A DNA stretch of 64,000 nt, from the NCBI RefSeq assembly GCF_012524075.1, contig NZ_JAAZUI010000001.1, positions 186,001 to 250,000 on the forward strand, given 5' to 3'. The stretch comes from Lutibacter sp. B1 (GTDB taxonomy: Bacteria > Bacteroidota > Bacteroidia > Flavobacteriales > Flavobacteriaceae). The position numbers and the translations under genes are program-made. Positions within the stretch are counted from its first letter, which is position 1. Every line of letters begins with the position of its first letter. This document shows positions 1 through 64,000 of this stretch, piece by piece. A model generated the notes under the pieces. The model saw nothing but the letters and a program-made list of their open reading frames with translations, did no database searches and was not told the origin of the DNA.

Positions 1-283
1 CTTGATCTCCAACTTTCATACTTTTATATAAACCGCGTTCTTCGGGCAAATATCCAATATATTGAATATGATGAGGTTGTAATATTTCACCATCTAAATA
101 AACTGAACCACTATCGGGTAATGTAATTTGATTTATAATTCTTATTAATGAAGTTTTACCTGCACCATTTGGTCCTAGCAGACCAAAAACACTGCCTTTT
201 GGTACATTTATTGAAACGTTGTTTAATGCTGTAAAATTACCGTAGGTTTTACTAACATTTTCAATCGTTAATATATTATCCAT
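1..283 (-). CDS. ABC transporter ATP-binding protein (N-terminal part, cut by window edge)
   Basis: The reverse strand from the ATG at 283 encodes 94 residues of an ABC ATPase before the window ends. The start reads MDNILTIENVSKTYGNFTAL, followed by a Walker A motif GPNGAGKT and a Q-loop region with GYLPEERGLY. That last stretch is typical of NatA-like export ATPases, often paired with an ABC-2 permease gene. The signature motif, Walker B and any permease lie outside the window, so the substrate cannot be named. The gene is followed upstream, 69 bases away, by another leftward gene. Confidence 0.9.
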   Translation of the reverse strand, partial: MDNILTIENVSKTYGNFTALNNVSINVPKGSVFGLLGPNGAGKTSLIRIINQITLPDSGSVYLDGEILQPHHIQYIGYLPEERGLYKSMKVGDQ

Positions 284-352
284 TCGATTTTTTTTGATTA
301 AAAAACGAAAGTAAATTTATTTTATTAAAATTCGGTTAAACTTTTAATAAAA

Positions 353-1045
353 TTAAAGAAGTTTTTCTATATATTTTTTTTGTATGGTTTTTAATAAATC
401 AATTGAAATTTTAGGTTTTACAATACGCAACATCTCTGTAATACCTCCATTTACATAAAATATTCCTTTAGCTATATCGTAATTACTGTCTGTAATATTG
501 TTTTTTATTTCAAATGTCATATTTCTAAACTCTTCCCAACTAATATACCTTGGTATTTCAACATAATGTACATTACTTTCATCTAAAGAATGGTAAATAC
601 CCATATCAATTTCTTCAACATTAAAAAAACGATTAATACGAATTAATGAGTCGGTATCTTTAAATTTCTCACTTTTAGCAAAATCAAAACCTTCGTCTTT
701 ATAATACTGCTGAATTTTCTCAATTTCCGGATAACGATTAATTCCTTTTACCCTAATTCCATTCAATTTACGCGAACCTATTGCAACTTCACATTTTGCT
801 CCACTTAATTCTAAATTATACGTTTCATTTATCTTTTTGGTTACACGCAAAATATTTTCGAATGAATTTGGCGTTTTAGTAACAAAAATTATTGACGTTG
901 GTTTATTAATATCTGTAAACCTACTGTAATACGATTTATATGGATCCGGAACATTTATAACAAAAGTTTTAGGTATTTTATTTTCGTGTATAGTATCAAT
1001 ATTTTCTTGTATAATAATTTTACCAATAAGTTCTTTTGTTTCCAT
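353..1045 (-). CDS. Conserved hypothetical protein, no recognised domain
   Basis: I do not recognise this 230-residue protein. I start it at the ATG at 1045 (METKELIG). The frame stays open upstream and would add a hydrophobic stretch (MMLFFLLFIKK) running into the marR upstream region, which looks like chance. The protein looks soluble and charged, without a signal peptide or membrane helices. It has paired Gly segments (VNGGITEM near the C-terminus) and many aromatic residues. It is transcribed away from the MarR gene at 1174 across a short gap holding a GC-rich palindrome, so it may share that regulator. No function can be assigned. Confidence 0.7.
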   Translation of the reverse strand: METKELIGKIIIQENIDTIHENKIPKTFVINVPDPYKSYYSRFTDINKPTSIIFVTKTPNSFENILRVTKKINETYNLELSGAKCEVAIGSRKLNGIRVKGINRYPEIEKIQQYYKDEGFDFAKSEKFKDTDSLIRINRFFNVEEIDMGIYHSLDESNVHYVEIPRYISWEEFRNMTFEIKNNITDSNYDIAKGIFYVNGGITEMLRIVKPKISIDLLKTIQKKYIEKLL

Positions 1046-1137
1046 CGTAATTGAGTTTATGATTAGTGTACTAAACTTATCCATTTTTTTTATAAAAAGC
1101 AAAAAAAACAGCATCAAACTATTTTTTTCTTATTTAT

Positions 1138-1149
1138 TATGCGCGCATA
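1138..1149. promoter_or_regulatory. Perfect palindrome TATGCGCGCATA, probable MarR operator
   Basis: This 12-base perfect palindrome has six consecutive G/C bases in an otherwise very AT-rich gap. It lies just upstream of the -7 element of the marR-fadNAE operon, where a bound repressor would block RNA polymerase. MarR dimers typically bind inverted repeats in their own promoter. Assigning this site to the adjacent MarR is inference. Confidence 0.6.
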
Positions 1150-1161
1150 GTATTTTTTTTA

Positions 1162-1169
1162 TATATTTG
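1162..1169 (+). promoter_or_regulatory. -7 element TATATTTG of the marR-fad operon
   Basis: The sequence matches the Bacteroidota -7 consensus TAnnTTTG exactly. It ends four bases before the ATG at 1174, so the transcript would be nearly or fully leaderless. No TTG is seen at the expected -33 distance, where the palindrome lies instead. Confidence 0.55.
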
Positions 1170-1173
1170 AGAA

Positions 1174-1608
1174 ATGCAGAAAGAACAAACAATAGATCAT
1201 GTACTAAGAGCAACTTGGCAAGCCGTTGCAAAAATGTACAATGAAAAAGCTCTTGAATTTGACAGTACAATGGCTATAGCTTTTGTATTGCTGAATATTG
1301 ATAAAGAAAACGGCACTCCTTCTACAGCTTTAGGCCCAAAAATGGGTATGGAGCCCACAAGTCTTTCACGAATATTAAAAAACATGGAAGATAAAGGTGC
1401 AATTTATAGAGAAAAAAACCCTAAAGATGGCAGAGGTGTTTTAATTAAATTAACTGATTTTGGTAAAGAAACCAGAAAGATTTCTAAACAACATGTAATA
1501 ACTTTTAATGAAACAGTAAAAAAACATATATCAGAAGAGAAAATTAAACACTTTTTTGAAGTTACTCAAACAATTACTAAATTAATAAACGACAAAAAAA
1601 TATTTTAA
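1174..1608 (+). CDS. MarR-family transcriptional regulator of the fad operon
   Basis: A 144-residue MarR protein of usual length. The winged helix spans about residues 35-105, with the recognition helix around MGMEPTSLSRILKNMEDKG and the wing at REKNPKDGRGVLIKLT. N- and C-terminal helices would form the dimer. It is the first gene of an operon with fadN (27 bases downstream), fadA and fadE. MarR or TetR proteins in this position usually sense acyl-CoA and repress beta-oxidation. By analogy this is the local fatty-acid regulator; the ligand is inferred. A perfect palindrome directly upstream suggests autoregulation. Confidence 0.9.
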   Translation: MQKEQTIDHVLRATWQAVAKMYNEKALEFDSTMAIAFVLLNIDKENGTPSTALGPKMGMEPTSLSRILKNMEDKGAIYREKNPKDGRGVLIKLTDFGKETRKISKQHVITFNETVKKHISEEKIKHFFEVTQTITKLINDKKIF

Positions 1609-1635
1609 AAACTACCTAATTAAAATTAATAAATA

Positions 1636-4035
1636 ATGAAAAGACCAATAAAAAAAGTAGCTGTAATTGGTTCCGGTATAATGGGATCAGGTATTGCCTG
1701 TCATTTTGCAAATATTGGTGTAGAAGTTTTGCTGCTCGACATTGTTCCTCGTGAATTAAATGATGTTGAAAAAGCAAAAGGCCTTACTCTAAATGATAAG
1801 ATTGTACGAAACCGATTGGTGAATGACAGTTTAACTGCTTCGCTAAAATCAAAACCTTCTCCTATTTACAATCAAAAATTTGCAGAACGAATTTCTACAG
1901 GAAATTTAGATGACGATTTACATAAAATTAAAGATGTAGATTGGATAATGGAAGTTGTTGTTGAACGATTAGATATTAAACAACAAGTTTTTGAAAAAAT
2001 TGAAAAATACCGTAAACCGGGAACGTTAATTACATCTAATACCTCAGGTATTCCAATTAAATTTATGAATGAAGGCCGAAGTGAAGATTTTCAGCAACAT
2101 TTTGCAGTAACTCACTTTTTTAACCCTCCTCGTTACTTAAAATTATTTGAAGTTGTACCGGGTCCAAATTGTAAACAAGAAGTTACAGACTTTTTAATGA
2201 TGTATGGTGAAAAATTTTTAGGAAAAACTTCAGTTTTAGCTAAAGATACACCTGCATTTATTGGTAACAGAATAGGTATTTTTGGAATAATGAGTTTATT
2301 CCACTTAGTTAAGGATTTAGACTTAACAATTGAAGAAGTTGATAAATTAACAGGACCTGTAATTGGTCGTCCAAAATCTGCCACATTCAGAACAGTTGAT
2401 GTTGTTGGCTTAGATACCTTGGTACACGTTGCAAACGGAATATATAAAAACTGCCCCGAAGACGAAGCTCACGAATTATTTAAATTACCCGATTTCATCA
2501 ATAAAATGATGGAAAACAAATGGTTAGGAAGTAAAACCAAACAAGGATTCTATAAAAAAGTAGTTGATAACGGTAAATCTTCTATTCTGTCATTAGATTT
2601 AGATACACTTGAATATACCGAAAGTAAAAAAGCAAAATTTGCTACACTCGAACTTACCAAAACAATTGATAAAGTTATTGACAGATTTAAAGTATTGGTA
2701 AAAGGAAAAGACAAAGCAGGTGAATTTTACAGAAAAAGCTTTGCCGGAATGTTTGGTTATGTTCAAAATCGAATTCCAGAAATTTCTGATGAATTATACC
2801 GAATTGACGATGCAATGAAAGCAGGTTTCGGATGGGAAAACGGTCCTTTCGAAATTTGGGATGCCATTGGTGTTGAAAAAGGTATTGAATTAATGCAAGC
2901 TGAAAATATACCTGTAGCTTCTTGGGTTACTGAAATGGTAGAAAGTGGTACCAAAAGTTTTTATTCAGTTAAAGACGGAGCTAAATATTACTACGCTATT
3001 CCTTCTAAAAAACAAGAAAAAATTCCTGGACAAGACAGTTTTATTATTCTTGATAATGTTAGAGAAGCTAAAACAATTTGGTCAAATTCAGGTGCTTCAA
3101 TTCAACATTTAGGTAATGGCGTGTTAAATGTAGAATTTCAATCTAAAATGAATAGTTTAGGAGGTGAAGTTTTACAAGCTATTAATAAAGGTATCGATTT
3201 AGCTGAAACCGAATATAATGCTGTGATTTTAGGAAATCAGGCAGCTAATTTTTCAGTTGGTGCAAATTTGGGTATGATTTTTATGATGGCTGTAGAACAA
3301 GAATACGATGAGTTAAATTTCTCAGTAAAATATTTTCAAGATACAGTAATGCGCTTACGCTACTCATCCTGCCCAACAATAATTGCACCACACGGATATA
3401 CTTTTGGAGGTGCTTGCGAAATGAGTATGCATGCCGATAAAGTAATTGCTGCTGCCGAAACATATATTGGTTTGGTTGAATTTGGTGTTGGAGTTATTCC
3501 CGGAGGTGCAGGAACTAAAGAAATGGCGTTAAGAGCATCAGAAGGTGTTTTAAAGGATGATGTAAAATTAAATAAACTTCGTGACTACTTTATCAATGTT
3601 GCCATGGCAAAAGTAGCTACATCAGCGCACGAAGCTTACGATTTAGGTTTTTTCAAAGAACATAAAGACATTGTTGTTGTTAATAAAGACCGCCAAATTG
3701 CAACAGCAAAACGCCATGCAATTCAATTATTGGAAGATGGTTATACACAACCTACTCCTAAAAAAGCATTGGTTTACGGACAACAAGCTTTAGGTATGTT
3801 CTTGGTTGGAACTGACAGTTTGGAAAAAGGTCATTATGCATCTGAACACGATAAAAAAATAGCTAACAAGTTAGGCTATGTGATGGCAGGTGGAGATTTA
3901 TCTGAACCAACTTATGTTTCAGAACAATACCTATTAGATTTAGAACGAGAAGCATTTATGAGTTTATGTACTGAACGTAAAACACTAGAGCGCATTGAAC
4001 ACATGTTAAAAACAGGGAAACCATTACGTAATTAG
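1636..4035 (+). CDS. fadN: 3-hydroxyacyl-CoA dehydrogenase / enoyl-CoA hydratase, FadN-type
   Basis: This 799-residue bifunctional enzyme of beta-oxidation hydrates trans-2-enoyl-CoA and oxidises the 3-hydroxyacyl-CoA with NAD. The dehydrogenase comes first: NAD-binding GSGIMGSGIA at about residue 11, catalytic histidine in THFFNPP near 160, and the C-terminal dehydrogenase domain to about 420. The crotonase domain follows, with oxyanion-hole segments near 535 and 590 (GYTFGGACEMSM) and EFGVGVIPGGAG. This order and length match Bacillus FadN, not E. coli FadB, which has the hydratase first. It is the second gene of a marR-fadN-fadA-fadE operon. Confidence 0.93.
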   Translation: MKRPIKKVAVIGSGIMGSGIACHFANIGVEVLLLDIVPRELNDVEKAKGLTLNDKIVRNRLVNDSLTASLKSKPSPIYNQKFAERISTGNLDDDLHKIKDVDWIMEVVVERLDIKQQVFEKIEKYRKPGTLITSNTSGIPIKFMNEGRSEDFQQHFAVTHFFNPPRYLKLFEVVPGPNCKQEVTDFLMMYGEKFLGKTSVLAKDTPAFIGNRIGIFGIMSLFHLVKDLDLTIEEVDKLTGPVIGRPKSATFRTVDVVGLDTLVHVANGIYKNCPEDEAHELFKLPDFINKMMENKWLGSKTKQGFYKKVVDNGKSSILSLDLDTLEYTESKKAKFATLELTKTIDKVIDRFKVLVKGKDKAGEFYRKSFAGMFGYVQNRIPEISDELYRIDDAMKAGFGWENGPFEIWDAIGVEKGIELMQAENIPVASWVTEMVESGTKSFYSVKDGAKYYYAIPSKKQEKIPGQDSFIILDNVREAKTIWSNSGASIQHLGNGVLNVEFQSKMNSLGGEVLQAINKGIDLAETEYNAVILGNQAANFSVGANLGMIFMMAVEQEYDELNFSVKYFQDTVMRLRYSSCPTIIAPHGYTFGGACEMSMHADKVIAAAETYIGLVEFGVGVIPGGAGTKEMALRASEGVLKDDVKLNKLRDYFINVAMAKVATSAHEAYDLGFFKEHKDIVVVNKDRQIATAKRHAIQLLEDGYTQPTPKKALVYGQQALGMFLVGTDSLEKGHYASEHDKKIANKLGYVMAGGDLSEPTYVSEQYLLDLEREAFMSLCTERKTLERIEHMLKTGKPLRN

Positions 4036-4065
4036 AGTTTAAAAGTTGCAAGTTAAAAAGTCTAA

Positions 4066-4113
4066 AGTTTTTTTAACTAACAACTAAAAACCAACAACTA
4101 AAAACTAGAATAC
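4066..4113. repeat. Short direct repeats between fadN and fadA
   Basis: The 78-base gap holds low-complexity A-rich sequence with CAACTAAAAAC at 4081-4091 and again at 4095-4105. Just upstream are related AGTT/AACT words of opposite orientation, which can pair with them. The arrangement resembles the small intergenic repeats scattered in flavobacterial genomes. Confidence 0.55.
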
Positions 4114-5298
4114 ATGAAAACAGCATATATAGTACAAGGATATAGAACCGCAGTTGGTAAAGCTCCAAGAGGTGTTTTCAGGTTTAAAAGACCTGATGAG
4201 TTAGCTGCTGAAACTATAGAGCATTTATTAAAAGATGTTCCACAATTAGACAAACACAGAATAGACGATGTAATTGTTGGTAACGCAATGCCAGAAGCTG
4301 AGCAAGGCTTAAATATGGGACGTTTAATCTCGCTAATGGGGTTAAAAATTGAAGATGTACCCGGTATGACAGTAAATCGTTATTGTGCATCAGGCTTAGA
4401 AACTGTGAGCATTGCCGTTGCAAAAATTCAATCAGGAATGGCAGATTGCATTATTGCAGGTGGTGTAGAAAGCATGAGCTACATTCCAATGGGTGGTTAC
4501 CGTCCGGTACCAAATTACAAATCTACTAAAGAAGGAAACGAAGATTATTATTGGGGAATGGGTTTAACTGCCGAAGCGGTTGCGCAACAATTCAACGTAT
4601 CGCGTGAAGATCAAGATATGTTTGCCTACAATTCACATATGAAAGCTTTAAAAGCTCAAACTGAAGGAAAATTCAATGATGACATTGTTCCTATCAATGT
4701 TGAGCAAATTTTTGTTGATGAAAATGGGAAAAAACAAACCAAAAACTATACAGTTTCTTCTGATGAAGGTCCAAGAAAAGGAACATCAATAGAAGCTTTA
4801 GCAAAATTACGCCCTGTTTTTGCCCAAGGCGGAAGTGTTACTGCAGGAAATTCATCTCAAATGAGTGATGGCGCAGCATTTTTATTGGTTATGAGTGAAG
4901 ATATGGTAAAAGAACTAAATATTGAACCTATTGCTCGTATGGTTTCTTTTGCTGCTGTTGGTGTAGAACCACGTATTATGGGAATTGGCCCTGTAAAAGC
5001 TATTCCAAAAGCATTAAAACAAGCTAATTTAACTCTGAATAATATTGATTTAATTGAATTGAATGAAGCTTTTGCTTCTCAATCATTAGCTGTACTACGT
5101 GAACTCGATATCAACCAAGATATTGTAAATGTAAATGGAGGCGCTATCGCTTTAGGTCACCCACTTGGTTGTACAGGTGCTAAGCTTTCTGTACAATTAT
5201 TCAATGAAATGCGCAGAAGAAAAAACAAATACGGTATAGTAACAATGTGCGTTGGAACAGGTCAAGGTGCTGCAGGTGTTTATGAACTTTTAAAATAA
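4114..5298 (+). CDS. fadA: Acetyl-CoA C-acyltransferase (3-ketoacyl-CoA thiolase)
   Basis: A 394-residue thiolase, the usual length, which cleaves 3-ketoacyl-CoA to acetyl-CoA and a shortened acyl-CoA. The nucleophilic cysteine is C91 in NRYCASGLETV. The catalytic histidine is H349 in GGAIALGHPLGCTGA, and the second cysteine is about C379 in MCVGTGQGAAG. It lies between fadN and fadE, so one transcript would supply a complete beta-oxidation spiral. The 78-base spacer from fadN holds short repeats; the 126-base spacer to fadE holds hairpins. Confidence 0.95.
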   Translation: MKTAYIVQGYRTAVGKAPRGVFRFKRPDELAAETIEHLLKDVPQLDKHRIDDVIVGNAMPEAEQGLNMGRLISLMGLKIEDVPGMTVNRYCASGLETVSIAVAKIQSGMADCIIAGGVESMSYIPMGGYRPVPNYKSTKEGNEDYYWGMGLTAEAVAQQFNVSREDQDMFAYNSHMKALKAQTEGKFNDDIVPINVEQIFVDENGKKQTKNYTVSSDEGPRKGTSIEALAKLRPVFAQGGSVTAGNSSQMSDGAAFLLVMSEDMVKELNIEPIARMVSFAAVGVEPRIMGIGPVKAIPKALKQANLTLNNIDLIELNEAFASQSLAVLRELDINQDIVNVNGGAIALGHPLGCTGAKLSVQLFNEMRRRKNKYGIVTMCVGTGQGAAGVYELLK

Positions 5299-5304
5299 AA
5301 ACCC

Positions 5305-5424
5305 ATCCAAACCTTCCCTAAGGGAAAACTTTTTGGAATATGAAATAATATAATAAAGTATAACAATAAAAACTACTTCCCTCTTGTAGAAATTTCCCCT
5401 TCGGGGATAAAAGGGGACTAAAAA
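5305..5424. repeat. Intergenic hairpin element between fadA and fadE
   Basis: This spacer carries G/C tracts foreign to the local base composition: TTCCCTAAGGGAA at 5314-5326, a CTTCCCTCTTG segment near 5377, and CCCCTTCGGGG at 5396-5406 followed by AAAAGGGGA. The last forms a tight hairpin with a three-base loop just before the fadE start. It resembles non-coding dispersed repeats of Flavobacteriia rather than a coding remnant. Confidence 0.6.
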
Positions 5425-7221
5425 ATGAAAAGTAATATAAAAGGTGGAGAATTCTTAGTAAAGGAAACAAACTCTGAAGATATATTTATTACAAAAGAAT
5501 TTACAGAAGAACAAACGATGATGAAACAAGCGGTACAAGAATTTATCGACCGCGAAGTTTGGCCAAACAAAGAGCGCTTTGAGAAAAAAGACTACGCATT
5601 TACCGAATCGTTAATGAAACAAATTGGTGATTTAGGCTTATTAGGAATCTCAGTACCGGAAGAATATGGCGGAATGGGTATGGGCTTTGTATCAACTATG
5701 TTGGTTTGCGACTATATTTCAGGGGCAACAGGTTCATTAGCAACAGCTTATGGTGCACATACAGGTATTGGAACTATGCCAATTTTATTATATGGAACTG
5801 AAGAACAAAAACAAAAATACATTCCAAAATTAGTTACAGGTGAATGGTTTGGATCGTATTGTTTAACTGAACCGGGAGCCGGTTCTGATGCCAATTCCGG
5901 TAAAACAAAGGCAGTACTTTCTGATGATGGTACTTACTACTCTGTCACAGGTCAAAAAATGTGGATCAGTAATGCAGGTTTTTGTAGTTTAATGATTGTT
6001 TTTGCTCGTATTGAAGACGATAAAAATATCACAGCTTTCATTTTAGAATACGATAAAAACAATCCTAATGGTATTACTTTAGGTGAAGAAGAAAACAAAC
6101 TGGGAATACATTCTTCATCTACTCGTCAGGTTTTCTTTAACGAAACTAAAATTCCTGTTGAAAATATGCTTTCAGAAAGAGGACATGGTTTTAAAATTGC
6201 ATTAAACTCATTAAATGTTGGTAGAATAAAACTTGCAGCAGCATGTTTAGATGCCAGCAGACGTGTAACTACAGAAGCTACTAAATATGCCAATGAACGC
6301 GTTCAATTTAAAACACCAATTGCACAATTTGGAGCCATAAAATATAAATTAGCCGAAATGGCTACAAAAACGTATGTATCTGATGCTGCAACATATAGAG
6401 CTTCAAAAGATATACAAAACAGAATTGATGAACTTTTAGCTGAAGGAAAATCACATCAGGAAGCTGAACTTAAAGGTGTTGAAGAATTTGCTATTGAATG
6501 TGCCATGTTAAAAGTGTACGCATCAGAAGCTGCTCAGTATGTTACTGATGAGGGTATTCAAATTTTTGGTGGTATGGGATTCTCTAAGGATACTCCAATG
6601 GAATCTGCTTGGAGAGATGCTCGTATTAGTAGGATTTACGAAGGAACAAATGAAATAAACCGATTACTTTCCGTTGGAATGTTGCTTAAAAAAGCAATGA
6701 AAGGTGAAATTGATTTGTTAACTCCGGCTATGGAAGTTGGAAAAAGTTTAATGAGTATTCCATCATTTGCAATACCTGATTATTCAATACTTTTTTCAGA
6801 AGAAAAAGAAATGATTTCTAAGTTAAAAAAAACATTCTTAATGGTTTCGGGTAAAGCCGTTGAAACATTTGGAATGGAACTTGAAAAACAACAACAATTA
6901 ATTTTAGCTGCTGCTGAAATTATGATGGAAATTTATATGGCCGAATCTGTTATTTTAAAAACCGAAAAGTTAGTTAAAATGACTTCGGAAGAAGCTTGTG
7001 AAGCTGAAATTGCTATGGCTAAACTTAATTTATTCAATGCTGTTGAATTAACAAGTAAAAAAGGTAAGGAAGCTATTGTATCATTCGCTGAAGGCGATGA
7101 ACAACGAATGATGTTAATGGGATTAAAACGTTTTACAAAATATGCAAACAACCCAAACCCAATAGCATTACGTAAAACAATTGCTGCTAAAATTATTAGC
7201 GAAAACAGTTATTGTTTCTAA
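5425..7221 (+). CDS. fadE: Acyl-CoA dehydrogenase, long FadE type
   Basis: A 598-residue FAD enzyme catalysing the first oxidation of beta-oxidation. After a short N-terminal lead, the dehydrogenase core runs from about residue 25 to 420. FAD-binding segments are CLTEPGAGSD and MWISNAGF, and the catalytic glutamate lies in RIYEGTNEINR near 406. A further 180-residue helical extension follows, as in VLCAD/ACAD9 and Bacillus FadE, so it is longer than the 380-residue short-chain enzymes. It is the last operon gene, followed by a strong terminator. Confidence 0.93.
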   Translation: MKSNIKGGEFLVKETNSEDIFITKEFTEEQTMMKQAVQEFIDREVWPNKERFEKKDYAFTESLMKQIGDLGLLGISVPEEYGGMGMGFVSTMLVCDYISGATGSLATAYGAHTGIGTMPILLYGTEEQKQKYIPKLVTGEWFGSYCLTEPGAGSDANSGKTKAVLSDDGTYYSVTGQKMWISNAGFCSLMIVFARIEDDKNITAFILEYDKNNPNGITLGEEENKLGIHSSSTRQVFFNETKIPVENMLSERGHGFKIALNSLNVGRIKLAAACLDASRRVTTEATKYANERVQFKTPIAQFGAIKYKLAEMATKTYVSDAATYRASKDIQNRIDELLAEGKSHQEAELKGVEEFAIECAMLKVYASEAAQYVTDEGIQIFGGMGFSKDTPMESAWRDARISRIYEGTNEINRLLSVGMLLKKAMKGEIDLLTPAMEVGKSLMSIPSFAIPDYSILFSEEKEMISKLKKTFLMVSGKAVETFGMELEKQQQLILAAAEIMMEIYMAESVILKTEKLVKMTSEEACEAEIAMAKLNLFNAVELTSKKGKEAIVSFAEGDEQRMMLMGLKRFTKYANNPNPIALRKTIAAKIISENSYCF

Positions 7222-7250
7222 TAATTAAAATCAATCAATTTAATTACTCC

Positions 7251-7284
7251 AAAAAGCTGCAAAATAAATTTTGCAGCTTTTTTT
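7251..7284 (+). terminator. Rho-independent terminator of the marR-fadNAE operon
   Basis: A perfect 14-base-pair stem (7251-7264 with 7269-7282) around GCTGC/GCAGC, loop TAAA, followed by a T-run. It lies 30 bases after the fadE stop. Confidence 0.9.
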
Positions 7285-7294
7285 ATGTAACCTA

Positions 7295-7325
7295 TTGATA
7301 ATTAAATGCTTTTTTTGTAATTTTA
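7295..7325 (+). promoter_or_regulatory. Promoter of the GGQ protein gene
   Basis: TTG at 7295-7297, a spacer of 20 bases, then TAATTTTA at 7318-7325. This is the Bacteroidota TTG / TAnnTTTG arrangement with one mismatch in the -7 box. The coding start lies 57 bases downstream. Confidence 0.5.
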
Positions 7326-7382
7326 ATGTAGAAAACTTAACACACCTACTACCCCAATTGTTTAATCTATAAATCTACAATT

Positions 7383-7814
7383 ATGAAAAAAAACATTGGT
7401 ATTTGGATTGACACTTCTCAAGCGTATATTATTAAACTTTCCAACAACAAACATTCAATAAAAAAAATTGAATCAAATATTGAAACCAGAGAACGTATTC
7501 CCGGAGAATCAAAAAAATATGGAAGATTTGGTGGTCAATATATTACTTACGAAAAAAACAGACAAAATCGTAGAAACGAACAAACCAATCATTTTTTAAA
7601 AGATTTATTAAAAGAAATTAATAATTGTGATTCTTTAGTATTATTTGGACCTTCTAAAATGAAAAAACTACTTGAAAAAGAGATTAAAAATAATATGCAA
7701 CTTTCACATAAAATAGTTGGCATTGCTAATTCAGATTTATTAACAGAAAATCAAATGGTAGCTTGGGTAAAAAACTTTTATAAGATTAATTTAACTCAAT
7801 CTACACATCCTTAA
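7383..7814 (+). CDS. eRF1 domain-2-like protein with a GGQ motif (BaeRF-like)
   Basis: A 143-residue soluble protein in its own transcription unit. It opens with a beta strand, IGIWIDTSQAYIIKL. At residues 46-52 it carries YGRFGGQ, followed by a basic helix (KNRQNRRNEQ), a strand SLVLFGP near 84-90, then another helix. This order and the motif resemble domain 2 of eukaryotic and archaeal release factor eRF1, which has HGRGGQSA, a basic helix and then an LVLAG strand. Related bacterial families have been described as bacterial eRF1-like (BaeRF). The tRNA- and stop-codon-reading domains are missing. A role at the ribosome or on peptidyl-tRNA is inference; the fold assignment rests on eye alignment. 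Confidence 0.55.
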   Translation: MKKNIGIWIDTSQAYIIKLSNNKHSIKKIESNIETRERIPGESKKYGRFGGQYITYEKNRQNRRNEQTNHFLKDLLKEINNCDSLVLFGPSKMKKLLEKEIKNNMQLSHKIVGIANSDLLTENQMVAWVKNFYKINLTQSTHP

Positions 7815-7929
7815 TTTTATACTTTTATATCAGTTTAAAACTTTTATAACCCACATATTAATAAATTTTTAGTATAAAATTAATTATGAATAATTAATAT
7901 TGTATTAATTTATTTAAATAACCGTACAT

Positions 7930-8691
7930 ATGAAATCTAAATTTTTATTAATAGTTATAACAGTTCTTTTCTTTAACCTAACTTCAGCGCAATCTAATAA
8001 AGTTGATATTCTAAAAACCAATAATGGTTCTTTAAAAATTCAACCTATAACGCACGGTAGCTTAATATTAACTTATAATAACAAAACTATTTATGTGGAT
8101 CCTTATGGTGGCGGTGAATTGTATAAGAATTTAGAATCACCCGATCTTGTTTTGATAACCGATATTCATGGAGATCATTTAGATCAAAAAACATTAGACT
8201 CAATTGATACTTCAAAGGCAATTTTTATTGTTCCAAAAGCTGTTGCCGATAAACTTCCTGTACAATACAACTCAAAAATTACAGTGCTTGATAATGGACA
8301 AGGTGTGCATAGATTAGATTTATTTATAAAAGCAATTCCTATGTATAATTTACCCGAAGAAAGAGGCTCTAAACACCCAAAAGGAAGAGGTAATGGTTAT
8401 ATTTTAACTATTGACGGCAAACAAATTTATATTTCAGGTGATACAGAAGACATTGCTGAGATGAGAGCCTTGCAAAATATTGATATTGCATTTATTTGTA
8501 TGAATTTACCTTATACAATGGATATTAATCAAGCAGCAAGTGCTGTTTTAGAATTTCAACCAAAAGTTGTGTATCCATATCATTACAGAGGTAGTGAAGG
8601 CTTCAGTGATATCCATCAATTTAAAAACTTGGTAAATGCTAAGAACCCTTTTATTGATGTTAGACTAAGAGATTGGTATACAACAAACTAA
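7930..8691 (+). CDS. Secreted metallo-beta-lactamase-fold hydrolase, UlaG-like
   Basis: 253 residues with an N-terminal signal peptide ending near SAQ (residues 1-20). The metal-binding fold is shown by TDIHGDHLD near residue 78, ISGDTED near 175 and a late histidine in YPYHYRG near 218. This is the pattern of the MBL superfamily group that includes UlaG and UPF0173. The first motif reads D-x-H-x-D-H rather than the usual H-x-H-x-D-H. The substrate is unknown. Export to the periplasm is likely. It ends overlapping, by four bases, the stop of the converging DUF2851 gene. Confidence 0.85.
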   Translation: MKSKFLLIVITVLFFNLTSAQSNKVDILKTNNGSLKIQPITHGSLILTYNNKTIYVDPYGGGELYKNLESPDLVLITDIHGDHLDQKTLDSIDTSKAIFIVPKAVADKLPVQYNSKITVLDNGQGVHRLDLFIKAIPMYNLPEERGSKHPKGRGNGYILTIDGKQIYISGDTEDIAEMRALQNIDIAFICMNLPYTMDINQAASAVLEFQPKVVYPYHYRGSEGFSDIHQFKNLVNAKNPFIDVRLRDWYTTN

Positions 8692-9959
8692 TTTTTCAAT
8701 AATTCTTTTCCAATAGCGCATTGTAAACAAAGCTGTTTATTGCAATATTCGTTTTTTAATTCGAGTAAAGCTTGAGTTTTAAAAGCATTTTCACTTCTAA
8801 TTTTCAAATCATTAAATTTTGAAATTATTGAATTACTTTCCGGTTTTATGTTTTCTGCAATAGAGATTATTGAACTCACATCATCTTTCCCTATACTTTT
8901 TAAATACCAAAATTTAATAGGTATTATAGTGTTTATAAGTAATAGATCGATAAATGATTTTGAGAGTTTTTTTACACTTTTTTTGGATTCTTTTTCAAAT
9001 GTAAAATGCGTTTCCCAAAACGGTGAAGTTGTTATATTAAATAACTTATAATAATCTTCAATAGTTTCAATTTCAATAACTTTTGAAAATAAACTTTGAT
9101 ATGTATTGTACAAAAAAGCAATTTGAGACAACCTAATTGTAGGAAAATTATTGGGGCGTAATCTAAAAAATTGAACTTGTTCTTTTAAAATTGGTTGTAA
9201 ATGAAACTTAGCTGTTAAATAATCATATTCTGCTTTTAAACTATTGAAATATTGAGACTCAACCTCATTCAACAACAAACCTGCTTGTCCAAAAAACAGT
9301 GCTTCCAATTGTTCAATATTTGATGAAACTTTTCTAACAATTGAGAAATTTATCGATTTTGCGGTAGTATAAAATGCTTCTCCATTTACTTTTAACCCAA
9401 AATTTTTCATCAGCAAAATAAAAAAAGTTGCTTCCCAATTATTGTTTGTTTCTTTTAAAATTTGCTCAATTAACTTAGACTTATTTTCAATTCGATTAAT
9501 ATAAAGCCTCTCAAACCAATTAAACAGCACAAAAGGGCTTATTGTGTTTATCTCACTCTCACAATTTATCCAATTTTTATTTTTACTAAAAAGTTGTTTG
9601 TAATTTTTTAATAAATCGTTTGAAATAAAATTCTTTAACTCCAATGTAGTTATTACCTCTTTTGTTTTTCTATAAATAGCAACATCATGTTCCCAAACCA
9701 CATGTAAGATTACGGAATCGTAATTTTCGTCTAATTCGTGATGATGAACATACCAATCTGATGAATTTATATGAATTTCAACATTCCCTGCCCAAAGTTG
9801 ATTATCAATTAAAATTTTGGCATTTAAAAAATCAGGACCAGAATTAAAGTTCTGATTTCCATTTGAAATAATTTCTACTTTTTCTCCGTTTGTAGATTGT
9901 AATTTACCTGTTGAAAACAGTTTAAGTTTCCAAATAAAATGCAATAAGTCTTCTTTCAT
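8688..9959 (-). CDS. DUF2851 family protein
   Basis: A 423-residue protein matching the Bacteroidota family DUF2851 over its length. The N-terminal part has the conserved NSGPDFLNAKI, WAGNVEIHINSSDWYVHHH and VILHVVWEHD segments. The C-terminus ends with a cysteine cluster, CNKQLCLQC, which could bind metal. There is no signal peptide. The HxxxD-like spacing of the N-terminal histidines suggests an enzyme, but the function is not known. It converges on the MBL-fold gene with overlapping stop codons. Confidence 0.88.
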   Translation of the reverse strand: MKEDLLHFIWKLKLFSTGKLQSTNGEKVEIISNGNQNFNSGPDFLNAKILIDNQLWAGNVEIHINSSDWYVHHHELDENYDSVILHVVWEHDVAIYRKTKEVITTLELKNFISNDLLKNYKQLFSKNKNWINCESEINTISPFVLFNWFERLYINRIENKSKLIEQILKETNNNWEATFFILLMKNFGLKVNGEAFYTTAKSINFSIVRKVSSNIEQLEALFFGQAGLLLNEVESQYFNSLKAEYDYLTAKFHLQPILKEQVQFFRLRPNNFPTIRLSQIAFLYNTYQSLFSKVIEIETIEDYYKLFNITTSPFWETHFTFEKESKKSVKKLSKSFIDLLLINTIIPIKFWYLKSIGKDDVSSIISIAENIKPESNSIISKFNDLKIRSENAFKTQALLELKNEYCNKQLCLQCAIGKELLKN

Positions 9960-10046
9960 AACAATTTTAACTTTTTAAAAGTAAAAAATTACTTTAGACA
10001 AAAAAAATTGGTATCTAAAATTACATGTTTTTCGGTATTTTTAAAT

Positions 10047-10054
10047 TAATTTTG
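10047..10054 (+). promoter_or_regulatory. -7 element TAATTTTG of the nitroreductase gene
   Basis: An exact match to TAnnTTTG lies 18 bases before the ATG at 10073. No clear TTG is seen about 20 bases upstream, so only half the promoter is supported. Confidence 0.45.
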
Positions 10055-10072
10055 TAATAAACCTTAATTAAA

Positions 10073-10705
10073 ATGAATATTATAAATAGTTTAGAATGGA
10101 GGTATGCAACTAAAAAGTTTGACCCCTCAAAAAAACTATCAGATCAACAAATTGAAACACTTAAAAACGCTTTTAATTTAACCGCAACTTCATTTGGATT
10201 ACAACCTATAAAAATGATTGTTATCCAAAATAAAGAATTACAGGAAAAATTTGTAGAATATTCCTATAATCAACGCCAAGTAGCAGACGCTTCACATTTA
10301 TTGGTTTTATGCATTGATACTGATACTACAACTAAAGATGTAAATGCTTATTTTGATTTAGAAAAGAAAATCAGAGGTGTATCAGAAGAAGTAGTTTCTA
10401 ATTTCAGAAAACAACTTGTTGAAATGTATAAAAATAAATCAATTGAAGAAAGGCAACTTTCAGCAAAATATCAAACATATATTGCATTAGGAAATTTAAT
10501 GACAGTTTGTGCAGTTGAAAAAATAGACGCATGTCCTTTTGAAGGTTTTATACCTGAAAAAATTGATGAATTATTAAATTTAAAAGAAAAAAATTTAATG
10601 TCAGTTTTAATGATGCCTGTTGGATACAGAGCTGATGATGACATTATAAGCAAAATGAAAAAAGTAAGAAAGCCCTTAAATGAAACTATTATAGAAATTT
10701 CATAG
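10073..10705 (+). CDS. NAD(P)H-dependent nitroreductase-family oxidoreductase
   Basis: 210 residues, the usual length for FMN nitroreductases of the NfsB group. Family features are WRYATKKFDP near the N-terminus (phosphate-binding Arg/Lys), the TATSFGLQP segment that binds FMN, and a C-terminal MMPVGYRADDD where the flavin dimer is completed. It would be a cytoplasmic NAD(P)H oxidoreductase acting on quinones, nitroaromatics or related compounds. The physiological substrate cannot be told. pepD follows after 24 bases in the same direction, so the two may be co-transcribed. Confidence 0.88.
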   Translation: MNIINSLEWRYATKKFDPSKKLSDQQIETLKNAFNLTATSFGLQPIKMIVIQNKELQEKFVEYSYNQRQVADASHLLVLCIDTDTTTKDVNAYFDLEKKIRGVSEEVVSNFRKQLVEMYKNKSIEERQLSAKYQTYIALGNLMTVCAVEKIDACPFEGFIPEKIDELLNLKEKNLMSVLMMPVGYRADDDIISKMKKVRKPLNETIIEIS

Positions 10706-10729
10706 TAACGCTAAAAAAAGTATGTAATC

Positions 10730-12187
10730 ATGAGTAAAGATATAAGAGCCCTTGAGCCTAAAGAATTATGGAATAATTTTGCCGATTTAAATGCGGTTCC
10801 AAGAGGTTCAAAAAAAGAAGAACGTGTTATTGAGTTTATGGCAAATTTTGGAAAAAAATTAAAGCTTGAAACTGTAGTTGACCTTGTTGGTAACGTAATT
10901 ATAAAAAAACCTGCAACAAAAGGTATGGAAAACCGTAAAACTATAGTTTTACAATCTCATTTGGATATGGTACACCAAAAAAATGCCGATACTCTTTTTG
11001 ATTTTGATATTGAAGGAATTAAAATGAAGGTTGATGGAGATTGGGTACGCGCCGAAGGAACAACCCTTGGAGCCGATAATGGCTTAGGTGTTGCTGCAAT
11101 TATGAGTATTTTAGCCTCTAAAGATATCAAACACCCGGAAATAGAAGCACTATTTACTATTGATGAAGAAACCGGTATGACCGGAGCTATGGGACTGCAA
11201 TCAGGTTACTTAGAAGGTGAAATTTTACTTAATTTAGATACTGAAGATGATGATGAAATTGATATAGGTTGTGCAGGAGGTATTGATATTACAGCACATA
11301 ATACTTATCACGAGGTTCATTCTCCAATAAATAGCTCAGGTTTTTCTATAGCAGTTACCGGCTTAAATGGAGGCCACTCAGGCATGGATATTCATAAAGG
11401 ATTAGGAAATGCTAATAAAATTATGAATCGTTTATTATATGAAGTAACCGATTTTATTAGAATTTCTGAAATTAATGGTGGAAGTTTAAGAAATGCTATA
11501 CCAAGAGAAAGTTTTGCTAAAATATCAGTATACGACACTAAAAGAGAAATATTTTTAAAAATTATTTCTAAAATTTCTGAAGAAATTAAATCAGAGCTTA
11601 AAACTATTGACCCAAATTTAGAAATTAAAATAAATAAAATAAAAAATCCTGAAAGGGTAATGACTACTATTAGTCAAAACACACTTTTAAAAACAATCTA
11701 TGCTGCACATAATGGTGTTTACAGAATGAGTAATGACATGGAAGATTTAGTGGAAACTTCAAATAATATTGCTCGAATTATAGTAAAAGACGAAGAAATT
11801 AAAATCATGTGCTTAACAAGATCTTCTGTTGAAACTTCAAAATTCGATCTGGCAAATGCTTTAAAAGCTACTTTTGAATTGGCTGGTTACAATGTTTCAC
11901 TTTCAGGAGCATATCCGGGTTGGAAACCAAATGTAAACTCTCCAATTCTACAAGTTTTAAGTCAAACTTATGAAAAACTTTTCGATAGCAAAGCAAATAT
12001 TGTTGCTTGCCATGCCGGTTTAGAATGTGGAATTTTAGGCACCAACTATCCGGATATGGATATGATTTCATTTGGACCCACAATTAAAGGTGCACATTCA
12101 CCCGATGAAAGAGCAAGTATAAAATCTACCCAAAAATTTTGGAAGTTTTTATTAACAATTTTAGAAAATATACCTTTAAAAAACTAA
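10730..12187 (+). CDS. pepD: Aminoacyl-histidine dipeptidase (PepD, peptidase family M20)
   Basis: A 485-residue cytoplasmic zinc dipeptidase that splits Xaa-His and other dipeptides. Metal-binding segments are QSHLDMVHQK near residue 80, LGADNGLGVAA near 118, DEETGMTGAMG near 146 with the general-base glutamate, and LNLDTEDDDE. A late histidine lies in GAHSPDERA near 458. Length and order match E. coli PepD. It follows the nitroreductase gene by 24 bases and ends before a weak hairpin. Confidence 0.95.
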   Translation: MSKDIRALEPKELWNNFADLNAVPRGSKKEERVIEFMANFGKKLKLETVVDLVGNVIIKKPATKGMENRKTIVLQSHLDMVHQKNADTLFDFDIEGIKMKVDGDWVRAEGTTLGADNGLGVAAIMSILASKDIKHPEIEALFTIDEETGMTGAMGLQSGYLEGEILLNLDTEDDDEIDIGCAGGIDITAHNTYHEVHSPINSSGFSIAVTGLNGGHSGMDIHKGLGNANKIMNRLLYEVTDFIRISEINGGSLRNAIPRESFAKISVYDTKREIFLKIISKISEEIKSELKTIDPNLEIKINKIKNPERVMTTISQNTLLKTIYAAHNGVYRMSNDMEDLVETSNNIARIIVKDEEIKIMCLTRSSVETSKFDLANALKATFELAGYNVSLSGAYPGWKPNVNSPILQVLSQTYEKLFDSKANIVACHAGLECGILGTNYPDMDMISFGPTIKGAHSPDERASIKSTQKFWKFLLTILENIPLKN

Positions 12188-12195
12188 TAAAAAAC

Positions 12196-12228
12196 AAAAG
12201 GGATTGAGTAATTTCAACCTCTTTTAAT
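12196..12228 (+). terminator. Candidate terminator after pepD
   Basis: Arms 12196-12207 and 12214-12225 can form a 12-base stem with one mismatch and one G-U pair. A broken T-rich tract follows. It sits directly behind pepD and before parA. Confidence 0.5.
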
Positions 12229-12310
12229 TTAAGTCTTTGTTAACATTATTAGCTTTTAAAAACAATAAATAATTGTATTTTTACACCTTAAAATAATTCA
12301 ATATTCTTTT

Positions 12311-13093
12311 ATGGGAAAAATTATTGCAATTGCTAATCAAAAAGGTGGAGTTGGTAAAACAACAACAACCGTAAATTTGGCTGCCGCTTTAGGTGTGTTA
12401 GAAAAAAAAGTGCTACTTATAGATGCTGATCCACAAGCCAATGCGTCATCTGGTTTAGGAATTGTAGTTGAAGAAGTTGAAAAAGGAACGTATCAATTAT
12501 TAGAACATGCTATAACAGCACAAGAGGCTATAATACCAACAAATTCTCCTAATGTAGAAATTATACCTGCACATATTGATTTAGTGGCAATTGAAATTGA
12601 GCTGGTTGATAAAAACAAAAGAGAATATATGCTTAAAGAAGTTTTACAAGATATTAAAAATTCATATGATTATATTTTAATTGATTGTGCTCCTTCTTTA
12701 GGATTAATAACATTAAATGCTTTAGTTGCAGCAGATTCTGTAATAATTCCTATTCAATGTGAATATTTTGCTTTAGAAGGGTTAGGTAAATTATTAAATA
12801 CAATAAAAAGTGTTCAAAAAATACACAATCCAAATTTAGATATTGAAGGTTTATTACTTACCATGTACGATTCTCGTTTACGCCTTTCTAATCAAGTTGT
12901 AGAAGAAGTTAAAAAACATTTTCAGAATATGGTATTTAAAACCATCATACAACGTAACGTTAGGTTAAGTGAGGCTCCAAGTTATGGTGAAAGTATTATA
13001 GCTTATGATGCAACAAGCAGAGGTGCCGTAAATTATATTAACTTAGCCAACGAAATATTAAAACAACACAATAAGGATGGCAAAAGCAACTAA
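12311..13093 (+). CDS. parA: Chromosome-partitioning ATPase ParA (Soj)
   Basis: 260 residues. The deviant Walker A is KGGVGKTTTT at residues 11-20 with the signature lysine, Walker A' is DADPQANAS near 40, and the Walker B region is DCAPSLGLITLNAL near 127. It binds DNA non-specifically in its ATP form and moves ParB-parS complexes during chromosome segregation. Lacking an N-terminal helix-turn-helix, it is the small chromosomal type. It overlaps parB by 17 bases and heads a run of co-directional genes to 17860. Confidence 0.96.
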   Translation: MGKIIAIANQKGGVGKTTTTVNLAAALGVLEKKVLLIDADPQANASSGLGIVVEEVEKGTYQLLEHAITAQEAIIPTNSPNVEIIPAHIDLVAIEIELVDKNKREYMLKEVLQDIKNSYDYILIDCAPSLGLITLNALVAADSVIIPIQCEYFALEGLGKLLNTIKSVQKIHNPNLDIEGLLLTMYDSRLRLSNQVVEEVKKHFQNMVFKTIIQRNVRLSEAPSYGESIIAYDATSRGAVNYINLANEILKQHNKDGKSN

Positions 13094-13976
13094 AAAACAA
13101 GCTTTAGGAAGAGGATTATCTGCTTTATTGAAAGAAAGCAGTGAAGATATAACATCAGCAAATGATAAAAATGCAGATAAAGTTGTTGGAAATATTATTG
13201 AAATTGAATTAGATACAATTGAAGTAAACCCTTATCAACCAAGAACTTATTTTAATGAGGAGTCGCTACGCGAATTGGCAAGCTCTATAAAAGAGTTAGG
13301 TGTAATTCAGCCTATTACTGTTAGAAAATCAAAAGGAAATAAATTTCAATTAGTATCGGGTGAACGTAGATTCAGAGCTTCAAAATTAATAGGAAACAGC
13401 ACTATTCCGGCCTATATTAGACTGGCAAACGACCAAGAAATGCTAGAAATGGCATTGGTAGAAAATATTCAGCGTAAAGATTTAGATCCTATAGAAGTTG
13501 CATTATCTTATCAAAGATTGATTGATGAAATTGACTTAACTCAAGAAGAAATGAGTTTGCGTGTTGGTAAAAAACGATCAACAATAAGTAATTATTTACG
13601 ATTATTAAAATTGGATCCCATCATACAAACCGGTATGAGAGATGGATTTTTATCAATGGGTCACGGTAGAGCATTGATCAATATTGATAGTACTGAAGAT
13701 CAATTAAAGATTTATGAAAAAATCATTCAGCAAAAATTATCGGTAAGACAAACTGAACAATTGGTCAAAAATCTAAAAGAAGGATTTCCTGTAAAGTCAA
13801 CACCAACTCCTAAAAAAGTTGAGATTCCAAAATTTGTTAACAAAGAACTAAAATCAATTAGTGAATATTTTGGTCATAAAATTGAAGTTAAACTTTCTGG
13901 TAAAGACAAAGGAAAATTAATTATCCCATTTCATTCAGAAGAAGATTTCAATAGAATAAAAAAATTACTACAGTAG
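13077..13976 (+). CDS. parB: Chromosome-partitioning protein ParB (Spo0J)
   Basis: 299 residues. The N-terminal CTP-binding domain has NPYQPRTYF, VSGERRFRASKL (the GERRxRA box) and ENIQRKDLDPIEVA. A parS-binding helix-turn-helix follows (TQEEMSLRVGKKRSTISNYLRLL, about residues 158-180), then a C-terminal dimerisation region. It loads on parS and spreads as a clamp. The start lies inside the parA end, with AAGGATG offering a weak ribosome site. Its TAG stop shares its last base with the next gene's GTG. Confidence 0.96.
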   Translation: MAKATKKQALGRGLSALLKESSEDITSANDKNADKVVGNIIEIELDTIEVNPYQPRTYFNEESLRELASSIKELGVIQPITVRKSKGNKFQLVSGERRFRASKLIGNSTIPAYIRLANDQEMLEMALVENIQRKDLDPIEVALSYQRLIDEIDLTQEEMSLRVGKKRSTISNYLRLLKLDPIIQTGMRDGFLSMGHGRALINIDSTEDQLKIYEKIIQQKLSVRQTEQLVKNLKEGFPVKSTPTPKKVEIPKFVNKELKSISEYFGHKIEVKLSGKDKGKLIIPFHSEEDFNRIKKLLQ

Positions 13977-14554
13977 TGTTTAAAAAACCAGTTTATATAT
14001 TCTTTATACTAATTTACTTAATTAACACTAATTGTTTCTCGCAAGAGACAGTTACTATAAAAGTAAAGGATACTGTAGTTGTAAATTCTAATGATTTTGA
14101 TGCTTTATCACCGGCTAAAGCTGCATTTTATTCTGCTATATTACCGGGATTAGGACAAGCTTATAACAAAAAGTATTGGAAAATTCCGATTGTTTATGGG
14201 GCTTTAGGAACTGGAATTTATACTTACAGTAGAAATAACACCAATTACAACAGGGCCAGAAAGGCTTATAAATTAAGGATTAATGATAAACCTGATGAAT
14301 TTGATGGTCTAAATGGAAATCCAAATTTATCAACAGACGCACTTGTAAGAGCTCAAAAATCATATAAAAAAGATAGAGATTTATCGTTGCTTGTAACAGT
14401 TGGTTTGTATATTTTACAAATAGTGGAAGCAAGTACAAATGCTCATTTGTTACAGCACAATGTAGATAATAATTTATCAATAAATCCTAAAATAATTAAA
14501 GACTCCTCAACCAACAAATCAATTGTTGGAGCATCAATAAATTTTAAATTTTAA
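13976..14554 (+). CDS. DUF5683 domain membrane protein
   Basis: 192 residues. The start codon is GTG at 13976, whose G is the last base of the parB TAG stop, implying translational coupling. An N-terminal signal-like hydrophobic segment (residues 5-20) is followed by the DUF5683 core: SPAKAAFYSAILPGLGQAYNKKYWKIP, a hydrophobic stretch, NNTNYNRARKAYK, and a second hydrophobic segment near 140-150. The family is Bacteroidota-specific and usually sits with parAB and dapB or lepB, as here. Function unknown; a membrane or outer-membrane role is likely. Confidence 0.88.
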   Translation: MFKKPVYIFFILIYLINTNCFSQETVTIKVKDTVVVNSNDFDALSPAKAAFYSAILPGLGQAYNKKYWKIPIVYGALGTGIYTYSRNNTNYNRARKAYKLRINDKPDEFDGLNGNPNLSTDALVRAQKSYKKDRDLSLLVTVGLYILQIVEASTNAHLLQHNVDNNLSINPKIIKDSSTNKSIVGASINFKF

Positions 14555-14556
14555 CA

Positions 14557-15261
14557 ATGAAAATAGCTTTATTAGGTTATGGTAGAATGGGTAAAACAAT
14601 TGAACAAATTGCTTTACAAAAAGGGCATGAGATAGTTTTAAAAGTTGATGAAAACACTAAAAATTACGATATAACTCTAGCTGATATTGCTATTGATTTT
14701 AGCATACCGTCTGCAGCATTTAACAATATTTCAAACTGTATCAACAATAATGTACCGGTAATAAGCGGAACAACAGGTTGGTTAAACAAATTTAATGATA
14801 TTACAGCCCTTTGTAAACAAAAAAACGGTGCTTTTATTTATGCTTCAAACTTTAGTTTAGGAGTTAATATTTTTTTCGAATTAAATGAATATTTGGCTAA
14901 AATGATGAAAAATTTAAGTCAGTATAACATTTCAATGGAAGAAATTCATCATACAAAAAAATTAGATGTCCCAAGTGGTACAGCCATTACTTTAGCTGAA
15001 GGAATTATAAAACAAACATCGAAAGAAAGTTGGACTCTTGATGTAACAAATAAAGAAACTGAAATACCAATAGTAGCAAAACGTATTCCTGATGTACCGG
15101 GAACCCATTCAATAAAATATGAATCTGAAGTTGATGCTATTGATATTAAGCACACTGCGTATAGCAGAAATGGTTTTGCTTTAGGCGCAGTTATCGCTGC
15201 GGAATGGCTTTTAGGAAAAACCGGTATATTTACAATGAAAGACGTTTTAGGTCTAAAATAA
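14557..15261 (+). CDS. dapB: 4-hydroxy-tetrahydrodipicolinate reductase
   Basis: A 234-residue NAD(P)H enzyme of the lysine and diaminopimelate pathway. The N-terminal Rossmann motif is LLGYGRMGKTIEQ, and GTTGW follows near residue 75. The substrate-binding motif is EIHHTKKLDVPSGTA near 128-142, with its catalytic His and Lys. It is shorter than E. coli DapB (about 270), as usual for Bacteroidota. It begins two bases after DUF5683 and is followed 12 bases later by lepB, within the same unit. Diaminopimelate links it to the cell-wall genes elsewhere in the window. Confidence 0.95.
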   Translation: MKIALLGYGRMGKTIEQIALQKGHEIVLKVDENTKNYDITLADIAIDFSIPSAAFNNISNCINNNVPVISGTTGWLNKFNDITALCKQKNGAFIYASNFSLGVNIFFELNEYLAKMMKNLSQYNISMEEIHHTKKLDVPSGTAITLAEGIIKQTSKESWTLDVTNKETEIPIVAKRIPDVPGTHSIKYESEVDAIDIKHTAYSRNGFALGAVIAAEWLLGKTGIFTMKDVLGLK

Positions 15262-15273
15262 AAACATATTATT

Positions 15274-16812
15274 ATGACAATGATTCAATGGTTTATATTC
15301 TTTTTAATAATTCAGGTAATTCATTTTTTAGGCACCTGGAAATTATACATAAAAGCAGGTAGAAAAGCATGGGAGGCTATAGTTCCTGTTTATAATGCTA
15401 TTGTTTTAATGAAAATAATTAACCGTCCAAAATGGTGGGTTATCTTATTATTTATTCCAATTATAAACTTGTTGATGTTTCCTGTAATTTGGATAGAAAC
15501 CATTAGAAGTTTTGGGAAAAATTCGAGGTTAGATACAGTTTTGGTGGTACTAACCTTAGGTTTTTATATTTATGTTGTAAATTATGTTTATGATGTTACG
15601 TATGTTGAAGATAGAAGTTTAAAATCCAGATCTGAATTAGGTGAATGGATAAGTTCAATTGTTTTTGCTATTGTTGCAGCCACCTTGGTTCATACATACA
15701 TCATGCAACCTTACACAATACCAACTTCATCATTAGAAAAATCGTTATTAATTGGTGATTTTTTATTCGTAAGTAAATTTCATTACGGCGCTAGAGTTCC
15801 TATGACTGTTGTTGCAGCTCCTATGGTTCACGACTCATTACCTCTAACAAAGTTAAGATCTTATCTAAAAAAACCACAACTACCTTATTTTAGAATTCCT
15901 GGCTTTGAAAAAATTAAACGAAATGAAATTGTGGTATTTAACTGGCCTGTAGATACTGTTCGCTTCTTTTTTGATAAATCTAACATTCATATTGATAAAC
16001 CTATCGATAAAAAATCGAACTATGTAAAACGTTGCGTTGGTATTCCGGGAGATTCACTGGAAATTAAAGATGGCTATATTTATATCAATGGTAAACAAAC
16101 TGTTTTACCAGACAGAGCTAAAACTCAATATTTGCATAAAGTTGTTACCAACGGACAATTAAGTGCTACTCTTTTAAACAGATATAATGTAACTGAAGGA
16201 AGTTTTTATGGCGATTATTATATGCTCAATTTAACCGATGAAAATGCAGCGAAGCTTAAAAATAATCCGTTAGTTAAAAGTATCACTAAACAAATAACAC
16301 CTAGCGGAAATTATAATAAAGCCGTTTTCCCTCACAGTCCTTTATACCCTTGGTCTGGTGATAATTTTGGTCCAATTTATATACCTGAAGCAGGTAAAAC
16401 TGTAGAATTGAATTCAAAATCTTTACCATTTTACAAAAGAATTATTGAAGTTTATGAAAACAATAATTTAACCGTAAATGGAAATGAAATATTTATCAAC
16501 GGAAAATTAGCAACTACCTATACTTTTAAACAAGATTATTATTGGATGATGGGTGATAACCGCCATAATTCTGAAGATGCACGTTATTGGGGCTACGTAC
16601 CATTTGACCATGTAGTTGGTAAGCCTGTATTTATTTGGTTTAGCTGGGATACTAACGGACAAGGTATTGCAAATAAAATTAGATGGGAACGTGTATTTAC
16701 AACAGTACATGGCAGCGGAAAACCAGTATCTTATTTATATTATTTCTTAGGAGCTTTAGCTTTATGGTTTGTATATAGCTTTTTCAGAAAACGTAAAAAA
16801 GAAGAAGGATAA
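15274..16812 (+). CDS. lepB: Signal peptidase I, long Bacteroidota form
   Basis: 512 residues, much longer than E. coli LepB (324). Hydrophobic helices cover residues 1-20, 45-70 and 85-110, before the catalytic part anchored near 130. The catalytic serine lies in PYTIPTSSLEKSLL near 147 and the lysine in NYVKRCVGIPGD near 251. The box MMGDNRHNSEDARYWG near 424 confirms the family. A final helix (residues 488-505) ends in basic residues. It removes signal peptides from exported proteins. The insert between Lys and the GDNR box is typical of the group. Confidence 0.94.
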   Translation: MTMIQWFIFFLIIQVIHFLGTWKLYIKAGRKAWEAIVPVYNAIVLMKIINRPKWWVILLFIPIINLLMFPVIWIETIRSFGKNSRLDTVLVVLTLGFYIYVVNYVYDVTYVEDRSLKSRSELGEWISSIVFAIVAATLVHTYIMQPYTIPTSSLEKSLLIGDFLFVSKFHYGARVPMTVVAAPMVHDSLPLTKLRSYLKKPQLPYFRIPGFEKIKRNEIVVFNWPVDTVRFFFDKSNIHIDKPIDKKSNYVKRCVGIPGDSLEIKDGYIYINGKQTVLPDRAKTQYLHKVVTNGQLSATLLNRYNVTEGSFYGDYYMLNLTDENAAKLKNNPLVKSITKQITPSGNYNKAVFPHSPLYPWSGDNFGPIYIPEAGKTVELNSKSLPFYKRIIEVYENNNLTVNGNEIFINGKLATTYTFKQDYYWMMGDNRHNSEDARYWGYVPFDHVVGKPVFIWFSWDTNGQGIANKIRWERVFTTVHGSGKPVSYLYYFLGALALWFVYSFFRKRKKEEG

Positions 16813-16822
16813 TTAATAGTAT

Positions 16823-16902
16823 GTCACCCTGAATTAATTTCAGGGTCTTATTCTGGTTTACTCATAAGCTCATAAGATTCTGAAACTAGTTCAGAATGAT
16901 GA
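16823..16902. repeat. Dispersed inverted-repeat element after lepB
   Basis: The region has two facing copies of a roughly 28-base word. The left copy contains CCCTGAATTAATTTCAGGG (16827-16845). The right, inverted copy contains TTCTGAAACTAGTTCAGAA (16878-16896). Each copy is itself a hairpin, and the two arms also pair with each other over most of their length. This design matches the GTCA-CCCTGAA... type intergenic repeats common in Flavobacteriia. Confidence 0.7.
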
Positions 16903-16925
16903 AGCTTTTAAATTAGTATTAAAAA

Positions 16926-17540
16926 ATGGTTTTACTACAACCTACATATTTTTCGCCAATAATACAATATGTTGCAATAACCAAGTCTGATAAAATAGTT
17001 TTTGAAACCGAAGATAATTTTCAAAAGCAAACCTACAGAAACAGGTGCTATATTTATACTGCTGATGGCAAACATTTGTTAAATATTCCTATTCAACATA
17101 ATAAAGGCATAAAACAAAAGACAAAAGATGTAAAAATTGATTATAAAGACAATTGGAATAAGCAACATTTAAAAACCTTAAAAACCGCTTATAGTTCCTC
17201 TCCTTTTTTTGAATTTTATATTGATGATTTATTGCCTGTTTTTGAGAAAAGATATACCTATTTGTTGGACTTAAATTTATTAACCCACCAAATTGTTATG
17301 GATGCTTTGCAAATTGAAGTACCTTTTATCAAAACCAAAGAATACATAACTGAAACACAAAATTTGGATCTACGATACCTGGCAATTGCTAAAAACAGCA
17401 AAAATTATAACTTAAATAGTTATATACAGGTATTTTATCAAAGCCATAACTTTCTACCAAACTTAAGTATTTTAGATTTATTATTTATGGAAGGTCCAAA
17501 TGCATTGAATTATTTAGAAAGTCAACAAATAACATTTTAG
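16926..17540 (+). CDS. WbqC-like family protein
   Basis: 204 residues opening with LLQPTYFSPIIQYVAI, the conserved start of the WbqC family, followed by YRNRCYIYTADGKHLLNIPI. Family members sit in polysaccharide and other biosynthetic clusters and are thought to act as small-molecule ligases or transferases. The biochemical role is not settled. It lies downstream of lepB behind a repeat element. Its stop is two bases before the GTG of the next gene. Confidence 0.85.
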   Translation: MVLLQPTYFSPIIQYVAITKSDKIVFETEDNFQKQTYRNRCYIYTADGKHLLNIPIQHNKGIKQKTKDVKIDYKDNWNKQHLKTLKTAYSSSPFFEFYIDDLLPVFEKRYTYLLDLNLLTHQIVMDALQIEVPFIKTKEYITETQNLDLRYLAIAKNSKNYNLNSYIQVFYQSHNFLPNLSILDLLFMEGPNALNYLESQQITF

Positions 17541-17542
17541 CA

Positions 17543-17860
17543 GTGGAAATTCTAAGATTCATAGTTCACTACGGAATGCACTTTTTAGTTCCCGGTTTAA
17601 TTGCTATAGTGTTTTTTAAAAATAATTGGAAAAAAGTATGGCTTATGTTAATTGCTACAATGCTTGTAGATGTAGATCACTTTATGGCAACTCCAATGTT
17701 TGATGCAAACCGATGTAGTATAAATAACCACCCATTACATTCATATTATGCCATTTTTGGTTATACAATTCTTTTAATCTTCCCAAAAACTAGAATTATA
17801 GCAATAGGTTTACTTTTTCACATGTTTACCGATTGTATAGATTGTTTATGGATAAAGTAA
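17543..17860 (+). CDS. DUF6122 family small membrane protein
   Basis: 105 residues starting at GTG (17543), two bases after the WbqC-like stop. It has about three hydrophobic helices, residues 12-24, 31-42 and 70-95. Conserved polar residues are HYGMHFLVPG, DVDHFMATPMFDANRCSINNHPLH, and a final HMFTDCIDC. The histidines and acids spaced between helices recall a metal-dependent membrane hydrolase, but no activity is known. Probably the last gene of the parA-to-DUF6122 run. Confidence 0.82.
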   Translation: MEILRFIVHYGMHFLVPGLIAIVFFKNNWKKVWLMLIATMLVDVDHFMATPMFDANRCSINNHPLHSYYAIFGYTILLIFPKTRIIAIGLLFHMFTDCIDCLWIK

Positions 17861-17968
17861 TCATCTAAAAAAACACCAATACATATTTTGTAAATTATTA
17901 ACTCAACTTTACAATTTTTTAATAAAAAAACAACCTTTTATAATTATAATTACCTAACTTTAACATCA

Positions 17969-17986
17969 TTAACAATTTTTTGTTAA
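17969..17986. promoter_or_regulatory. Inverted repeat TTAACAATTTTTTGTTAA
   Basis: A 7-base perfect inverted repeat with a four-T centre in the 187-base gap before the YiiX-like gene. It could be an operator or a weak terminator for the preceding unit. AT-rich palindromes also arise by chance. Confidence 0.3.
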
Positions 17987-18047
17987 ACACTACTACTTTC
18001 TAATTTAATCAAAAGTTTTTAAAACCCCGTTTTTAAAATACTGATAT

Positions 18048-18653
18048 ATGATTAAAAAATTATTTATCACTTTATTTTTATTGGGGATTGTTGTGATTGG
18101 TTTTAAGTATTTTTTATTTATTACTGAACATAACAACAAAGGAGAAATTCCTATTTCAAATCTAAAAAATGGCGATTTGGTTTTACGCTGTGGCCGTTCA
18201 ACTGAAAGCTATGCTGTTTATTTAGCAGATAAAGATGCTGAGTTTTCTCATATAGGAATTATACAAATTGATAACAATATCCCTTATGTTATTCATGCAG
18301 TACCGCATAAACTTAAAACTATAAAAAAAGAAACACTCCAAGAGTTTCTAAAACCAGAAAATGCATCTAAATATGCTATTTACCGTACCACATTTAGCCA
18401 AACTATTTTAAATAAAGTTGTTAATGAAGCAAATCAATTCTATACAAAAAAACTCACATTTGATGATGATTTTGATTTAAAAACCAATAATAAATTGTAT
18501 TGCACAGAGCTTATAGTAAAAGCATTTAAAAATGCTGGAGTAACACTAAACATTAAAACAAAAAACCTCAATTATATAGTTAATACTCACGCTATTATTT
18601 TCCCTTCAGAATTCACTAAAAAACCAATTTTTAACAAACTAAATATTAATTAA
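18048..18653 (+). CDS. YiiX/YebB-like NlpC/P60-type cysteine hydrolase
   Basis: 201 residues with one N-terminal hydrophobic helix (residues 4-27), so membrane-anchored or exported. The permuted NlpC/P60 fold shows as NGDLVLRCG near 42, the histidine in FSHIGII near 67, and the cysteine in LYCTELIVKAF near 149. In the permuted group this His-before-Cys order is expected. Such enzymes act on peptidoglycan peptides or lipid amides. The particular bond cut here is unknown. It begins a four-gene run of small envelope proteins. Confidence 0.85.
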   Translation: MIKKLFITLFLLGIVVIGFKYFLFITEHNNKGEIPISNLKNGDLVLRCGRSTESYAVYLADKDAEFSHIGIIQIDNNIPYVIHAVPHKLKTIKKETLQEFLKPENASKYAIYRTTFSQTILNKVVNEANQFYTKKLTFDDDFDLKTNNKLYCTELIVKAFKNAGVTLNIKTKNLNYIVNTHAIIFPSEFTKKPIFNKLNIN

Positions 18654-18665
18654 ATAACAAAAGTC

Positions 18666-18932
18666 ATGAAAAACAAACTTCTTTATTTGGACACAATGAT
18701 TACTCCACAAATTATCACATTTATTTACTGGATTCTTTTATTATCAAGTATTGGTGCAGGCCTTTTTACTATGTTTGGTGGTTTTGGAGGATTCACATTC
18801 TCAAAATTTTTAACAGGTATTTTTACTATGGTTGCCGGTGCAGTTGCAGTAAGAATTTGGTGTGAGTTGCTAATTGTAATTTTCAAAATCCATGAAAATC
18901 TTAAAAAAATAGCAACTAACAAGGAGGAATAA
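18666..18932 (+). CDS. DUF4282 family membrane protein
   Basis: 88 residues with two hydrophobic helices, about residues 15-33 and 42-72, separated by a Gly/Phe-rich turn (MFGGFGGFTFSKF). The C-terminal RIWCELLIVIFKIHENLKKI matches the DUF4282 signature, where the conserved Arg and Glu lie in the second helix. The function is unknown. It starts 12 bases after the YiiX-like gene and 50 bases before the lipoprotein gene, suggesting co-transcription. Confidence 0.75.
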   Translation: MKNKLLYLDTMITPQIITFIYWILLLSSIGAGLFTMFGGFGGFTFSKFLTGIFTMVAGAVAVRIWCELLIVIFKIHENLKKIATNKEE

Positions 18933-18982
18933 AAAACTATTCAAAACAATAAATTTTAGTAAACAATCAAATATTATAAATC

Positions 18983-19390
18983 ATGAAAAATTCAACAATT
19001 TACACAGTTCTTTTAACCTTAATTATTACAATAGGTTTATTTTCTTGCGGTTCAGGAAACTCTCCAAGTAGTACAGTTTTAAAAAGTTTTGATTTAATGA
19101 AAAGTAAAGATTATGAGAAAATAGCTGCTATGTATGTAAACGATAATGGAGAAAAATTATCAGAAGAAGAAGCTAAAAAAATAGAAGGTTTAATTGGTAT
19201 GGGAGCTAAAGAGCATGAAAAAGAAGGTGGTATAGACAACGTTACCATTGATGAAGAAACTATAAGTGAAGATGGAAAAGAAGCTACAGTAGACTTCACA
19301 ATACATTACAAAAATGGAGAAACTGACAAAGATGATGCAGATTTAATAAATGTTGACGGAAAATGGTATATGGTTCTCAATATGAATTAA
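18983..19390 (+). CDS. DUF4878-type lipoprotein
   Basis: 135 residues with a lipoprotein signal peptide ending at LFSCG (cysteine near 22). The mature part is the NTF2-like DUF4878 domain: a helix with MKSKDYEKIAAMYV, an acidic loop, then strands ending in INVDGKWYMVLN. Such domains are small, cone-shaped ligand-binding or scaffolding modules on the cell surface. The same domain returns at the C-terminus of the next gene. A terminator follows directly, so this is likely the end of the YiiX-DUF4282-lipoprotein unit. Confidence 0.82.
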   Translation: MKNSTIYTVLLTLIITIGLFSCGSGNSPSSTVLKSFDLMKSKDYEKIAAMYVNDNGEKLSEEEAKKIEGLIGMGAKEHEKEGGIDNVTIDEETISEDGKEATVDFTIHYKNGETDKDDADLINVDGKWYMVLNMN

Positions 19391-19398
19391 TTAAACTC

Positions 19399-19431
19399 AA
19401 AAAAATCCCGGAAGAAATTTTGGGATTTTTT
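19399..19431 (+). terminator. Rho-independent terminator after the lipoprotein gene
   Basis: AAAAATCCC (19401-19409) pairs with GGGATTTTT (19422-19430) around a short loop and leads into a T-run. It begins nine bases after the stop codon. Confidence 0.8.
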
Positions 19432-19467
19432 GATTAAAAATATAGGATAGTAAATAAAAACAATATT

Positions 19468-21156
19468 ATGAAATATAAAATTATCTTCTTTTCATTATTG
19501 TTCATTTTATGTTCAACGAAAAAAAATTTAGCCCAAGAGAATAAATCAATAAAAATTGAAAATATAGCTGAAGAAACTGTTTGGCCTTCTGTTTATAAAA
19601 CATTCCAAGAACTAAAATTACCACGACCAATAATTGATAAACAAAGCGGAACAGGACAAACTAATTACTATAACTATACCAGTTTAATAATAAAAAACAG
19701 GCTTCGTTTTAAGTTTGAATATGGGTATGGAATATTAACAATTACACTTTTTGAAAGACAATATCAAACAGATAATGGATGGGCTGACAATCCTTTACCA
19801 ATGTCCAAAAAAAAAGCTGAAAAAATTCTAAACCCCATCAAAAAAAGAATTGTTGAACTCACAAAGGATAAACCCTACATAGACACAAGCCAAATTACTC
19901 AAGCCAAACAAGAATCTGAAAAAGAAAAAGCAGGAATTTATGATAGCTTTGTTATTGTAAAAACAGATGATGATAAAATGGATTTACTTGCCATTCATGA
20001 AAATGGCAATATTATGGGATTTGATTTATCGGAAGACAAAAAAATGGTAAAATCACTCATTTTTAAAGAAAATGAAAATGCAGAAGCTGTGATAATGCTT
20101 TTTAATAATGAAGGATTCCCAAAAGGATTAGTTACTAATGAGTATGCTGTAAATATTAAACCTGCCGAAAATAATATAGTAGAACTTTCTATTTATGATT
20201 TAAATGGAAATTTTATCAGTACTGAACAGACAGAATTACAAGATTTAGAATCTTTTTCAATAACTATAGAACAGGAAAAAGAAGGAAAAGGACCCGGAAC
20301 TTCATCAATAATTTTCGTAATCGATCTAAAAAATATGTCCAAGTATCTTGGCTATGCCTCAACTGCATTACAAACTGTTACATGTGTAGGCTTAATTGCC
20401 TCAGGAGCCGGAGTTCCTCTTGCTGCCGTTACTTGTGGCTCTGCCTTAGTTGATTTAACAGTTCAAGTATTACCCAAAGAAAACTTTCTATATGATGAAT
20501 TGGAACTTTTATCGGAGGTGAGTGCACTTATACCTACCAAGAGTCCATTAGCATTTGTAAAACTTTTTGAAAATTTTGACCGAGGAAATAAATTATTGGT
20601 GGGTTTAAAAAGACTTACTTCAAGTTCCAGCGACCTTTTAGATAAATATTTTCCGGAAGATAAAGTTGTTATAGAAAATAATTCTGAAATTATTAGTGAA
20701 TCAACTACACAAAACTCAAAACCAAAAAACAACAAACCTGCTATTATAAAAAAGGCTTGGGAAGAAGATGAAAATTCGTTGCCTGAAGAAGAAACCGGTT
20801 ATCGAAATAATTTCTCTTTAGACAATACTTCTCCCGGTAAAACTATGGTATTATTAATTGATTTATTTAAAAATAATGAATTTGAAAAAGCCGCCAGTTT
20901 ATATGTAGGGCCTGATGGAGAACAGTTTTCTGAAGATGATTTCAAAAAAATGGAAGGTTTGTTAGCTATGGCTTCTGAAAAACAAAAAAAGCAAGGAGAA
21001 AGTTTCAAAAAAGTAACTATTAATAAAGAAACTATTAGTGAAGATGGCAAAACTGCAATTGTTAATTCCACCATGGAAAACAGCAATAACGAAACAACTA
21101 CACAAGATAATAAATTATTTAATATCGATGGTAAATGGTATGTTTCAATAAAATAA
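19468..21156 (+). CDS. Large secreted protein with C-terminal DUF4878-like domain
   Basis: 562 residues, not recognised as a whole. The signal peptide is residues 1-22 (cleavage after LAQ; C15 might instead be a lipid site). The first 180 residues look globular. Residues 290-335 are a Gly/Ala-rich hydrophobic pair with two cysteines (TCVGLIASGAG, LAAVTCGSALVDL) that could enter a membrane or form a buried hairpin. A linker rich in Asn, Ser and Glu (about 400-455) leads to residues 461-562. These repeat the DUF4878 domain of the preceding lipoprotein almost segment by segment, including ETISEDGK and NIDGKWYVSI. A fusion after local duplication is the simplest reading. Function unknown. Confidence 0.7.
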   Translation: MKYKIIFFSLLFILCSTKKNLAQENKSIKIENIAEETVWPSVYKTFQELKLPRPIIDKQSGTGQTNYYNYTSLIIKNRLRFKFEYGYGILTITLFERQYQTDNGWADNPLPMSKKKAEKILNPIKKRIVELTKDKPYIDTSQITQAKQESEKEKAGIYDSFVIVKTDDDKMDLLAIHENGNIMGFDLSEDKKMVKSLIFKENENAEAVIMLFNNEGFPKGLVTNEYAVNIKPAENNIVELSIYDLNGNFISTEQTELQDLESFSITIEQEKEGKGPGTSSIIFVIDLKNMSKYLGYASTALQTVTCVGLIASGAGVPLAAVTCGSALVDLTVQVLPKENFLYDELELLSEVSALIPTKSPLAFVKLFENFDRGNKLLVGLKRLTSSSSDLLDKYFPEDKVVIENNSEIISESTTQNSKPKNNKPAIIKKAWEEDENSLPEEETGYRNNFSLDNTSPGKTMVLLIDLFKNNEFEKAASLYVGPDGEQFSEDDFKKMEGLLAMASEKQKKQGESFKKVTINKETISEDGKTAIVNSTMENSNNETTTQDNKLFNIDGKWYVSIK

Positions 21157-21165
21157 TATCTTAAC

Positions 21166-21198
21166 AAAAATCCCAGCTTATGATGGCTGGGATTTTTT
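21166..21198. terminator. Bidirectional terminator between converging genes
   Basis: A 12-base perfect stem (21166-21177 with 21186-21197, AAAAATCCCAGC / GCTGGGATTTTT) with an eight-base loop. A-runs and T-runs on both sides serve the rightward 562-residue protein gene and the leftward ettA. Confidence 0.9.
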
Positions 21199-21203
21199 AA
21201 ATA

Positions 21204-22895
21204 TTATCTTATCAACTTCTTATACTTGATACGTTTCGGCATTAAATCGCCACCTAAACGCTTTTTCTTATTTTCTTCATATTCAGAAAAGGAACCTTCA
21301 AAGAAATAGACTTGAGAATCACCCTCAAAAGCTAAAATATGTGTACATATTCTATCTAAAAACCAACGGTCGTGACTAATAACTACAGCACAACCTGCAA
21401 AGTTTTCCAAACCTTCTTCAAGTGCTCTCAATGTATTTACATCTAAATCGTTCGTAGGCTCATCTAATAATAATACATTTCCTTCTTCACGTAAAGTCAT
21501 TGCTAAATGCAAACGGTTACGCTCACCTCCCGAAAGTGTATTCACTTTTTTGTTTTGATCACTTCCGGAGAAATTGAATCTACTTAAATATGCTCTAGAA
21601 TTCACTTGCTTTCCTCCCATTAAAATCAGTTCCTGCTCATCAGCAAAATTTTGCCAAATGGTTTTTTCAGGATTAATATTAGAATGTGTTTGATCTACAT
21701 AAGCAATTTTAGCGGTTTCACCAACTTTAAATTCACCTTTATCAGAAGTTTCTTCACCCATAATCATTCTGAAAATTGTAGTTTTACCGGCTCCATTTGG
21801 TCCAATAATTCCAACTATTCCGGCTTGTGGTAAGTTAAACTCCAAATTTTCATACAATAATTTATCTCCATAAGCCTTAGAAACACCTTTAGCTTCAATT
21901 ACATTTGTTCCTAATCTTGGACCATTTGGAATATAAATCTCTAATTTTTCATCCAATTTATTTTGATCTTGACTCATTAACTTATCATAATTTGCCAAAC
22001 GCGCTTTTGATTTTGCATGACGTCCTTTTGGAGCCATTCTAACCCATTCTAACTCACGCTCTAACGTTTTTTGGCGTTTCGAAGCGGTTTTTGATTCCAA
22101 CGCCAATCGTTTCGATTTTTGATCTAACCACGATGAATAATTTCCTTTCCAAGGAATACCTTCACCTCTATCCAATTCCAAGATCCAACCCGCAACATTA
22201 TCTAAAAAGTATCTATCGTGTGTAACTGCAATTACGGTTCCTTTGTATTGTTGTAAATGATTTTCTAACCAATGCACAGATTCTGCATCTAAATGGTTTG
22301 TTGGCTCATCTAACAATAAAACATCGGGTTCTTGTAATAACAATCTACACAATGCAACTCTTCTTCGTTCACCACCTGAAAGATTTTTAATTGGAGTATC
22401 ACCATCAGGTGTTCTTAATGCATCCATGGCAATTTCTAACTTAGTGTCTAATTCCCACGCATTAGAAGCATCAATTTTATCTTGAAGTTCAGCTTGTTTA
22501 GCCATTAATTTATCCATTTTATCAGCATCAGAGTATACTTCTTCCAAACCAAACATATCGTTGATTTTATTGTACTCATCTAAAATGGCAACTGTTTCGG
22601 CAACACCTTCTTTTACAACATCTAAAACCGTTTTAGTATCATCTAATTGAGGTTCTTGCGATAAAAACCCAACAGAATATCCAGGAGCAAAAACAACATC
22701 TCCCTGATAATTTTTTTCAATTCCTGCTATGATTTTAAGCAACGTAGATTTACCGGAACCGTTTAAACCTAAAATCCCAATTTTAGCACCATAAAAGAAA
22801 CTCAAATAAATATCTTTTAAAACAGGCTTATTTGCTCCTTGGTAAGTTTTACTTACACCGGACATAGAAAAGATAACTTTCTTATCGTCTGACAT
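21204..22895 (-). CDS. ettA: Energy-dependent translational throttle protein EttA (ABC-F)
   Basis: 563 residues with two ABC cassettes and no membrane part. The first Walker A is GLNGSGKST near 42, followed by LSGGERRRVALCRLL and DEPTNHLD near 167-196. The second is GPNGAGKTT near 358, with LSGGERNR and DEPTNDLD near 445-478. Between them lies the ABC-F linker (ERELEWVRMAPKGRHAKSKAR), which in EttA reaches the tRNA in the ribosomal E/P site. It couples elongation to the ATP/ADP ratio. Length and the arm segment fit EttA rather than Uup or YheS. Confidence 0.93.
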   Translation of the reverse strand: MSDDKKVIFSMSGVSKTYQGANKPVLKDIYLSFFYGAKIGILGLNGSGKSTLLKIIAGIEKNYQGDVVFAPGYSVGFLSQEPQLDDTKTVLDVVKEGVAETVAILDEYNKINDMFGLEEVYSDADKMDKLMAKQAELQDKIDASNAWELDTKLEIAMDALRTPDGDTPIKNLSGGERRRVALCRLLLQEPDVLLLDEPTNHLDAESVHWLENHLQQYKGTVIAVTHDRYFLDNVAGWILELDRGEGIPWKGNYSSWLDQKSKRLALESKTASKRQKTLERELEWVRMAPKGRHAKSKARLANYDKLMSQDQNKLDEKLEIYIPNGPRLGTNVIEAKGVSKAYGDKLLYENLEFNLPQAGIVGIIGPNGAGKTTIFRMIMGEETSDKGEFKVGETAKIAYVDQTHSNINPEKTIWQNFADEQELILMGGKQVNSRAYLSRFNFSGSDQNKKVNTLSGGERNRLHLAMTLREEGNVLLLDEPTNDLDVNTLRALEEGLENFAGCAVVISHDRWFLDRICTHILAFEGDSQVYFFEGSFSEYEENKKKRLGGDLMPKRIKYKKLIR

Positions 22896-22936
22896 ATTTT
22901 TTTATTTTTTATTGAATTGTGTGAGTATCTATTTTT

Positions 22937-22961
22937 TCACTTTGACTCCGTTCTGCGACCA
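22937..22961. repeat. Dispersed 25-base repeat, copy 1
   Basis: This copy carries GACTCCGTTCTGCGACCA. Two further copies with the same layout lie at 35999-36023 and 37004-37028. It sits in the gap upstream of ettA, outside any gene. Confidence 0.6.
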
Positions 22962-22988
22962 AAATTACTTCTATCTTTTGACTTTTTA

Positions 22989-23165
22989 CTAAACTCTACC
23001 TTTTAGGGCATTAAATACCCAAGCTATTGCGAAAAACCCTATTCCAACTGATGCGAAACCCCATCCGGCAATATCATCATATTTAAAAGCTCCTAATGCT
23101 ATTAAAATAACTCCTTCTAAAATCATAATAAATGTTGCCCACGCTAATACTTTATTTTTATTCAT
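22989..23165 (-). CDS. Small two-helix membrane protein (CAL67264-like)
   Basis: A 58-residue reading frame starts at the ATG at 23165 and ends with TAG at 22989. The product begins MNKNKVLAWATFIMILEGVI, continues with FKYDDIAGWGFASVGIGFF and ends NALKGRV. Two hydrophobic helices (about 8-25 and 35-52) are joined by a short polar turn. It resembles, from memory, a small flavobacterial membrane family named after the Gramella protein CAL67264. Regular codon use and the conserved-looking Trp/Gly residues support a real gene. Function unknown. Confidence 0.7.
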   Translation of the reverse strand: MNKNKVLAWATFIMILEGVILIALGAFKYDDIAGWGFASVGIGFFAIAWVFNALKGRV

Positions 23166-23249
23166 TTTAAAAAAATATTTTAAATGTTAATTTCTAACTA
23201 CTTACAATTAAAGCAGTTTGCAAATATCGTAAATTTATACCGAATTACA

Positions 23250-23280
23250 TAAAAAACGCCCTCAATAAGAGAGCGTTTAA
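23250..23280 (-). terminator. Terminator of the aceB-aceA unit
   Basis: Arms 23254-23263 and 23269-23278 form a 10-base stem with one G-U pair. On the leftward strand a T-run follows. It lies 26 bases after the aceA stop. Confidence 0.8.
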
Positions 23281-23306
23281 TCCAAACGATATAAAAAAAT
23301 CAGTTT

Positions 23307-24584
23307 TTAAAACTGAGCAATTTCAGTTGAGTTTTTCATGGCTGCAGTTGAAGTTTTTCCACTTGTAACCGAATTTTGAATGGCATCAAAATAAGTTGTA
23401 CCAACAAAACTTTGGTGTTTTACAGCTTTAAAACCATCTTTTTGCAATGCAAATTCACGCTCTTGCAATTCAGAGTAACCTGCCATACCACGTTCTTTAT
23501 AAGCTTTTGAAAGTTCGAACATACTTGTATTTAAAGCATGGAAACCTGCCAATGTTATAAATTGAAATTTGTATCCCATTGCTGCCAACTCTTCTCTAAA
23601 AGTCTCCATTTCTTTTACTGTTAATTTTGCGGCCCAGTTAAATGATGGAGAACAATTATACGCCAACATTTTTCCCGGAAATTTAGCATGAATTCCCTCT
23701 GCAAATTTTCGAGCTTGTTCTAAATCGGGATTTGAAGTTTCCATCCAAAGTAAATCGGCATACGGCGCATAAGACAAGCCTCTGTCTATACCTTGTTCAA
23801 CTCCATTTTTCACATAAAAAAATCCTTCAGAACTACGTTCACCGGTAATAAATTTATGATCTCTGGAATCGATGTCACTTGTAATTAAATTTGCTGCGTC
23901 AGCATCTGTTCTTGCAACAATAAGCGTTGGTACACCCGCAACATCAGCCGCTAAACGTGCCGCAATTAACTTATTTACAGCCTCTTGTGTAGGCACTAAA
24001 ACTTTACCTCCCAAATGTCCACATTTTTTTGCTGAAGATAATTGGTCTTCAAAATGAACACCTGCAGCTCCGGCTTCAATCATAGCTTTCATCAATTCAA
24101 ACGCATTTAAATTTCCGCCAAAACCGGCTTCAGCATCAGCTACAATAGGCACTAAATAATCAATTTTTTTGTCTGAATTATTTACACATTGTATTTGATC
24201 TCTTCTAATAAGTGCATTATTAATTTTTTTAACTACAGAAGGAACACTATTTACAGGATATAAAGATTGGTCCGGGTACATTTCACCGGCTAAATTGGCA
24301 TCGGCAGCAACTTGCCATCCACTTAAATAAATAGCTTCTAAACCTGCTTCAACTTCTTGCACCGCTTGATTGCCTGTTAAAGCTCCCAATCCGGCCACAA
24401 AATCCTGATTGTTTAATTTTTTCCATAAAATTTCTGCACCTCTACGCGCTATAGAATGTTCAATTTGATAAGAACCTTGCAATGTTACTACTTCTTCTGC
24501 AGTATAAGGCCGTTCAATTCCTTTCCAACGCGGGTTCGTTTCCCAATCAGTAATTAATTGTTGTATTCTTTCTTTAGTTTTCAT
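23307..24584 (-). CDS. aceA: Isocitrate lyase
   Basis: 425 residues, the length of bacterial isocitrate lyase. The catalytic motif KKCGH is at residues 186-190 (nucleophile C188). Metal and substrate residues lie in [12 protein letters not shown] near 147-158, [10 protein letters not shown] near 223 and the YNCSPSFNW box near 321. It splits isocitrate into glyoxylate and succinate, the first step of the glyoxylate shunt. That shunt lets the cell grow on acetyl-CoA from fatty acids. It follows aceB after 76 bases in the same direction and ends before a terminator. Confidence 0.97.
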
Positions 24585-24660
24585 AATTTTGGTGTGTATT
24601 TAATTTTTATGATTAATTATATGAATCACCCTTTAATTTAGCGGTTTTTGGGTGGTTTTT

Positions 24661-26259
24661 TTATATGTATTTATATGCTTTTAAGGTTAAAAATTCCTCA
24701 AATTCATCTGATATTACTAAGGAATTGAACAATTCGATTGCAGTACTGAATTTTCCGTTTTGATAGTACTCTTCACCAACTAATTCTTTAATTTTTTGAA
24801 TTTCACTATCTAAAAAATCCATATAAAGCTGTAAGGTAAATTTTCGTCCATCTTCCATTAAAACATTACTGTGCAACCATTGCCACAATTGAGTTCTTGA
24901 AATTTCGGCAGTTGCAGCATCTTCCATTAAATTATATAAGGCAGCTGCACCATTACCCGATAACCACGATTCCATATATAAAATTCCTACATTTATATTT
25001 TTTCTGATTCCTTTCTCGGTAATGGTACCTTTAGGTTGTTCAATTAATTGTTCTTCGGTAATATTTAAATCGGTTCTTTTATTCTGGATTTGATTTTTTT
25101 CGGGCATATATGTATCAAAAACTTCCATGGCAACTGAAACCAATCCCGGATGCGCTACCCAAGTACCGTCGTGTCCATTTTTAGCTTCCCTAATTTTATC
25201 GACTGTAACTTTTTCAAAAGCTATTCTATTTGCTTCTTCATCGTTTTTTACAGGAATTTGAGCTGCCATACCACCAATTGCATGTACATTACGTTTATGA
25301 CAACGTTGAATTACCCGTAACGAATACGCTTCCATAAAAGGCGAAGCCATAGTTACTTGATCTCTGTCCGGCACTATAAAATTTTGATGATTTCTAAACT
25401 TTTTGATGTAAGAGAAAATATAATCCCATCTGCCACAATTCAAACCTGCCATATGCTCTTTTAACTCATATATAATTTCATCTATTTGAAAACTTGCCGT
25501 AATAGTTTCAATTAAAACAGTAGCTTTTATAGTTCCTTGTTTAACATTTAAATAATTTTGAGCATATATAAAAACCTCATTCCACCAACGAGCTTCTAAA
25601 TAGTGTTCTAATTTTGGTAAATAAAAATACGGACCGGAGTTATTTGCTTTCAATTGTTTTACATTATGAAAAAAGTACAGTCCAAAATCTACCAAAGAGC
25701 CCGACATTTCTCTACCGTTTACCATCATATTCTTTTCATTTAGGTGCAAACCTCTTGGCCTTACTAAAAGCGTGGCTGTTTCAGAATTTAATTTGTATTT
25801 TTTACCTGCTTCATTTGTAAAAGATATTGTTTTGTTAATTGCATCCATTAAATTTTTTTGCCCTTCCATCACATTTTTCCATGAAGGTGAATTGCTGTCT
25901 TCAAAATCGGCCATAAAAACTTTTGCTCCTGAGTTTAGCGCATTTATGATCATTTTTCGCTCAACCGGGCCGGTTATTTCTACTCTTCTATCCAACAAAT
26001 CATCAGGCAATGGTGCTGCAACCCAATCTCCTTCTCTAATTGCTTTAGTTTCTCTTGGAAATTCAGGAAAATTACCTTTATCAAAATGCTCTTGTTGTTT
26101 TTCTCTTCTTGCTAACAATTCCAATCTTTCACTATTGAATTTTTCGTGTAATTGAACTAAAAAATCTAATGCTTCATTAGTTAATATTTCGCTGTAATAA
26201 TTTTTAACTTGTTCTGCAAAAGACACTGTTTGAATTGTTGTTTCATTAAAATTTTTCAT
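24661..26259 (-). CDS. aceB: Malate synthase A
   Basis: 532 residues, matching malate synthase A. Recognisable parts are GPVERKMIINALNSGAKVFMADFEDS (about 93-118), RPRGLHLNEKN near 168, ETITASFQIDEIIYEL near 251 and the GRWDYIFSYIKKF segment near 275. A late acidic catalytic residue lies in MEDAATAEISR near 441. It condenses glyoxylate with acetyl-CoA to malate. It is first in an aceB-aceA unit read from a good TTG / TATGTTTG promoter at 26281-26311. The divergent RamB-like regulator starts 121 bases away. Confidence 0.96.
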   Translation of the reverse strand: MKNFNETTIQTVSFAEQVKNYYSEILTNEALDFLVQLHEKFNSERLELLARREKQQEHFDKGNFPEFPRETKAIREGDWVAAPLPDDLLDRRVEITGPVERKMIINALNSGAKVFMADFEDSNSPSWKNVMEGQKNLMDAINKTISFTNEAGKKYKLNSETATLLVRPRGLHLNEKNMMVNGREMSGSLVDFGLYFFHNVKQLKANNSGPYFYLPKLEHYLEARWWNEVFIYAQNYLNVKQGTIKATVLIETITASFQIDEIIYELKEHMAGLNCGRWDYIFSYIKKFRNHQNFIVPDRDQVTMASPFMEAYSLRVIQRCHKRNVHAIGGMAAQIPVKNDEEANRIAFEKVTVDKIREAKNGHDGTWVAHPGLVSVAMEVFDTYMPEKNQIQNKRTDLNITEEQLIEQPKGTITEKGIRKNINVGILYMESWLSGNGAAALYNLMEDAATAEISRTQLWQWLHSNVLMEDGRKFTLQLYMDFLDSEIQKIKELVGEEYYQNGKFSTAIELFNSLVISDEFEEFLTLKAYKYI

Positions 26260-26280
26260 GACTTTTAAATTTTATGTAGA

Positions 26281-26311
26281 CAAACATAGAATAAACTTTT
26301 TAAAAAAACAA
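26281..26311 (-). promoter_or_regulatory. aceB promoter, TTG-N20-TATGTTTG
   Basis: On the leftward strand, TTG (complement of 26309-26311), exactly 20 bases, then TATGTTTG (complement of 26281-26288). This is a full match to the Bacteroidota promoter consensus. The aceB ATG is 21 bases further on. Confidence 0.75.
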
Positions 26312-26324
26312 GCGAACGTTCGCT
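26311..26324. promoter_or_regulatory. Perfect palindrome AGCGAACGTTCGCT, probable RamB-type operator
   Basis: This 14-base perfect palindrome lies between aceB and the divergent ramB-like gene and touches the -33 element of the aceB promoter. A related half-site, TTTCGCTAA, occurs at 26354-26362 beside the regulator's own -7 box. The pairing of palindrome and half-site suggests the regulator binds both. This assignment is inferred. Confidence 0.65.
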
Positions 26325-26368
26325 AATTTATATATTTTCGTTTATTTTTATTATTTCGCTAAAAATTG

Positions 26369-26376
26369 TATCTTTG
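26369..26376 (+). promoter_or_regulatory. -7 element TATCTTTG of the ramB-like gene
   Basis: An exact TAnnTTTG match ends four bases before the ATG at 26381, so the message would be nearly leaderless, like that of the marR gene at 1174. Confidence 0.5.
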
Positions 26377-26380
26377 AATT

Positions 26381-27856
26381 ATGAATATCGAAGAAGAATA
26401 TATCAGATTAATCTTTGGATTGAAATTAAAGCAAATTAGGACAGAGAAAAATTTGTCGTTATTTGGCTTATCCAAACTTACAAACATCTCAAAATCATAC
26501 CTTAACGAAATTGAAAAAGGAAAAAAATACCCAAAAACCGATAAAATTGCTTTGTTATCTCAGGTATTGGAAACTCCTTATGACAACTTGGTTTCATTAA
26601 AACTGGATAAAAATTTAGCGCCTTTAGGTGAAATATTGCAATCTAAAATATTAAAGGAAATTCCTCTAGATTTATTCGGAATACAAGAAGCAGATCTAAT
26701 TGATATAATTTCTAACGCACCTGCTAAAGTAAATGCATTTATAAGCACACTTATTGAAATTGCAAAACACTACAACCTTTCACGTGAAAGTTTTTTCTTA
26801 GCTGCTTTACGTTCCTACCAAGAAGCTCATAATAATTATTTTGAAGATATTGAACAAAGTGTTGAAAAGTTTGCAAAAGCCTATCAAGTTAATTTAAACG
26901 AAAAAATAAAATCTGAAGATTTAGAAGAAATTTTAATTGAAGAATTTAACTACACCATTATAAACAATGGTTTATCTCAATACAAAAATTTAAAGGAGTT
27001 ACGTTGTGTTTTTATACCAAAAACAAAAACACTTTTGTTGAGTGATACTATTGTTGAATCTCAAAAAACTTTTATTTATGCTAAAGAAATTGCTTATAAC
27101 TATTTAAACTTAAAAGATAGGTTGTATACTTTTTCATGGATTAAGTTTGACAGCTTTGATCAAGTTTTAAATAATTTTATTGCTTCATATTTTGCCGGTG
27201 CTTTGATAATACCAAAACAAGCTATTGAAAATCAATTGAAATATTTTTTCAATCAAGAAAAATGGGATAGCAATTTATTTAATGAAATGATCACTCGTTT
27301 TACCGATTCTCCTGAGACGTATTACCAACGCTTAACCAATATATTACCTAAGGTTTTTCATTTTAAAAATTTATTTTTCTTACGATTTACCAATAAAGAA
27401 GGTACTAATAGTTATAAGCTTTCTAAAGAATTACATATCACTCAATTACAGCCTCCAACAGCAAATGAAACCCATGAACATTATTGTAGACGCTGGATTT
27501 CAATAGAAATTTTTGAAAGCATACATAAAAACGAAATCACTACAAAAGCACAGATATCTTATTACCCGGAGTTTGACACAAGCTATTTAGTTATTTCGAG
27601 TGCTACACCTGATCCTTTTAAAGAAAATTATAACAGAAGTATCAATATAGGTTTACTTATTTCCCCTCTTCTTACAAGCAAACTCAATTTTTTAAATGAT
27701 ACATCAATACTAACCAAAAATGTGGGAGTTACTTGTGAACATTGTCCTATAAAAGATTGTGATGTTAGAGTTTGTGAAGCAACTGAACTACAAAAAGTTG
27801 CCGAAAACGAAACTATTGCCAATACTGTTCAGCAAATAATAAATGATTATTCTTAA
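26381..27856 (+). CDS. RamB-like XRE regulator of acetate / glyoxylate metabolism
   Basis: 491 residues. An N-terminal XRE helix-turn-helix (about residues 13-67, SLFGLSKLTNISKSYLNEIE) is followed by an IrrE-like segment that lacks an HExxH motif. The C-terminal part is typical of the short-chain fatty acyl regulator family and ends with a cysteine cluster, CEHCPIKDCDVRVC (about 451-464). The architecture and length match RamB of Corynebacterium, which controls aceA and aceB. Here the gene is divergent from aceBA, the same functional link. The Cys cluster may bind metal or sense redox state. A parS-like palindrome lies within the coding region. Confidence 0.85.
   Translation: MNIEEEYIRLIFGLKLKQIRTEKNLSLFGLSKLTNISKSYLNEIEKGKKYPKTDKIALLSQVLETPYDNLVSLKLDKNLAPLGEILQSKILKEIPLDLFGIQEADLIDIISNAPAKVNAFISTLIEIAKHYNLSRESFFLAALRSYQEAHNNYFEDIEQSVEKFAKAYQVNLNEKIKSEDLEEILIEEFNYTIINNGLSQYKNLKELRCVFIPKTKTLLLSDTIVESQKTFIYAKEIAYNYLNLKDRLYTFSWIKFDSFDQVLNNFIASYFAGALIIPKQAIENQLKYFFNQEKWDSNLFNEMITRFTDSPETYYQRLTNILPKVFHFKNLFFLRFTNKEGTNSYKLSKELHITQLQPPTANETHEHYCRRWISIEIFESIHKNEITTKAQISYYPEFDTSYLVISSATPDPFKENYNRSINIGLLISPLLTSKLNFLNDTSILTKNVGVTCEHCPIKDCDVRVCEATELQKVAENETIANTVQQIINDYS
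26777..26790. other. parS-like palindrome CTTTCACGTGAAAG inside the ramB-like gene
   Basis: The inner 12 bases TTTCACGTGAAA are identical to the core of the widely conserved parS site (TGTTTCACGTGAAACA). The two outer bases on each side differ. The site lies about 13 kb from parB, a typical distance. It also encodes Leu-Ser-Arg-Glu-Ser in frame, so coding constraint could explain part of it. Confidence 0.35.
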
Positions 27857-28575
27857 AATTGCATAGGAACTTCAATAAAAAGCAAATCGGTATTGCTTAT
27901 AGAATTTAAAGAGACGCTCTCGGTTTTAAATAAACCAATAGCATCTCTTTTTGTTAGTAGCTCGTTATCAATACTAATTTCTCCATCAATTACCATCATA
28001 TAAACTCCATGATTGATAGATTTTAGCGTATAAGTGAATTCTTTATTTTTTTCTAAATTGATTCTCGAAATTTGAGCATCTTGATGAATTTTTAACGAAC
28101 CTTCCAATTCTTCATCAATAGAAGAAACAAGAACTTGTAATTTATTATTCCGCTTATCACTTTTAAATTTCTTTTGATCATACCTTGGCTCAACATCAAC
28201 TTTATTTGGAATGATCCAAATTTGAAACAAATTGATTTTTTCTGTAGCTGAATTATTCATTTCTGAATGTTGCAAACCACTTCCGGCAGACATTACTTGC
28301 ACTTCTACTGTTTCTATAGGAATCCATTTGTTACCCATAGAATCTCTGTGCTTTAATGATCCTTCTAATGGAATAGTAATAATTTCCATATTATCGTGTG
28401 GATGTGTGCCAAAACCCATACCTGCATCAATAAAATCATCGTTTAAAACCCGTAAGGCTCCAAAATTTATTTTTTCCGGATTGAAATAATTAGAAAAACT
28501 AAACGAATAATTTGCATTTAGCCAACCATAATTTGCCTTACCTCTATCTTCTGCTTTATGAACAATTTTATTCAT
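27853..28575 (-). CDS. Pirin family protein
   Basis: 240 residues in a bicupin arrangement. The N-terminal cupin has GFGTHPHDNMEIITIPLEG (about 54-72) and then SLKHRDSMG, supplying the metal-binding His and Glu residues. QVMSAGSGLQHSEMN near 92 follows. Pirins are iron cupins; some, such as YhhW/YhaK, show quercetinase activity. It lies next to a MarR regulator and an FMN reductase, all leftward, which suggests a redox or electrophile response. The gene ends four bases into the converging ramB-like gene. Confidence 0.9.
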   Translation of the reverse strand: MNKIVHKAEDRGKANYGWLNANYSFSFSNYFNPEKINFGALRVLNDDFIDAGMGFGTHPHDNMEIITIPLEGSLKHRDSMGNKWIPIETVEVQVMSAGSGLQHSEMNNSATEKINLFQIWIIPNKVDVEPRYDQKKFKSDKRNNKLQVLVSSIDEELEGSLKIHQDAQISRINLEKNKEFTYTLKSINHGVYMMVIDGEISIDNELLTKRDAIGLFKTESVSLNSISNTDLLFIEVPMQF

Positions 28576-28591
28576 TTCTCTTTTTTAAATA

Positions 28592-29029
28592 TTATCTTAT
28601 TTTATCTAAAAGCTTGTTTAAAATTTTAGCTTCATCTTCACTAATCGTATTCAATTGTTTATCAAAATCATCTAAATTGATTTTATTTAAAAGCTCCAAT
28701 CCTTTTTCTGATATTTTTACATAAACCACTCTTCTGTCATTTTCACAACGAGTTCGTTCAATTAATTTTTTGTCACGTAACTTATCCATTAATCTTGTTG
28801 AGTTAGGCGATTTATGAATCATTCTTTCTTTAACTGTATTTACAGTAATTGCGGTACCTGCACCTCGTAAAATTCGTAAAATATTGTATTGCTGAACAGA
28901 TATTTTGAATGGTTTTAAACGCTCATTTTCAATATTCTCCAGCCAATTGGCAGTATATTTAATATTGATAAATGCTTTTACCCTTTCATTTGGAAATTTT
29001 GAATTAATATCTTTAGCAATATCACCCAT
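28592..29029 (-). CDS. MarR-family regulator of the pirin / FMN reductase cluster
   Basis: 145 residues, usual MarR length. The winged helix covers about 40-110, with VNTVKERMIHKSPNSTRLMDKLRDKKLIER as recognition helix and the wing at CENDRRVVYVKIS. It lies between the FMN reductase (5 bases upstream) and pirin (16 bases downstream), so the three genes form one unit. C93 at the base of the wing could be a redox switch as in OhrR-type proteins, though OhrR uses a cysteine elsewhere. Its probable operator TACCTAGGTA lies at the operon promoter. Confidence 0.9.
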   Translation of the reverse strand: MGDIAKDINSKFPNERVKAFINIKYTANWLENIENERLKPFKISVQQYNILRILRGAGTAITVNTVKERMIHKSPNSTRLMDKLRDKKLIERTRCENDRRVVYVKISEKGLELLNKINLDDFDKQLNTISEDEAKILNKLLDKIR

Positions 29030-29034
29030 TACTA

Positions 29035-29568
29035 CTATAATGCTTTACTTAAATCTGCAGTTAGTTGAACTAATTTTTCTTTCAATTCTTCATTTACAAC
29101 CTCTCCATCTTTAAAATTATCATAAAAAGAAGGAAAAGCCAAACTTCCAATAATATTTGCTCCCAAGTATGGAAATCTGTCCAACGCAATATTTAAAAGT
29201 GTAGCTCCACCAAAACCACCCGGCGAAGCAGTTAATAATAACATTGGTTTTTCTCTCCAAACTTTATTTTCTATTCTAGAAAGCCAATCCAACGCATTTT
29301 TGAAAGCTACAGAATAAACACCATTGTGTTCAGCTAAACAGATTACAAAACCATCAGCTGTATCAAAAACTTCATTTAAATCCTCTGCTCCTTTCGGGTG
29401 CCCTTTTTCATTTTCAACATCAACAGAATACATTTCCATTTCAAAATCGTTTAAATCAACTTTCGTTAATTCAACATCTGGTAACAAACCTGCTGTATAT
29501 TCAGCTAATTGCTTAGTAATTGAACTTTTACTATTGCTTCCTCCTAGTGTAACTATATTTTTTTTCAT
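29035..29568 (-). CDS. NAD(P)H-dependent FMN reductase
   Basis: 177 residues with the flavodoxin-like fold of the NADPH-dependent FMN reductase family. The FMN phosphate loop is GGSNSKSSITKQLAEY near residues 9-24, and GFVICLAEHNGVYSVAFKNALDWLSR near 73-98 holds the family box with the stacking residues. LLLTASPGGFGGATLL follows near 110. It reduces FMN, quinones or azo compounds using NAD(P)H in the cytoplasm. It is the first gene of a reductase-marR-pirin unit. Confidence 0.9.
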   Translation of the reverse strand: MKKNIVTLGGSNSKSSITKQLAEYTAGLLPDVELTKVDLNDFEMEMYSVDVENEKGHPKGAEDLNEVFDTADGFVICLAEHNGVYSVAFKNALDWLSRIENKVWREKPMLLLTASPGGFGGATLLNIALDRFPYLGANIIGSLAFPSFYDNFKDGEVVNEELKEKLVQLTADLSKAL

Positions 29569-29592
29569 TTTTATAATTTAGTGTTTATGGTA

Positions 29593-29600
29593 CAAATATA
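29593..29600 (-). promoter_or_regulatory. -7 element TATATTTG of the FMN reductase-marR-pirin unit
   Basis: The complement of CAAATATA is an exact TAnnTTTG match, 25 bases before the ATG at 29568. Where a -33 box would fall, the palindrome TACCTAGGTA is found. Confidence 0.55.
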
Positions 29601-29619
29601 GTAAAATTAATTATATATT

Positions 29620-29629
29620 TACCTAGGTA
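29620..29629. promoter_or_regulatory. Palindrome TACCTAGGTA, probable MarR operator
   Basis: A 10-base perfect palindrome about 20 bases upstream of the -7 box of the reductase-marR-pirin unit, the position of the -33 element. A partial half-site, AAGGTATA, lies at 29639-29646. Binding by the MarR encoded in the unit is inferred. Confidence 0.5.
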
Positions 29630-29705
29630 TTTATTTACAAGGTATATTTTAAAGATTATTTAACATTCATTTTGTACTTTAGCTATGAATTAAAGCAGTG
29701 TATAA

Positions 29706-31334
29706 ATGGACTTAAACTTCAATAAAAACGAAGATTACAACAAACTCCAATTGTCTGAACTAAAAAAAAGACTCTTAAAAGTTTATAAAGGCGGCGGCGA
29801 TAAAAAAATTGAAAAACACAAAGAAAAAGGCAAGTTAACCGCAAGAGAACGTATAGATTATTTATTTGACAAGAATAGTGAATCAATTGAAATTGGCGCA
29901 CTTGCAGGTGAAGATATGTATAAAGAACATGGCGGTTGCCCTTCAGGTGGTGTGGTTGTTAAAATTGGATATATTAAAAATAAACAATGTATTGTTGTTG
30001 CAAATGATGCAACAGTAAAAGCCGGAGCTTGGTTTCCTATAACCGGTAAAAAGAATTTACGCGCTCAAGAAATTGCCATTGAAAACAAATTACCCATTAT
30101 TTATTTAGTTGACAGTGCCGGTGTGTATTTACCTATGCAAGACGAAATTTTTCCGGATAAAGAACATTTTGGACGCATTTTTAGAAATAATGCAGTAATG
30201 AGCAGTATGGGAATTACTCAAATTTCTGCAATTATGGGAAGTTGTGTTGCCGGCGGAGCTTACTTACCAATTATGAGTGATGAAGCTATGATTGTTGATA
30301 AAACAGGAAGCATTTTTTTAGCAGGAAGTTATTTGGTAAAAGCGGCTATTGGAGAAAGTATTGACAACGAAACTTTAGGCGGAGCAACAGCTCACTGTGA
30401 AATTAGTGGTGTTACAGATTACAAAGCGAAAGATGACTATGATGCTTTAGATAAAATTAAAAACATTATTGATAAAATTGGTGATTTTGACAAAGCCGGA
30501 TTTAATAGAGATAAACCCAAACCACCAATTGAAGATTCTGATGATATTTTTGGTATTATCCCACAATCTAGAACAGATCAATATGAGGTTCGTGGTATCC
30601 TTGAACGTATTGTTGACAATTCTGAATTTCAAGAATACAAAAAAGATTATGGCAAAACAATTGTGTGCGCCTATGCGCGCATAGATGGCTGGGCAGTTGG
30701 TATAGTTGCCAACCAACGCAAAGTGGTTAAAAATGCCAATAAAGAAATGCAATTTGGAGGCGTAATTTATTCTGATTCTGCTGATAAAGCAACCCGATTT
30801 ATAGCAAACTGCAATCAGAAAAAGATTCCATTGGTATTTTTTCAAGATGTAACAGGTTTTATGGTTGGCAGTAAAAGTGAACACGGTGGTATTATAAAAG
30901 ATGGAGCTAAAATGGTAAATGCAGTAAGCAATTCTGTTGTTCCAAAATTCACCATTATAATTGGTAACTCTTACGGAGCCGGAAATTACGCCATGTGCGG
31001 TAAAGCCTACGATCCAAGGTTAATTGTTGCTTGGCCTTCTGCACGATTAGCGGTTATGGGAGGCGAACAAGCCGCTAAAGTTTTACTCCAAATTGAAACT
31101 GCTTCCTTAAAAAAACAAGGAGAAAAAATTTCAAAAGAAAAAGAAGAGCAAATTTTAAAATCAATTCAAGAAAAATACAACGCACAAACATCTCCTTATT
31201 ATGCGGCTGCACATTTATGGACTGACGCTGTTATAAATCCGCTTGATACACGAAAATGGATTAGTATGGGCATTGAAGCAGCCAACCATGCTCCTATTGA
31301 AAAACCATTTAACTTAGGTGTTATTCAAGTTTAA
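29706..31334 (+). CDS. Acyl-CoA carboxylase carboxyltransferase (beta) subunit, methylcrotonyl-CoA type
   Basis: 542 residues with the two crotonase-like halves of biotin-dependent carboxyltransferases. The N-terminal half has KLTARERIDYLFD near 42, CPSGGVVVKIGY near 77 and GSCVAGGAYLPIMSDE near 178. The C-terminal half has FFQDVTGFMVGSKSEHGGIIKDGAKM near 376-401, NSYGAGNYAMCGKAYDPR near 418 and WPSARLAVMGGEQAA near 440. Length and the ending (SPYYAAAHLWTDAVINPLDTRK) fit methylcrotonyl-CoA carboxylase (leucine breakdown) better than propionyl-CoA carboxylase. No biotin subunit is nearby. A 14-base GC-rich palindrome lies at 30671-30684. Confidence 0.88.
   Translation: MDLNFNKNEDYNKLQLSELKKRLLKVYKGGGDKKIEKHKEKGKLTARERIDYLFDKNSESIEIGALAGEDMYKEHGGCPSGGVVVKIGYIKNKQCIVVANDATVKAGAWFPITGKKNLRAQEIAIENKLPIIYLVDSAGVYLPMQDEIFPDKEHFGRIFRNNAVMSSMGITQISAIMGSCVAGGAYLPIMSDEAMIVDKTGSIFLAGSYLVKAAIGESIDNETLGGATAHCEISGVTDYKAKDDYDALDKIKNIIDKIGDFDKAGFNRDKPKPPIEDSDDIFGIIPQSRTDQYEVRGILERIVDNSEFQEYKKDYGKTIVCAYARIDGWAVGIVANQRKVVKNANKEMQFGGVIYSDSADKATRFIANCNQKKIPLVFFQDVTGFMVGSKSEHGGIIKDGAKMVNAVSNSVVPKFTIIIGNSYGAGNYAMCGKAYDPRLIVAWPSARLAVMGGEQAAKVLLQIETASLKKQGEKISKEKEEQILKSIQEKYNAQTSPYYAAAHLWTDAVINPLDTRKWISMGIEAANHAPIEKPFNLGVIQV
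30671..30684. other. Palindrome CTATGCGCGCATAG inside the carboxyltransferase gene
   Basis: A perfect 14-base palindrome that contains the 12-base sequence of the fad operon operator (1138-1149) and one more shared base on the right. It encodes part of AYARID with GCG and CGC codons, which are uncommon here. Confidence 0.4.
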
Positions 31335-31339
31335 AATTG

Positions 31340-31370
31340 TTGTAAAAACACTTTGTAATATTTACATTTG
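31340..31370 (+). promoter_or_regulatory. Promoter of the yebC-like gene, TTG-N20-TACATTTG
   Basis: TTG at 31340-31342, a 20-base spacer and an exact -7 box TACATTTG at 31363-31370. The ATG is at 31395. It lies in the 60-base gap after the carboxyltransferase gene, so yebC can be read independently. Confidence 0.7.
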
Positions 31371-31394
31371 CATCACTTAAAATAATAGTAAATT

Positions 31395-32111
31395 ATGGGA
31401 AGAGCCTTTGAATTTAGAAAAGCAAGAAAAATGAAGCGTTGGTCTGCAATGGCAAAAACATTTACCAGAATTGGTAAAGATATTGTGATGGCTGTAAAGG
31501 AAGGAGGTCCTAATCCGGAAACCAATGCGCGTTTAAGAGCTGTAATTCAAAATGCTAAGGCAGCAAACATGCCTAAAGATAATGTTGAACGTGCCATAAA
31601 AAAAGCAAGCGATAAAGATACTGCAGATTATAAAGAAGTTTTATTTGAAGGTTACGCTCCGCATGGAATTGCTGTAGTGATTGAAACAGCAACCGACAAT
31701 AATAACAGAACTGTTGCCAATGTGAGAGCTGCTTTTAACAAATGTGATGGAAACCTTGGTACTTCAGGCTCTGTAATTTTTATGTTTGATCATACGTGTA
31801 ATTTCAGAATAAAATCAGAAGATCTAAAAATGGATTTGGAAGAATTTGAATTAGAATTGATTGATTTTGAAGTTGAAGAAGTTTTTGATGACGAAGATGG
31901 TATTGTAATTTATGCGCCTTTTGAACAATTTGGTGCCATTCAAAAATATTTGGAAGAAAATAATTTAGAAATTCTATCATCGGGTTTTGAACGTATCCCA
32001 ACTACTACAACAAAACTTTCTGAAGAGCAACAAGCTGATGTTGAAAAATTATTAGAACGCTTGGAAGAGGATGATGACGTTCAAAATGTATATCATTCAA
32101 TGGAAATGTAA
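31395..32111 (+). CDS. YebC/PmpR family DNA-binding regulator
   Basis: 238 residues, family length. The N-terminus is GRAFEFRKARKMKRWSAMAK, a basic segment of the YebC fold, followed by IGKDIVMAVKEGGPNPETNARLR and AKAANMPKDNVERAIKKAS. The central VLFEGYAPHGIAVVIETATDNNNRT and NLGTSGSVIFMFD are also diagnostic. The acidic C-terminus (EEDDDVQNVYHSMEM) is typical. YebC proteins were classed as transcription regulators; recent work places some at the ribosome on proline stretches. It is followed after five bases by the zinc-ribbon gene. Confidence 0.95.
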   Translation: MGRAFEFRKARKMKRWSAMAKTFTRIGKDIVMAVKEGGPNPETNARLRAVIQNAKAANMPKDNVERAIKKASDKDTADYKEVLFEGYAPHGIAVVIETATDNNNRTVANVRAAFNKCDGNLGTSGSVIFMFDHTCNFRIKSEDLKMDLEEFELELIDFEVEEVFDDEDGIVIYAPFEQFGAIQKYLEENNLEILSSGFERIPTTTTKLSEEQQADVEKLLERLEEDDDVQNVYHSMEM

Positions 32112-32116
32112 CTACT

Positions 32117-32449
32117 ATGATTTTATTTGGCAAAAAAACTTCTGAATTAAAATTTAAAATACCTAAGGAAGTTATTTGTCCAAATTGCAATACAAGTAAC
32201 ACTACAAAAGTATCTGTAATAGGTATTTATAAACACTTACTTCATATTCCCTTTTTATCTGGCGGGAAGTTCGGTAAATCTATCTGCAATAACTGCAATA
32301 AGACTTTTGAACTAAATAATATGCCTAACAGTGTTAAGTTAGCTTACTATGAACTAAAAGAAACAGTAAAAACACCATTTTGGTTTTATATTGGTTTGAT
32401 TGGCATAAAAGCGCTGGTTTTGGTTAAAATTTTCAGCAGATACTTTTAA
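32117..32449 (+). CDS. Small zinc-ribbon membrane protein
   Basis: 110 residues. Two CxxC pairs (CPNCNTSN near 22 and CNNCNKTF near 56) make a zinc ribbon resembling that of rubredoxin-like proteins with a short spacer of hydrophobic residues. A single membrane helix follows at about 88-106. Similar ribbon-plus-helix proteins are common in Bacteroidota without a known function. It starts five bases after the yebC stop, so it is co-transcribed, and is followed by the SulP gene 43 bases later. Confidence 0.7.
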   Translation: MILFGKKTSELKFKIPKEVICPNCNTSNTTKVSVIGIYKHLLHIPFLSGGKFGKSICNNCNKTFELNNMPNSVKLAYYELKETVKTPFWFYIGLIGIKALVLVKIFSRYF

Positions 32450-32492
32450 AGTAAAAAAAACAATTTAATACTCCAAATCAACCAAGGTATAT

Positions 32493-34139
32493 ATGGAAGA
32501 TATATTTAGACCTAAGTTTTTCAGCATTTTAAAAATTGGAATTTCTAAAAAACAAATTTCATCAGACATTTTTGCAGGTATTGTTGTTGGCATAGTTGCT
32601 TTACCTCTTGCAATTGCCTTTGCTGTAGCTTCAGGAGTATCACCTGAAAAAGGGATAATAACAGCAATTATTGCGGGATTTTTAATTTCATTATTAGGAG
32701 GTAGCAGAGTGCAAATTGGAGGTCCAACCGGTGCTTTTATTATTATTATATATGGGATTATCGAAAAATATGGTATAAATGGCCTCATTATTTCAACTTT
32801 AATGGCTGGTGTTATATTGATATTATTTGGATTACTAAAATTAGGCTCTTTATTAAAATATTTCCCTCATTCACTAGTTGTTGGGTTTACCAGTGGCATA
32901 GCTTTAGTTATTTTTTCAACTCAAATTAGAGATGCCCTTGGTTTAGAAATAGCTGAAGTACCCTCAGGTTTTATTGATAAATGGAAAGTGTTTTATGCTC
33001 ATTTAGATGATGTCAATTACTATGCATTGGCCGTTACCTTATTTACAATTTTTATAGTTTTACTATTTACTAAATTAAAAACAAAAATTCCAGGATCATT
33101 TATTGCAATCCTTTTTATCACAATTATTGTTCAAATATTTCACATTCCGGTAACAACAATTGAATCTTTTTTTGGCGATATTCCGGCACATTTTAATTTT
33201 GTTGTTCCACATTTTGAATTAAATAATTTATCTATTTACATACAGCCGGCATTAACAATTGCACTATTAGGAGGAATTGAGTCATTACTTTCTGCAGTAG
33301 TTTCCGATGGTATGATTGGTGGCAATCACCGTTCAAATACAGAATTAATTGCCCAAGGCTGTGCTAATATAATTACTCCGTTTTTGGGGGGAATTCCTGC
33401 TACCGGAGCAATAGCAAGAACTGCTACAAATGTAAAAAATGGAGGAAGAACTCCAATTGCAGGTATGACTCATGCAATTACATTACTGCTAATTATGTTA
33501 TTTTTTGGGCAATGGGCTAAATTAATTCCAATGTCCGTTTTAGCCGGGGTTTTAATTATTGTTGCTTATAATATGAGTGAATGGCGTACTTTTCGCTCAA
33601 TTTTACATAGCTCTTCTTTTGATATTATAATTTTGTTTAGTACTTTTTTATTAACAGTATTAGTGGATTTAACAGTAGCAATTGAAGTTGGTATTGTATT
33701 GTCTGCTTTATTATTTATGAGAAGAATGTCTAAAATGGGAGCAAATTTACCTGAGAATATTGATAATGACTTAATTGAAGATTATTCAAGTTTACCAAAA
33801 GATTTTTCAATTTATGAAATCAGTGGGCCTTTATTTTTTGCTTCGGCCAAGCAATATGCTGAAGTTATAAAAAATTTAGGTTTTACCAGTAAAATATTAA
33901 TTATTCGGATGCGACACGTACCATTTATTGATGCTACGGCTGTACATAATTTTTTAGAAGTTTTAAAAATTTTAAAGGAAACTTCCGAAGTTACAATAGT
34001 GGTTTCAGGAGTGAGACCAGATGTGCTTAAAGACTTAGAAAAAAATGGAATTATTTCCATTATTGGTAAGGGAAATATTTTTGATTCATTTAATAATGCT
34101 TTAAAACATGCTGATAAAATTTATGAATCTAAATATTAG
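32493..34139 (+). CDS. SulP family anion transporter with STAS domain
   Basis: 548 residues. The membrane part (about 20-400, 10-14 helices) begins with SSDIFAGIVVGIVALPLAIAFAVASGV, the conserved first helix, and has GGSRVQIGGPTGAFIIII near 70, which forms part of the anion site. A cytoplasmic STAS domain follows (about 430-535, EISGPLFFASAKQY, IDATAVHNFLEVL). SulP proteins move sulfate, bicarbonate, nitrate or dicarboxylates, usually with Na+ or H+. No sulfur-assimilation or carbonic-anhydrase gene is adjacent, so the substrate is open. Confidence 0.93.
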   Translation: MEDIFRPKFFSILKIGISKKQISSDIFAGIVVGIVALPLAIAFAVASGVSPEKGIITAIIAGFLISLLGGSRVQIGGPTGAFIIIIYGIIEKYGINGLIISTLMAGVILILFGLLKLGSLLKYFPHSLVVGFTSGIALVIFSTQIRDALGLEIAEVPSGFIDKWKVFYAHLDDVNYYALAVTLFTIFIVLLFTKLKTKIPGSFIAILFITIIVQIFHIPVTTIESFFGDIPAHFNFVVPHFELNNLSIYIQPALTIALLGGIESLLSAVVSDGMIGGNHRSNTELIAQGCANIITPFLGGIPATGAIARTATNVKNGGRTPIAGMTHAITLLLIMLFFGQWAKLIPMSVLAGVLIIVAYNMSEWRTFRSILHSSSFDIIILFSTFLLTVLVDLTVAIEVGIVLSALLFMRRMSKMGANLPENIDNDLIEDYSSLPKDFSIYEISGPLFFASAKQYAEVIKNLGFTSKILIIRMRHVPFIDATAVHNFLEVLKILKETSEVTIVVSGVRPDVLKDLEKNGIISIIGKGNIFDSFNNALKHADKIYESKY

Positions 34140-34213
34140 TTAAAAATAATATTACGCTCTTTCTAACTTCCGGTTAATAGTTTTTGTTTTATTTTTTTGT
34201 AGTTCTATAAAAA

Positions 34214-34801
34214 TTAAAAAGCTCGAACAGCTCGAACATTGTAATTGTAATCTTTGTAAGAATAAACTTGCTTGCCATCAAAAAAGTATTGAGTCCAAGC
34301 ATTTGTATAATCGTACTCTGTTGAACTCCAATAATAAGTATCAGCAAAATTAGTACCACCGTTTTTAATGGCAGTTTCGTTAATTTTTGCTTTATTGATA
34401 TACATTAAATTTAATTCTTCTTGTGTAGGTAAATACCAATCTTTATAAGTAACACCGTTTTCTTTTATTTTTAAATCTTCACAAATTCGAATAGCATACA
34501 TTTTTTTACATTCTTTGTTAGATTTTGTATCAAATAAGGCTTTTTTGGTATTCATATTATCGGTAAGCCAATTATTTTTTCTAACTGTTTTTCTTTGATT
34601 CCATCTTACATTAGCAGCTTGATCTTGTTTTGTACAAACTAAGCCGTGTTCACCTGTTTCATCAACAAAAAATACAATACCTCCATAAGCATAATCTCCA
34701 ATCGATACTTTAGAATTATTTAAATTACTTGCTACTTTATTTTGAGCAATTGCAGTTGTTGTAAAAACAACTAATATTAATAGGTTAATTAGTTTTTTCA
34801 T
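34214..34801 (-). CDS. Secreted DUF1566 (Lcl C-terminal) domain protein
   Basis: 195 residues with a signal peptide (1-19, ending AIAQ). The domain has GDYAYGGIVFFVDETGEHGLV near the start, DWYLPTQEELNLMY near 118 and YYWSSTEYD near 155, ending with NYNVRAVRAF. These are the repeated W-x-LP-T-x-x-EL and WSST...RAVR motifs of DUF1566, a C-type-lectin-like fold also seen in the Legionella collagen-like adhesin. It is probably a surface or periplasmic binding protein. It stands alone and converges with the SulP gene. Confidence 0.87.
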   Translation of the reverse strand: MKKLINLLILVVFTTTAIAQNKVASNLNNSKVSIGDYAYGGIVFFVDETGEHGLVCTKQDQAANVRWNQRKTVRKNNWLTDNMNTKKALFDTKSNKECKKMYAIRICEDLKIKENGVTYKDWYLPTQEELNLMYINKAKINETAIKNGGTNFADTYYWSSTEYDYTNAWTQYFFDGKQVYSYKDYNYNVRAVRAF

Positions 34802-34845
34802 AATACTAAAATTTTTAAATGCTTAACATTTAAATTATTTTGACA

Positions 34846-34853
34846 CAAAATTA
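34846..34853 (-). promoter_or_regulatory. -7 element TAATTTTG of the DUF1566 gene
   Basis: The complement of CAAAATTA matches TAnnTTTG exactly, 44 bases before the ATG at 34801. I see no clear -33 TTG. Confidence 0.4.
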
Positions 34854-34912
34854 AAACTTTTATTTTAGATATTTATTTGATTGTGATAATTATAACATAG
34901 CTACTTCCTGTG

Positions 34913-35986
34913 TTATTTATCTAAAATATTTATAATTTCTTTTCTATTTATTTTACCTGTTGCAGTTTCAATAAATTCATTTACTAAATATATTTCTTTA
35001 GGAATTTCAAATTTAGAGAGCGTTTGTAAATTACAAATTCGAGTGAATATGGCTTCTTTTGAAATACTATTTTGTACATTTTCAATCACAAGAATCAATT
35101 TTTCTCCTAAAATAGCATCCGGTAAACCGGCAACAAAAAAACGAGTATCAATAATTTTTTCTAATTTTTCTTCAATTTGTTCAGGAATGAGTTTTATTCC
35201 GCCCGAATTAATTATGGTATCAAACCTACCTAACCATTTAAATTCTTTTTCCGAAATTATGTCAACCAAATCGTTTGTAACTATCTGTTCTTTAGCAATT
35301 TTTGGCGCATTAATTACTAAACAACCTCTATTATCTGTGGAAATTGATATATTGGGTAAAATATAATAATGAGATGCTGAAACCAGTTTAGCATGACTCA
35401 TATTATTAAGTTTTTTAACAGCAATGTGTGTGATAGTCTCGGTCATACCAAAAGTTGCAAAAACTTCTGTTTCAATATTTTGAATTAAAGAAAGTAATTC
35501 TTTTGAAACAACTCCTCCACCAACAATCAGCTTTTTAATTTGATGAATTTCATTTATAGAATTAGATAATTGTATAGGAACCATTGCTGAAAAATCATAT
35601 TGCTTTTCACAATTTTTTAGAGGATTTGAAGTAGGCTCAACAATATCCAAACTCCAACCTAAAGTTAAAGCTCTAACCAGCATCATTTTACCGGCAATAT
35701 AATTTGGAGACATGCATAGCAATGCTGATGTATTTTCAAATAAACTAAAATATTCTCCGGTAGCTTTGGCACTATTTACCATAAACTCTTTTTCAAGTTG
35801 TATGATTTTTGGTATACCTGTAGAACCCGAAGTTTTAACTTCAACAAAAGAATTATCACTAAACCATTGCTCCAGTAACGTAAAAACTTCAACAGAAATT
35901 TCTTTTGAAAAATTGATAATTTCTTGCGAATTTTTAAAAGATTTACCTTGTAGTTGAAAACTTTTATGAAATTGGTTATTATACAT
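34913..35986 (-). CDS. menE: o-Succinylbenzoate-CoA ligase, short Bacteroidota form
   Basis: An acyl-adenylating enzyme of menaquinone synthesis that joins CoA to o-succinylbenzoate. I start it at the ATG at 35986 (MYNNQFHKSF, 357 residues). The open frame extends to a TTG at 36007 that lies inside a dispersed repeat. The AMP-binding loop is VKTSGSTGIPKIIQL near 60, FATFGMTETITHIAVK near 178 is the adenine box, and ATGKINRKEI near the end has the catalytic lysine. It lacks about 80-100 residues of the longer family form. It lies in a leftward run menC-CPBP-menE. Confidence 0.88.
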   Translation of the reverse strand: MYNNQFHKSFQLQGKSFKNSQEIINFSKEISVEVFTLLEQWFSDNSFVEVKTSGSTGIPKIIQLEKEFMVNSAKATGEYFSLFENTSALLCMSPNYIAGKMMLVRALTLGWSLDIVEPTSNPLKNCEKQYDFSAMVPIQLSNSINEIHQIKKLIVGGGVVSKELLSLIQNIETEVFATFGMTETITHIAVKKLNNMSHAKLVSASHYYILPNISISTDNRGCLVINAPKIAKEQIVTNDLVDIISEKEFKWLGRFDTIINSGGIKLIPEQIEEKLEKIIDTRFFVAGLPDAILGEKLILVIENVQNSISKEAIFTRICNLQTLSKFEIPKEIYLVNEFIETATGKINRKEIINILDK

Positions 35987-35998
35987 TTTTTTTAATTG

Positions 35999-36023
35999 TG
36001 ATTTCAACTCCGCTCAATCACCA
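35999..36023. repeat. Dispersed 25-base repeat, copy 2
   Basis: This copy carries CAACTCCGCTCAATCACCA, between the CPBP protease and menE. It matches copies at 22937 and 37004 in layout. Confidence 0.6.
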
Positions 36024-36026
36024 AAA

Positions 36027-36986
36027 CTAAGCTATAAATTTATCTTCATCAAACTCTATAGGTTTCTGGATTTTTCCTGTTAATTTTTCACGCCAGTTAG
36101 TCCATTCATATTTTCTTGAAAAAATTAGTAAAACCAATGGAAATAAAATAAATACAGGTACAAACATTTCCCAATTTACGGAAGGTTCAGAAATGTCAAT
36201 CAGCAAAGCTTCTGTTTGAAAAACTGTCCAGTTAGTTGTTACTAAAACTGCTGCAACAATATTATTTGCTGCATGAAAACCCAAAGCTAATTCAGTACCT
36301 TCATCCATTAAGGTTAAAATACCTAAAAGTAAGCCGGTACCAATATAATACACCATGGTAATCCAACCCAGTTTTTCAACTTCCGGATTTAAACCATGCA
36401 ACAAACCAAATATAACCGATGTTAAAACTAAAGGAACCAACGCATTTTTAAACCAAGTTCCAAAACCTTGCATTAAATAACCTCTAAACAACAATTCTTC
36501 CATACTGGTTTGTATAGGCAAAAACAAAAATGAGATTAAAACCAGCGTAAAAAAAGGCACAGGTTTAAAATTCCATTCATAACTCTGAGGTTCAAGATAA
36601 TAATCAACATAAACCATAATTAAACCTATAATAGCCCAAACCGTAAATGCATATAAAATTCGACCCCAATCAATTTTATTTCTACTAGTAGTTAAAGTGA
36701 CTATTTTACGCTTGTGTATATATTTTATCCCCATAAACAAAGCAATTAAACCACCAAAAAAAGTAGCTATTACAAGTAAAAGATATAAATTGGAATCTAT
36801 TCCTAAAGATGTAAAGTTATCGTTAGCAGCCATCATAAACTCGCCCATATCTTCAGAATATTGAAGAGCAACAATTGTTAAAGGAATGACACCAAAAAAC
36901 TGCCATCCAAAAAAAACTATAATTAATGTAACTAAGTATGCCCACCATTCATTATTTCCTTTGTATGCTTGTTGTATAAATTTCAT
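36027..36986 (-). CDS. CPBP family intramembrane metalloprotease (CAAX protease-like)
   Basis: About 320 residues with seven or eight hydrophobic helices. I start it at the ATG at 36986 (MKFIQQAYKGNNE), because the upstream GTG at 37007 falls inside a repeat. The active-site motifs are EELLFRGYLMQGF near 168, FGLLHGLNPE near 200 and GFHAANN near 247. These supply the glutamates and histidines of the Abi/CPBP family. Members cut prenylated or membrane substrates or support bacteriocin self-immunity. It lies between menC and menE, each separated from it by a copy of the repeat. Confidence 0.87.
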   Translation of the reverse strand: MKFIQQAYKGNNEWWAYLVTLIIVFFGWQFFGVIPLTIVALQYSEDMGEFMMAANDNFTSLGIDSNLYLLLVIATFFGGLIALFMGIKYIHKRKIVTLTTSRNKIDWGRILYAFTVWAIIGLIMVYVDYYLEPQSYEWNFKPVPFFTLVLISFLFLPIQTSMEELLFRGYLMQGFGTWFKNALVPLVLTSVIFGLLHGLNPEVEKLGWITMVYYIGTGLLLGILTLMDEGTELALGFHAANNIVAAVLVTTNWTVFQTEALLIDISEPSVNWEMFVPVFILFPLVLLIFSRKYEWTNWREKLTGKIQKPIEFDEDKFIA

Positions 36987-37003
36987 TTTCTGAGGTTTTA
37001 AAA

Positions 37004-37028
37004 TCACTTCGACTCTGCTTAGCGACCA
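37004..37028. repeat. Dispersed 25-base repeat, copy 3
   Basis: This copy carries CACTTCGACTCTGCTTAGCG and lies between menC and the CPBP gene. It matches copies at 22937 and 35999 in layout. Confidence 0.6.
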
Positions 37029-37029
37029 T

Positions 37030-38064
37030 TTATAAATTAAATTTCCAATTTTTAGTATTGTTATACCGTAAATAACCGTTTTTTACTTCTAACGGACTTT
37101 CAATATTATTTGTAAACAAACTACCCGTTCCTAAACCTTGTGGCATTTTATTATTTAAAGTATACGTCCACTGCGCAATAGCATTTAAACCAACATTACT
37201 TTCTAAAGCCGATGTAATCCACCACCCAATTTGTTGTTTTCCTGCAAGTTCAATCCACTCTTCACTTCCTTTAAAACCACCTACTAAACTTGGTTTTAGA
37301 ATTATATATTGGGGGTTTATTGTTTGTACTAATTTTTGCTTATTTGTTACATTAAAAACTCCAATTAATTCTTCATCTAAAGCTATTGGAATTGGTGTTT
37401 TTGAGCATAAATCAGCCATTTCCAACAATTGCCCTTGTTTAATGGGTTGCTCTATAGAATGAATTTCAAAATCGGATAATCTTTTTAATTTTTCCAGTGC
37501 TTCTAAAGGTTTAAATGCTCCGTTTGCATCTACTCTCAATTCTATCTCTTCTGCAGAAAAATCATTTCTAATACTTTTTAAAATTGAAAGTTCAGTATCA
37601 AAATTAATTGCTCCTATTTTCATTTTTAGTGTAGAAAAACCTGATTTTAATTTTTCTTCAATTTGCTTTTTCATAAAAGCTTCAGAACCCATCCAAATTA
37701 AGCCATTGATAGCTATTCCTTCTTCTGATTTTGTAAGTTTTGAAGGAAACAGTTCAAAATTATTAGTCCTTTTTAATGATAAATACGCTTGTTCCAAACC
37801 AAATTGAATAGAAGGAAATTCAATAAGTTCAACTAATAACTCATTATAGTCTTCTTCAATATGATCACAAAGCCATTGTAGTTTATCTTCATAATCCGGT
37901 CTATCATCAGCACTCAATCCTCTAAAAACAGCACATTCTCCAATTCCAACTCTTTCATTTTCAACTACCTTTAAAAAATAAGTCTCTTTTGTACGCAGTA
38001 CTCCTCGAGAAGTTCCACTGGGTTGTTTAAAATTCAAAATGTATTTTTGATAATACGCTTTCAT
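37030..38064 (-). CDS. menC: o-Succinylbenzoate synthase
   Basis: A 344-residue enolase-superfamily enzyme of menaquinone synthesis. I start it at the ATG at 38064 (MKAYYQKYIL), nine codons inside the open frame. The N-terminal lid is GTSRGVLRTKETYFLKV with GIGECAVFRGLS. The barrel carries KMKIGAINFD near 154 (catalytic KxK), ELRVDANGAF near 180 (first metal Asp), HSIEQPIKQG (metal Glu), PIALDEELIG (third acid) and ILKPSLVGGF (base Lys). It dehydrates SHCHC to o-succinylbenzoate, the substrate of MenE downstream. Confidence 0.92.
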   Translation of the reverse strand: MKAYYQKYILNFKQPSGTSRGVLRTKETYFLKVVENERVGIGECAVFRGLSADDRPDYEDKLQWLCDHIEEDYNELLVELIEFPSIQFGLEQAYLSLKRTNNFELFPSKLTKSEEGIAINGLIWMGSEAFMKKQIEEKLKSGFSTLKMKIGAINFDTELSILKSIRNDFSAEEIELRVDANGAFKPLEALEKLKRLSDFEIHSIEQPIKQGQLLEMADLCSKTPIPIALDEELIGVFNVTNKQKLVQTINPQYIILKPSLVGGFKGSEEWIELAGKQQIGWWITSALESNVGLNAIAQWTYTLNNKMPQGLGTGSLFTNNIESPLEVKNGYLRYNNTKNWKFNL

Positions 38065-38136
38065 TATTTTCAATAAAACCGAAAGGTACAAATATTTAAA
38101 AATTTATTTTATATTGGATAAAAATTATATTATAGT

Positions 38137-39048
38137 ATGAATATTCCACATATACCGGATTTAATTTTATATGCAATTCCATTTTTTATTGCAACTGTAA
38201 TTATTGAAGGAATTGTTATTTCTAAAAAAAATCCTAAGAATTTTGAATTTAAAGACACTTTAGCTTCATTATCAATGGGAATTGGTAATGTTTTTATAGG
38301 AATGATTAGTAAAATAGTAGTAGTTTTTGTTATTGCTTTTTTATATGAAAATTTTAGAATTACCACTATTCCTTTTGTTTGGTGGGCTTGGATACTTATT
38401 TTATTTGGTGATGATTTTTGCTATTATTGGTTCCATAGAATTAGTCATGAAAGTCGCTTTTTTTGGGCTTCTCATATTGTACACCATTCTTCACAAAAAT
38501 ATAATTTGAGTACTGCTTTAAGGCAAACCTGGACAGGTGGTTTTTTTAGCTTTATTTTTTATATTTCTTTACCCTTTCTAGGGTTCCACCCATTAATGAT
38601 TTTAACACAAATGTCTATTAGTTTATTATATCAATACTGGATACATACAGAATTAATTGATAAAATGCCAAAATGGTTTGAAGCTGTTTTTAATACTCCT
38701 TCGCATCATAGAGTACATCATGGTTCTAATCCACTTTATTTAGACAGAAATTATGCAGGAATTTTTATAATTTGGGATAAACTTTTTGGTACTTTTCAAC
38801 CTGAACTACGTGAAGAAAAAGTTATTTACGGTCTTACAACCAATATAAATACTTACAATCCGTTTAAAATTGCATTTCATGAATGGATAGCTATTTTTAA
38901 AGATGCCTTAACATCCAATACTTCTTTAGTAAATAAATTAAAATATTTTATAAAACCTCCCGGCTGGAAACACGACGGAACAGGACTTCTTTCTGAAAAT
39001 TTAAAAGAAGAATGGCTTTTAACTAAAAACAAAAAAAGAGAGGGCTAA
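38137..39048 (+). CDS. Sterol desaturase / fatty acid hydroxylase superfamily protein
   Basis: 303 residues with four or more membrane helices. Histidine boxes lie at WFHRISHESRFFWASHIVHHSSQ (about 103-125) and HTELIDKMP...SHHRVHHGSN (about 172-196), the eight-His pattern that holds two irons. A late EWIAIF follows. Such enzymes hydroxylate or desaturate lipids; in flavobacteria candidates act on ornithine lipids, carotenoids or sphingolipids. The substrate is not evident. It is divergent from menC with 72 bases between. Its stop codon is in the loop of a terminator hairpin. Confidence 0.9.
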   Translation: MNIPHIPDLILYAIPFFIATVIIEGIVISKKNPKNFEFKDTLASLSMGIGNVFIGMISKIVVVFVIAFLYENFRITTIPFVWWAWILILFGDDFCYYWFHRISHESRFFWASHIVHHSSQKYNLSTALRQTWTGGFFSFIFYISLPFLGFHPLMILTQMSISLLYQYWIHTELIDKMPKWFEAVFNTPSHHRVHHGSNPLYLDRNYAGIFIIWDKLFGTFQPELREEKVIYGLTTNINTYNPFKIAFHEWIAIFKDALTSNTSLVNKLKYFIKPPGWKHDGTGLLSENLKEEWLLTKNKKREG

Positions 39049-39058
39049 CCTCTCTTTT
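39034..39058 (+). terminator. Terminator overlapping the desaturase stop codon
   Basis: AAAAGAGAGG (39034-39043) pairs with CCTCTCTTTT (39049-39058), loop GCTAA. The TAA stop at 39046-39048 is inside this loop. Short T-runs follow. Confidence 0.75.
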
Positions 39059-39087
39059 CATTCATTATCTTTAAAATATCTTCTTTG

Positions 39088-39462
39088 TTAAAAGAAATCA
39101 GCTTTATAACTACCATTTACAGGTTTATAATCACCGGTTATAATACGTATTATATCTACAATCCACCAAACTCCTAACCCACCTGCTGTTACAATAAATA
39201 AAACATTCCAATACCATGGGCTACCTAAATACCAACGATGCCCCGCTAAAAAGCCTAAAAATATCCCAAGAATTAAAGCAATTCCCTGACTTTTTTGAGA
39301 GCCGACTGCTGCAGGTGAAATTAACATTTCTTCACCTTGTGCTGTTTGGTTTAATTGTGTAATGTTGTTTTTAGCTGCCACTCTTTTTACAGGAAAGGAA
39401 GCATAACTTACACTTGTAACTAATAATAAAATCGCAATCGAAAAAATAATTTTGAATTTCAT
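39088..39462 (-). CDS. Secreted TM2 domain protein
   Basis: 124 residues with an N-terminal signal peptide (1-21, ending SYAS). The TM2 domain spans about 63-112. Its first helix is SQGIALILGIFLGFLAGHRWYLG, the turn SPWYW carries the conserved polar residues, and its second helix is NVLFIVTAGGLGVWWIVDIIRI. TM2 proteins are small envelope proteins found in bacteria and animals; their role is not established. It is divergent from the secreted protein gene at 39501. Confidence 0.85.
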   Translation of the reverse strand: MKFKIIFSIAILLLVTSVSYASFPVKRVAAKNNITQLNQTAQGEEMLISPAAVGSQKSQGIALILGIFLGFLAGHRWYLGSPWYWNVLFIVTAGGLGVWWIVDIIRIITGDYKPVNGSYKADFF

Positions 39463-39500
39463 AGTATTTAAGTTTAGATTTGACAGTAAATCTAATCAAA

Positions 39501-40388
39501 ATGATAAGAAAAAGCATGTATTTCATTATTTTTTTAATTATTTCATCTTTAAATAACTATATTTTTGCTCAAAATTCACAAGAATATTTAGGTATTATAA
39601 AACTTAATGACTCTTCTCTAATTTCTTACAGATTAAATTTATTGGAAAATAATGGTATAGTTTCAGGTTATTCTATTACTGACATTGGTGGAAACCATGA
39701 AACAAAGTCAAACATTACAGGTACATATAACAAAAAAACGAATCTAATTTCTTTTAAAGAAGTTGGCATTATTTACACAAAATCTGAAATTTCAGACTAC
39801 GATTTTTGCTATATCCATTTTAGTGGGAAATTACATAACATTAATGCTTATAATAATATAAATGGCAGTTTTAAAGGACTTTATAATGACGGCAGTACTT
39901 GTATTGATGGAGAAATTATTTTAAAAAGTGTTGAAAAAATTGAAAAAAGAGTTGTAAAAGCAGATAAAATAATTCAAAAATCAAGAAAAATTAATGATAG
40001 TATTAAGTCAGAAATCAATATTTCTAAACTCCTTGATACTCTAAAAATGAATGTACTAAAAGCGAATCAAAATTTAAGTATGTTTTCAACTTCAGAAAAA
40101 CTTACTTTAAAAATTTATGATGCCGGTAAAGTTGATGGTGATAGAATATCAATTTATGTAAACAATAGTTTACTACTCAAAAATTACAACGTTACAAAAA
40201 AAACAAAAGAATTAACTATTCCATTAAACTCAAAAAAAACAATACTTAAAATAACAGCCTTAAATGTTGGAAGCATTTCTCCAAATACTGCAAAAATTGA
40301 AATTATTGACAGTAAAAACAATATCAATACCTTAACCAGCTTAAAAGAAGGTGAAGAAACATTGATAACAGTTATTAAACCAAACTAA
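39501..40388 (+). CDS. Secreted protein with a conserved Bacteroidota C-terminal beta domain
   Basis: 295 residues from the ATG at 39501 (MIRKSMYFII); the open frame also reaches a TTG at 39480. The signal peptide ends near IFAQ. The first part, about 20-130, looks beta-rich and includes GIIKLNDSSLISYRLNL. A helical linker follows. The C-terminal domain, about 195-290, has IYDAGKVDGDRISIYVNN and LNVGSISPNTAKIEI, a combination I have seen in many secreted Bacteroidota proteins without a firm name. Function unknown. It converges with the UPF0173 gene seven bases away. Confidence 0.75.
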   Translation: MIRKSMYFIIFLIISSLNNYIFAQNSQEYLGIIKLNDSSLISYRLNLLENNGIVSGYSITDIGGNHETKSNITGTYNKKTNLISFKEVGIIYTKSEISDYDFCYIHFSGKLHNINAYNNINGSFKGLYNDGSTCIDGEIILKSVEKIEKRVVKADKIIQKSRKINDSIKSEINISKLLDTLKMNVLKANQNLSMFSTSEKLTLKIYDAGKVDGDRISIYVNNSLLLKNYNVTKKTKELTIPLNSKKTILKITALNVGSISPNTAKIEIIDSKNNINTLTSLKEGEETLITVIKPN

Positions 40389-40395
40389 AGCCTAT

Positions 40396-41076
40396 TTACA
40401 ATTTAATACTATCTCCTATAGGCAATAAATACAATTCTTTTTTAGCTTTAGCAAATTTCTCAAAAGCTTCTTGATGGTTAATTTTTATAAAGCCAAAAGT
40501 ATCGTAGTGGTAGCCTAATATTTTATTGCAACTTAAAAATTTACTTGCTTTAATGGCTTGGTCAATTCCCATAGTAAAATTATCTCCTACAGGTAAAATT
40601 GCCAAATCGAGTTCACCTATCATATCAGGTATCAATTTCATATCGTACGTTAAAGCTGTATCACCTGCTATATATAACCTATGGTGGCTTGTTTCAATTA
40701 CAAACCCGCCAGGTTGCCCACCATAACTTCCATCAGGAAAAGAACTTGTATGTATGGCATTTGTATAATGAACGGTTCCAAAATCAAAATGCCATTTGCC
40801 ACCATGATTCATTGGATGTCCTTCAATTCCTTTTTCTCCAAAATAATTTACAATTTCAAAGTTTGAAATAACTTTAGCTCCGGTTCTTTTAGCAATGGCT
40901 TCAACATCTAAAATATGATCTGAATGTGCATGTGTAACTAAAATATAATCGGCTTGTAATGTGTCAATATCAATATGTTTTGCCAATTCATTACCCGTAA
41001 TAAACGGGTCTACCAAAAGTGTTTTGTCTCCTGTTTCTATACTTAAACTTGCATGTCCTAAATATGTAATTTTCAT
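40396..41076 (-). CDS. UPF0173 metal-dependent hydrolase
   Basis: 226 residues with the metallo-beta-lactamase fold in its UPF0173 form: MKITYLGHASLSIE at the start, VTHAHSDHILD near 47, NHGGKWHFD, the metal Asp in YIAGDTALTYDM near 135, and GYHYDTFGFIK near 193. The family is conserved, soluble and cytoplasmic, without an assigned substrate. The N-terminal GHAS histidine is characteristic. It is close in family to the exported MBL protein at 7930, but has the canonical HxHxDH motif. Confidence 0.93.
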   Translation of the reverse strand: MKITYLGHASLSIETGDKTLLVDPFITGNELAKHIDIDTLQADYILVTHAHSDHILDVEAIAKRTGAKVISNFEIVNYFGEKGIEGHPMNHGGKWHFDFGTVHYTNAIHTSSFPDGSYGGQPGGFVIETSHHRLYIAGDTALTYDMKLIPDMIGELDLAILPVGDNFTMGIDQAIKASKFLSCNKILGYHYDTFGFIKINHQEAFEKFAKAKKELYLLPIGDSIKL

Positions 41077-41124
41077 TGTGAAGTTGTTTTGAAGGTTTAC
41101 GGCAATTTAATCATTTTATTTCAT

Positions 41125-41156
41125 AAAAAAAACCACGGGAAACTAATTTCCCGTGG
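41125..41156 (-). terminator. Terminator of the TonB receptor gene
   Basis: CCACGGGAAA (41133-41142) pairs with TTTCCCGTGG (41147-41156) around a four-base loop CTAA. On the leftward strand eight T residues follow. It lies 34 bases after the receptor's stop. Confidence 0.88.
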
Positions 41157-41189
41157 CCAACAAACAAACAAATAAGTATAAATCTAATA

Positions 41190-43460
41190 TTAGAAATTAT
41201 ACTTAATATAGGTAGTAAAATTTCTACCCGGTTCATATATTCGTCCAGACAAAGTGTCTGAATTTGTATATGAATAATTTAAATGCTCATAATATGTTCT
41301 ATCAAAAATATTTAACACCGCAACACCAATTGAAAGCCCTTTGTAAGGTGTAACACCGGCTCTAAAATCAACAGTTCCAAAACTCGGAGTTTCTTCTTCC
41401 ATAAATGTTTTAGAAACTCTGCTTTGCTTCGCTACCAATCTGGAATTTAACGCTGTCCAAAAGTTTTTTTCTTCAAATTTCACTCCTAAGTTTGCCATAA
41501 AAGGAGGTATTTGAGCCAAAGGTTCATCTAAATCTTCATTTTGAGCATAGGTATAAGAAACGTCAGACGTAAATGTTAGCTTATCTGTAGCTTTTACATT
41601 AAAAGTGAACTCCGCTCCTGTTTGAGTTGCTTTATCAATATTAATAAATTGCTTAGTGTAAGTTGGCTGTGAAGTTGGCATAAACTTACGCGGAATATTG
41701 GTATTCACTTTTGCAGAGATATAGTCTCTCAAGAACGAATGAAATATACTTGCTCCTACTTCAATGGTTTCAAATTTTTTAAGAAACGACAACTCTAATT
41801 GGTTATTTACTTCGGGTTTTAAATTGGGGTTTCCTACATATTCATAAGGGTCAACTCCAATTGAGAAATGGTTGATATATCGTTCAATCATTGAAGCAGT
41901 TCTAACACCTCTTCCAATAGCAAATTGAACTTGTAAACCGTTTTTTTGATATTTTACCGAGGCATTTGCACTTACATTAACTTCGTTTTCATCTTTAATA
42001 TTTCCTCCATAAAAAGCTTCAAAATCAGTCGCCGGATCATCTAACGAAGTTGAAATAAAATCGGCTCTAATACCTGTTGTTAAAATTGTAGTATTTGAAA
42101 TTTTGTAGTTACCTTCTGCAAACACTCCAAAATCGTCTAAACTGGCATCTTGCCAAATTTTATCTACAAAAGTCATAGGATTTGGCAACATCATACCATT
42201 CATTGCTTTTACAATTCGTGTTCTGTCACCTTTTCTGTCAATTAAATTTACATCAATTCCAGTATAAATTCTTGTTTTTTCTGAAGGAGTTAAAACCAAT
42301 TCGGCTTTACCACCATAAGTCCACGATTCTACAGGCGAAGCAGCGTCAGTCATTTTAAAACTTGGTCTTTCTTCATTGGTCATTAAATGATCTACATACG
42401 AATAAAATACTTTCACCGCAAAACTGTTTATTTTGTCGGAAATCTCTTTTATTTTATAATCGATTCCGGCTAACATACTATCATCATAAGGTGAATCCAT
42501 AGGCAAACCGGCATGGTCAATATCTCTTGCAAATGATTGTCTCCAACTTAATTGCAAACGTTGATTGGTTTTTGGATTTATTCCCACTTTTACCGAATAA
42601 TCTGTTGTTCTAAAAGAAGAAGGAACTTCTGTTCCATCACCATCTTCATAATCGCCAAAATCTCTGTACGAACCGTTAAAGTGAACATCAAATTTTTCAT
42701 CAACATAAAACAGTGAAGCTCCTGTAACCAAATTTTCTCCATTAGTTTCGTAACCACCTTCAACACTTCCATGAAAACCCAATTGATTTTTGGTTGGATT
42801 TTTTGATACCAAGTTGATGATTCCTCCAAAATTTTGTCCAAACCTTACAGTAAAAGGTCCTTTAACAATCTCTATTTTCTCAATTTCTTCAGGAATTACA
42901 TGTGTTGTTATTGGGTCCATTCTGTTAGGACAAGCATTTAATACTTTCATTCCACCATCGTACTGAACATTTAATTGCTCGTATTTAAAAGAACGAAAAA
43001 CAGGCTCTGAGGCATACGCACCTCTTTTAACAATACCAAAACCTTTGATATCTTTAAACAAATGCCCTACACTGCGAGGCTGACTTATTCTTTTTTCTGC
43101 ATCATTAATCACTACCGATTGAGAAATATCTTCTAAAGGATTGGCCTCTATTAATATTTCGCTCAACTCTATTTGAGCAGGTTGTAATTTTATTATTAGT
43201 AGTTCTTTTATTTTAGTTGTTAGTGTTTTATAACTTAAATGAGAGATTTCAATTACGTCACCTTCATTAGCAATCATTTCAAACTCACCATTTTCATCAC
43301 TAATAACAATTGTACTGTTATTTAAGTTTTTTATCGAAGCATCTACTACCGGTATATTGGTAGTTTCATCAATAACTTTTCCGGTTATTTTATGTGATTG
43401 AGCAAATGAAACGCTTATAATTAGCATTGCTAAAATATTTAGTGCTAGTTGTTTTATCAT
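41190..43460 (-). CDS. TonB-dependent copper receptor, OprC/NosA-like
   Basis: 756 residues. Signal peptide 1-20, then a carboxypeptidase-regulatory-like domain (about 24-100), a plug (about 115-220) and a 22-strand barrel ending in aromatic YIKYNF. The plug has NACPNRMDPITTH, where C177 and M181 give a CxxxM pair. The barrel has H358 and M360 in YVDHLM, an HxM pair. OprC of Pseudomonas binds copper with exactly such a CxxxM-HxM set, spaced by a nearly equal distance. The receptor therefore probably imports copper across the outer membrane. The next gene upstream is a small Cys-rich membrane protein. Confidence 0.88.
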   Translation of the reverse strand: MIKQLALNILAMLIISVSFAQSHKITGKVIDETTNIPVVDASIKNLNNSTIVISDENGEFEMIANEGDVIEISHLSYKTLTTKIKELLIIKLQPAQIELSEILIEANPLEDISQSVVINDAEKRISQPRSVGHLFKDIKGFGIVKRGAYASEPVFRSFKYEQLNVQYDGGMKVLNACPNRMDPITTHVIPEEIEKIEIVKGPFTVRFGQNFGGIINLVSKNPTKNQLGFHGSVEGGYETNGENLVTGASLFYVDEKFDVHFNGSYRDFGDYEDGDGTEVPSSFRTTDYSVKVGINPKTNQRLQLSWRQSFARDIDHAGLPMDSPYDDSMLAGIDYKIKEISDKINSFAVKVFYSYVDHLMTNEERPSFKMTDAASPVESWTYGGKAELVLTPSEKTRIYTGIDVNLIDRKGDRTRIVKAMNGMMLPNPMTFVDKIWQDASLDDFGVFAEGNYKISNTTILTTGIRADFISTSLDDPATDFEAFYGGNIKDENEVNVSANASVKYQKNGLQVQFAIGRGVRTASMIERYINHFSIGVDPYEYVGNPNLKPEVNNQLELSFLKKFETIEVGASIFHSFLRDYISAKVNTNIPRKFMPTSQPTYTKQFINIDKATQTGAEFTFNVKATDKLTFTSDVSYTYAQNEDLDEPLAQIPPFMANLGVKFEEKNFWTALNSRLVAKQSRVSKTFMEEETPSFGTVDFRAGVTPYKGLSIGVAVLNIFDRTYYEHLNYSYTNSDTLSGRIYEPGRNFTTYIKYNF

Positions 43461-43526
43461 TATTATTTAAAATTAGTTTTTGTAGTTTTAATTGTTAGCT
43501 CATACATTCAAATATTTGATTTATAA

Positions 43527-43661
43527 TTACATACAATTATTACCGGCAATATAAATTTCAATATTACCAATACAATCAAAATTGAATATTTGTGATATAC
43601 GCTTTAAATTATGTTTGTATAATGAAACATAGGTTGTAATACCAAGTAAGTTTTTAGACAT
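43527..43661 (-). CDS. Possible 44-residue ORF between the copper receptor and its neighbour
   Basis: An ATG-started reading frame (MSKNLLGITTYVSLYKHNLK...) ends with CM and TAA. It contains two cysteines and a basic first half. It fills most of the 250-base gap between the receptor and the Cys-rich protein gene. I see no family match and no clear ribosome site. It may be chance in AT-rich DNA; the rest of the gap holds only AT-rich sequence. Confidence 0.2.
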   Translation of the reverse strand: MSKNLLGITTYVSLYKHNLKRISQIFNFDCIGNIEIYIAGNNCM

Positions 43662-43710
43662 AAATACAAAATATTTATACCATTATTTTTGGTGAAAAAG
43701 CGTTAAAAAA

Positions 43711-44097
43711 TTAAGAAATGTACCGAGGTGGTTTTAATAAAAAATTATAAAACTCTTGTGAAGTAAATTTTTGATGAAATATTTTTTCTTTAATAGAAAT
43801 TGAAAATTTATTCAACTTATCTAAAGCTAATTCATCTATAAGAGATACAGGATATTTTTCCATATCAATTTGTGGAACAGTTGATTTATGCTCGTGATCA
43901 CTCGTATTTACCTTATTTAATTGTTTCTGTAAATAACATTTTCCGTTACATTCTAAATAAGGTTTATCTCTGTTCTCGCACAAAACAGTTGCTATATAAT
44001 CGTAATTGGCATAATATTCAATTATTGGAACAATTGGACGAACCATTGCCAACAAATAAAGTAAATAAAAAAATATGCCAAAAATTTGATTTTTCAC
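43711..44097 (-). CDS. Small membrane protein with CNGKC motif, near the copper receptor
   Basis: 128 residues from the GTG at 44097 (start MKNQIFGIFFYLLYLL). The reading frame is open to a TTG at 44118, but that codon lies in the -7 promoter box. One N-terminal membrane helix or uncleaved signal (about 6-26, with VRPIVPIIEY following) leads to a periplasmic part. The next segment has CENRDKPYLECNGKCYLQKQL, three cysteines, two as CNGKC. A histidine-containing loop (SDHEHKS) follows. Copper binding is suggested by this motif and by the neighbour receptor. It is conserved-looking, but not a family I can name. Confidence 0.7.
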   Translation of the reverse strand: MKNQIFGIFFYLLYLLAMVRPIVPIIEYYANYDYIATVLCENRDKPYLECNGKCYLQKQLNKVNTSDHEHKSTVPQIDMEKYPVSLIDELALDKLNKFSISIKEKIFHQKFTSQEFYNFLLKPPRYIS

Positions 44098-44098
44098 T

Positions 44099-44112
44099 GT
44101 TACAAATGTTAC
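44099..44112. promoter_or_regulatory. CRP/FNR-like site 1, GTTACAAATGTTAC
   Basis: It differs by one base from the GTAACnnnnGTTAC type of inverted repeat. It lies between the -7 box and the GTG start of the CNGKC protein gene, where a bound regulator would block transcription. Confidence 0.35.
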
Positions 44113-44115
44113 GGG

Positions 44116-44123
44116 CAAATATA
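44116..44123 (-). promoter_or_regulatory. -7 element TATATTTG of the CNGKC protein gene
   Basis: The complement of CAAATATA is an exact TAnnTTTG box, 18 bases before the GTG at 44097. It overlaps the alternative TTG start, which argues against that start. Confidence 0.5.
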
Positions 44124-44146
44124 TCTTTTGTTTTTGAAACTTTTAC

Positions 44147-44160
44147 GTAACAAATATTAC
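44147..44160. promoter_or_regulatory. CRP/FNR-like site 2, GTAACAAATATTAC
   Basis: It differs by one base from GTAACnnnnGTTAC. Its centre lies about 41 bases upstream of the likely transcription start of the CNGKC gene, a classical activator position. It also touches the end of menA. Confidence 0.4.
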
Positions 44161-44163
44161 AAT

Positions 44164-45066
44164 TTAATTATTTAAAATTAGGCCTAAACCAAATAAAATT
44201 GAGAATAAAAAAGTACTAATTGCCAGTTTTTTCAATTCCGGGTCGAGTAATTTTGGGATTTTATTCTTATAAACCGTAATTAAATGTTTAAAAATTGGAA
44301 TATACGCTATAATGAATAAAAATTGATATACAGATGTATAATGAATTAATACATATAAAAATGCAAATAAAAATGAAGCTATTAATAAATAATAATGGTA
44401 ATATTTACTAAATTCTATTCCAATTTTAACAGTCAATGTTTTCTTTCCCGATTTAATATCTGATTCTCTATCTCTCATATTATTCAAGTTTAGCACTCCT
44501 ACACTAAGAAGACCTACAGAAAATGCCGGTAAAAAAATGGTATAATCTAGTTGTTTAGTATACAAATAATAACTCCCGCAAACACTAAGTAAACCAAAAA
44601 AAAGAAATACAAATAAATCGCCTAAACCTCGGTAACCATACGCTTTTTTACCCATAGTATATTTTATGGCAGCAACAATACTCGCAATTCCTAAAAGAAA
44701 GAAAATGGTAAGATTTAAAAAGTCTTCTTTCCCAAAAGATACATAAATAAGTGCGAATGCTATAATTAAAGTTACTGCAATAGAAATTTTAATTGCCTTT
44801 AACATTTGTTTAGGTGAAATTGCTCCGCTTTGAATAGTTCTTTTAGGACCAATTCTATCTTCATTATCGGTACCTTTTACACCATCACCATAATCATTGG
44901 CGAAATTAGAAATTACTTGGAAACAAACAGTAGTTAGTAAAGCCAGAATACAAATTTTCCAATTAAAAAGATTTTGAGAAGCCGCAATAAAACTCCCAAC
45001 AATAATACCCGAAACTGAAAGTGGTAATGTTCTTAAGCGAGCAGCTTCTATGTAGTTTTTTATCAT
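44164..45066 (-). CDS. menA: 1,4-dihydroxy-2-naphthoate octaprenyltransferase
   Basis: A 300-residue membrane prenyltransferase of the UbiA family with about nine helices. The first Asp motif is NFANDYGDGVKGTDNEDR near 52-68. The second is NNMRDRESDIKSGKKTL near 195-211. The N-terminus starts IEAARLRTLPLSVSGIIVG. It attaches the isoprenoid chain to DHNA in menaquinone synthesis, completing the path served by menC and menE at 34913-38064. It follows the Fe-S protein gene after 38 bases in the same direction. Confidence 0.94.
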   Translation of the reverse strand: MIKNYIEAARLRTLPLSVSGIIVGSFIAASQNLFNWKICILALLTTVCFQVISNFANDYGDGVKGTDNEDRIGPKRTIQSGAISPKQMLKAIKISIAVTLIIAFALIYVSFGKEDFLNLTIFFLLGIASIVAAIKYTMGKKAYGYRGLGDLFVFLFFGLLSVCGSYYLYTKQLDYTIFLPAFSVGLLSVGVLNLNNMRDRESDIKSGKKTLTVKIGIEFSKYYHYYLLIASFLFAFLYVLIHYTSVYQFLFIIAYIPIFKHLITVYKNKIPKLLDPELKKLAISTFLFSILFGLGLILNN

Positions 45067-45104
45067 AATTTAAAAAGAATCAGATAAGTATTGCCTAAAA
45101 GTTA

Positions 45105-45884
45105 TTACAAATCTTCAGCATTTGCAATAAGTTCGGCAATATCCAACACTTCTATTTCATTTTCTTTATCTTTTGCTTTCACACCATCAGTCATCATTGT
45201 ATTACAGAATGGACATCCGGTAGCAATTATATTTGGACTTACTTCTAAAGCATCTTCTGTTCTTTCTACATTGATATCCTTTGTGCCTTTTTCCGGTTCT
45301 TTAAACATTTGAGCACCTCCGGCTCCACAACATAATCCGTTGGTTTTACAACGCTTCATCTCAACTAATTCAACATCTAATTTTTGAATTAATTCACGAG
45401 GAGCTTCATAAACATCATTTGCTCTTCCTAAATAACAAGGGTCATGAAATGTTATCCGTTTTCCTTTAAATTTTCCTCCTTCAATGGTTAATCTTCCTTC
45501 ATCAAGTAATGATTTTAATAACTCGGTATGGTGCACAACTTCATAAGTTCCACCTAATTCAGGATATTCGTTTTTTAACGTATTGAAACAGTGAGGACAA
45601 GCAGTTACAATTTTTTTTACTTCGTAAGCATTCAATATTTCAATATTGGTCATTGCCTGCATTTGGAATAAAAATTCGTTTCCGGCTCTTTTTGCCGGAT
45701 CTCCTGTACAGCTTTCTTCAGTACCTAAAACAGCAAAATCTACCTTTGCTTTATTTAAAATTTTTACAAATGCTTTGGTAATTTTTTTTGCTCTGTCATC
45801 AAAACTTCCGGCACAACCTACCCAAAATAAAACTTCAGGTTGTTTTCCTTGCGCCATCATTTCAGCCATTGTTGGTACATTCAT
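45105..45884 (-). CDS. CCG-domain Fe-S protein, HdrD C-terminal-half-like
   Basis: 259 residues with two CCG (DUF224) modules. The first has CAGSFDD, TEESCTGDPA and CPHCFNTLKNEYP (about 15-105). The second has FHDPCYLGR, CKTNGLCCGAGGAQMF and CPFCNTMM (about 146-237). These bind a [4Fe-4S] cluster of the heterodisulfide-reductase type found in HdrB/HdrD, GlpC and GlcF. It has no ferredoxin or membrane part, which the nearby protein at 46393 supplies. The two together look like one HdrD-like electron-transfer enzyme split in two, with a HAD gene between. Confidence 0.85.
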   Translation of the reverse strand: MNVPTMAEMMAQGKQPEVLFWVGCAGSFDDRAKKITKAFVKILNKAKVDFAVLGTEESCTGDPAKRAGNEFLFQMQAMTNIEILNAYEVKKIVTACPHCFNTLKNEYPELGGTYEVVHHTELLKSLLDEGRLTIEGGKFKGKRITFHDPCYLGRANDVYEAPRELIQKLDVELVEMKRCKTNGLCCGAGGAQMFKEPEKGTKDINVERTEDALEVSPNIIATGCPFCNTMMTDGVKAKDKENEIEVLDIAELIANAEDL

Positions 45885-45905
45885 TATAAAAAAGGATTTA
45901 AATTT

Positions 45906-46352
45906 TTATTCGTGTTGACCGTCGTCAAAAACTTCAATTGTAACTTCTTTTTCTACTAAATCAGTAAATTTACCTCTATATCTGGTGGCTTTAACCAAAT
46001 GATTATCAATCCAATGATAATTACCTCCTCTAGGTTTTCCCATTAGCAAACTATGATATTTAAAGCCATGTTTTTTTAACCAAATTTCGGTATATTCTCT
46101 GTGTGCTTCGGTACGCGATGTAAAGAAGCAAATTATATGACCTTCATCATACCATTTGTTTAATGTTCTTAGCGCATCAGGATATACTTTAGCTGTAAGC
46201 ATACGTTCCGGTTCTTCATTTGGTATATCATCACATACAGTACCATCAATATCTATCAAGTAGTTTTTTATCCCTTCAGGTAAAATAGGACTTATATGCA
46301 AGCCATCTTCTACTTTATCGTGCAATAATTTATCTACATCTTCTTTTTTCAT
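45906..46352 (-). CDS. Small HAD-superfamily phosphatase-like protein
   Basis: 148 residues. HAD motif I is LIDIDGTVCDD near 32 with the nucleophilic and acid Asp. Motif II is CFFTSRTEAH near 75, motif III is probably KPRGGNYHWIDNH near 103, and DDGQHE ends the chain. Flavobacterial homologues are often labelled phosphoheptose isomerase, but the sequence is HAD, not SIS. The missing cap domain suggests a large or protein substrate. It lies between the two Fe-S genes, 21 bases from one and 40 from the other. Confidence 0.75.
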   Translation of the reverse strand: MKKEDVDKLLHDKVEDGLHISPILPEGIKNYLIDIDGTVCDDIPNEEPERMLTAKVYPDALRTLNKWYDEGHIICFFTSRTEAHREYTEIWLKKHGFKYHSLLMGKPRGGNYHWIDNHLVKATRYRGKFTDLVEKEVTIEVFDDGQHE

Positions 46353-46392
46353 CTTTGTGTTTTTGATTGTTAGTTTGTCTATATTATTTTAT

Positions 46393-47694
46393 CTATTCGT
46401 CTTTCCAATTTAATCTATCCATTTGGTTGTATTGCCAAGGAGCTCCATTATTTTCAATATTTGTCATCATCATATTCAATTCAGGTGATGCAGCAGATTG
46501 TTCCATAACCAAATATCTACGCATATCCAGAATAATTGAAAGTGGGTCAATATTTACCGGACACTCTTCTACACAAGCATTACAACTTGTACAAGCCCAA
46601 ATTTCTTCCGGTGTTATATAATCGTTTAATAATTGTTTATTATCATCAACAAATTTACCATTTTTATTAATGTTTTCTCCAATTTCTTCTAATCTATCAC
46701 GAGTTTTCATCATAATAGCTCTTGGAGATAATTCTTTACCTGTTAAATTTGCCGGACATGAGGAAGTACAACGTCCGCACTCTGTGCAAGTATAGGCATT
46801 CATTAATTGTACCCAATTCAAATCTGTTACATCGCTTGCACCAAATTTTTCGGGAGTTTCATTATCATCTTCAACAGGTGCAGCAAAAGGATCGGCACTT
46901 GGATCCATCATTAATTTTACTTCGTTAGTAACTGATTCTAAATTATTAAACTTTCCTTTTGCATTTAAATTAGCATAATAGGTATTTGGAAATGCCAAAA
47001 GTATATGTAAATGTTTAGAATAGTATAAATAGTTTAAAAACACTAAAATACCTGCAATATGCAACCACCAAGCAACTCGCTCAATAACATGTAAACTCTC
47101 TGCGCTAAAACCATCAAAAATTGGTACTAAAAACTGACTTATCGGGTTTCCGAAATTCATGCTTTGAAAATGTACGTCTGTTGCATTCATAATTAAAAAC
47201 AACGACATTAAAACCATTTCAAAATATAAGATATTTAGTGCGTCATTTTTTGGGAATCCTTTCATTTCTTTATTCCAAAAACGTGGAATTCTAACAACCA
47301 TTCTACGCAACCAAAATACTATTACAGCTACTAAAACCAGTAATGCCAATATTTCAAATAAACCTATTAAAAAATTGTAAATTCCGCCTAAAAAAGACAA
47401 AACTCTATGTGTTCCAAAAAGGCCATCAATAATTATTTCAACAACTTCAATATTAATAATTATAAAACCTACATAAACTAAAATATGCAAAATACCTGCT
47501 ACCGGACGTTTAACCATTTTAGATTGCCCTAAAGCAACCATTGCCATATTTTTCCAACGCTCATTAGAGTTATCGGTTCTATCTATATGTTTACCAAGTT
47601 TTATATTTCTGGTAAGTTTTTTTATGTTTTTAACAAAAAAACCTATCCCTAAAAATATCAGTACAGCAAATACTATATTGTCAATATAATTCAT
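46393..47694 (-). CDS. Membrane-bound 2x[4Fe-4S] protein, HdrE/HdrD N-terminal-like
   Basis: 433 residues. The N-terminal half has about six membrane helices (about 5-22, 70-90, 100-130, 155-175, 205-230) with histidines that could hold heme b, like NarI or HdrE. The C-terminal half has two ferredoxin-type clusters: CTECGRCTSSCP near 302 and CTSCNACVEECP near 363. With the CCG protein at 45105 it matches an HdrDE-like quinone-linked reductase. The electron donor or acceptor is not known. It is preceded by a 193-base AT-rich gap and MlaD. Confidence 0.85.
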   Translation of the reverse strand: MNYIDNIVFAVLIFLGIGFFVKNIKKLTRNIKLGKHIDRTDNSNERWKNMAMVALGQSKMVKRPVAGILHILVYVGFIIINIEVVEIIIDGLFGTHRVLSFLGGIYNFLIGLFEILALLVLVAVIVFWLRRMVVRIPRFWNKEMKGFPKNDALNILYFEMVLMSLFLIMNATDVHFQSMNFGNPISQFLVPIFDGFSAESLHVIERVAWWLHIAGILVFLNYLYYSKHLHILLAFPNTYYANLNAKGKFNNLESVTNEVKLMMDPSADPFAAPVEDDNETPEKFGASDVTDLNWVQLMNAYTCTECGRCTSSCPANLTGKELSPRAIMMKTRDRLEEIGENINKNGKFVDDNKQLLNDYITPEEIWACTSCNACVEECPVNIDPLSIILDMRRYLVMEQSAASPELNMMMTNIENNGAPWQYNQMDRLNWKDE

Positions 47695-47887
47695 ACTTTC
47701 GGTTTAATATGATTCTAAAATATTCAAAATTAATATTTATAAACTTCTTACTATTTTTATAGGAAATTTAATAATATCCTTAAATATTTATCAAATATTT
47801 TACAAAATAAATTAGTTAACAAATTTAATTTAATAATATTATTTCTAATATTGTTTTTATATTAATTATTTAGAAATAAAATTTATA

Positions 47888-48844
47888 TTATTTTCCGTGT
47901 TCTTCGGCATTATAACCTTTGTCTTTTTTTCCAAATAGTGAAAAATGGACGAAACGTTTTGGATGTAATTTCATTTCTCGTAACAATTCTTCTAACTCTT
48001 TTGATGCATTAGTTAAGTTGTTATACATTTCTTCATCTGTTACCAATTTCCCTAAAGTTCCGTCTCCAGACTCTACATTCTTTAAAATTTTATTCAAACT
48101 ATTTACAGTTATCTCTAAATTTTTTACGGTTGTTCCAATATTTGCATTAGCTAACGAATCGGAAAGTATTGCTAAATTTGTAGCCATTATATTAGCTTTA
48201 TCTAACGTGTTTCCTAACTTTTCTTCATTATTTTTTATAAGTTCATCTACATTTCCTGAAACTGATTTAAAATTAGAAATAGTTGTGTGCAACTCTGCAA
48301 TACTAGATTTTAAATTTTCTCGCGTTTTAACATCAATCACATCATTTAAACCAACCAATAAAGAATCGGCGCTAACAATTACGTTTTCTACTTTTGCCTG
48401 TAACGGATTTAATTTTTCGGTTACTGATGAAAAGATGTCAGATTCTATTTCTCCCTTTAAAAAATCTCCCGGTTTAGCTATTTCTCCTTCATAAGAAGGT
48501 ATTATTGCCAAAGATTTTCCACCCATTAAACTTGCACTATATATTTTTGCAATGCTGTTTTTTGAAAATTCAAAATCATTTTCTACGCTAAATTCAACTA
48601 ATAATCTACCTCTTTTTTCAGGATCTTTATTAAAATTAATATTAATAACTTTTCCTACTTCAACTCCATTTATAGTAACAACACTTGCTGTGTTTAATCC
48701 TTGAACATTTCCATATTCAGTAAAATATGTTTTTAAAGATCCTTCGAATAAATTAAGTCCTTTAAGGTAGTTATATCCCCAAATGGTTAAGGCAATTACA
48801 GTTACTGCAACAATACCGGTTTTTAATTCTCTTGTTAGTTTCAA
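47888..48844 (-). CDS. MlaD/MCE family lipid-transport protein
   Basis: 318 residues starting at a TTG codon (48844); no ATG or GTG gives the family N-terminus. One N-terminal helix (residues 8-24) is followed by the MCE domain (about 35-115: TYFTEYGNVQGLNTASVVTINGVEVGKV, SLMGGKSLAI). A long helical tail follows and ends HPKRFVHFSLFGKKDKG, an ending typical for Bacteroidota. It carries phospholipids between inner and outer membrane. The Mla ABC components are not in the window. It lies 60 bases after the amidase gene. Confidence 0.9.
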   Translation of the reverse strand: MKLTRELKTGIVAVTVIALTIWGYNYLKGLNLFEGSLKTYFTEYGNVQGLNTASVVTINGVEVGKVININFNKDPEKRGRLLVEFSVENDFEFSKNSIAKIYSASLMGGKSLAIIPSYEGEIAKPGDFLKGEIESDIFSSVTEKLNPLQAKVENVIVSADSLLVGLNDVIDVKTRENLKSSIAELHTTISNFKSVSGNVDELIKNNEEKLGNTLDKANIMATNLAILSDSLANANIGTTVKNLEITVNSLNKILKNVESGDGTLGKLVTDEEMYNNLTNASKELEELLREMKLHPKRFVHFSLFGKKDKGYNAEEHGK

Positions 48845-48904
48845 AATACTGTTATTAGTTGTAGCAATATTACTAATTATTTTTGGGAGTAATAAATTAT
48901 AGAC

Positions 48905-50047
48905 TTATGATTTTTTTAAAACCTGATTTACAGGAATTTTTTTACCGTTTTTAAACGCCACAATAAATGCAGAAGTATATCCTTTTGACTTTGCTAATTG
49001 ATGAAGGTCTTTTATTTGAGAATAGTTAGATGTTTTACCTAAATAATACTTATAACTATTCCCTACCTTTATGCGTTCAACATTTTTAAGTCCTTTAAAG
49101 TTATATGGTTTTGTGTCTAATTTACGTGAACCTGAAGCTATTTGCACTTTAAATTCTATATCTCCGTAATCTTCTGCAGAAGTAGCAACTGACGTAGCTT
49201 GTGTTTTATTTTCATTTACCGAAATTGAAGTGCTCTCTACGCTATTCAACGTAAGTTGTTCTTTATATTTTACAATCCCTTTATAAATTGATTCAGCAAA
49301 TTTTTGCTGACCTTGTGAGGATCCTAAGAAAAGCCCTTCATATTTATTGGTTATAAATCCGGTTTCAATTAAAACACTTGGCATATATGTTTGATGTAAA
49401 ACCACAAAACCTGCTTGTTTTACACCTCTGTCTTTTCTTTTTAAATTTGAAGTAAATCCATTTTGAATAATACTGGCTAACTGAATACTTTGATCTAAAT
49501 ATTCTTCTTGCATTAATGTTAACCCGATTACAGATTCAGGAGAATTTGGATCAAAACCCTTATAATTGGTTTTATAATCATCTTCTAATAAAATTACCGC
49601 ATTTTCAGCTTTCGCTACTTCAAAATTTTGCCGGTTTGCATGTGTTCCCAACACCCAAGTTTCAGCACCATAAGCTTGAGTATGATGGGCATTACAATGA
49701 ACAGAAACAAATAAATCGGCATCCGCTTTATTTGCAATTCTACCTCTCTCCCATAAATCTATAAAAACATCTGTTTTTCTGGTGTAAACAACTTTTATAT
49801 TTTTATTCTTTTCTAATAACTTACCTACTTGTAATACTATTTTTAAAGCTATATCTTTTTCTTTTACTTTTTTATAGCCTACTTTACCCGGATCTTTACC
49901 TCCATGACCGGCATCTAGCACAACAACAAAATCTTTTTCCTGCGCATATAATACATGATATGAGCTAAAAAGAAACATTATAAAAAATACGAAACCAAAA
50001 CTGATTTTCGTTGTAATTGTAATTTTAGAAAAGAGTTGTGAGTTCAT
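48905..50047 (-). CDS. N-acetylmuramoyl-L-alanine amidase (AmiC-type) with SPOR-like tail
   Basis: 380 residues from the ATG at 50047. Signal peptide to about residue 35 (ending LYAQ). The zinc amidase_3 domain runs about 40-265: VVLDAGHGGKDPGK with the first His, then a catalytic Glu region, SVHCNAHHT near 117 and IETGFITNKYEG near 230. The C-terminal FKVQIASGSRKLDT...VAFKNGKKI (about 302-375) resembles a SPOR peptidoglycan-binding domain. It cuts amide bonds in peptidoglycan during division. It is divergent from lptD across 200 bases. Confidence 0.92.
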   Translation of the reverse strand: MNSQLFSKITITTKISFGFVFFIMFLFSSYHVLYAQEKDFVVVLDAGHGGKDPGKVGYKKVKEKDIALKIVLQVGKLLEKNKNIKVVYTRKTDVFIDLWERGRIANKADADLFVSVHCNAHHTQAYGAETWVLGTHANRQNFEVAKAENAVILLEDDYKTNYKGFDPNSPESVIGLTLMQEEYLDQSIQLASIIQNGFTSNLKRKDRGVKQAGFVVLHQTYMPSVLIETGFITNKYEGLFLGSSQGQQKFAESIYKGIVKYKEQLTLNSVESTSISVNENKTQATSVATSAEDYGDIEFKVQIASGSRKLDTKPYNFKGLKNVERIKVGNSYKYYLGKTSNYSQIKDLHQLAKSKGYTSAFIVAFKNGKKIPVNQVLKKS

Positions 50048-50248
50048 CAATTATTTTAATTATTTTTGGCATCTGTTATTGTATGTTACAATTATTAAGC
50101 CATACATACAAAAACAATCAATTATAATGGTTGATTAATTAATAAGCTAAAGTAAAAAAACTTACGCTATCAAACCAATTTATAAGTTATTTTTATAAAA
50201 AAATACATTATTAAAACAATTAATAAAAAAATACATTATATCCTTTTT

Positions 50249-52888
50249 TTGGTAGTAGCTTTTAGCTGTATCAATTCAACTATTTATTCCCAAGAAATTA
50301 AAGAAAAATCTTCTGAAAATTTTCCTGGTAAATTTAAAGACACTATTAAAATTCCTGTAAAAGATTCAGTAACTACTTCTATTACAGACTCTTTATTAGT
50401 TAAACCTGTTGACTCTATTAAAAAACCCAAAGAAATTCTTGAAAGTATTATTGAACATACTGCCGACAGTTTAATTAGACAAGACATTAAGAACAATAAA
50501 ATTATTTTATATAAAAACGCTCATATCCATTATAAAGATATTGATCTAAAAGCGGGTTATATTGAAATTGACAACAATACAAATACTGTAATAGCAAAAG
50601 GAATAAAAGATAGTATTGAAGGCTACACTGAACTTCCGGTTTTTAAACAAGGTTCTCAAGAATCTACCCAAGACTCTATTGCTTTTAATTTTAAATCTGA
50701 AAAAGCAAAAATTTGGAATTTAAATACTGAACAACAAGGGTTAATTATTAAAGGTGAAGTAAGTAAAAAATATAGTGATTCAGTAATTTTTTTAAAAAAT
50801 ATTAAAATTACAAGTTCACAAAAAAAGAATCCGGATTATTATATTGGAATTAAAAAAGCTAAATTTATTAAAGATAAAAAATTAGTTGCAGGAACAAGTC
50901 AGTTAGTTATTGCCGATGTACCAACACCACTTGCATTACCTTTTGCCTATATTCCTTTAACCAAAGGTAGAACTTCCGGATTTTTAATGCCAACATGGGG
51001 TGATACAAATGAACAAGGCTATTTTTTACAAAATGGAGGTTATTATTTTGTTTTAAACGATAATTTTGATTTAGCATTATTGGGAGATATTTATACCAAT
51101 GGAAGTTGGGGGCTCAGGGCCGAATCCGGTTATAAAAAAAGGTATAGATATAGCGGTAGGTTTAACTTTAGGTACGAGAACTTAATAAACAGTATAAAAG
51201 GTTTATCAGATTATTCAAAAATCAAAAACTATAACATAAGATGGAGTCATAGCCAGGACGGTAAAGCAAGTCCTAACTCCAGGTTTTCAGCTTCTGTAAA
51301 TTTAGGAAGTAGTAAATACTACAAAGAATCTTATAATGAATATAACACAAATTCATTTTTAAACAATACTTTAAGTTCATCTATATCATATTCAAAAAGA
51401 TTTGTTGGCACTCCGTTTAACATGTCGTTATCGGTTACTCATTCACAAAATACAAATACTGAAAAAATAACGATGACACTTCCATCTTTACAATTAAATA
51501 TGGATAGAATTTACCCCTTTACAGGTAAAAGTGGAGCTAAAAATAATGCGCTTCAAAAAACCGGCTTAACCTACTCTATGAGAGGTGAAAATAGGATAAA
51601 TACTGATGATGATAATTTTTTCAAAAAAGAAATGTTTGATAATGCCAAAGCCGGTATACAACATAATATGTCATTAAATACCAACATGAAGGCTTTAAAA
51701 TATTTTACAATTTCTCCAAGTTTAAATTATAAAGAAGTTTGGTATTTTGACCGATTAAGCAAAGAGTTTGATGATATCCAAAATGCTGTTGTTACTGATA
51801 CTATAAACAGTTTCAGTTCTTTCAGAGAATACAATACATCTGTGTCATTATCAACCACTCTTTATGGTATGTTCAGATTTAAAAAAGGAAAACTTCAAGC
51901 TATTCGTCATACAATAAGGCCATCTATTTCACATAGTTACAAGCCCGATTTTAGTAATTACAATAAAGAATATCAACAAAGTGAAGATCCAAATGATATT
52001 GTAGAATATTCTCCTTTTGCAAATGGAATTTTTGGGCAACCAAGCACTTCATTATCAAATAGCTTAAACTTTTCCATAAACAATAATATTGAAGCTAAAG
52101 TTAGGCCTAAAGATTCTTTAGATACCGAAACAGAACCCAAGAAAATAGTTTTACTTAACAATTTAAACTTTTCTACCAGTTATAATATGGCTGCAGACTC
52201 TTTAAAATGGAGTCCGGTTAGTGTAACGGCCGGTACTAAAATTTTTGATAATAAATTAGGAATTAACGCAAGAGCTTCGTTAGACCCTTACGCCTTAGAT
52301 GTTAATGGCAGAAGAATTAATACTTTCAATATTAATAACGGCGGAAGTTTATTTAGGTTAACCAACGCCGGAGTAACTATGAATTATTCTTTTTCAAGTA
52401 AAAACAAAAAAGGACAATCTACACAGCAAAAAAACGATCAGGATAACAATTCTGATGGTATTTTTGGAGAAAATCTATCTGCATCAAATCAAGTTGACGG
52501 AACTCCCAATGAGTCTGAAGAGAAAGTAAAAAACACCAAACTGTACCACGCTACATTTCCATGGACACTTAAAGTAGCCTATTCCTTAAATTACACAAAT
52601 TCAAATAGGCAAAATGAGATTAGTTCCAACTCTTTAATGTTTTCAGGAGATATTGAATTAACTCCTAAGTGGGCCGTTGGTTTTTCTTCTGGTTACGATA
52701 TAAAAAATGAAGGATTTACCTACACACAATTAAGATTTTCTCGTGATTTAGACAGTTGGAAATTAAATTTTAATTGGGTACCTTTTGGAACTAGACAAAC
52801 CTACTACTTTTTTATTGGTGTAAAAGCATCAATGCTTAGTGATATAAAATACGATAAACGACAAGTACCTGATAAAAGAATATTTTAA
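50249..52888 (+). CDS. lptD: LPS-assembly protein LptD (OstA/Imp), Bacteroidota form
   Basis: At least 879 residues. The predicted TTG start at 50249 probably truncates the signal peptide; the same frame upstream (open from 50186) encodes a basic stretch KTINKKIHYILFL. An OstA-like N-terminal beta domain (about 70-220) has LIRQDIKNNKIILYKNAHIHYKDIDLKAGYIEID. The LptD barrel follows from about 225 (PLTKGRTSGFLMPTWGD) to the aromatic C-terminus. It inserts lipopolysaccharide into the outer membrane. ridA follows after nine bases. Confidence 0.88.
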   Translation: MVVAFSCINSTIYSQEIKEKSSENFPGKFKDTIKIPVKDSVTTSITDSLLVKPVDSIKKPKEILESIIEHTADSLIRQDIKNNKIILYKNAHIHYKDIDLKAGYIEIDNNTNTVIAKGIKDSIEGYTELPVFKQGSQESTQDSIAFNFKSEKAKIWNLNTEQQGLIIKGEVSKKYSDSVIFLKNIKITSSQKKNPDYYIGIKKAKFIKDKKLVAGTSQLVIADVPTPLALPFAYIPLTKGRTSGFLMPTWGDTNEQGYFLQNGGYYFVLNDNFDLALLGDIYTNGSWGLRAESGYKKRYRYSGRFNFRYENLINSIKGLSDYSKIKNYNIRWSHSQDGKASPNSRFSASVNLGSSKYYKESYNEYNTNSFLNNTLSSSISYSKRFVGTPFNMSLSVTHSQNTNTEKITMTLPSLQLNMDRIYPFTGKSGAKNNALQKTGLTYSMRGENRINTDDDNFFKKEMFDNAKAGIQHNMSLNTNMKALKYFTISPSLNYKEVWYFDRLSKEFDDIQNAVVTDTINSFSSFREYNTSVSLSTTLYGMFRFKKGKLQAIRHTIRPSISHSYKPDFSNYNKEYQQSEDPNDIVEYSPFANGIFGQPSTSLSNSLNFSINNNIEAKVRPKDSLDTETEPKKIVLLNNLNFSTSYNMAADSLKWSPVSVTAGTKIFDNKLGINARASLDPYALDVNGRRINTFNINNGGSLFRLTNAGVTMNYSFSSKNKKGQSTQQKNDQDNNSDGIFGENLSASNQVDGTPNESEEKVKNTKLYHATFPWTLKVAYSLNYTNSNRQNEISSNSLMFSGDIELTPKWAVGFSSGYDIKNEGFTYTQLRFSRDLDSWKLNFNWVPFGTRQTYYFFIGVKASMLSDIKYDKRQVPDKRIF

Positions 52889-52897
52889 ATTTTTAAA

Positions 52898-53278
52898 ATG
52901 AAAAAAATTATAAATACAATTAATGCTCCGGCACCAATAGGACCATATAATCAAGCTGTTTTAGCAGGAAACACACTATACACATCTGGTCAAATAGCTA
53001 TACATCCAACTACGGGAAAACTTATAAATTCTTCTATTGAAGAAGAAACTAAACAAGTGATGGAAAATTTAAAAGCTGTTTTAGCTAAAGCTGAAATGAC
53101 TTTTGAAAATGTTGTAAAAACGTCTATTTTTATTGCAAACATGAACGATTTTGCTAAAATAAACGAAGTTTATGGTAGTTTTTTTAATGTTGATACTGCT
53201 CCTGCAAGAGAAACCGTTGAAGTTTCAAATTTACCGAAATTTGTAAATGTAGAAATTTCAATGATTGCTGTAAAATAA
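52898..53278 (+). CDS. ridA: RidA family enamine/imine deaminase
   Basis: 126 residues, the family length. Conserved elements are NAPAPIGPYNQAVLAGNTLYTSGQI at the start and VEVSNLPKFVNVEISMIAV at the end, with the substrate arginine in PARETVEV near 107. The trimeric enzyme removes reactive 2-aminoacrylate formed by PLP enzymes. It is translated nine bases after lptD, a gene without functional relation. It converges with mgsA with five bases between. Confidence 0.95.
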   Translation: MKKIINTINAPAPIGPYNQAVLAGNTLYTSGQIAIHPTTGKLINSSIEEETKQVMENLKAVLAKAEMTFENVVKTSIFIANMNDFAKINEVYGSFFNVDTAPARETVEVSNLPKFVNVEISMIAVK

Positions 53279-53283
53279 ACGGT

Positions 53284-53646
53284 TTATATTGATCTTATCA
53301 AAAGTTCAGCAGTTGCCGGATTGGTTGCTAAAGGCACATCATGTACATCACATAAACGCATTAACATTGCAATATCCGGTTCGTGAGGATGTTGCCCCAG
53401 CGGGTCTCTGAAAAATAATATCATATTGGTTTTACCTTCTGCAACCCGAGCTGCAATTTGAGCATCTCCACCATACGGGCCTGAAAGATATTTAGTAACT
53501 TTAAAACCTGCCTTTTCAGCATGTTTCCCTGTGGTTCCGGTGGCAATTAATTCTATATTTTTAGACAAAATTAATGCTTTGAAATCCATTAAAAACTGAA
53601 TCATTTCAGCCTTTTTACCATCATGTGCTATAATTGCTATTTCCAT
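53284..53646 (-). CDS. mgsA: Methylglyoxal synthase
   Basis: 120 residues. Motifs are IAIIAHDGKKAEM at the N-terminus, TGTTGKHAEKAG near 40, the catalytic Asp in SGPYGGDAQIAARVAEG near 55-71, and FFRDPLGQHPHEPDI near 77-91. It turns dihydroxyacetone phosphate into methylglyoxal and phosphate, relieving sugar-phosphate stress. It is about 30 residues shorter than E. coli MgsA (152). It is the last gene in a leftward run with gap and pfkA, two glycolytic genes whose imbalance would raise its substrate. Confidence 0.95.
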   Translation of the reverse strand: MEIAIIAHDGKKAEMIQFLMDFKALILSKNIELIATGTTGKHAEKAGFKVTKYLSGPYGGDAQIAARVAEGKTNMILFFRDPLGQHPHEPDIAMLMRLCDVHDVPLATNPATAELLIRSI

Positions 53647-53688
53647 AATTTAAATATATAAAAAATTAGTACATAAATGGGCGCAAAA

Positions 53689-54684
53689 TTATTTAAGAGT
53701 TGAAGCATATTCTATTAAATCGATTACTTTATTAGCATACCCAAATTCATTATCATACCACAAAATAAGTTTGTAAAAATTTTCATTCAACGCCAATCCG
53801 GCATTTGCATCAAAAACTGAAGTTCTGGTTTCTGAAACAAAATCTTGAGAAACAACTTCATCTTCGGTATATCCTAAAATACCTTTCAATTCATTTTCTG
53901 AAGCTTTTTTTACAAGTTGTTTTATGTCACCATATGAAGTTGATCTTTTTAAACGAACGGTTAAATCTACCAAAGAAACATCAGCAGTTGGAACTCTAAC
54001 AGCCATTGCCATTATTTTTCCATCCAAATCAGGTACTATTTTTGTAACTGCTTTACCGGCTTCGGTTGTTGTAGGTATCATATTATTTAAAGCCGATCTT
54101 CCTCTTCTCCATTTAGCTAACGGTCCGTCAACAGTATTTTGATTTGGTGTAGCTGCATGAACCGTATTTACCATAGCCTCAACAACTTCATAATTTTTAT
54201 GAAGAATGTTTAGAATTGGAGCTAAACAATTTGTTGTACAAGAAGCATTTGAAAAAACAGTATCATTTTTAGATAAATCTGTATGATTTACACCCATTAC
54301 AAACATAGGAGCATCATTTGACGGAGCCGAGATAACCACTTTTTTAGCACCTCCTTTTATGTGTAAAGCTGCCTTATATTTATCAGTAAACAAACCTGTT
54401 GATTCTATAACATAATCTACATTCACATCATTCCATTTAATGTTTTCAGGACTTGTTTCGGATGTAACTCTAATTTTTTTATTGTTTACAATAAGGTTTC
54501 CTTCTTTTACTTCTACACTTCCATTAAAACGTCCATGAACCGAGTCGTATTTTAACAAATATGCTAAATTCTCTACATCAAGAATATCATTTATAGCAAC
54601 AATCTCAATAGTATTTCTATTAATTGCAACTCTAAAAGCTAAACGTCCGATTCTACCGAATCCGTTTATACCTATTTTTATCAT
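53689..54684 (-). CDS. gap: Glyceraldehyde-3-phosphate dehydrogenase, type I
   Basis: 331 residues with the NAD motif GINGFGRIGRLAFR at the start. The catalytic cysteine is in SNASCTTNCLAP near 149 and the base histidine in MVNTVHAATPNQ near 176. The C-terminal WYDNEFGYANKVIDL is also typical. It acts in glycolysis and gluconeogenesis. It follows pfkA after 79 bases, which contain the palindrome AACTTTATAAAGTT, and precedes mgsA by 42 bases. Confidence 0.97.
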   Translation of the reverse strand: MIKIGINGFGRIGRLAFRVAINRNTIEIVAINDILDVENLAYLLKYDSVHGRFNGSVEVKEGNLIVNNKKIRVTSETSPENIKWNDVNVDYVIESTGLFTDKYKAALHIKGGAKKVVISAPSNDAPMFVMGVNHTDLSKNDTVFSNASCTTNCLAPILNILHKNYEVVEAMVNTVHAATPNQNTVDGPLAKWRRGRSALNNMIPTTTEAGKAVTKIVPDLDGKIMAMAVRVPTADVSLVDLTVRLKRSTSYGDIKQLVKKASENELKGILGYTEDEVVSQDFVSETRTSVFDANAGLALNENFYKLILWYDNEFGYANKVIDLIEYASTLK

Positions 54685-54722
54685 CTATTTTTATTGGTAT
54701 TCTTAAAAATTATAGTATTTAT

Positions 54723-54736
54723 AACTTTATAAAGTT
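54723..54736. promoter_or_regulatory. Palindrome AACTTTATAAAGTT upstream of gap
   Basis: A perfect 14-base palindrome in the 79-base gap between pfkA and gap. It could be an operator. AT-rich palindromes of this size can also occur by chance. Confidence 0.3.
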
Positions 54737-54763
54737 GAAGAAAAAATTAATTAAAACTATCAA

Positions 54764-55750
54764 TTAAATTGACATAATATCACTAACTCTTAACAATTCT
54801 TTATTGATTTCGTGATGCCCTTTTACTGCATGTTCCAAATCTGTAGTTACAATATTATTATTAACCAAACCAACCATTAAATTGGTTTTACCATCTAAAA
54901 GTAACTCAACAGATCTAACGCCTAATCTACTTGCTAAAACTCTATCAAAACAACTAGGCGAACCTCCACGTTGCATGTGACCCAATACTGAAACTCTTAC
55001 TTCGTACTGTGGTAAATTTGCTTCAACGTAATTGGCTAATTCAAATACATTTTTTCCAATTTTATCACCTTCGGCAACAACAACAATACTTGACGATTTT
55101 CCGGATCTTTTACTGCGTTTTAACGACTCTAACAATCTGTCTAATCCAAGATCTTCTTCAGGTATTAAAATTTCTTCAGCACCTGCACCAACACCTGCAT
55201 TTAAAGCTATAAAACCTGCATCGCGCCCCATAACTTCAACAAAAAATAATCGGTTATGCGAACTTGCAGTATCTCTTATTTTATCAATAACTTCAACAAC
55301 CGTATTTAAAGCTGTATCATATCCAATGGTATAATTAGTGCCAAAAATATCATTATCAATAGTTCCGGGAACACCTATACAAGGAAAATTATACTCTTCA
55401 TTAAAAACCATTCCTCCTGTAAAAGTTCCGTCTCCACCAATTAATACCAGCGCATCAATTTGTGCATTTATAAGATTTTCATGTGCTTTTTTACGACCTT
55501 CTTTTGTCATAAATTCTTTAGAGCGAGCAGATTTTAATATAGTACCTCCAAGGTTAATTATATTACTCACACTTCGGGCTTTCAATTCAACAAAATCTCC
55601 CTCAATAAGTCCTTGATAGCCTCTATAAACACCTACACATTCAACATTATAATAACTACATGCCCTTACAACTGCTCTAATTGCAGCATTCATTCCAGGC
55701 GCATCACCACCTGAAGTCATAACTCCTATTTTCTTTATTTTTTTCCCCAT
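54764..55750 (-). CDS. pfkA: ATP-dependent 6-phosphofructokinase
   Basis: 328 residues, the bacterial PfkA length. The ATP motif is GVMTSGGDAPGMNAAIRAV at the start. The phosphate and Mg2+ site is LIGGDGTFTGG near 103, and the catalytic GTIDNDIFGTNYTIGYDTA near 130 has the Asp of the family. VEVMGRDAGFIAL near 170 follows. The GGDGT glycine marks the ATP-using type, not the pyrophosphate type. It commits fructose-6-phosphate to glycolysis. The gene is preceded by a 122-base gap with a stem-loop. Confidence 0.95.
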   Translation of the reverse strand: MGKKIKKIGVMTSGGDAPGMNAAIRAVVRACSYYNVECVGVYRGYQGLIEGDFVELKARSVSNIINLGGTILKSARSKEFMTKEGRKKAHENLINAQIDALVLIGGDGTFTGGMVFNEEYNFPCIGVPGTIDNDIFGTNYTIGYDTALNTVVEVIDKIRDTASSHNRLFFVEVMGRDAGFIALNAGVGAGAEEILIPEEDLGLDRLLESLKRSKRSGKSSSIVVVAEGDKIGKNVFELANYVEANLPQYEVRVSVLGHMQRGGSPSCFDRVLASRLGVRSVELLLDGKTNLMVGLVNNNIVTTDLEHAVKGHHEINKELLRVSDIMSI

Positions 55751-55814
55751 AAATTGCTGCGTAAAAATAGATTTTATTTTTAAACTAAAAAATACTATTA
55801 ATTTAAATTAATGT

Positions 55815-55861
55815 ATTCATTCAAAGAACCTAAAACAGTCTTTAAAATTCTTCGAATGAAT
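55815..55861. terminator. Long-arm stem-loop between the nucleotidyltransferase gene and pfkA
   Basis: Arm ATTCATTCAAAGAA (55815-55828) pairs with TTCTTCGAATGAAT (55848-55861) with one G-U-type mismatch and a 19-base loop. There is no clear T-run, so it may be an operator, mRNA-processing or attenuator structure rather than a terminator. Confidence 0.4.
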
Positions 55862-55872
55862 CTATTTATATA

Positions 55873-56778
55873 CTACACCCATAAATTTTTTGGGTAAATT
55901 CCTTTATCTTTTAATTTTTGAATTTCAGAAGTTACATACTCTTTATCTTCTTTATAAGTAACACCAAACCAACTTGCATCAGATTTTAAAACTTCCATAG
56001 TAGCTATATTGTTTACTATAACATGATTAACAGCTAACGGAATAAAAAATTCTGCTTTTGGTTCTTTATAATTTTCTTCTAAAAATTGCTCAAATAAAGA
56101 TTCGGAAATTTCAAAGTATTTAGGTGTAAAACCAAAGAAATTCATTGAAACGATTGTTTCTTCTGAAATTGGTACCATTTCACCGTTATCATCTTTAAAT
56201 TTTAAAGCTCCATCAAATTTTTCAACATGTGTTCTTTCAGTAATTCCAGTTAAAAATCCTTTTTCATCAACTTTACATTCACCTCTTGAAACAGAACCGT
56301 AAGATGAAACTGTATTTTTTAATACATATCCCATCATATTAAAATTATTAGAATTTTTATCGATTTTAGTTAATGCTTCAGCAATAACTTCGAAAGCTTC
56401 TCTTCCGTAAAAATCATCGGCATTTATAACTGCAAAATTTTCTTTAACAACATTTTTAGCCATTAACAGCGCATGCCCTGTTCCCCAAGGTTTTTGTCGG
56501 TCATTATCTTTAAATCGCTCAGGTATATCATCTAATTCTTGAAAAACATATTCGATCTCAATTTTTCCTTCCAATTTTTTATTGAAAAAAGCTTTAAAAT
56601 CATCTTCAATACTTTTTCTAATAATAAATACTACTTTTCCAAATCCGGCTCTTATTGCATCGTAAATTGAAAAATCTAAAATTGTATCTCCTTGTTCTGA
56701 AAATGTGTCTAATTGTTTAAGTCCTCCATAACGGCTACCTATTCCTGCAGCTAAGACTACTAATGTTGGCTTACTCAT
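55873..56778 (-). CDS. Nucleotidyltransferase (sugar-phosphate nucleotidylyltransferase-like)
   Basis: 301 residues with the Rossmann-type NTP-transferase fold: VVLAAGIGSRYGGLKQLDTFS at the start and the Mg2+-binding NADDFYGREAFEVI near 114. GTGHALLMAKNVV near 95 follows the pattern of nucleotide donor recognition. Sugar or nucleotide specificity is not evident. It lies directly after tamB, with an eight-base overlap of tamB's end and this gene's start (ATGAGTAA), so they are translationally coupled. Similar small proteins are annotated only generically. Confidence 0.8.
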   Translation of the reverse strand: MSKPTLVVLAAGIGSRYGGLKQLDTFSEQGDTILDFSIYDAIRAGFGKVVFIIRKSIEDDFKAFFNKKLEGKIEIEYVFQELDDIPERFKDNDRQKPWGTGHALLMAKNVVKENFAVINADDFYGREAFEVIAEALTKIDKNSNNFNMMGYVLKNTVSSYGSVSRGECKVDEKGFLTGITERTHVEKFDGALKFKDDNGEMVPISEETIVSMNFFGFTPKYFEISESLFEQFLEENYKEPKAEFFIPLAVNHVIVNNIATMEVLKSDASWFGVTYKEDKEYVTSEIQKLKDKGIYPKNLWV

Positions 56779-59700
56779 TTGTATTACTTTTTTTGTTTTT
56801 AAATTTATATAATTTATCTATTTTCTCAATTGTATCAATTGGCATAGTATTCTTAAGCGAATCTAATGGTTTTTTCTTTTTCAACCCTAATTTTTCTAAT
56901 AATTCTCCTCCGGTATTAAAGTCGATTTGGTATGATAAACCCACACCTTGCGTGTATCCTTCTTCTTCTTCGGTATATTGAATTTCATTTTGACGATTAA
57001 AAATTGATGACCGTAGTGTGCCTTCTTCATTCAATAAAAACTCTACATTTACTTCACCAATTACATTAGACTGCTCTTTTGATCCAATTGGCATACCAAA
57101 TTTACCGTTTATTAAAATCCGATCATTAACTTCATAATCTACATCAATAGCTAATTGATCGTCAACACTTCTAGTATCAACTCTATTTTTTTCACCCACA
57201 GTATATACAGGTCTTAATTTAAAGCGACTATCTCCTTGATTAAAAATATTATCAAACGCATTTGAAAGTAATTCAGTCCAAGTTCCTGAAACCAATCCAT
57301 TACTATTCACACTAAAATCACTTTCATTGTAAAAACTTCCAGTAGCCAGTAGTGCCATAAAATGGATAGTTTTACTATTTGTATCATTATTATTTAATTT
57401 AAATTCTAACTCTGAAGCTACTGTTGAGCTGGAATTTGGTATTTCAATATCAAACTCACGTTTGGAGTTAAATAATTCGCCTGAAAAACGGGTTATTAAA
57501 TCTATCGGAATTTTACGGCTTGTTGTAATATTTTCTAATAAAGACTTTGGATTTGCATTTACTCTATAAATTGCTTCAATATTAATATCAGCAGTTAATG
57601 GGTTTCCACTCCAAGATATACTTCCGCCTCTTTTTACTGTAAATGGTTTACTAATAATTCCTCCATACTTAAAATTATAAATACCATTATCTACAATAAA
57701 ATCTCCATACATATCAAACTTATCTTTTGTATCTAATTCAATTAACAAGTTTCCTGTTCCACTTCCTCTTAAATAACTTCCGGTAGCTTTATCTAAAACC
57801 ATTTCTACAACAGCATCTTTTGTTACTTCAATATTGAAGTTTAAAGACAATCCTTTTAACTTATCTGATAAAAATGCTCTTCTGATTTCTTCATTTTCTT
57901 CTTCTTTATTTTTATTTATAAAACGTATTAATTGCGACGATTCTACTGTTTTAACATCGCTAATTGGAATTACAAAATAAGTTCCTTTTTTAGTACTTCC
58001 AACAACATCAATAACCAGCTTATCTGTTGGTCCTTTTATAAAGGCATTACCTTCTAAAAATGCAGTACCATAATATGCCGAATTTTCTTCTTCTTCAGTA
58101 TTTAAAACCAATAAATTTTTAGTACTTATATCTAAATCGAGTTCCCAATCTTTAAAAAAAGTATGTTGTATATTACCTGTTAGTTTTCCTTTTGTATTTT
58201 TCTCTTTATCTTTTAAAGTAACATCTTCAATAGTGAATTTTTGATCTTTTAAACTAATAACACTAGTACCGTCAAAATCATAATCAACATTTAAATAAGG
58301 AATATATAAACCTGCCTGATCTAAGAACAAATCTCCTTCCATAGTCGGATTGTTTAACAAACCTGTTACATGAACATTTCCATAGGCAAACCCTCTTATT
58401 TTACTCAAAACTTCACCTCCTAAAGGACTAAAAGCATCGAGTTTAAATTCTTCAAAATCAACCATAACATCTAAAGTTGGTTCTTTTGGTGTAAAATCCA
58501 AATCTCCAACCGCCGAAAAATTCACATAATTATCTCTTTCTAATGAAATATTTATACCATAATTTTTTAATGAATTTTTACCTTCCATGTCAATTTTTAA
58601 ATTGCCTTGGTATGAATTATTTACATTAAAACTTGTTATTGTTAAATTTGCTGTTGGTTTTAATTGATTTTGAATTTGATTGTAATTTAACGTTCCGTTT
58701 AATAAACCTTTTAATTTTAAACTATCAATTTCCGGAGTAATACTCGATAGTTTTACATCTTTAAAATTAAACTTTAAGTCTTTAGAAACGGTATCGTTTA
58801 TTTTTCCAAAGAACTCAATTTTTTGATTTTTTGATTCTATTTTAAAAGGACTGAATTCATAAGAATTCGTTTTACTGTCAACAACTAATTTATTTTCTAA
58901 GTTATTGGTTGGATTGATAGTCCATGTATTGTTTTTAAATGTAAAATTTGATTTTTGAACTCCAAAAACCGATTTATTTTCTTTATTAAATGTATGGTAA
59001 AAGGATAAATTATAATCTTCAGTTTCATTTATACCGCCTTTAAACTCGGTTCTAAAAAATAACGTATCATTTAATGTAATATTTACTAACTGTAATTTAG
59101 ATACATCATAATACTCTGTATTTATTTTATTTACAGTAAGTTGTGTATTAAATAATGGGTTTTTATTGTCAATTTGAACATTTAAATCATCAATAATATT
59201 TTTATATGCAATTACTTGAGGTGATTTAATATTCAGTCTAAACAAACCATCGTTAGAACTAATATTTCCTCTAATAGTTGTATTTGCAGATAAGGTTACT
59301 TCAGGATAAAAAATCTCTACAATTTTATTATAAATTTTAAATCGAAAATCTAATGTTTGACCAGATGTTACCGGAAATGGTTTATAATTGGAATACAAAC
59401 TTCCTATTGAGTTTTGAGTTAATTTACCCAACTCGTTAAATTTAAATTTTCCTTTTACACGTCCTTCAATTATTTCTGAGGAATTGATAGTTATGGTTCT
59501 TATACTATCTTGAAAAGAAGAGGTTATATTAAAATCTTTAAAGAAATAATTACCTTTTTGATTTGTGTATAACGAGTTTTTAAAATCGGCTGTTCCAATT
59601 AAATCATCAAAAGAGTTTCCTTTAACATTGATATAAATATCTCCTTTTAAATTAGAAATACTATCTCTTTTAAATATGTTAATTGCATTTAAGTCGCAAT

Positions 59701-61186
59701 AATCAATTCTGGTTTTAAAATCAAACTTATAAATATCAGAAGACAAATCGGCCAAACCATTAAAATTCAGCTTAATATTATCATCATTAACTTCCATTTC
59801 ACCATTAAAATTCTTGTTTTTTACAACTCCGTTAACGGTAATATTGTTATATAAATAGTCTTTATATTCAACCTTAGATATTTTTCCTTTTATTGAAGTG
59901 TTTATTTCTTCTAAAGTAAAACCTTTTCCATTTACATCGGCTTCAATAGAAAATTGACCAACTAACGGATTATTTAAAACTTCACCTAATTCAAAATCTA
60001 TTACTTCAATATAGCCTTTATACGAAGCTGCATCAATATTGTCAATGTTGGTTAATTCCAAATCAGATATAGCCGAACCAATATCAGTATGCATTGTTAA
60101 ATTAGCATTTATCCGGTTTTGGTCTATATAAGTTTGCCCCATTAAGGTAAATCTTCCAAATTTTTCAAATATGGTAGGTAACGTATTTCCTAAAATATTT
60201 GGAAGCAACGATTGTAATTGGTAATAATCGGAAGTAAGATTTGTTAAATCGCCATCAAGTGAGAATCCGTCTTCTTTATTAAAAATATTTTTAAAATTGA
60301 AATCTCCTATAATTACTGAATGTTTATCGCTGGTTAATTCTAAACTTTGAGCTTCAAAATTATTTAAATTACCGGTAATATTTGTTGTAAAATGAAGCAC
60401 ATCATTTGTACCTAATTCATTATAAAATTTAGTTAAATCTGTTAATGAAACATCTGCTTTGTGTATATCAGCTTCAATAGCCACTTTATTATTAAAATCT
60501 GACAAATCTTCTTTATTATATGAAAATTTAATATCGGCTAAAATTAACGAAGTATCTGTTTTTAACTCGGTATTTAAAAAATTCATATTGGTATTTGAAT
60601 ATAAAAACTGAGTAGACAAACTTTTTACCTCCACATTGTGATTTTCAATAAAACCAAGTTTATCAATATTTGCCGATACATTAGGTCCTTCAATTTTAAA
60701 TTCGTTTGCATTACCTGTAATATTCTTAAAAAATAAAGGAGTATCGTTTTCGCGATTTTCATCAATAATTTCAACATAACCATTTTTTAATTTTAATTTA
60801 GTTGATGTTAACAAAAAACCTGAAGGTTCTGTAGATTTGGTACCATCATCAAACTTATCTATAAAAACTGATAAGGCATCATTGGTTTCTCCCTTATACG
60901 TTTTCATATTTAACACAAAATTGTCTAACAAAATTTGTCCAAACTCCAATTTGTTATTCACTAAATTTTTATAACTGAAAACCGATGTTTTTAAGTTATT
61001 GACATAAATCAAAGTATCTGCATGGTGATTATTAATTAAAATATCTTTAAGTTGAACGTTTCCTAAAATTGATAAATCTACTTTTTTTACATTTATATCT
61101 ACATCAAATTCTTTTCTTAAATAGTTGGTAGCTGATCTTCCAAGGCTGGTTTGTACCGCCGGAATTGACAATAAAATACTTACCAC
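56771..61186 (-). CDS. tamB: Translocation and assembly module protein TamB (DUF490)
   Basis: At least 1,471 residues. The GTG at 61186 begins inside the N-terminal membrane helix; the frame is open to 61297 and encodes IERIKKIVVRILLVLL just upstream. The body is a long stretch of repeated beta-strands forming the lipid-guiding groove. The C-terminal DUF490 domain includes GSGTGNLLIELDTKDKFDMYGDFIV near 1160-1185 and LRSSIFNRQNEIQYTEEEEG near the end. TamB spans the periplasm and helps move phospholipids or outer-membrane proteins. The gene overlaps the nucleotidyltransferase gene by eight bases. Confidence 0.9.
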   Translation of the reverse strand: MVSILLSIPAVQTSLGRSATNYLRKEFDVDINVKKVDLSILGNVQLKDILINNHHADTLIYVNNLKTSVFSYKNLVNNKLEFGQILLDNFVLNMKTYKGETNDALSVFIDKFDDGTKSTEPSGFLLTSTKLKLKNGYVEIIDENRENDTPLFFKNITGNANEFKIEGPNVSANIDKLGFIENHNVEVKSLSTQFLYSNTNMNFLNTELKTDTSLILADIKFSYNKEDLSDFNNKVAIEADIHKADVSLTDLTKFYNELGTNDVLHFTTNITGNLNNFEAQSLELTSDKHSVIIGDFNFKNIFNKEDGFSLDGDLTNLTSDYYQLQSLLPNILGNTLPTIFEKFGRFTLMGQTYIDQNRINANLTMHTDIGSAISDLELTNIDNIDAASYKGYIEVIDFELGEVLNNPLVGQFSIEADVNGKGFTLEEINTSIKGKISKVEYKDYLYNNITVNGVVKNKNFNGEMEVNDDNIKLNFNGLADLSSDIYKFDFKTRIDYCDLNAINIFKRDSISNLKGDIYINVKGNSFDDLIGTADFKNSLYTNQKGNYFFKDFNITSSFQDSIRTITINSSEIIEGRVKGKFKFNELGKLTQNSIGSLYSNYKPFPVTSGQTLDFRFKIYNKIVEIFYPEVTLSANTTIRGNISSNDGLFRLNIKSPQVIAYKNIIDDLNVQIDNKNPLFNTQLTVNKINTEYYDVSKLQLVNITLNDTLFFRTEFKGGINETEDYNLSFYHTFNKENKSVFGVQKSNFTFKNNTWTINPTNNLENKLVVDSKTNSYEFSPFKIESKNQKIEFFGKINDTVSKDLKFNFKDVKLSSITPEIDSLKLKGLLNGTLNYNQIQNQLKPTANLTITSFNVNNSYQGNLKIDMEGKNSLKNYGINISLERDNYVNFSAVGDLDFTPKEPTLDVMVDFEEFKLDAFSPLGGEVLSKIRGFAYGNVHVTGLLNNPTMEGDLFLDQAGLYIPYLNVDYDFDGTSVISLKDQKFTIEDVTLKDKEKNTKGKLTGNIQHTFFKDWELDLDISTKNLLVLNTEEEENSAYYGTAFLEGNAFIKGPTDKLVIDVVGSTKKGTYFVIPISDVKTVESSQLIRFINKNKEEENEEIRRAFLSDKLKGLSLNFNIEVTKDAVVEMVLDKATGSYLRGSGTGNLLIELDTKDKFDMYGDFIVDNGIYNFKYGGIISKPFTVKRGGSISWSGNPLTADINIEAIYRVNANPKSLLENITTSRKIPIDLITRFSGELFNSKREFDIEIPNSSSTVASELEFKLNNNDTNSKTIHFMALLATGSFYNESDFSVNSNGLVSGTWTELLSNAFDNIFNQGDSRFKLRPVYTVGEKNRVDTRSVDDQLAIDVDYEVNDRILINGKFGMPIGSKEQSNVIGEVNVEFLLNEEGTLRSSIFNRQNEIQYTEEEEGYTQGVGLSYQIDFNTGGELLEKLGLKKKKPLDSLKNTMPIDTIEKIDKLYKFKNKKSNTNE

Positions 61187-61252
61187 TGCTAATAAAATCA
61201 GTAGTACAAGTAAAATTCTGACAACTATTTTTTTAATTCGTTCGATAAGCGC

Positions 61253-61260
61253 TAAATTTG
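61253..61260 (+). promoter_or_regulatory. -7 element TAAATTTG of tsaD
   Basis: Exact TAnnTTTG match, 40 bases before the ATG at 61301. It lies inside the likely N-terminal coding region of the divergent tamB gene. No TTG is seen at -33. Confidence 0.4.
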
Positions 61261-61300
61261 CATTTTTTATGGCAATTTTCGTGCCTTTATTTATTAATTA

Positions 61301-62335
61301 ATGATTAAAAATAAACCCATATATATACTAGGTATTGAATCATCTTGTGACGATACAAGTGCTGCTGTTATTTGCAACGGAAAAATACTTTCAAATGTTG
61401 TTGCTAATCAAGAAATTCATGCCAAATATGGTGGCGTTGTTCCCGAATTAGCTTCACGTGCTCATCAACAAAATATTGTTCCTGTAATTCATCAGGCAAT
61501 TCATCAGGCAAATATCGACAAAAAAGACTTAAATGCCATAGCTTTTACACGTGGACCCGGATTAATGGGATCATTATTAGTTGGAACCTCATTTGCCAAG
61601 TCACTTTCATTGGCTTTAGACATACCTTTAATAGCTGTAAACCATATGCAGGGACACGTTTTAGCTCATTTTATTGATGATGAAACCCAACAAAAACCTC
61701 CTTTCCCTTTTTTATGTTTAACAATTAGTGGCGGTCATACTCAAATTGTAAAAATTACTGATTATTTTACTATGGAAGTAATTGGTGAAACCTTAGATGA
61801 TGCTGTTGGTGAAGCATTCGATAAATCGGCAAAAATTTTAGGGTTACCTTATCCCGGAGGTCCTTTAATAGACAAACATGCCAAATTAGGAAACCCTAAA
61901 GCTTTTAAATTCTCAAAACCAAAAGTTGATGGTTTTAACTATAGCTTTAGCGGTTTAAAAACAGCTATTTTATATTTTATTCAGAAAAAAGTAAAAGAAG
62001 ATCCTAATTTTATTAATGAAAATCTGAATGATATTTGTGCTTCAATTCAACATACTATAGTTGAAATATTATTTAACAAATTAAAAAAAGCCGCTAAAGA
62101 AACAGGTATCAAACATATTGCTATTGCCGGAGGAGTTAGTGCCAATTCTGAAATTAGAAAAGAATTGAAGTCTTTTGAAAAAAAATTTGGCTGGACTACC
62201 TATATACCAAAATTTGAATTTACTACTGATAATGCTGCAATGATCGCTATTGTAGGCTATTTAAAATATTTAGAAAACGATTTTACTACAAAGAACAATA
62301 CTGCTACTGCTAGACTAAAAGTTAATGAAAACTAA
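61301..62335 (+). CDS. tsaD: tRNA threonylcarbamoyladenosine synthase subunit TsaD (Gcp)
   Basis: 344 residues of the ASKHA fold. Motifs are ILGIESSCDDTSAAV at the start, SRAHQQNIVP, and the metal pair in NHMQGHVLAHF near 112-116. LTISGGHTQIV near 142, GVSANSEIRKEL and the late metal Asp in TTDNAAMIA near 310 follow. It carries out the last step of t6A37 modification in tRNAs decoding ANN codons. It is divergent from tamB; its upstream region overlaps tamB's N-terminal coding frame. Confidence 0.96.
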   Translation: MIKNKPIYILGIESSCDDTSAAVICNGKILSNVVANQEIHAKYGGVVPELASRAHQQNIVPVIHQAIHQANIDKKDLNAIAFTRGPGLMGSLLVGTSFAKSLSLALDIPLIAVNHMQGHVLAHFIDDETQQKPPFPFLCLTISGGHTQIVKITDYFTMEVIGETLDDAVGEAFDKSAKILGLPYPGGPLIDKHAKLGNPKAFKFSKPKVDGFNYSFSGLKTAILYFIQKKVKEDPNFINENLNDICASIQHTIVEILFNKLKKAAKETGIKHIAIAGGVSANSEIRKELKSFEKKFGWTTYIPKFEFTTDNAAMIAIVGYLKYLENDFTTKNNTATARLKVNEN

Positions 62336-62355
62336 CTCTTTTTTTAATACCAAAA

Positions 62356-63465
62356 ATGAAAGAAAACACTTTTAAAAATGTTCTACTACTACTAATCATT
62401 ACAACAACAACAATTACACAATCACAAAACAATAATGTAAATGAGGAAATAAATCTGTTTGAAAACGTAACTATGTCTGGCGATTGGTTTTTGGCTAATA
62501 GCAATACTAAAAATGGAGATGAAGATTGGGGAAATAAATTTATTGTAAAACGAAGTTATTTTACTTTGAAAAAAGATATTAATGATATTTTTTCGGTTCG
62601 TTATACACAAGATATTGCAATTGATAAAGAAGGTGAAGATTCCGGAAATGTTGAAACCCGAATGAAATATTTGTACTTAAAAATTGAACCTAAATGGAAG
62701 GGTAAAATTACGGGTGCTTATTTTGAAGTAGGTATGGTTCACAGGCCATGGATTTCGTATGAACAAGAGGTAAATCCATACCGCGTACAAGGCAATATGG
62801 CAGTTGAAAGAAATAACCTATATAATTCTGCCGGGTTTGGTATTTTATTTGGCGGTAATATTGGACCTGAAATGGACAAAGATTATTTAGAAAATGTAAA
62901 TGGAACCATGAAAGGTAAATATGCAAGTTTTGCCATAGGGATCTATAACGGTGGTGGTTATGCCGCTTTTGAAGAAAATACCAATAAGGTTTTTGAAGGT
63001 ATTTTAAATTTTAGACCATTTGCCAACACTATTCCTCAAATCCAAATTAACCATGCATTTAATATTGGAAAAGGAAATACAGAATTTTCTCCAACCTTTA
63101 ATCAATTCTTATTTCATGGAGGATATGTTGGTAAATACTTTGATTTAACAGGGCAATACCATTTTGGCCAAGGAGATTTTGAAGGTAATTATGTACAACC
63201 TTCAAATCCATCAAAATCATTAAAAAATGATGGTTTCAGTATTTTTAGTGAATATATATTTAAAAATTCACCTTTTGCTGTATTTGCACGGTATGATAAT
63301 TTTGAAGTTAAAGAAGATAAATCTAATGATACTGAACGTGAAATTATGGGTGTAAAGTATGTTTTATATAATGGTATCAGCTTGGTTTTATCAGGTGAAA
63401 GGGTTTCTTATGAAACTAAAAAAGAAGATTTAACAGTAGATTTAAATATGCAAATTTCATTTTAA
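62356..63465 (+). CDS. Outer-membrane porin, OprO/OprP-like
   Basis: 369 residues with a signal peptide (1-23, ending TQSQ). The rest is beta-strand rich and ends VDLNMQISF, an aromatic barrel end. Segments such as DWGNKFIVKRSYFTLKKDINDIFSVRYTQDI, VGMVHRPWISYEQEVN and YNSAGFGILFGG recall the phosphate-selective porin O/P family, whose members form 16-strand trimeric channels. The substrate is not evident. tsaD lies 20 bases upstream. A bidirectional terminator follows. Confidence 0.75.
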   Translation: MKENTFKNVLLLLIITTTTITQSQNNNVNEEINLFENVTMSGDWFLANSNTKNGDEDWGNKFIVKRSYFTLKKDINDIFSVRYTQDIAIDKEGEDSGNVETRMKYLYLKIEPKWKGKITGAYFEVGMVHRPWISYEQEVNPYRVQGNMAVERNNLYNSAGFGILFGGNIGPEMDKDYLENVNGTMKGKYASFAIGIYNGGGYAAFEENTNKVFEGILNFRPFANTIPQIQINHAFNIGKGNTEFSPTFNQFLFHGGYVGKYFDLTGQYHFGQGDFEGNYVQPSNPSKSLKNDGFSIFSEYIFKNSPFAVFARYDNFEVKEDKSNDTEREIMGVKYVLYNGISLVLSGERVSYETKKEDLTVDLNMQISF

Positions 63466-63492
63466 CCTAAACACAAAAATTCTTATCATATA

Positions 63493-63523
63493 AAAAAACC
63501 TTCAATTAAATTGAAGGTTTTTT
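63493..63523. terminator. Bidirectional terminator between the porin and E2 genes
   Basis: A 14-base perfect stem AAAAAACCTTCAAT / ATTGAAGGTTTTTT with a three-base loop, between two converging genes. Confidence 0.9.
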
Positions 63524-63541
63524 ATCTTATTTATTTTAATT

Positions 63542-64000
63542 TTAAAATTCAGAATTCACATCCCAAGCTTCTAAACTTTCTTTAACTGCTTTTATAAACA
63601 TACCACCTAAAGCACCATTTACTACTCTATGATCGTACGAATGTGAAATAAACATTTTATGACGTATTCCTATAAAATCACCTTCAGGAGTTTCAATAAC
63701 AGCAGGTACTTTTCTAACAGCACCTAACGCTAAAATTGCTACTTGAGGCTGATTTATAATAGGTGTTCCAAAAACACTGCCAAAACTTCCAACATTAGTA
63801 ACTGTATAGGTTCCTCCTTGAATTTCATCTGGTTTTAATTGTCCTTTTCTTGCTCTATTTGCCAAATCATTAACAGCTCTTGTTATGCCTACTAAATTTA
63901 ACCTGTCTGCATTTTTAATTACAGGCACAATTAAATTACCATCGTTTAATGCAGCTGCCATTCCTAAATTAATAGCCTTTTTCTTAATAATTTTATCTCC
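63542..64000 (-). CDS. 2-oxoacid dehydrogenase E2 (dihydrolipoyl acyltransferase), C-terminal part
   Basis: 153 residues of the acyltransferase catalytic domain, cut by the right window edge. The chain reads DKIIKKKAINLGMAAALNDG, NADRLNLVGITRAVNDLANRARKGQLKPDE, GGTYTVTNVGSFG and ILALGAVRKVP. It ends SYDHRVVNGALGGMF. The His of DHRVVNG is present. The Asp four residues after it, usual in DHRxxDG, is replaced by Asn. The order and FGTPIINQP suggest the branched-chain or 2-oxoacid E2 branch. The lipoyl and E1/E3-binding domains lie outside. Confidence 0.9.
   Translation of the reverse strand, partial: GDKIIKKKAINLGMAAALNDGNLIVPVIKNADRLNLVGITRAVNDLANRARKGQLKPDEIQGGTYTVTNVGSFGSVFGTPIINQPQVAILALGAVRKVPAVIETPEGDFIGIRHKMFISHSYDHRVVNGALGGMFIKAVKESLEAWDVNSEF

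Follow-up and report, generated by a model that had tools for sequence, protein, structure and literature searches.

The gene under study occupies positions 7383–7814 (+ strand) of the window, by which we mean the whole 64,000-nucleotide stretch of Lutibacter DNA that was analysed. The open reading frame runs from ATG to TAA and encodes a 143-residue, single-domain protein that resembles domain 2 of eRF1, as judged from AlphaFold2 models and Foldseek searches. Translation places YGRFGGQ at residues 46–52, followed by a basic stretch, and SLVLFGP at residues 84–90; the frame, the motif, the basic stretch and the LVLFGP strand were therefore present as an earlier, sequence-only reading of this DNA had described them. 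The YGRFGGQ codons (7518–7538, + strand) encode the loop that matches the GGQ loop of eRF1, and Q52 within it is the residue conserved in the family. The codons for residues 1–31 (7383–7475, + strand) specify three N-terminal strands, as placed by the family alignment and the model, and include the most conserved residues of the 96-row family alignment (G6, W8, D10, A14 and S31). The codons for strand 4, DSLVLFGPS (7629–7655, + strand), carry the invariant G89 together with the highly conserved P90 and F88.

We found 13 close orthologues, 63–76% identical to the window protein, in Lutibacter species, in isolates and MAGs labelled Lutibacter and in two other Bacteroidota MAGs (L005 and L011). 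An acyl-CoA dehydrogenase gene lies upstream in all 13 orthologue loci and is adjoined by thiolase and 3-hydroxyacyl-CoA dehydrogenase genes (neighbours in the window were named by Pfam); the exception in spacing is L012, with about 1.6 kb between. The presence of 13 orthologues in a conserved gene order indicates that 7383–7814 is a true gene. A DUF2851 protein of unknown function is also encoded inside the conserved gene block (8691–9959, − strand; Pfam E 1.7e-147). No stress genes adjoin the gene at the Lutibacter locus, and the HPF gene of this genome is on another contig. Profile searches of the window's own genome with eRF1_2 and Host_attach returned no match.

Between the acyl-CoA dehydrogenase gene and the window gene there is an intrinsic terminator hairpin (7251–7284, + strand) with 14 pairs, a T-rich 3' arm and a fold z-score of −5.7. 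Hairpins whose longest uninterrupted run is at least 12 pairs fold in all 14 upstream regions, and the strong flanking terminator proposed earlier is thus real; the consensus terminator scan missed the hairpin at 7251–7284. Further downstream, the block TTTTTTTGTAAtTTTA / TTTTTTTGTAATTTTA (7310–7325, + strand) aligns with few changes in 14 of 14 upstream regions and is probably a promoter element of the window gene. The sequence-only reading had given the gene its own promoter; this conserved block would fit that claim, whereas sigma-70-type sites were not above chance (4 seen versus 7.0 in shuffles). In the 5' leader (7346–7382), a CTACCCCAATTGTTTAATC-like stretch is partly conserved across Lutibacter upstream regions.

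To characterize the fold, we used an AlphaFold2 model of the window protein built from 16 sequences (pLDDT 82.3, pTM 0.71). The model has strands at residues 4–9, 13–20, 23–30, 84–88 and 111–115 and helices at residues 50–80, 92–103 and 122–140. An extended loop between strand 3 and the next helix is present at residues 31–49, with a conformation of low confidence (mean pLDDT 67 for residues 31–40 and 53 for residues 41–50). In Foldseek, all 32 PDB matches at E≤0.001 were eRF1, aRF1, Pelota or Balon structures, entries 9i2d, 8ip8 and 3vmf among them, and the best match (2.3e-8) was a human eRF1 chain. A second AlphaFold2 model, that of a Tenacibaculum relative with 35% identity and a GPQ loop (pLDDT 80.4), gave 22 PDB matches at E≤0.001, all of them to the same four proteins. 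Among the matches are Balon homologues (8v9j/k/l, 9.9e-5 to 7.1e-4) and an eRF1 middle domain on its own (2hst, TM 0.60–0.64). Just above E 0.001, Foldseek also returned other RNase H-like and ASKHA folds, such as CAB1 pantothenate kinase (1.3e-3), Ppx/GppA and YqgF. The two predicted structures support the eRF1 domain-2 fold and the order of elements proposed from the letters, and the single-domain architecture holds throughout the family, whose 96 homologous ORFs are 111–173 aa long.

At the sequence level, the window protein fell below the cut-off of all Pfam and NCBIfam models. Its Pfam bit scores against the cut-offs were 15.8/26.7 for Host_attach, 12.7/27.1 for baeRF_family10 and 14.5/27.7 for baeRF_family12, and none of the 11 members with scores reached any of these three cut-offs. 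The eRF1_2 family was matched by 9 of 40 members at E≤1 (best 8.9e-4), the most members for any of the 69 Pfam families found, and in the 2 members with positions the match ran collinearly through most of the domain. Unrelated Pfam families reached similar E values: Arb2 in 5 members (best 6.4e-4) and MLLE in 1 (5.6e-4). Among the NCBIfam models, Pelota TIGR00111 was matched by 4 of the 40 members (best 1.6e-4), aRF1_eRF1 TIGR03676 by 1 (1.5e-4), the Rv2629 family by 3 (best 0.0038) and the AOC03_06830 family by 1 (0.0065). No VLRF1-named model was among the matches listed for the 40 members scanned (25 Pfam and 25 NCBIfam families). The suggested kinship to bacterial eRF1-like proteins was upheld by hhalign, which aligned the family with domain 2 of four such proteins at a score of 30.6 (probability 50.7%); the best of 20 column shuffles reached 17.7 and the reversed control 13.9. 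Against the single human eRF1 domain the score was 22.0 (probability 9%), while the reversed sequence reached 20.2 and the best of 30 shuffles 13.9; this alignment barely beats its reverse and is unconvincing on its own. PDB sequence searches gave best E values of 0.12 for the window protein and 0.15 for the A2 profile (40 of 54 family members), and no aeRF1 protein was found in them. A literature search on the label "translational machinery protein" gave no title about this family among the matches listed. Four bacterial eRF1-like proteins of 363–439 aa (L141–L144) share the loop GGW(S/A)Q-x-RY-x-R, in which the glutamine stands two residues after GGW.

We then compared the loop across the 96 rows of the alignment, from which 19 of the 38 matching f17 genomes were left out. 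The Q52 column is Q in 77 of the 96 rows. Literal GGQ occurs in register in only 14 rows, all Lutibacter-type, and a GNQ row stands among the GGQ rows; GGQ as a conserved catalytic signature was thus rejected. Of the two observations which the sequence-only reading had named as speaking against it, non-conservation of GGQ was found and absence of the eRF1 domain-2 fold was not. Because the tripeptide occurs twice among the 74 stop-to-stop frames of at least 100 residues in the window, it is weak evidence by itself, and the assignment rests on the fold as predicted and on the glutamine in the loop of the family.

The rows fall into four groups by loop type: RFGxQ (18 rows: GGQ 14, GDQ 2, GNQ 1, GTQ 1), GPQ (39), AQ (20, with a GGT-x-VAQ loop or close to it) and the other 19. 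The loop glutamine is kept in 18/18, 36/39, 20/20 and 3/19 rows, respectively. The mean column entropy of the loop versus the rest was 0.89/1.25 for RFGxQ, 1.22/1.70 for GPQ, 0.70/1.05 for AQ and 2.54/1.93 for the others, so that the loop is conserved above the rest of the protein in the three Q-bearing clades and below it in the other 19 rows, a contrast that arises in part by construction because the groups were defined by loop type. Loop length is 34–35 residues in 73 of the 77 Q-bearing rows, and the residue preceding Q is small in 76 of the 77 (P 33, A 23, G 14, T 3, D 2, N 1, H 1). Basic residues mark the beginning of the helix that follows, K58, R60, R63 and R64 in the window protein, with the consensus EREK in the GPQ clade and RKH in the AQ clade. 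In a midpoint-rooted tree of 83 rows (13 of the 96 left out) based on few columns, RFGxQ without L070 is sister to GPQ (support 84/87), and the GNQ row, from the same genus, is placed amid the GGQ rows of Lutibacter (92/89 with L007). The branch of L070 is long and its position uncertain.

Family matches were found in 41 of 149 Flavobacteriaceae genomes and in 59 of 296 genomes of the window's phylum; of these 59, 38 belong to a single family, f17, apparently Chlorobiaceae. A further 4 of 148 genomes of the phylum of a Desulfobacteraceae MAG have matches. Matches to baeRF_family12 occur in 1 of 99 genomes of the window's phylum, and Host_attach in 4 of 59 genomes of the other phylum searched. 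Relatives of the window protein were absent from phages, plasmids and viral contigs at the limits used, and a phage or plasmid setting was rejected on this ground. The relative L015 gave two matches in cyanobacterial plasmids and L020 gave one of those two, named hypothetical protein. An anti-phage label was likewise rejected, PADLOC giving nothing for the window protein at E≤0.001; it gave weak matches for 2 of the 3 neighbour proteins scanned.

The neighbourhood of relatives was mapped by clustering neighbour genes with blastp and checking one or two representatives of each named cluster in Pfam, over flanks of 4.5–6 kb that were cut at contig ends (4 of the 96 loci were unmapped). In the GPQ clade, the main Flavobacteriaceae clade with 38 of 39 loci mapped, a gene of the universal stress protein (Usp) cluster lies within five genes in 32/38 loci, and a Usp gene is directly upstream on the same strand in 31/38. 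The gap to a same-strand upstream gene is 10–14 bases in 16 of 36 loci. Hsp20-cluster genes (14/38) and HPF (3/38) also occur within five genes, as do an ATP-cone/Mrr nuclease cluster (22/38), a beta-CASP/RMMBL hydrolase cluster (23/38) and a lipoprotein-like protein without a Pfam match (14/38). Within five genes at the 54 mapped loci outside this clade, Usp was seen once (L134), the Hsp20 cluster once (L140) and HPF never; at L134, from the phylum of the Desulfobacteraceae MAG, Usp and Hsp20 lie downstream of the family member. Across genomes, HPF lies within 20 kb of the family gene in 13 of 57 versus 1.06 expected from gene number and genome size, uncorrected for genome relatedness; the count excludes the 38 f17 genomes and G000, in which the HPF gene is on another contig. 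The genes near the family members in relatives point towards stress and hibernation. The short-loop, glutamine-less members L122–L124 have Dps-like ferritin genes within two genes, which is a second stress link. Nothing was found for tRNA cleavage, which the sequence-only reading had offered among its ideas, and it was rejected as the leading one.

The best explanation of these results is that the window protein is a stand-alone member of the archaeo-eukaryotic release factor (aeRF1) superfamily, reduced to the RNase H-fold middle domain. It shows the features of that superfamily: a predicted domain-2 fold, the extended loop, the loop glutamine and a basic helix start. It resembles the middle domain of eRF1/aRF1 in the strand-helix order and in the loop between strand 3 and the long helix, with KKYGRFGGQ in the window protein against KKHGRGGQ in human eRF1; unlike eRF1/aRF1, it has no domains 1 and 3, and GGQ is no family feature (14/96). 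Bacterial aeRF1 relatives were described by Burroughs and Aravind in 2019, including three families reduced to the core domain (PMC6514570). According to the text of that paper, versions without flanking domains usually have no loop glutamine, the loop is poorly conserved in broad families, family 10 is among a few baeRF-1 families that keep the glutamine, and HPF genes lie near several baeRF-1 families (PMC6514570). The family described here is like the stand-alone baeRF-1 proteins of that text in being bacterial, in having an RNase H-fold core without flanking domains, in the nearby HPF and in its weak Pfam matches. It differs from them (Host_attach, baeRF_family10/12) in falling below the Pfam cut-offs and in keeping the glutamine, in three clades, in a loop more conserved than the rest of the protein. 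Single-domain bacterial aeRF1 relatives are thus already published, and our family, by comparison with the main text of PMC6514570, would be a variant among them. The family holds clades whose glutamine loop is conserved as well as rows whose loop has decayed; it is therefore a small system in which the function of the loop can be studied apart from codon reading.

A second comparison is with Balon, from a study reportedly by Helena-Bueno and colleagues. As described in the text of PMC10901736, Balon is a three-domain hibernation factor of the A site without GGQ, and its genes lie in stress operons, most often beside RaiA. The survey removed sequences under 300 aa (PMC10901736), which places proteins of the present size outside its dataset as that text defines it. 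The window protein and its relatives resemble Balon/Rv2629 in the fold match, in the weak NCBIfam matches and, for the relatives, in a context of stress operons and HPF; they differ in having one domain with a conserved loop glutamine, where Balon, by the same text, has three domains and no GGQ.

We tentatively propose that the protein is a stress-associated ribosome factor that would occupy the peptidyl-transferase centre (PTC) in hibernation. The basic residues with which the long helix begins would bind 23S rRNA on the A-site face of the large subunit, the loop with Q52 would reach the PTC and occupy it as Balon does, and this occupancy might help to silence or protect the ribosome. The computed basis is the predicted fold, the family, the loop conservation and the stress neighbourhood in relatives; from these we infer ribosome binding, PTC occupancy and expression under stress. 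In favour of occupancy, both predicted models matched only eRF1, aRF1, Pelota and Balon in the PDB at E≤0.001, the profile match to bacterial eRF1-like proteins exceeded its controls, with eRF1_2 the commonest Pfam match, and the Usp/Hsp20/HPF context of relatives would parallel the stress operons of Balon genes. Against it, the protein lacks the stop-codon-reading and C-terminal domains that Balon, eRF1 and Pelota have, the gene in Lutibacter lies outside a stress operon, stress genes are rare beyond the GPQ clade, and pure occupancy would not call for a conserved glutamine; the weak hhalign to human eRF1, the unrelated Pfam families at similar E and the other folds just above the threshold also count against it.

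A rival explanation is a single-domain peptidyl-tRNA hydrolase, in which the loop Q would coordinate water at the PTC and free nascent chains from stalled ribosomes or 50S–peptidyl-tRNA, as reported for VLRF1 proteins of the Vms1/ANKZF1 type. The protein is like VLRF1 in having mostly small residues before a conserved loop glutamine with no strict GGQ, as the text of PMC6514570 describes it, and unlike it in having no VLRF1 extensions in its 143 aa. Q is conserved in the three main clades, and in each of them the loop has a lower entropy than the remainder of the protein; this, the narrow loop length and the small residue before Q all agree with a hydrolase; a conserved Q and a narrow loop length are reported for known or predicted active families in that text (PMC6514570). 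However, Gly-Gly is not kept and Pro is commonest before Gln, unlike the GGQ, GxuQ and GGxSQ given there, no codon-reading or recruiting domain would limit the activity, and 16 of the 19 remaining rows have no Q. We therefore regard this reading as doubtful. A version of it that we consider unlikely would make the family a bacterial release or rescue factor of one domain, which hydrolyses peptidyl-tRNA in the archaeo-eukaryotic way and acts under stress alongside Usp, HPF, Hsp20 and nucleases; its glutamine loop would have been rebuilt in each clade (GGQ/GxQ, GPQ, VAQ), with literal GGQ in Lutibacter. If true, the family would be a natural test of the need for Gly-Gly in release chemistry.

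The frequency of the Mrr/ATP-cone and beta-CASP/RMMBL clusters at GPQ-clade loci would suit a protein that has put the fold to use away from the ribosome, in RNA binding or regulation, for example together with the ATP-cone/Mrr nuclease and the beta-CASP hydrolase whose genes adjoin it in relatives. Among the mapped loci, however, both clusters occur only in non-Lutibacter Flavobacteriaceae and are thus no constant partners, and the PDB fold matches at E≤0.001 are all ribosome factors, which makes such a role improbable. That the motif arose by chance in an unrelated fold, the alignment of the sequence-only reading being coincidental, is very hard to credit: the second GGQ among the 74 long frames of the window, the lack of GGQ conservation, a GGQ in L105 that falls outside the loop and a single-eRF1 hhalign little above its reverse would suit it, but neither model has a match at E≤0.001 that is not of aeRF1 type, the bacterial-relative profile match is well above controls and the loop Q is conserved.

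The operon with Usp, Hsp20 and two enzymes of nucleic acids yields further candidates for ribosome hibernation in bacteria. A protein of about 136–167 residues lies within five genes in 25/38 GPQ-clade loci (for example L069:716–1156, − strand); two representatives had no Pfam match and one had no PADLOC match. The ATP-cone and Mrr-type nuclease protein of the stress operon at L069:3607–4446 (− strand) gave weak PADLOC CARF-PDDEXK matches and is possibly a nucleotide-sensing nuclease.
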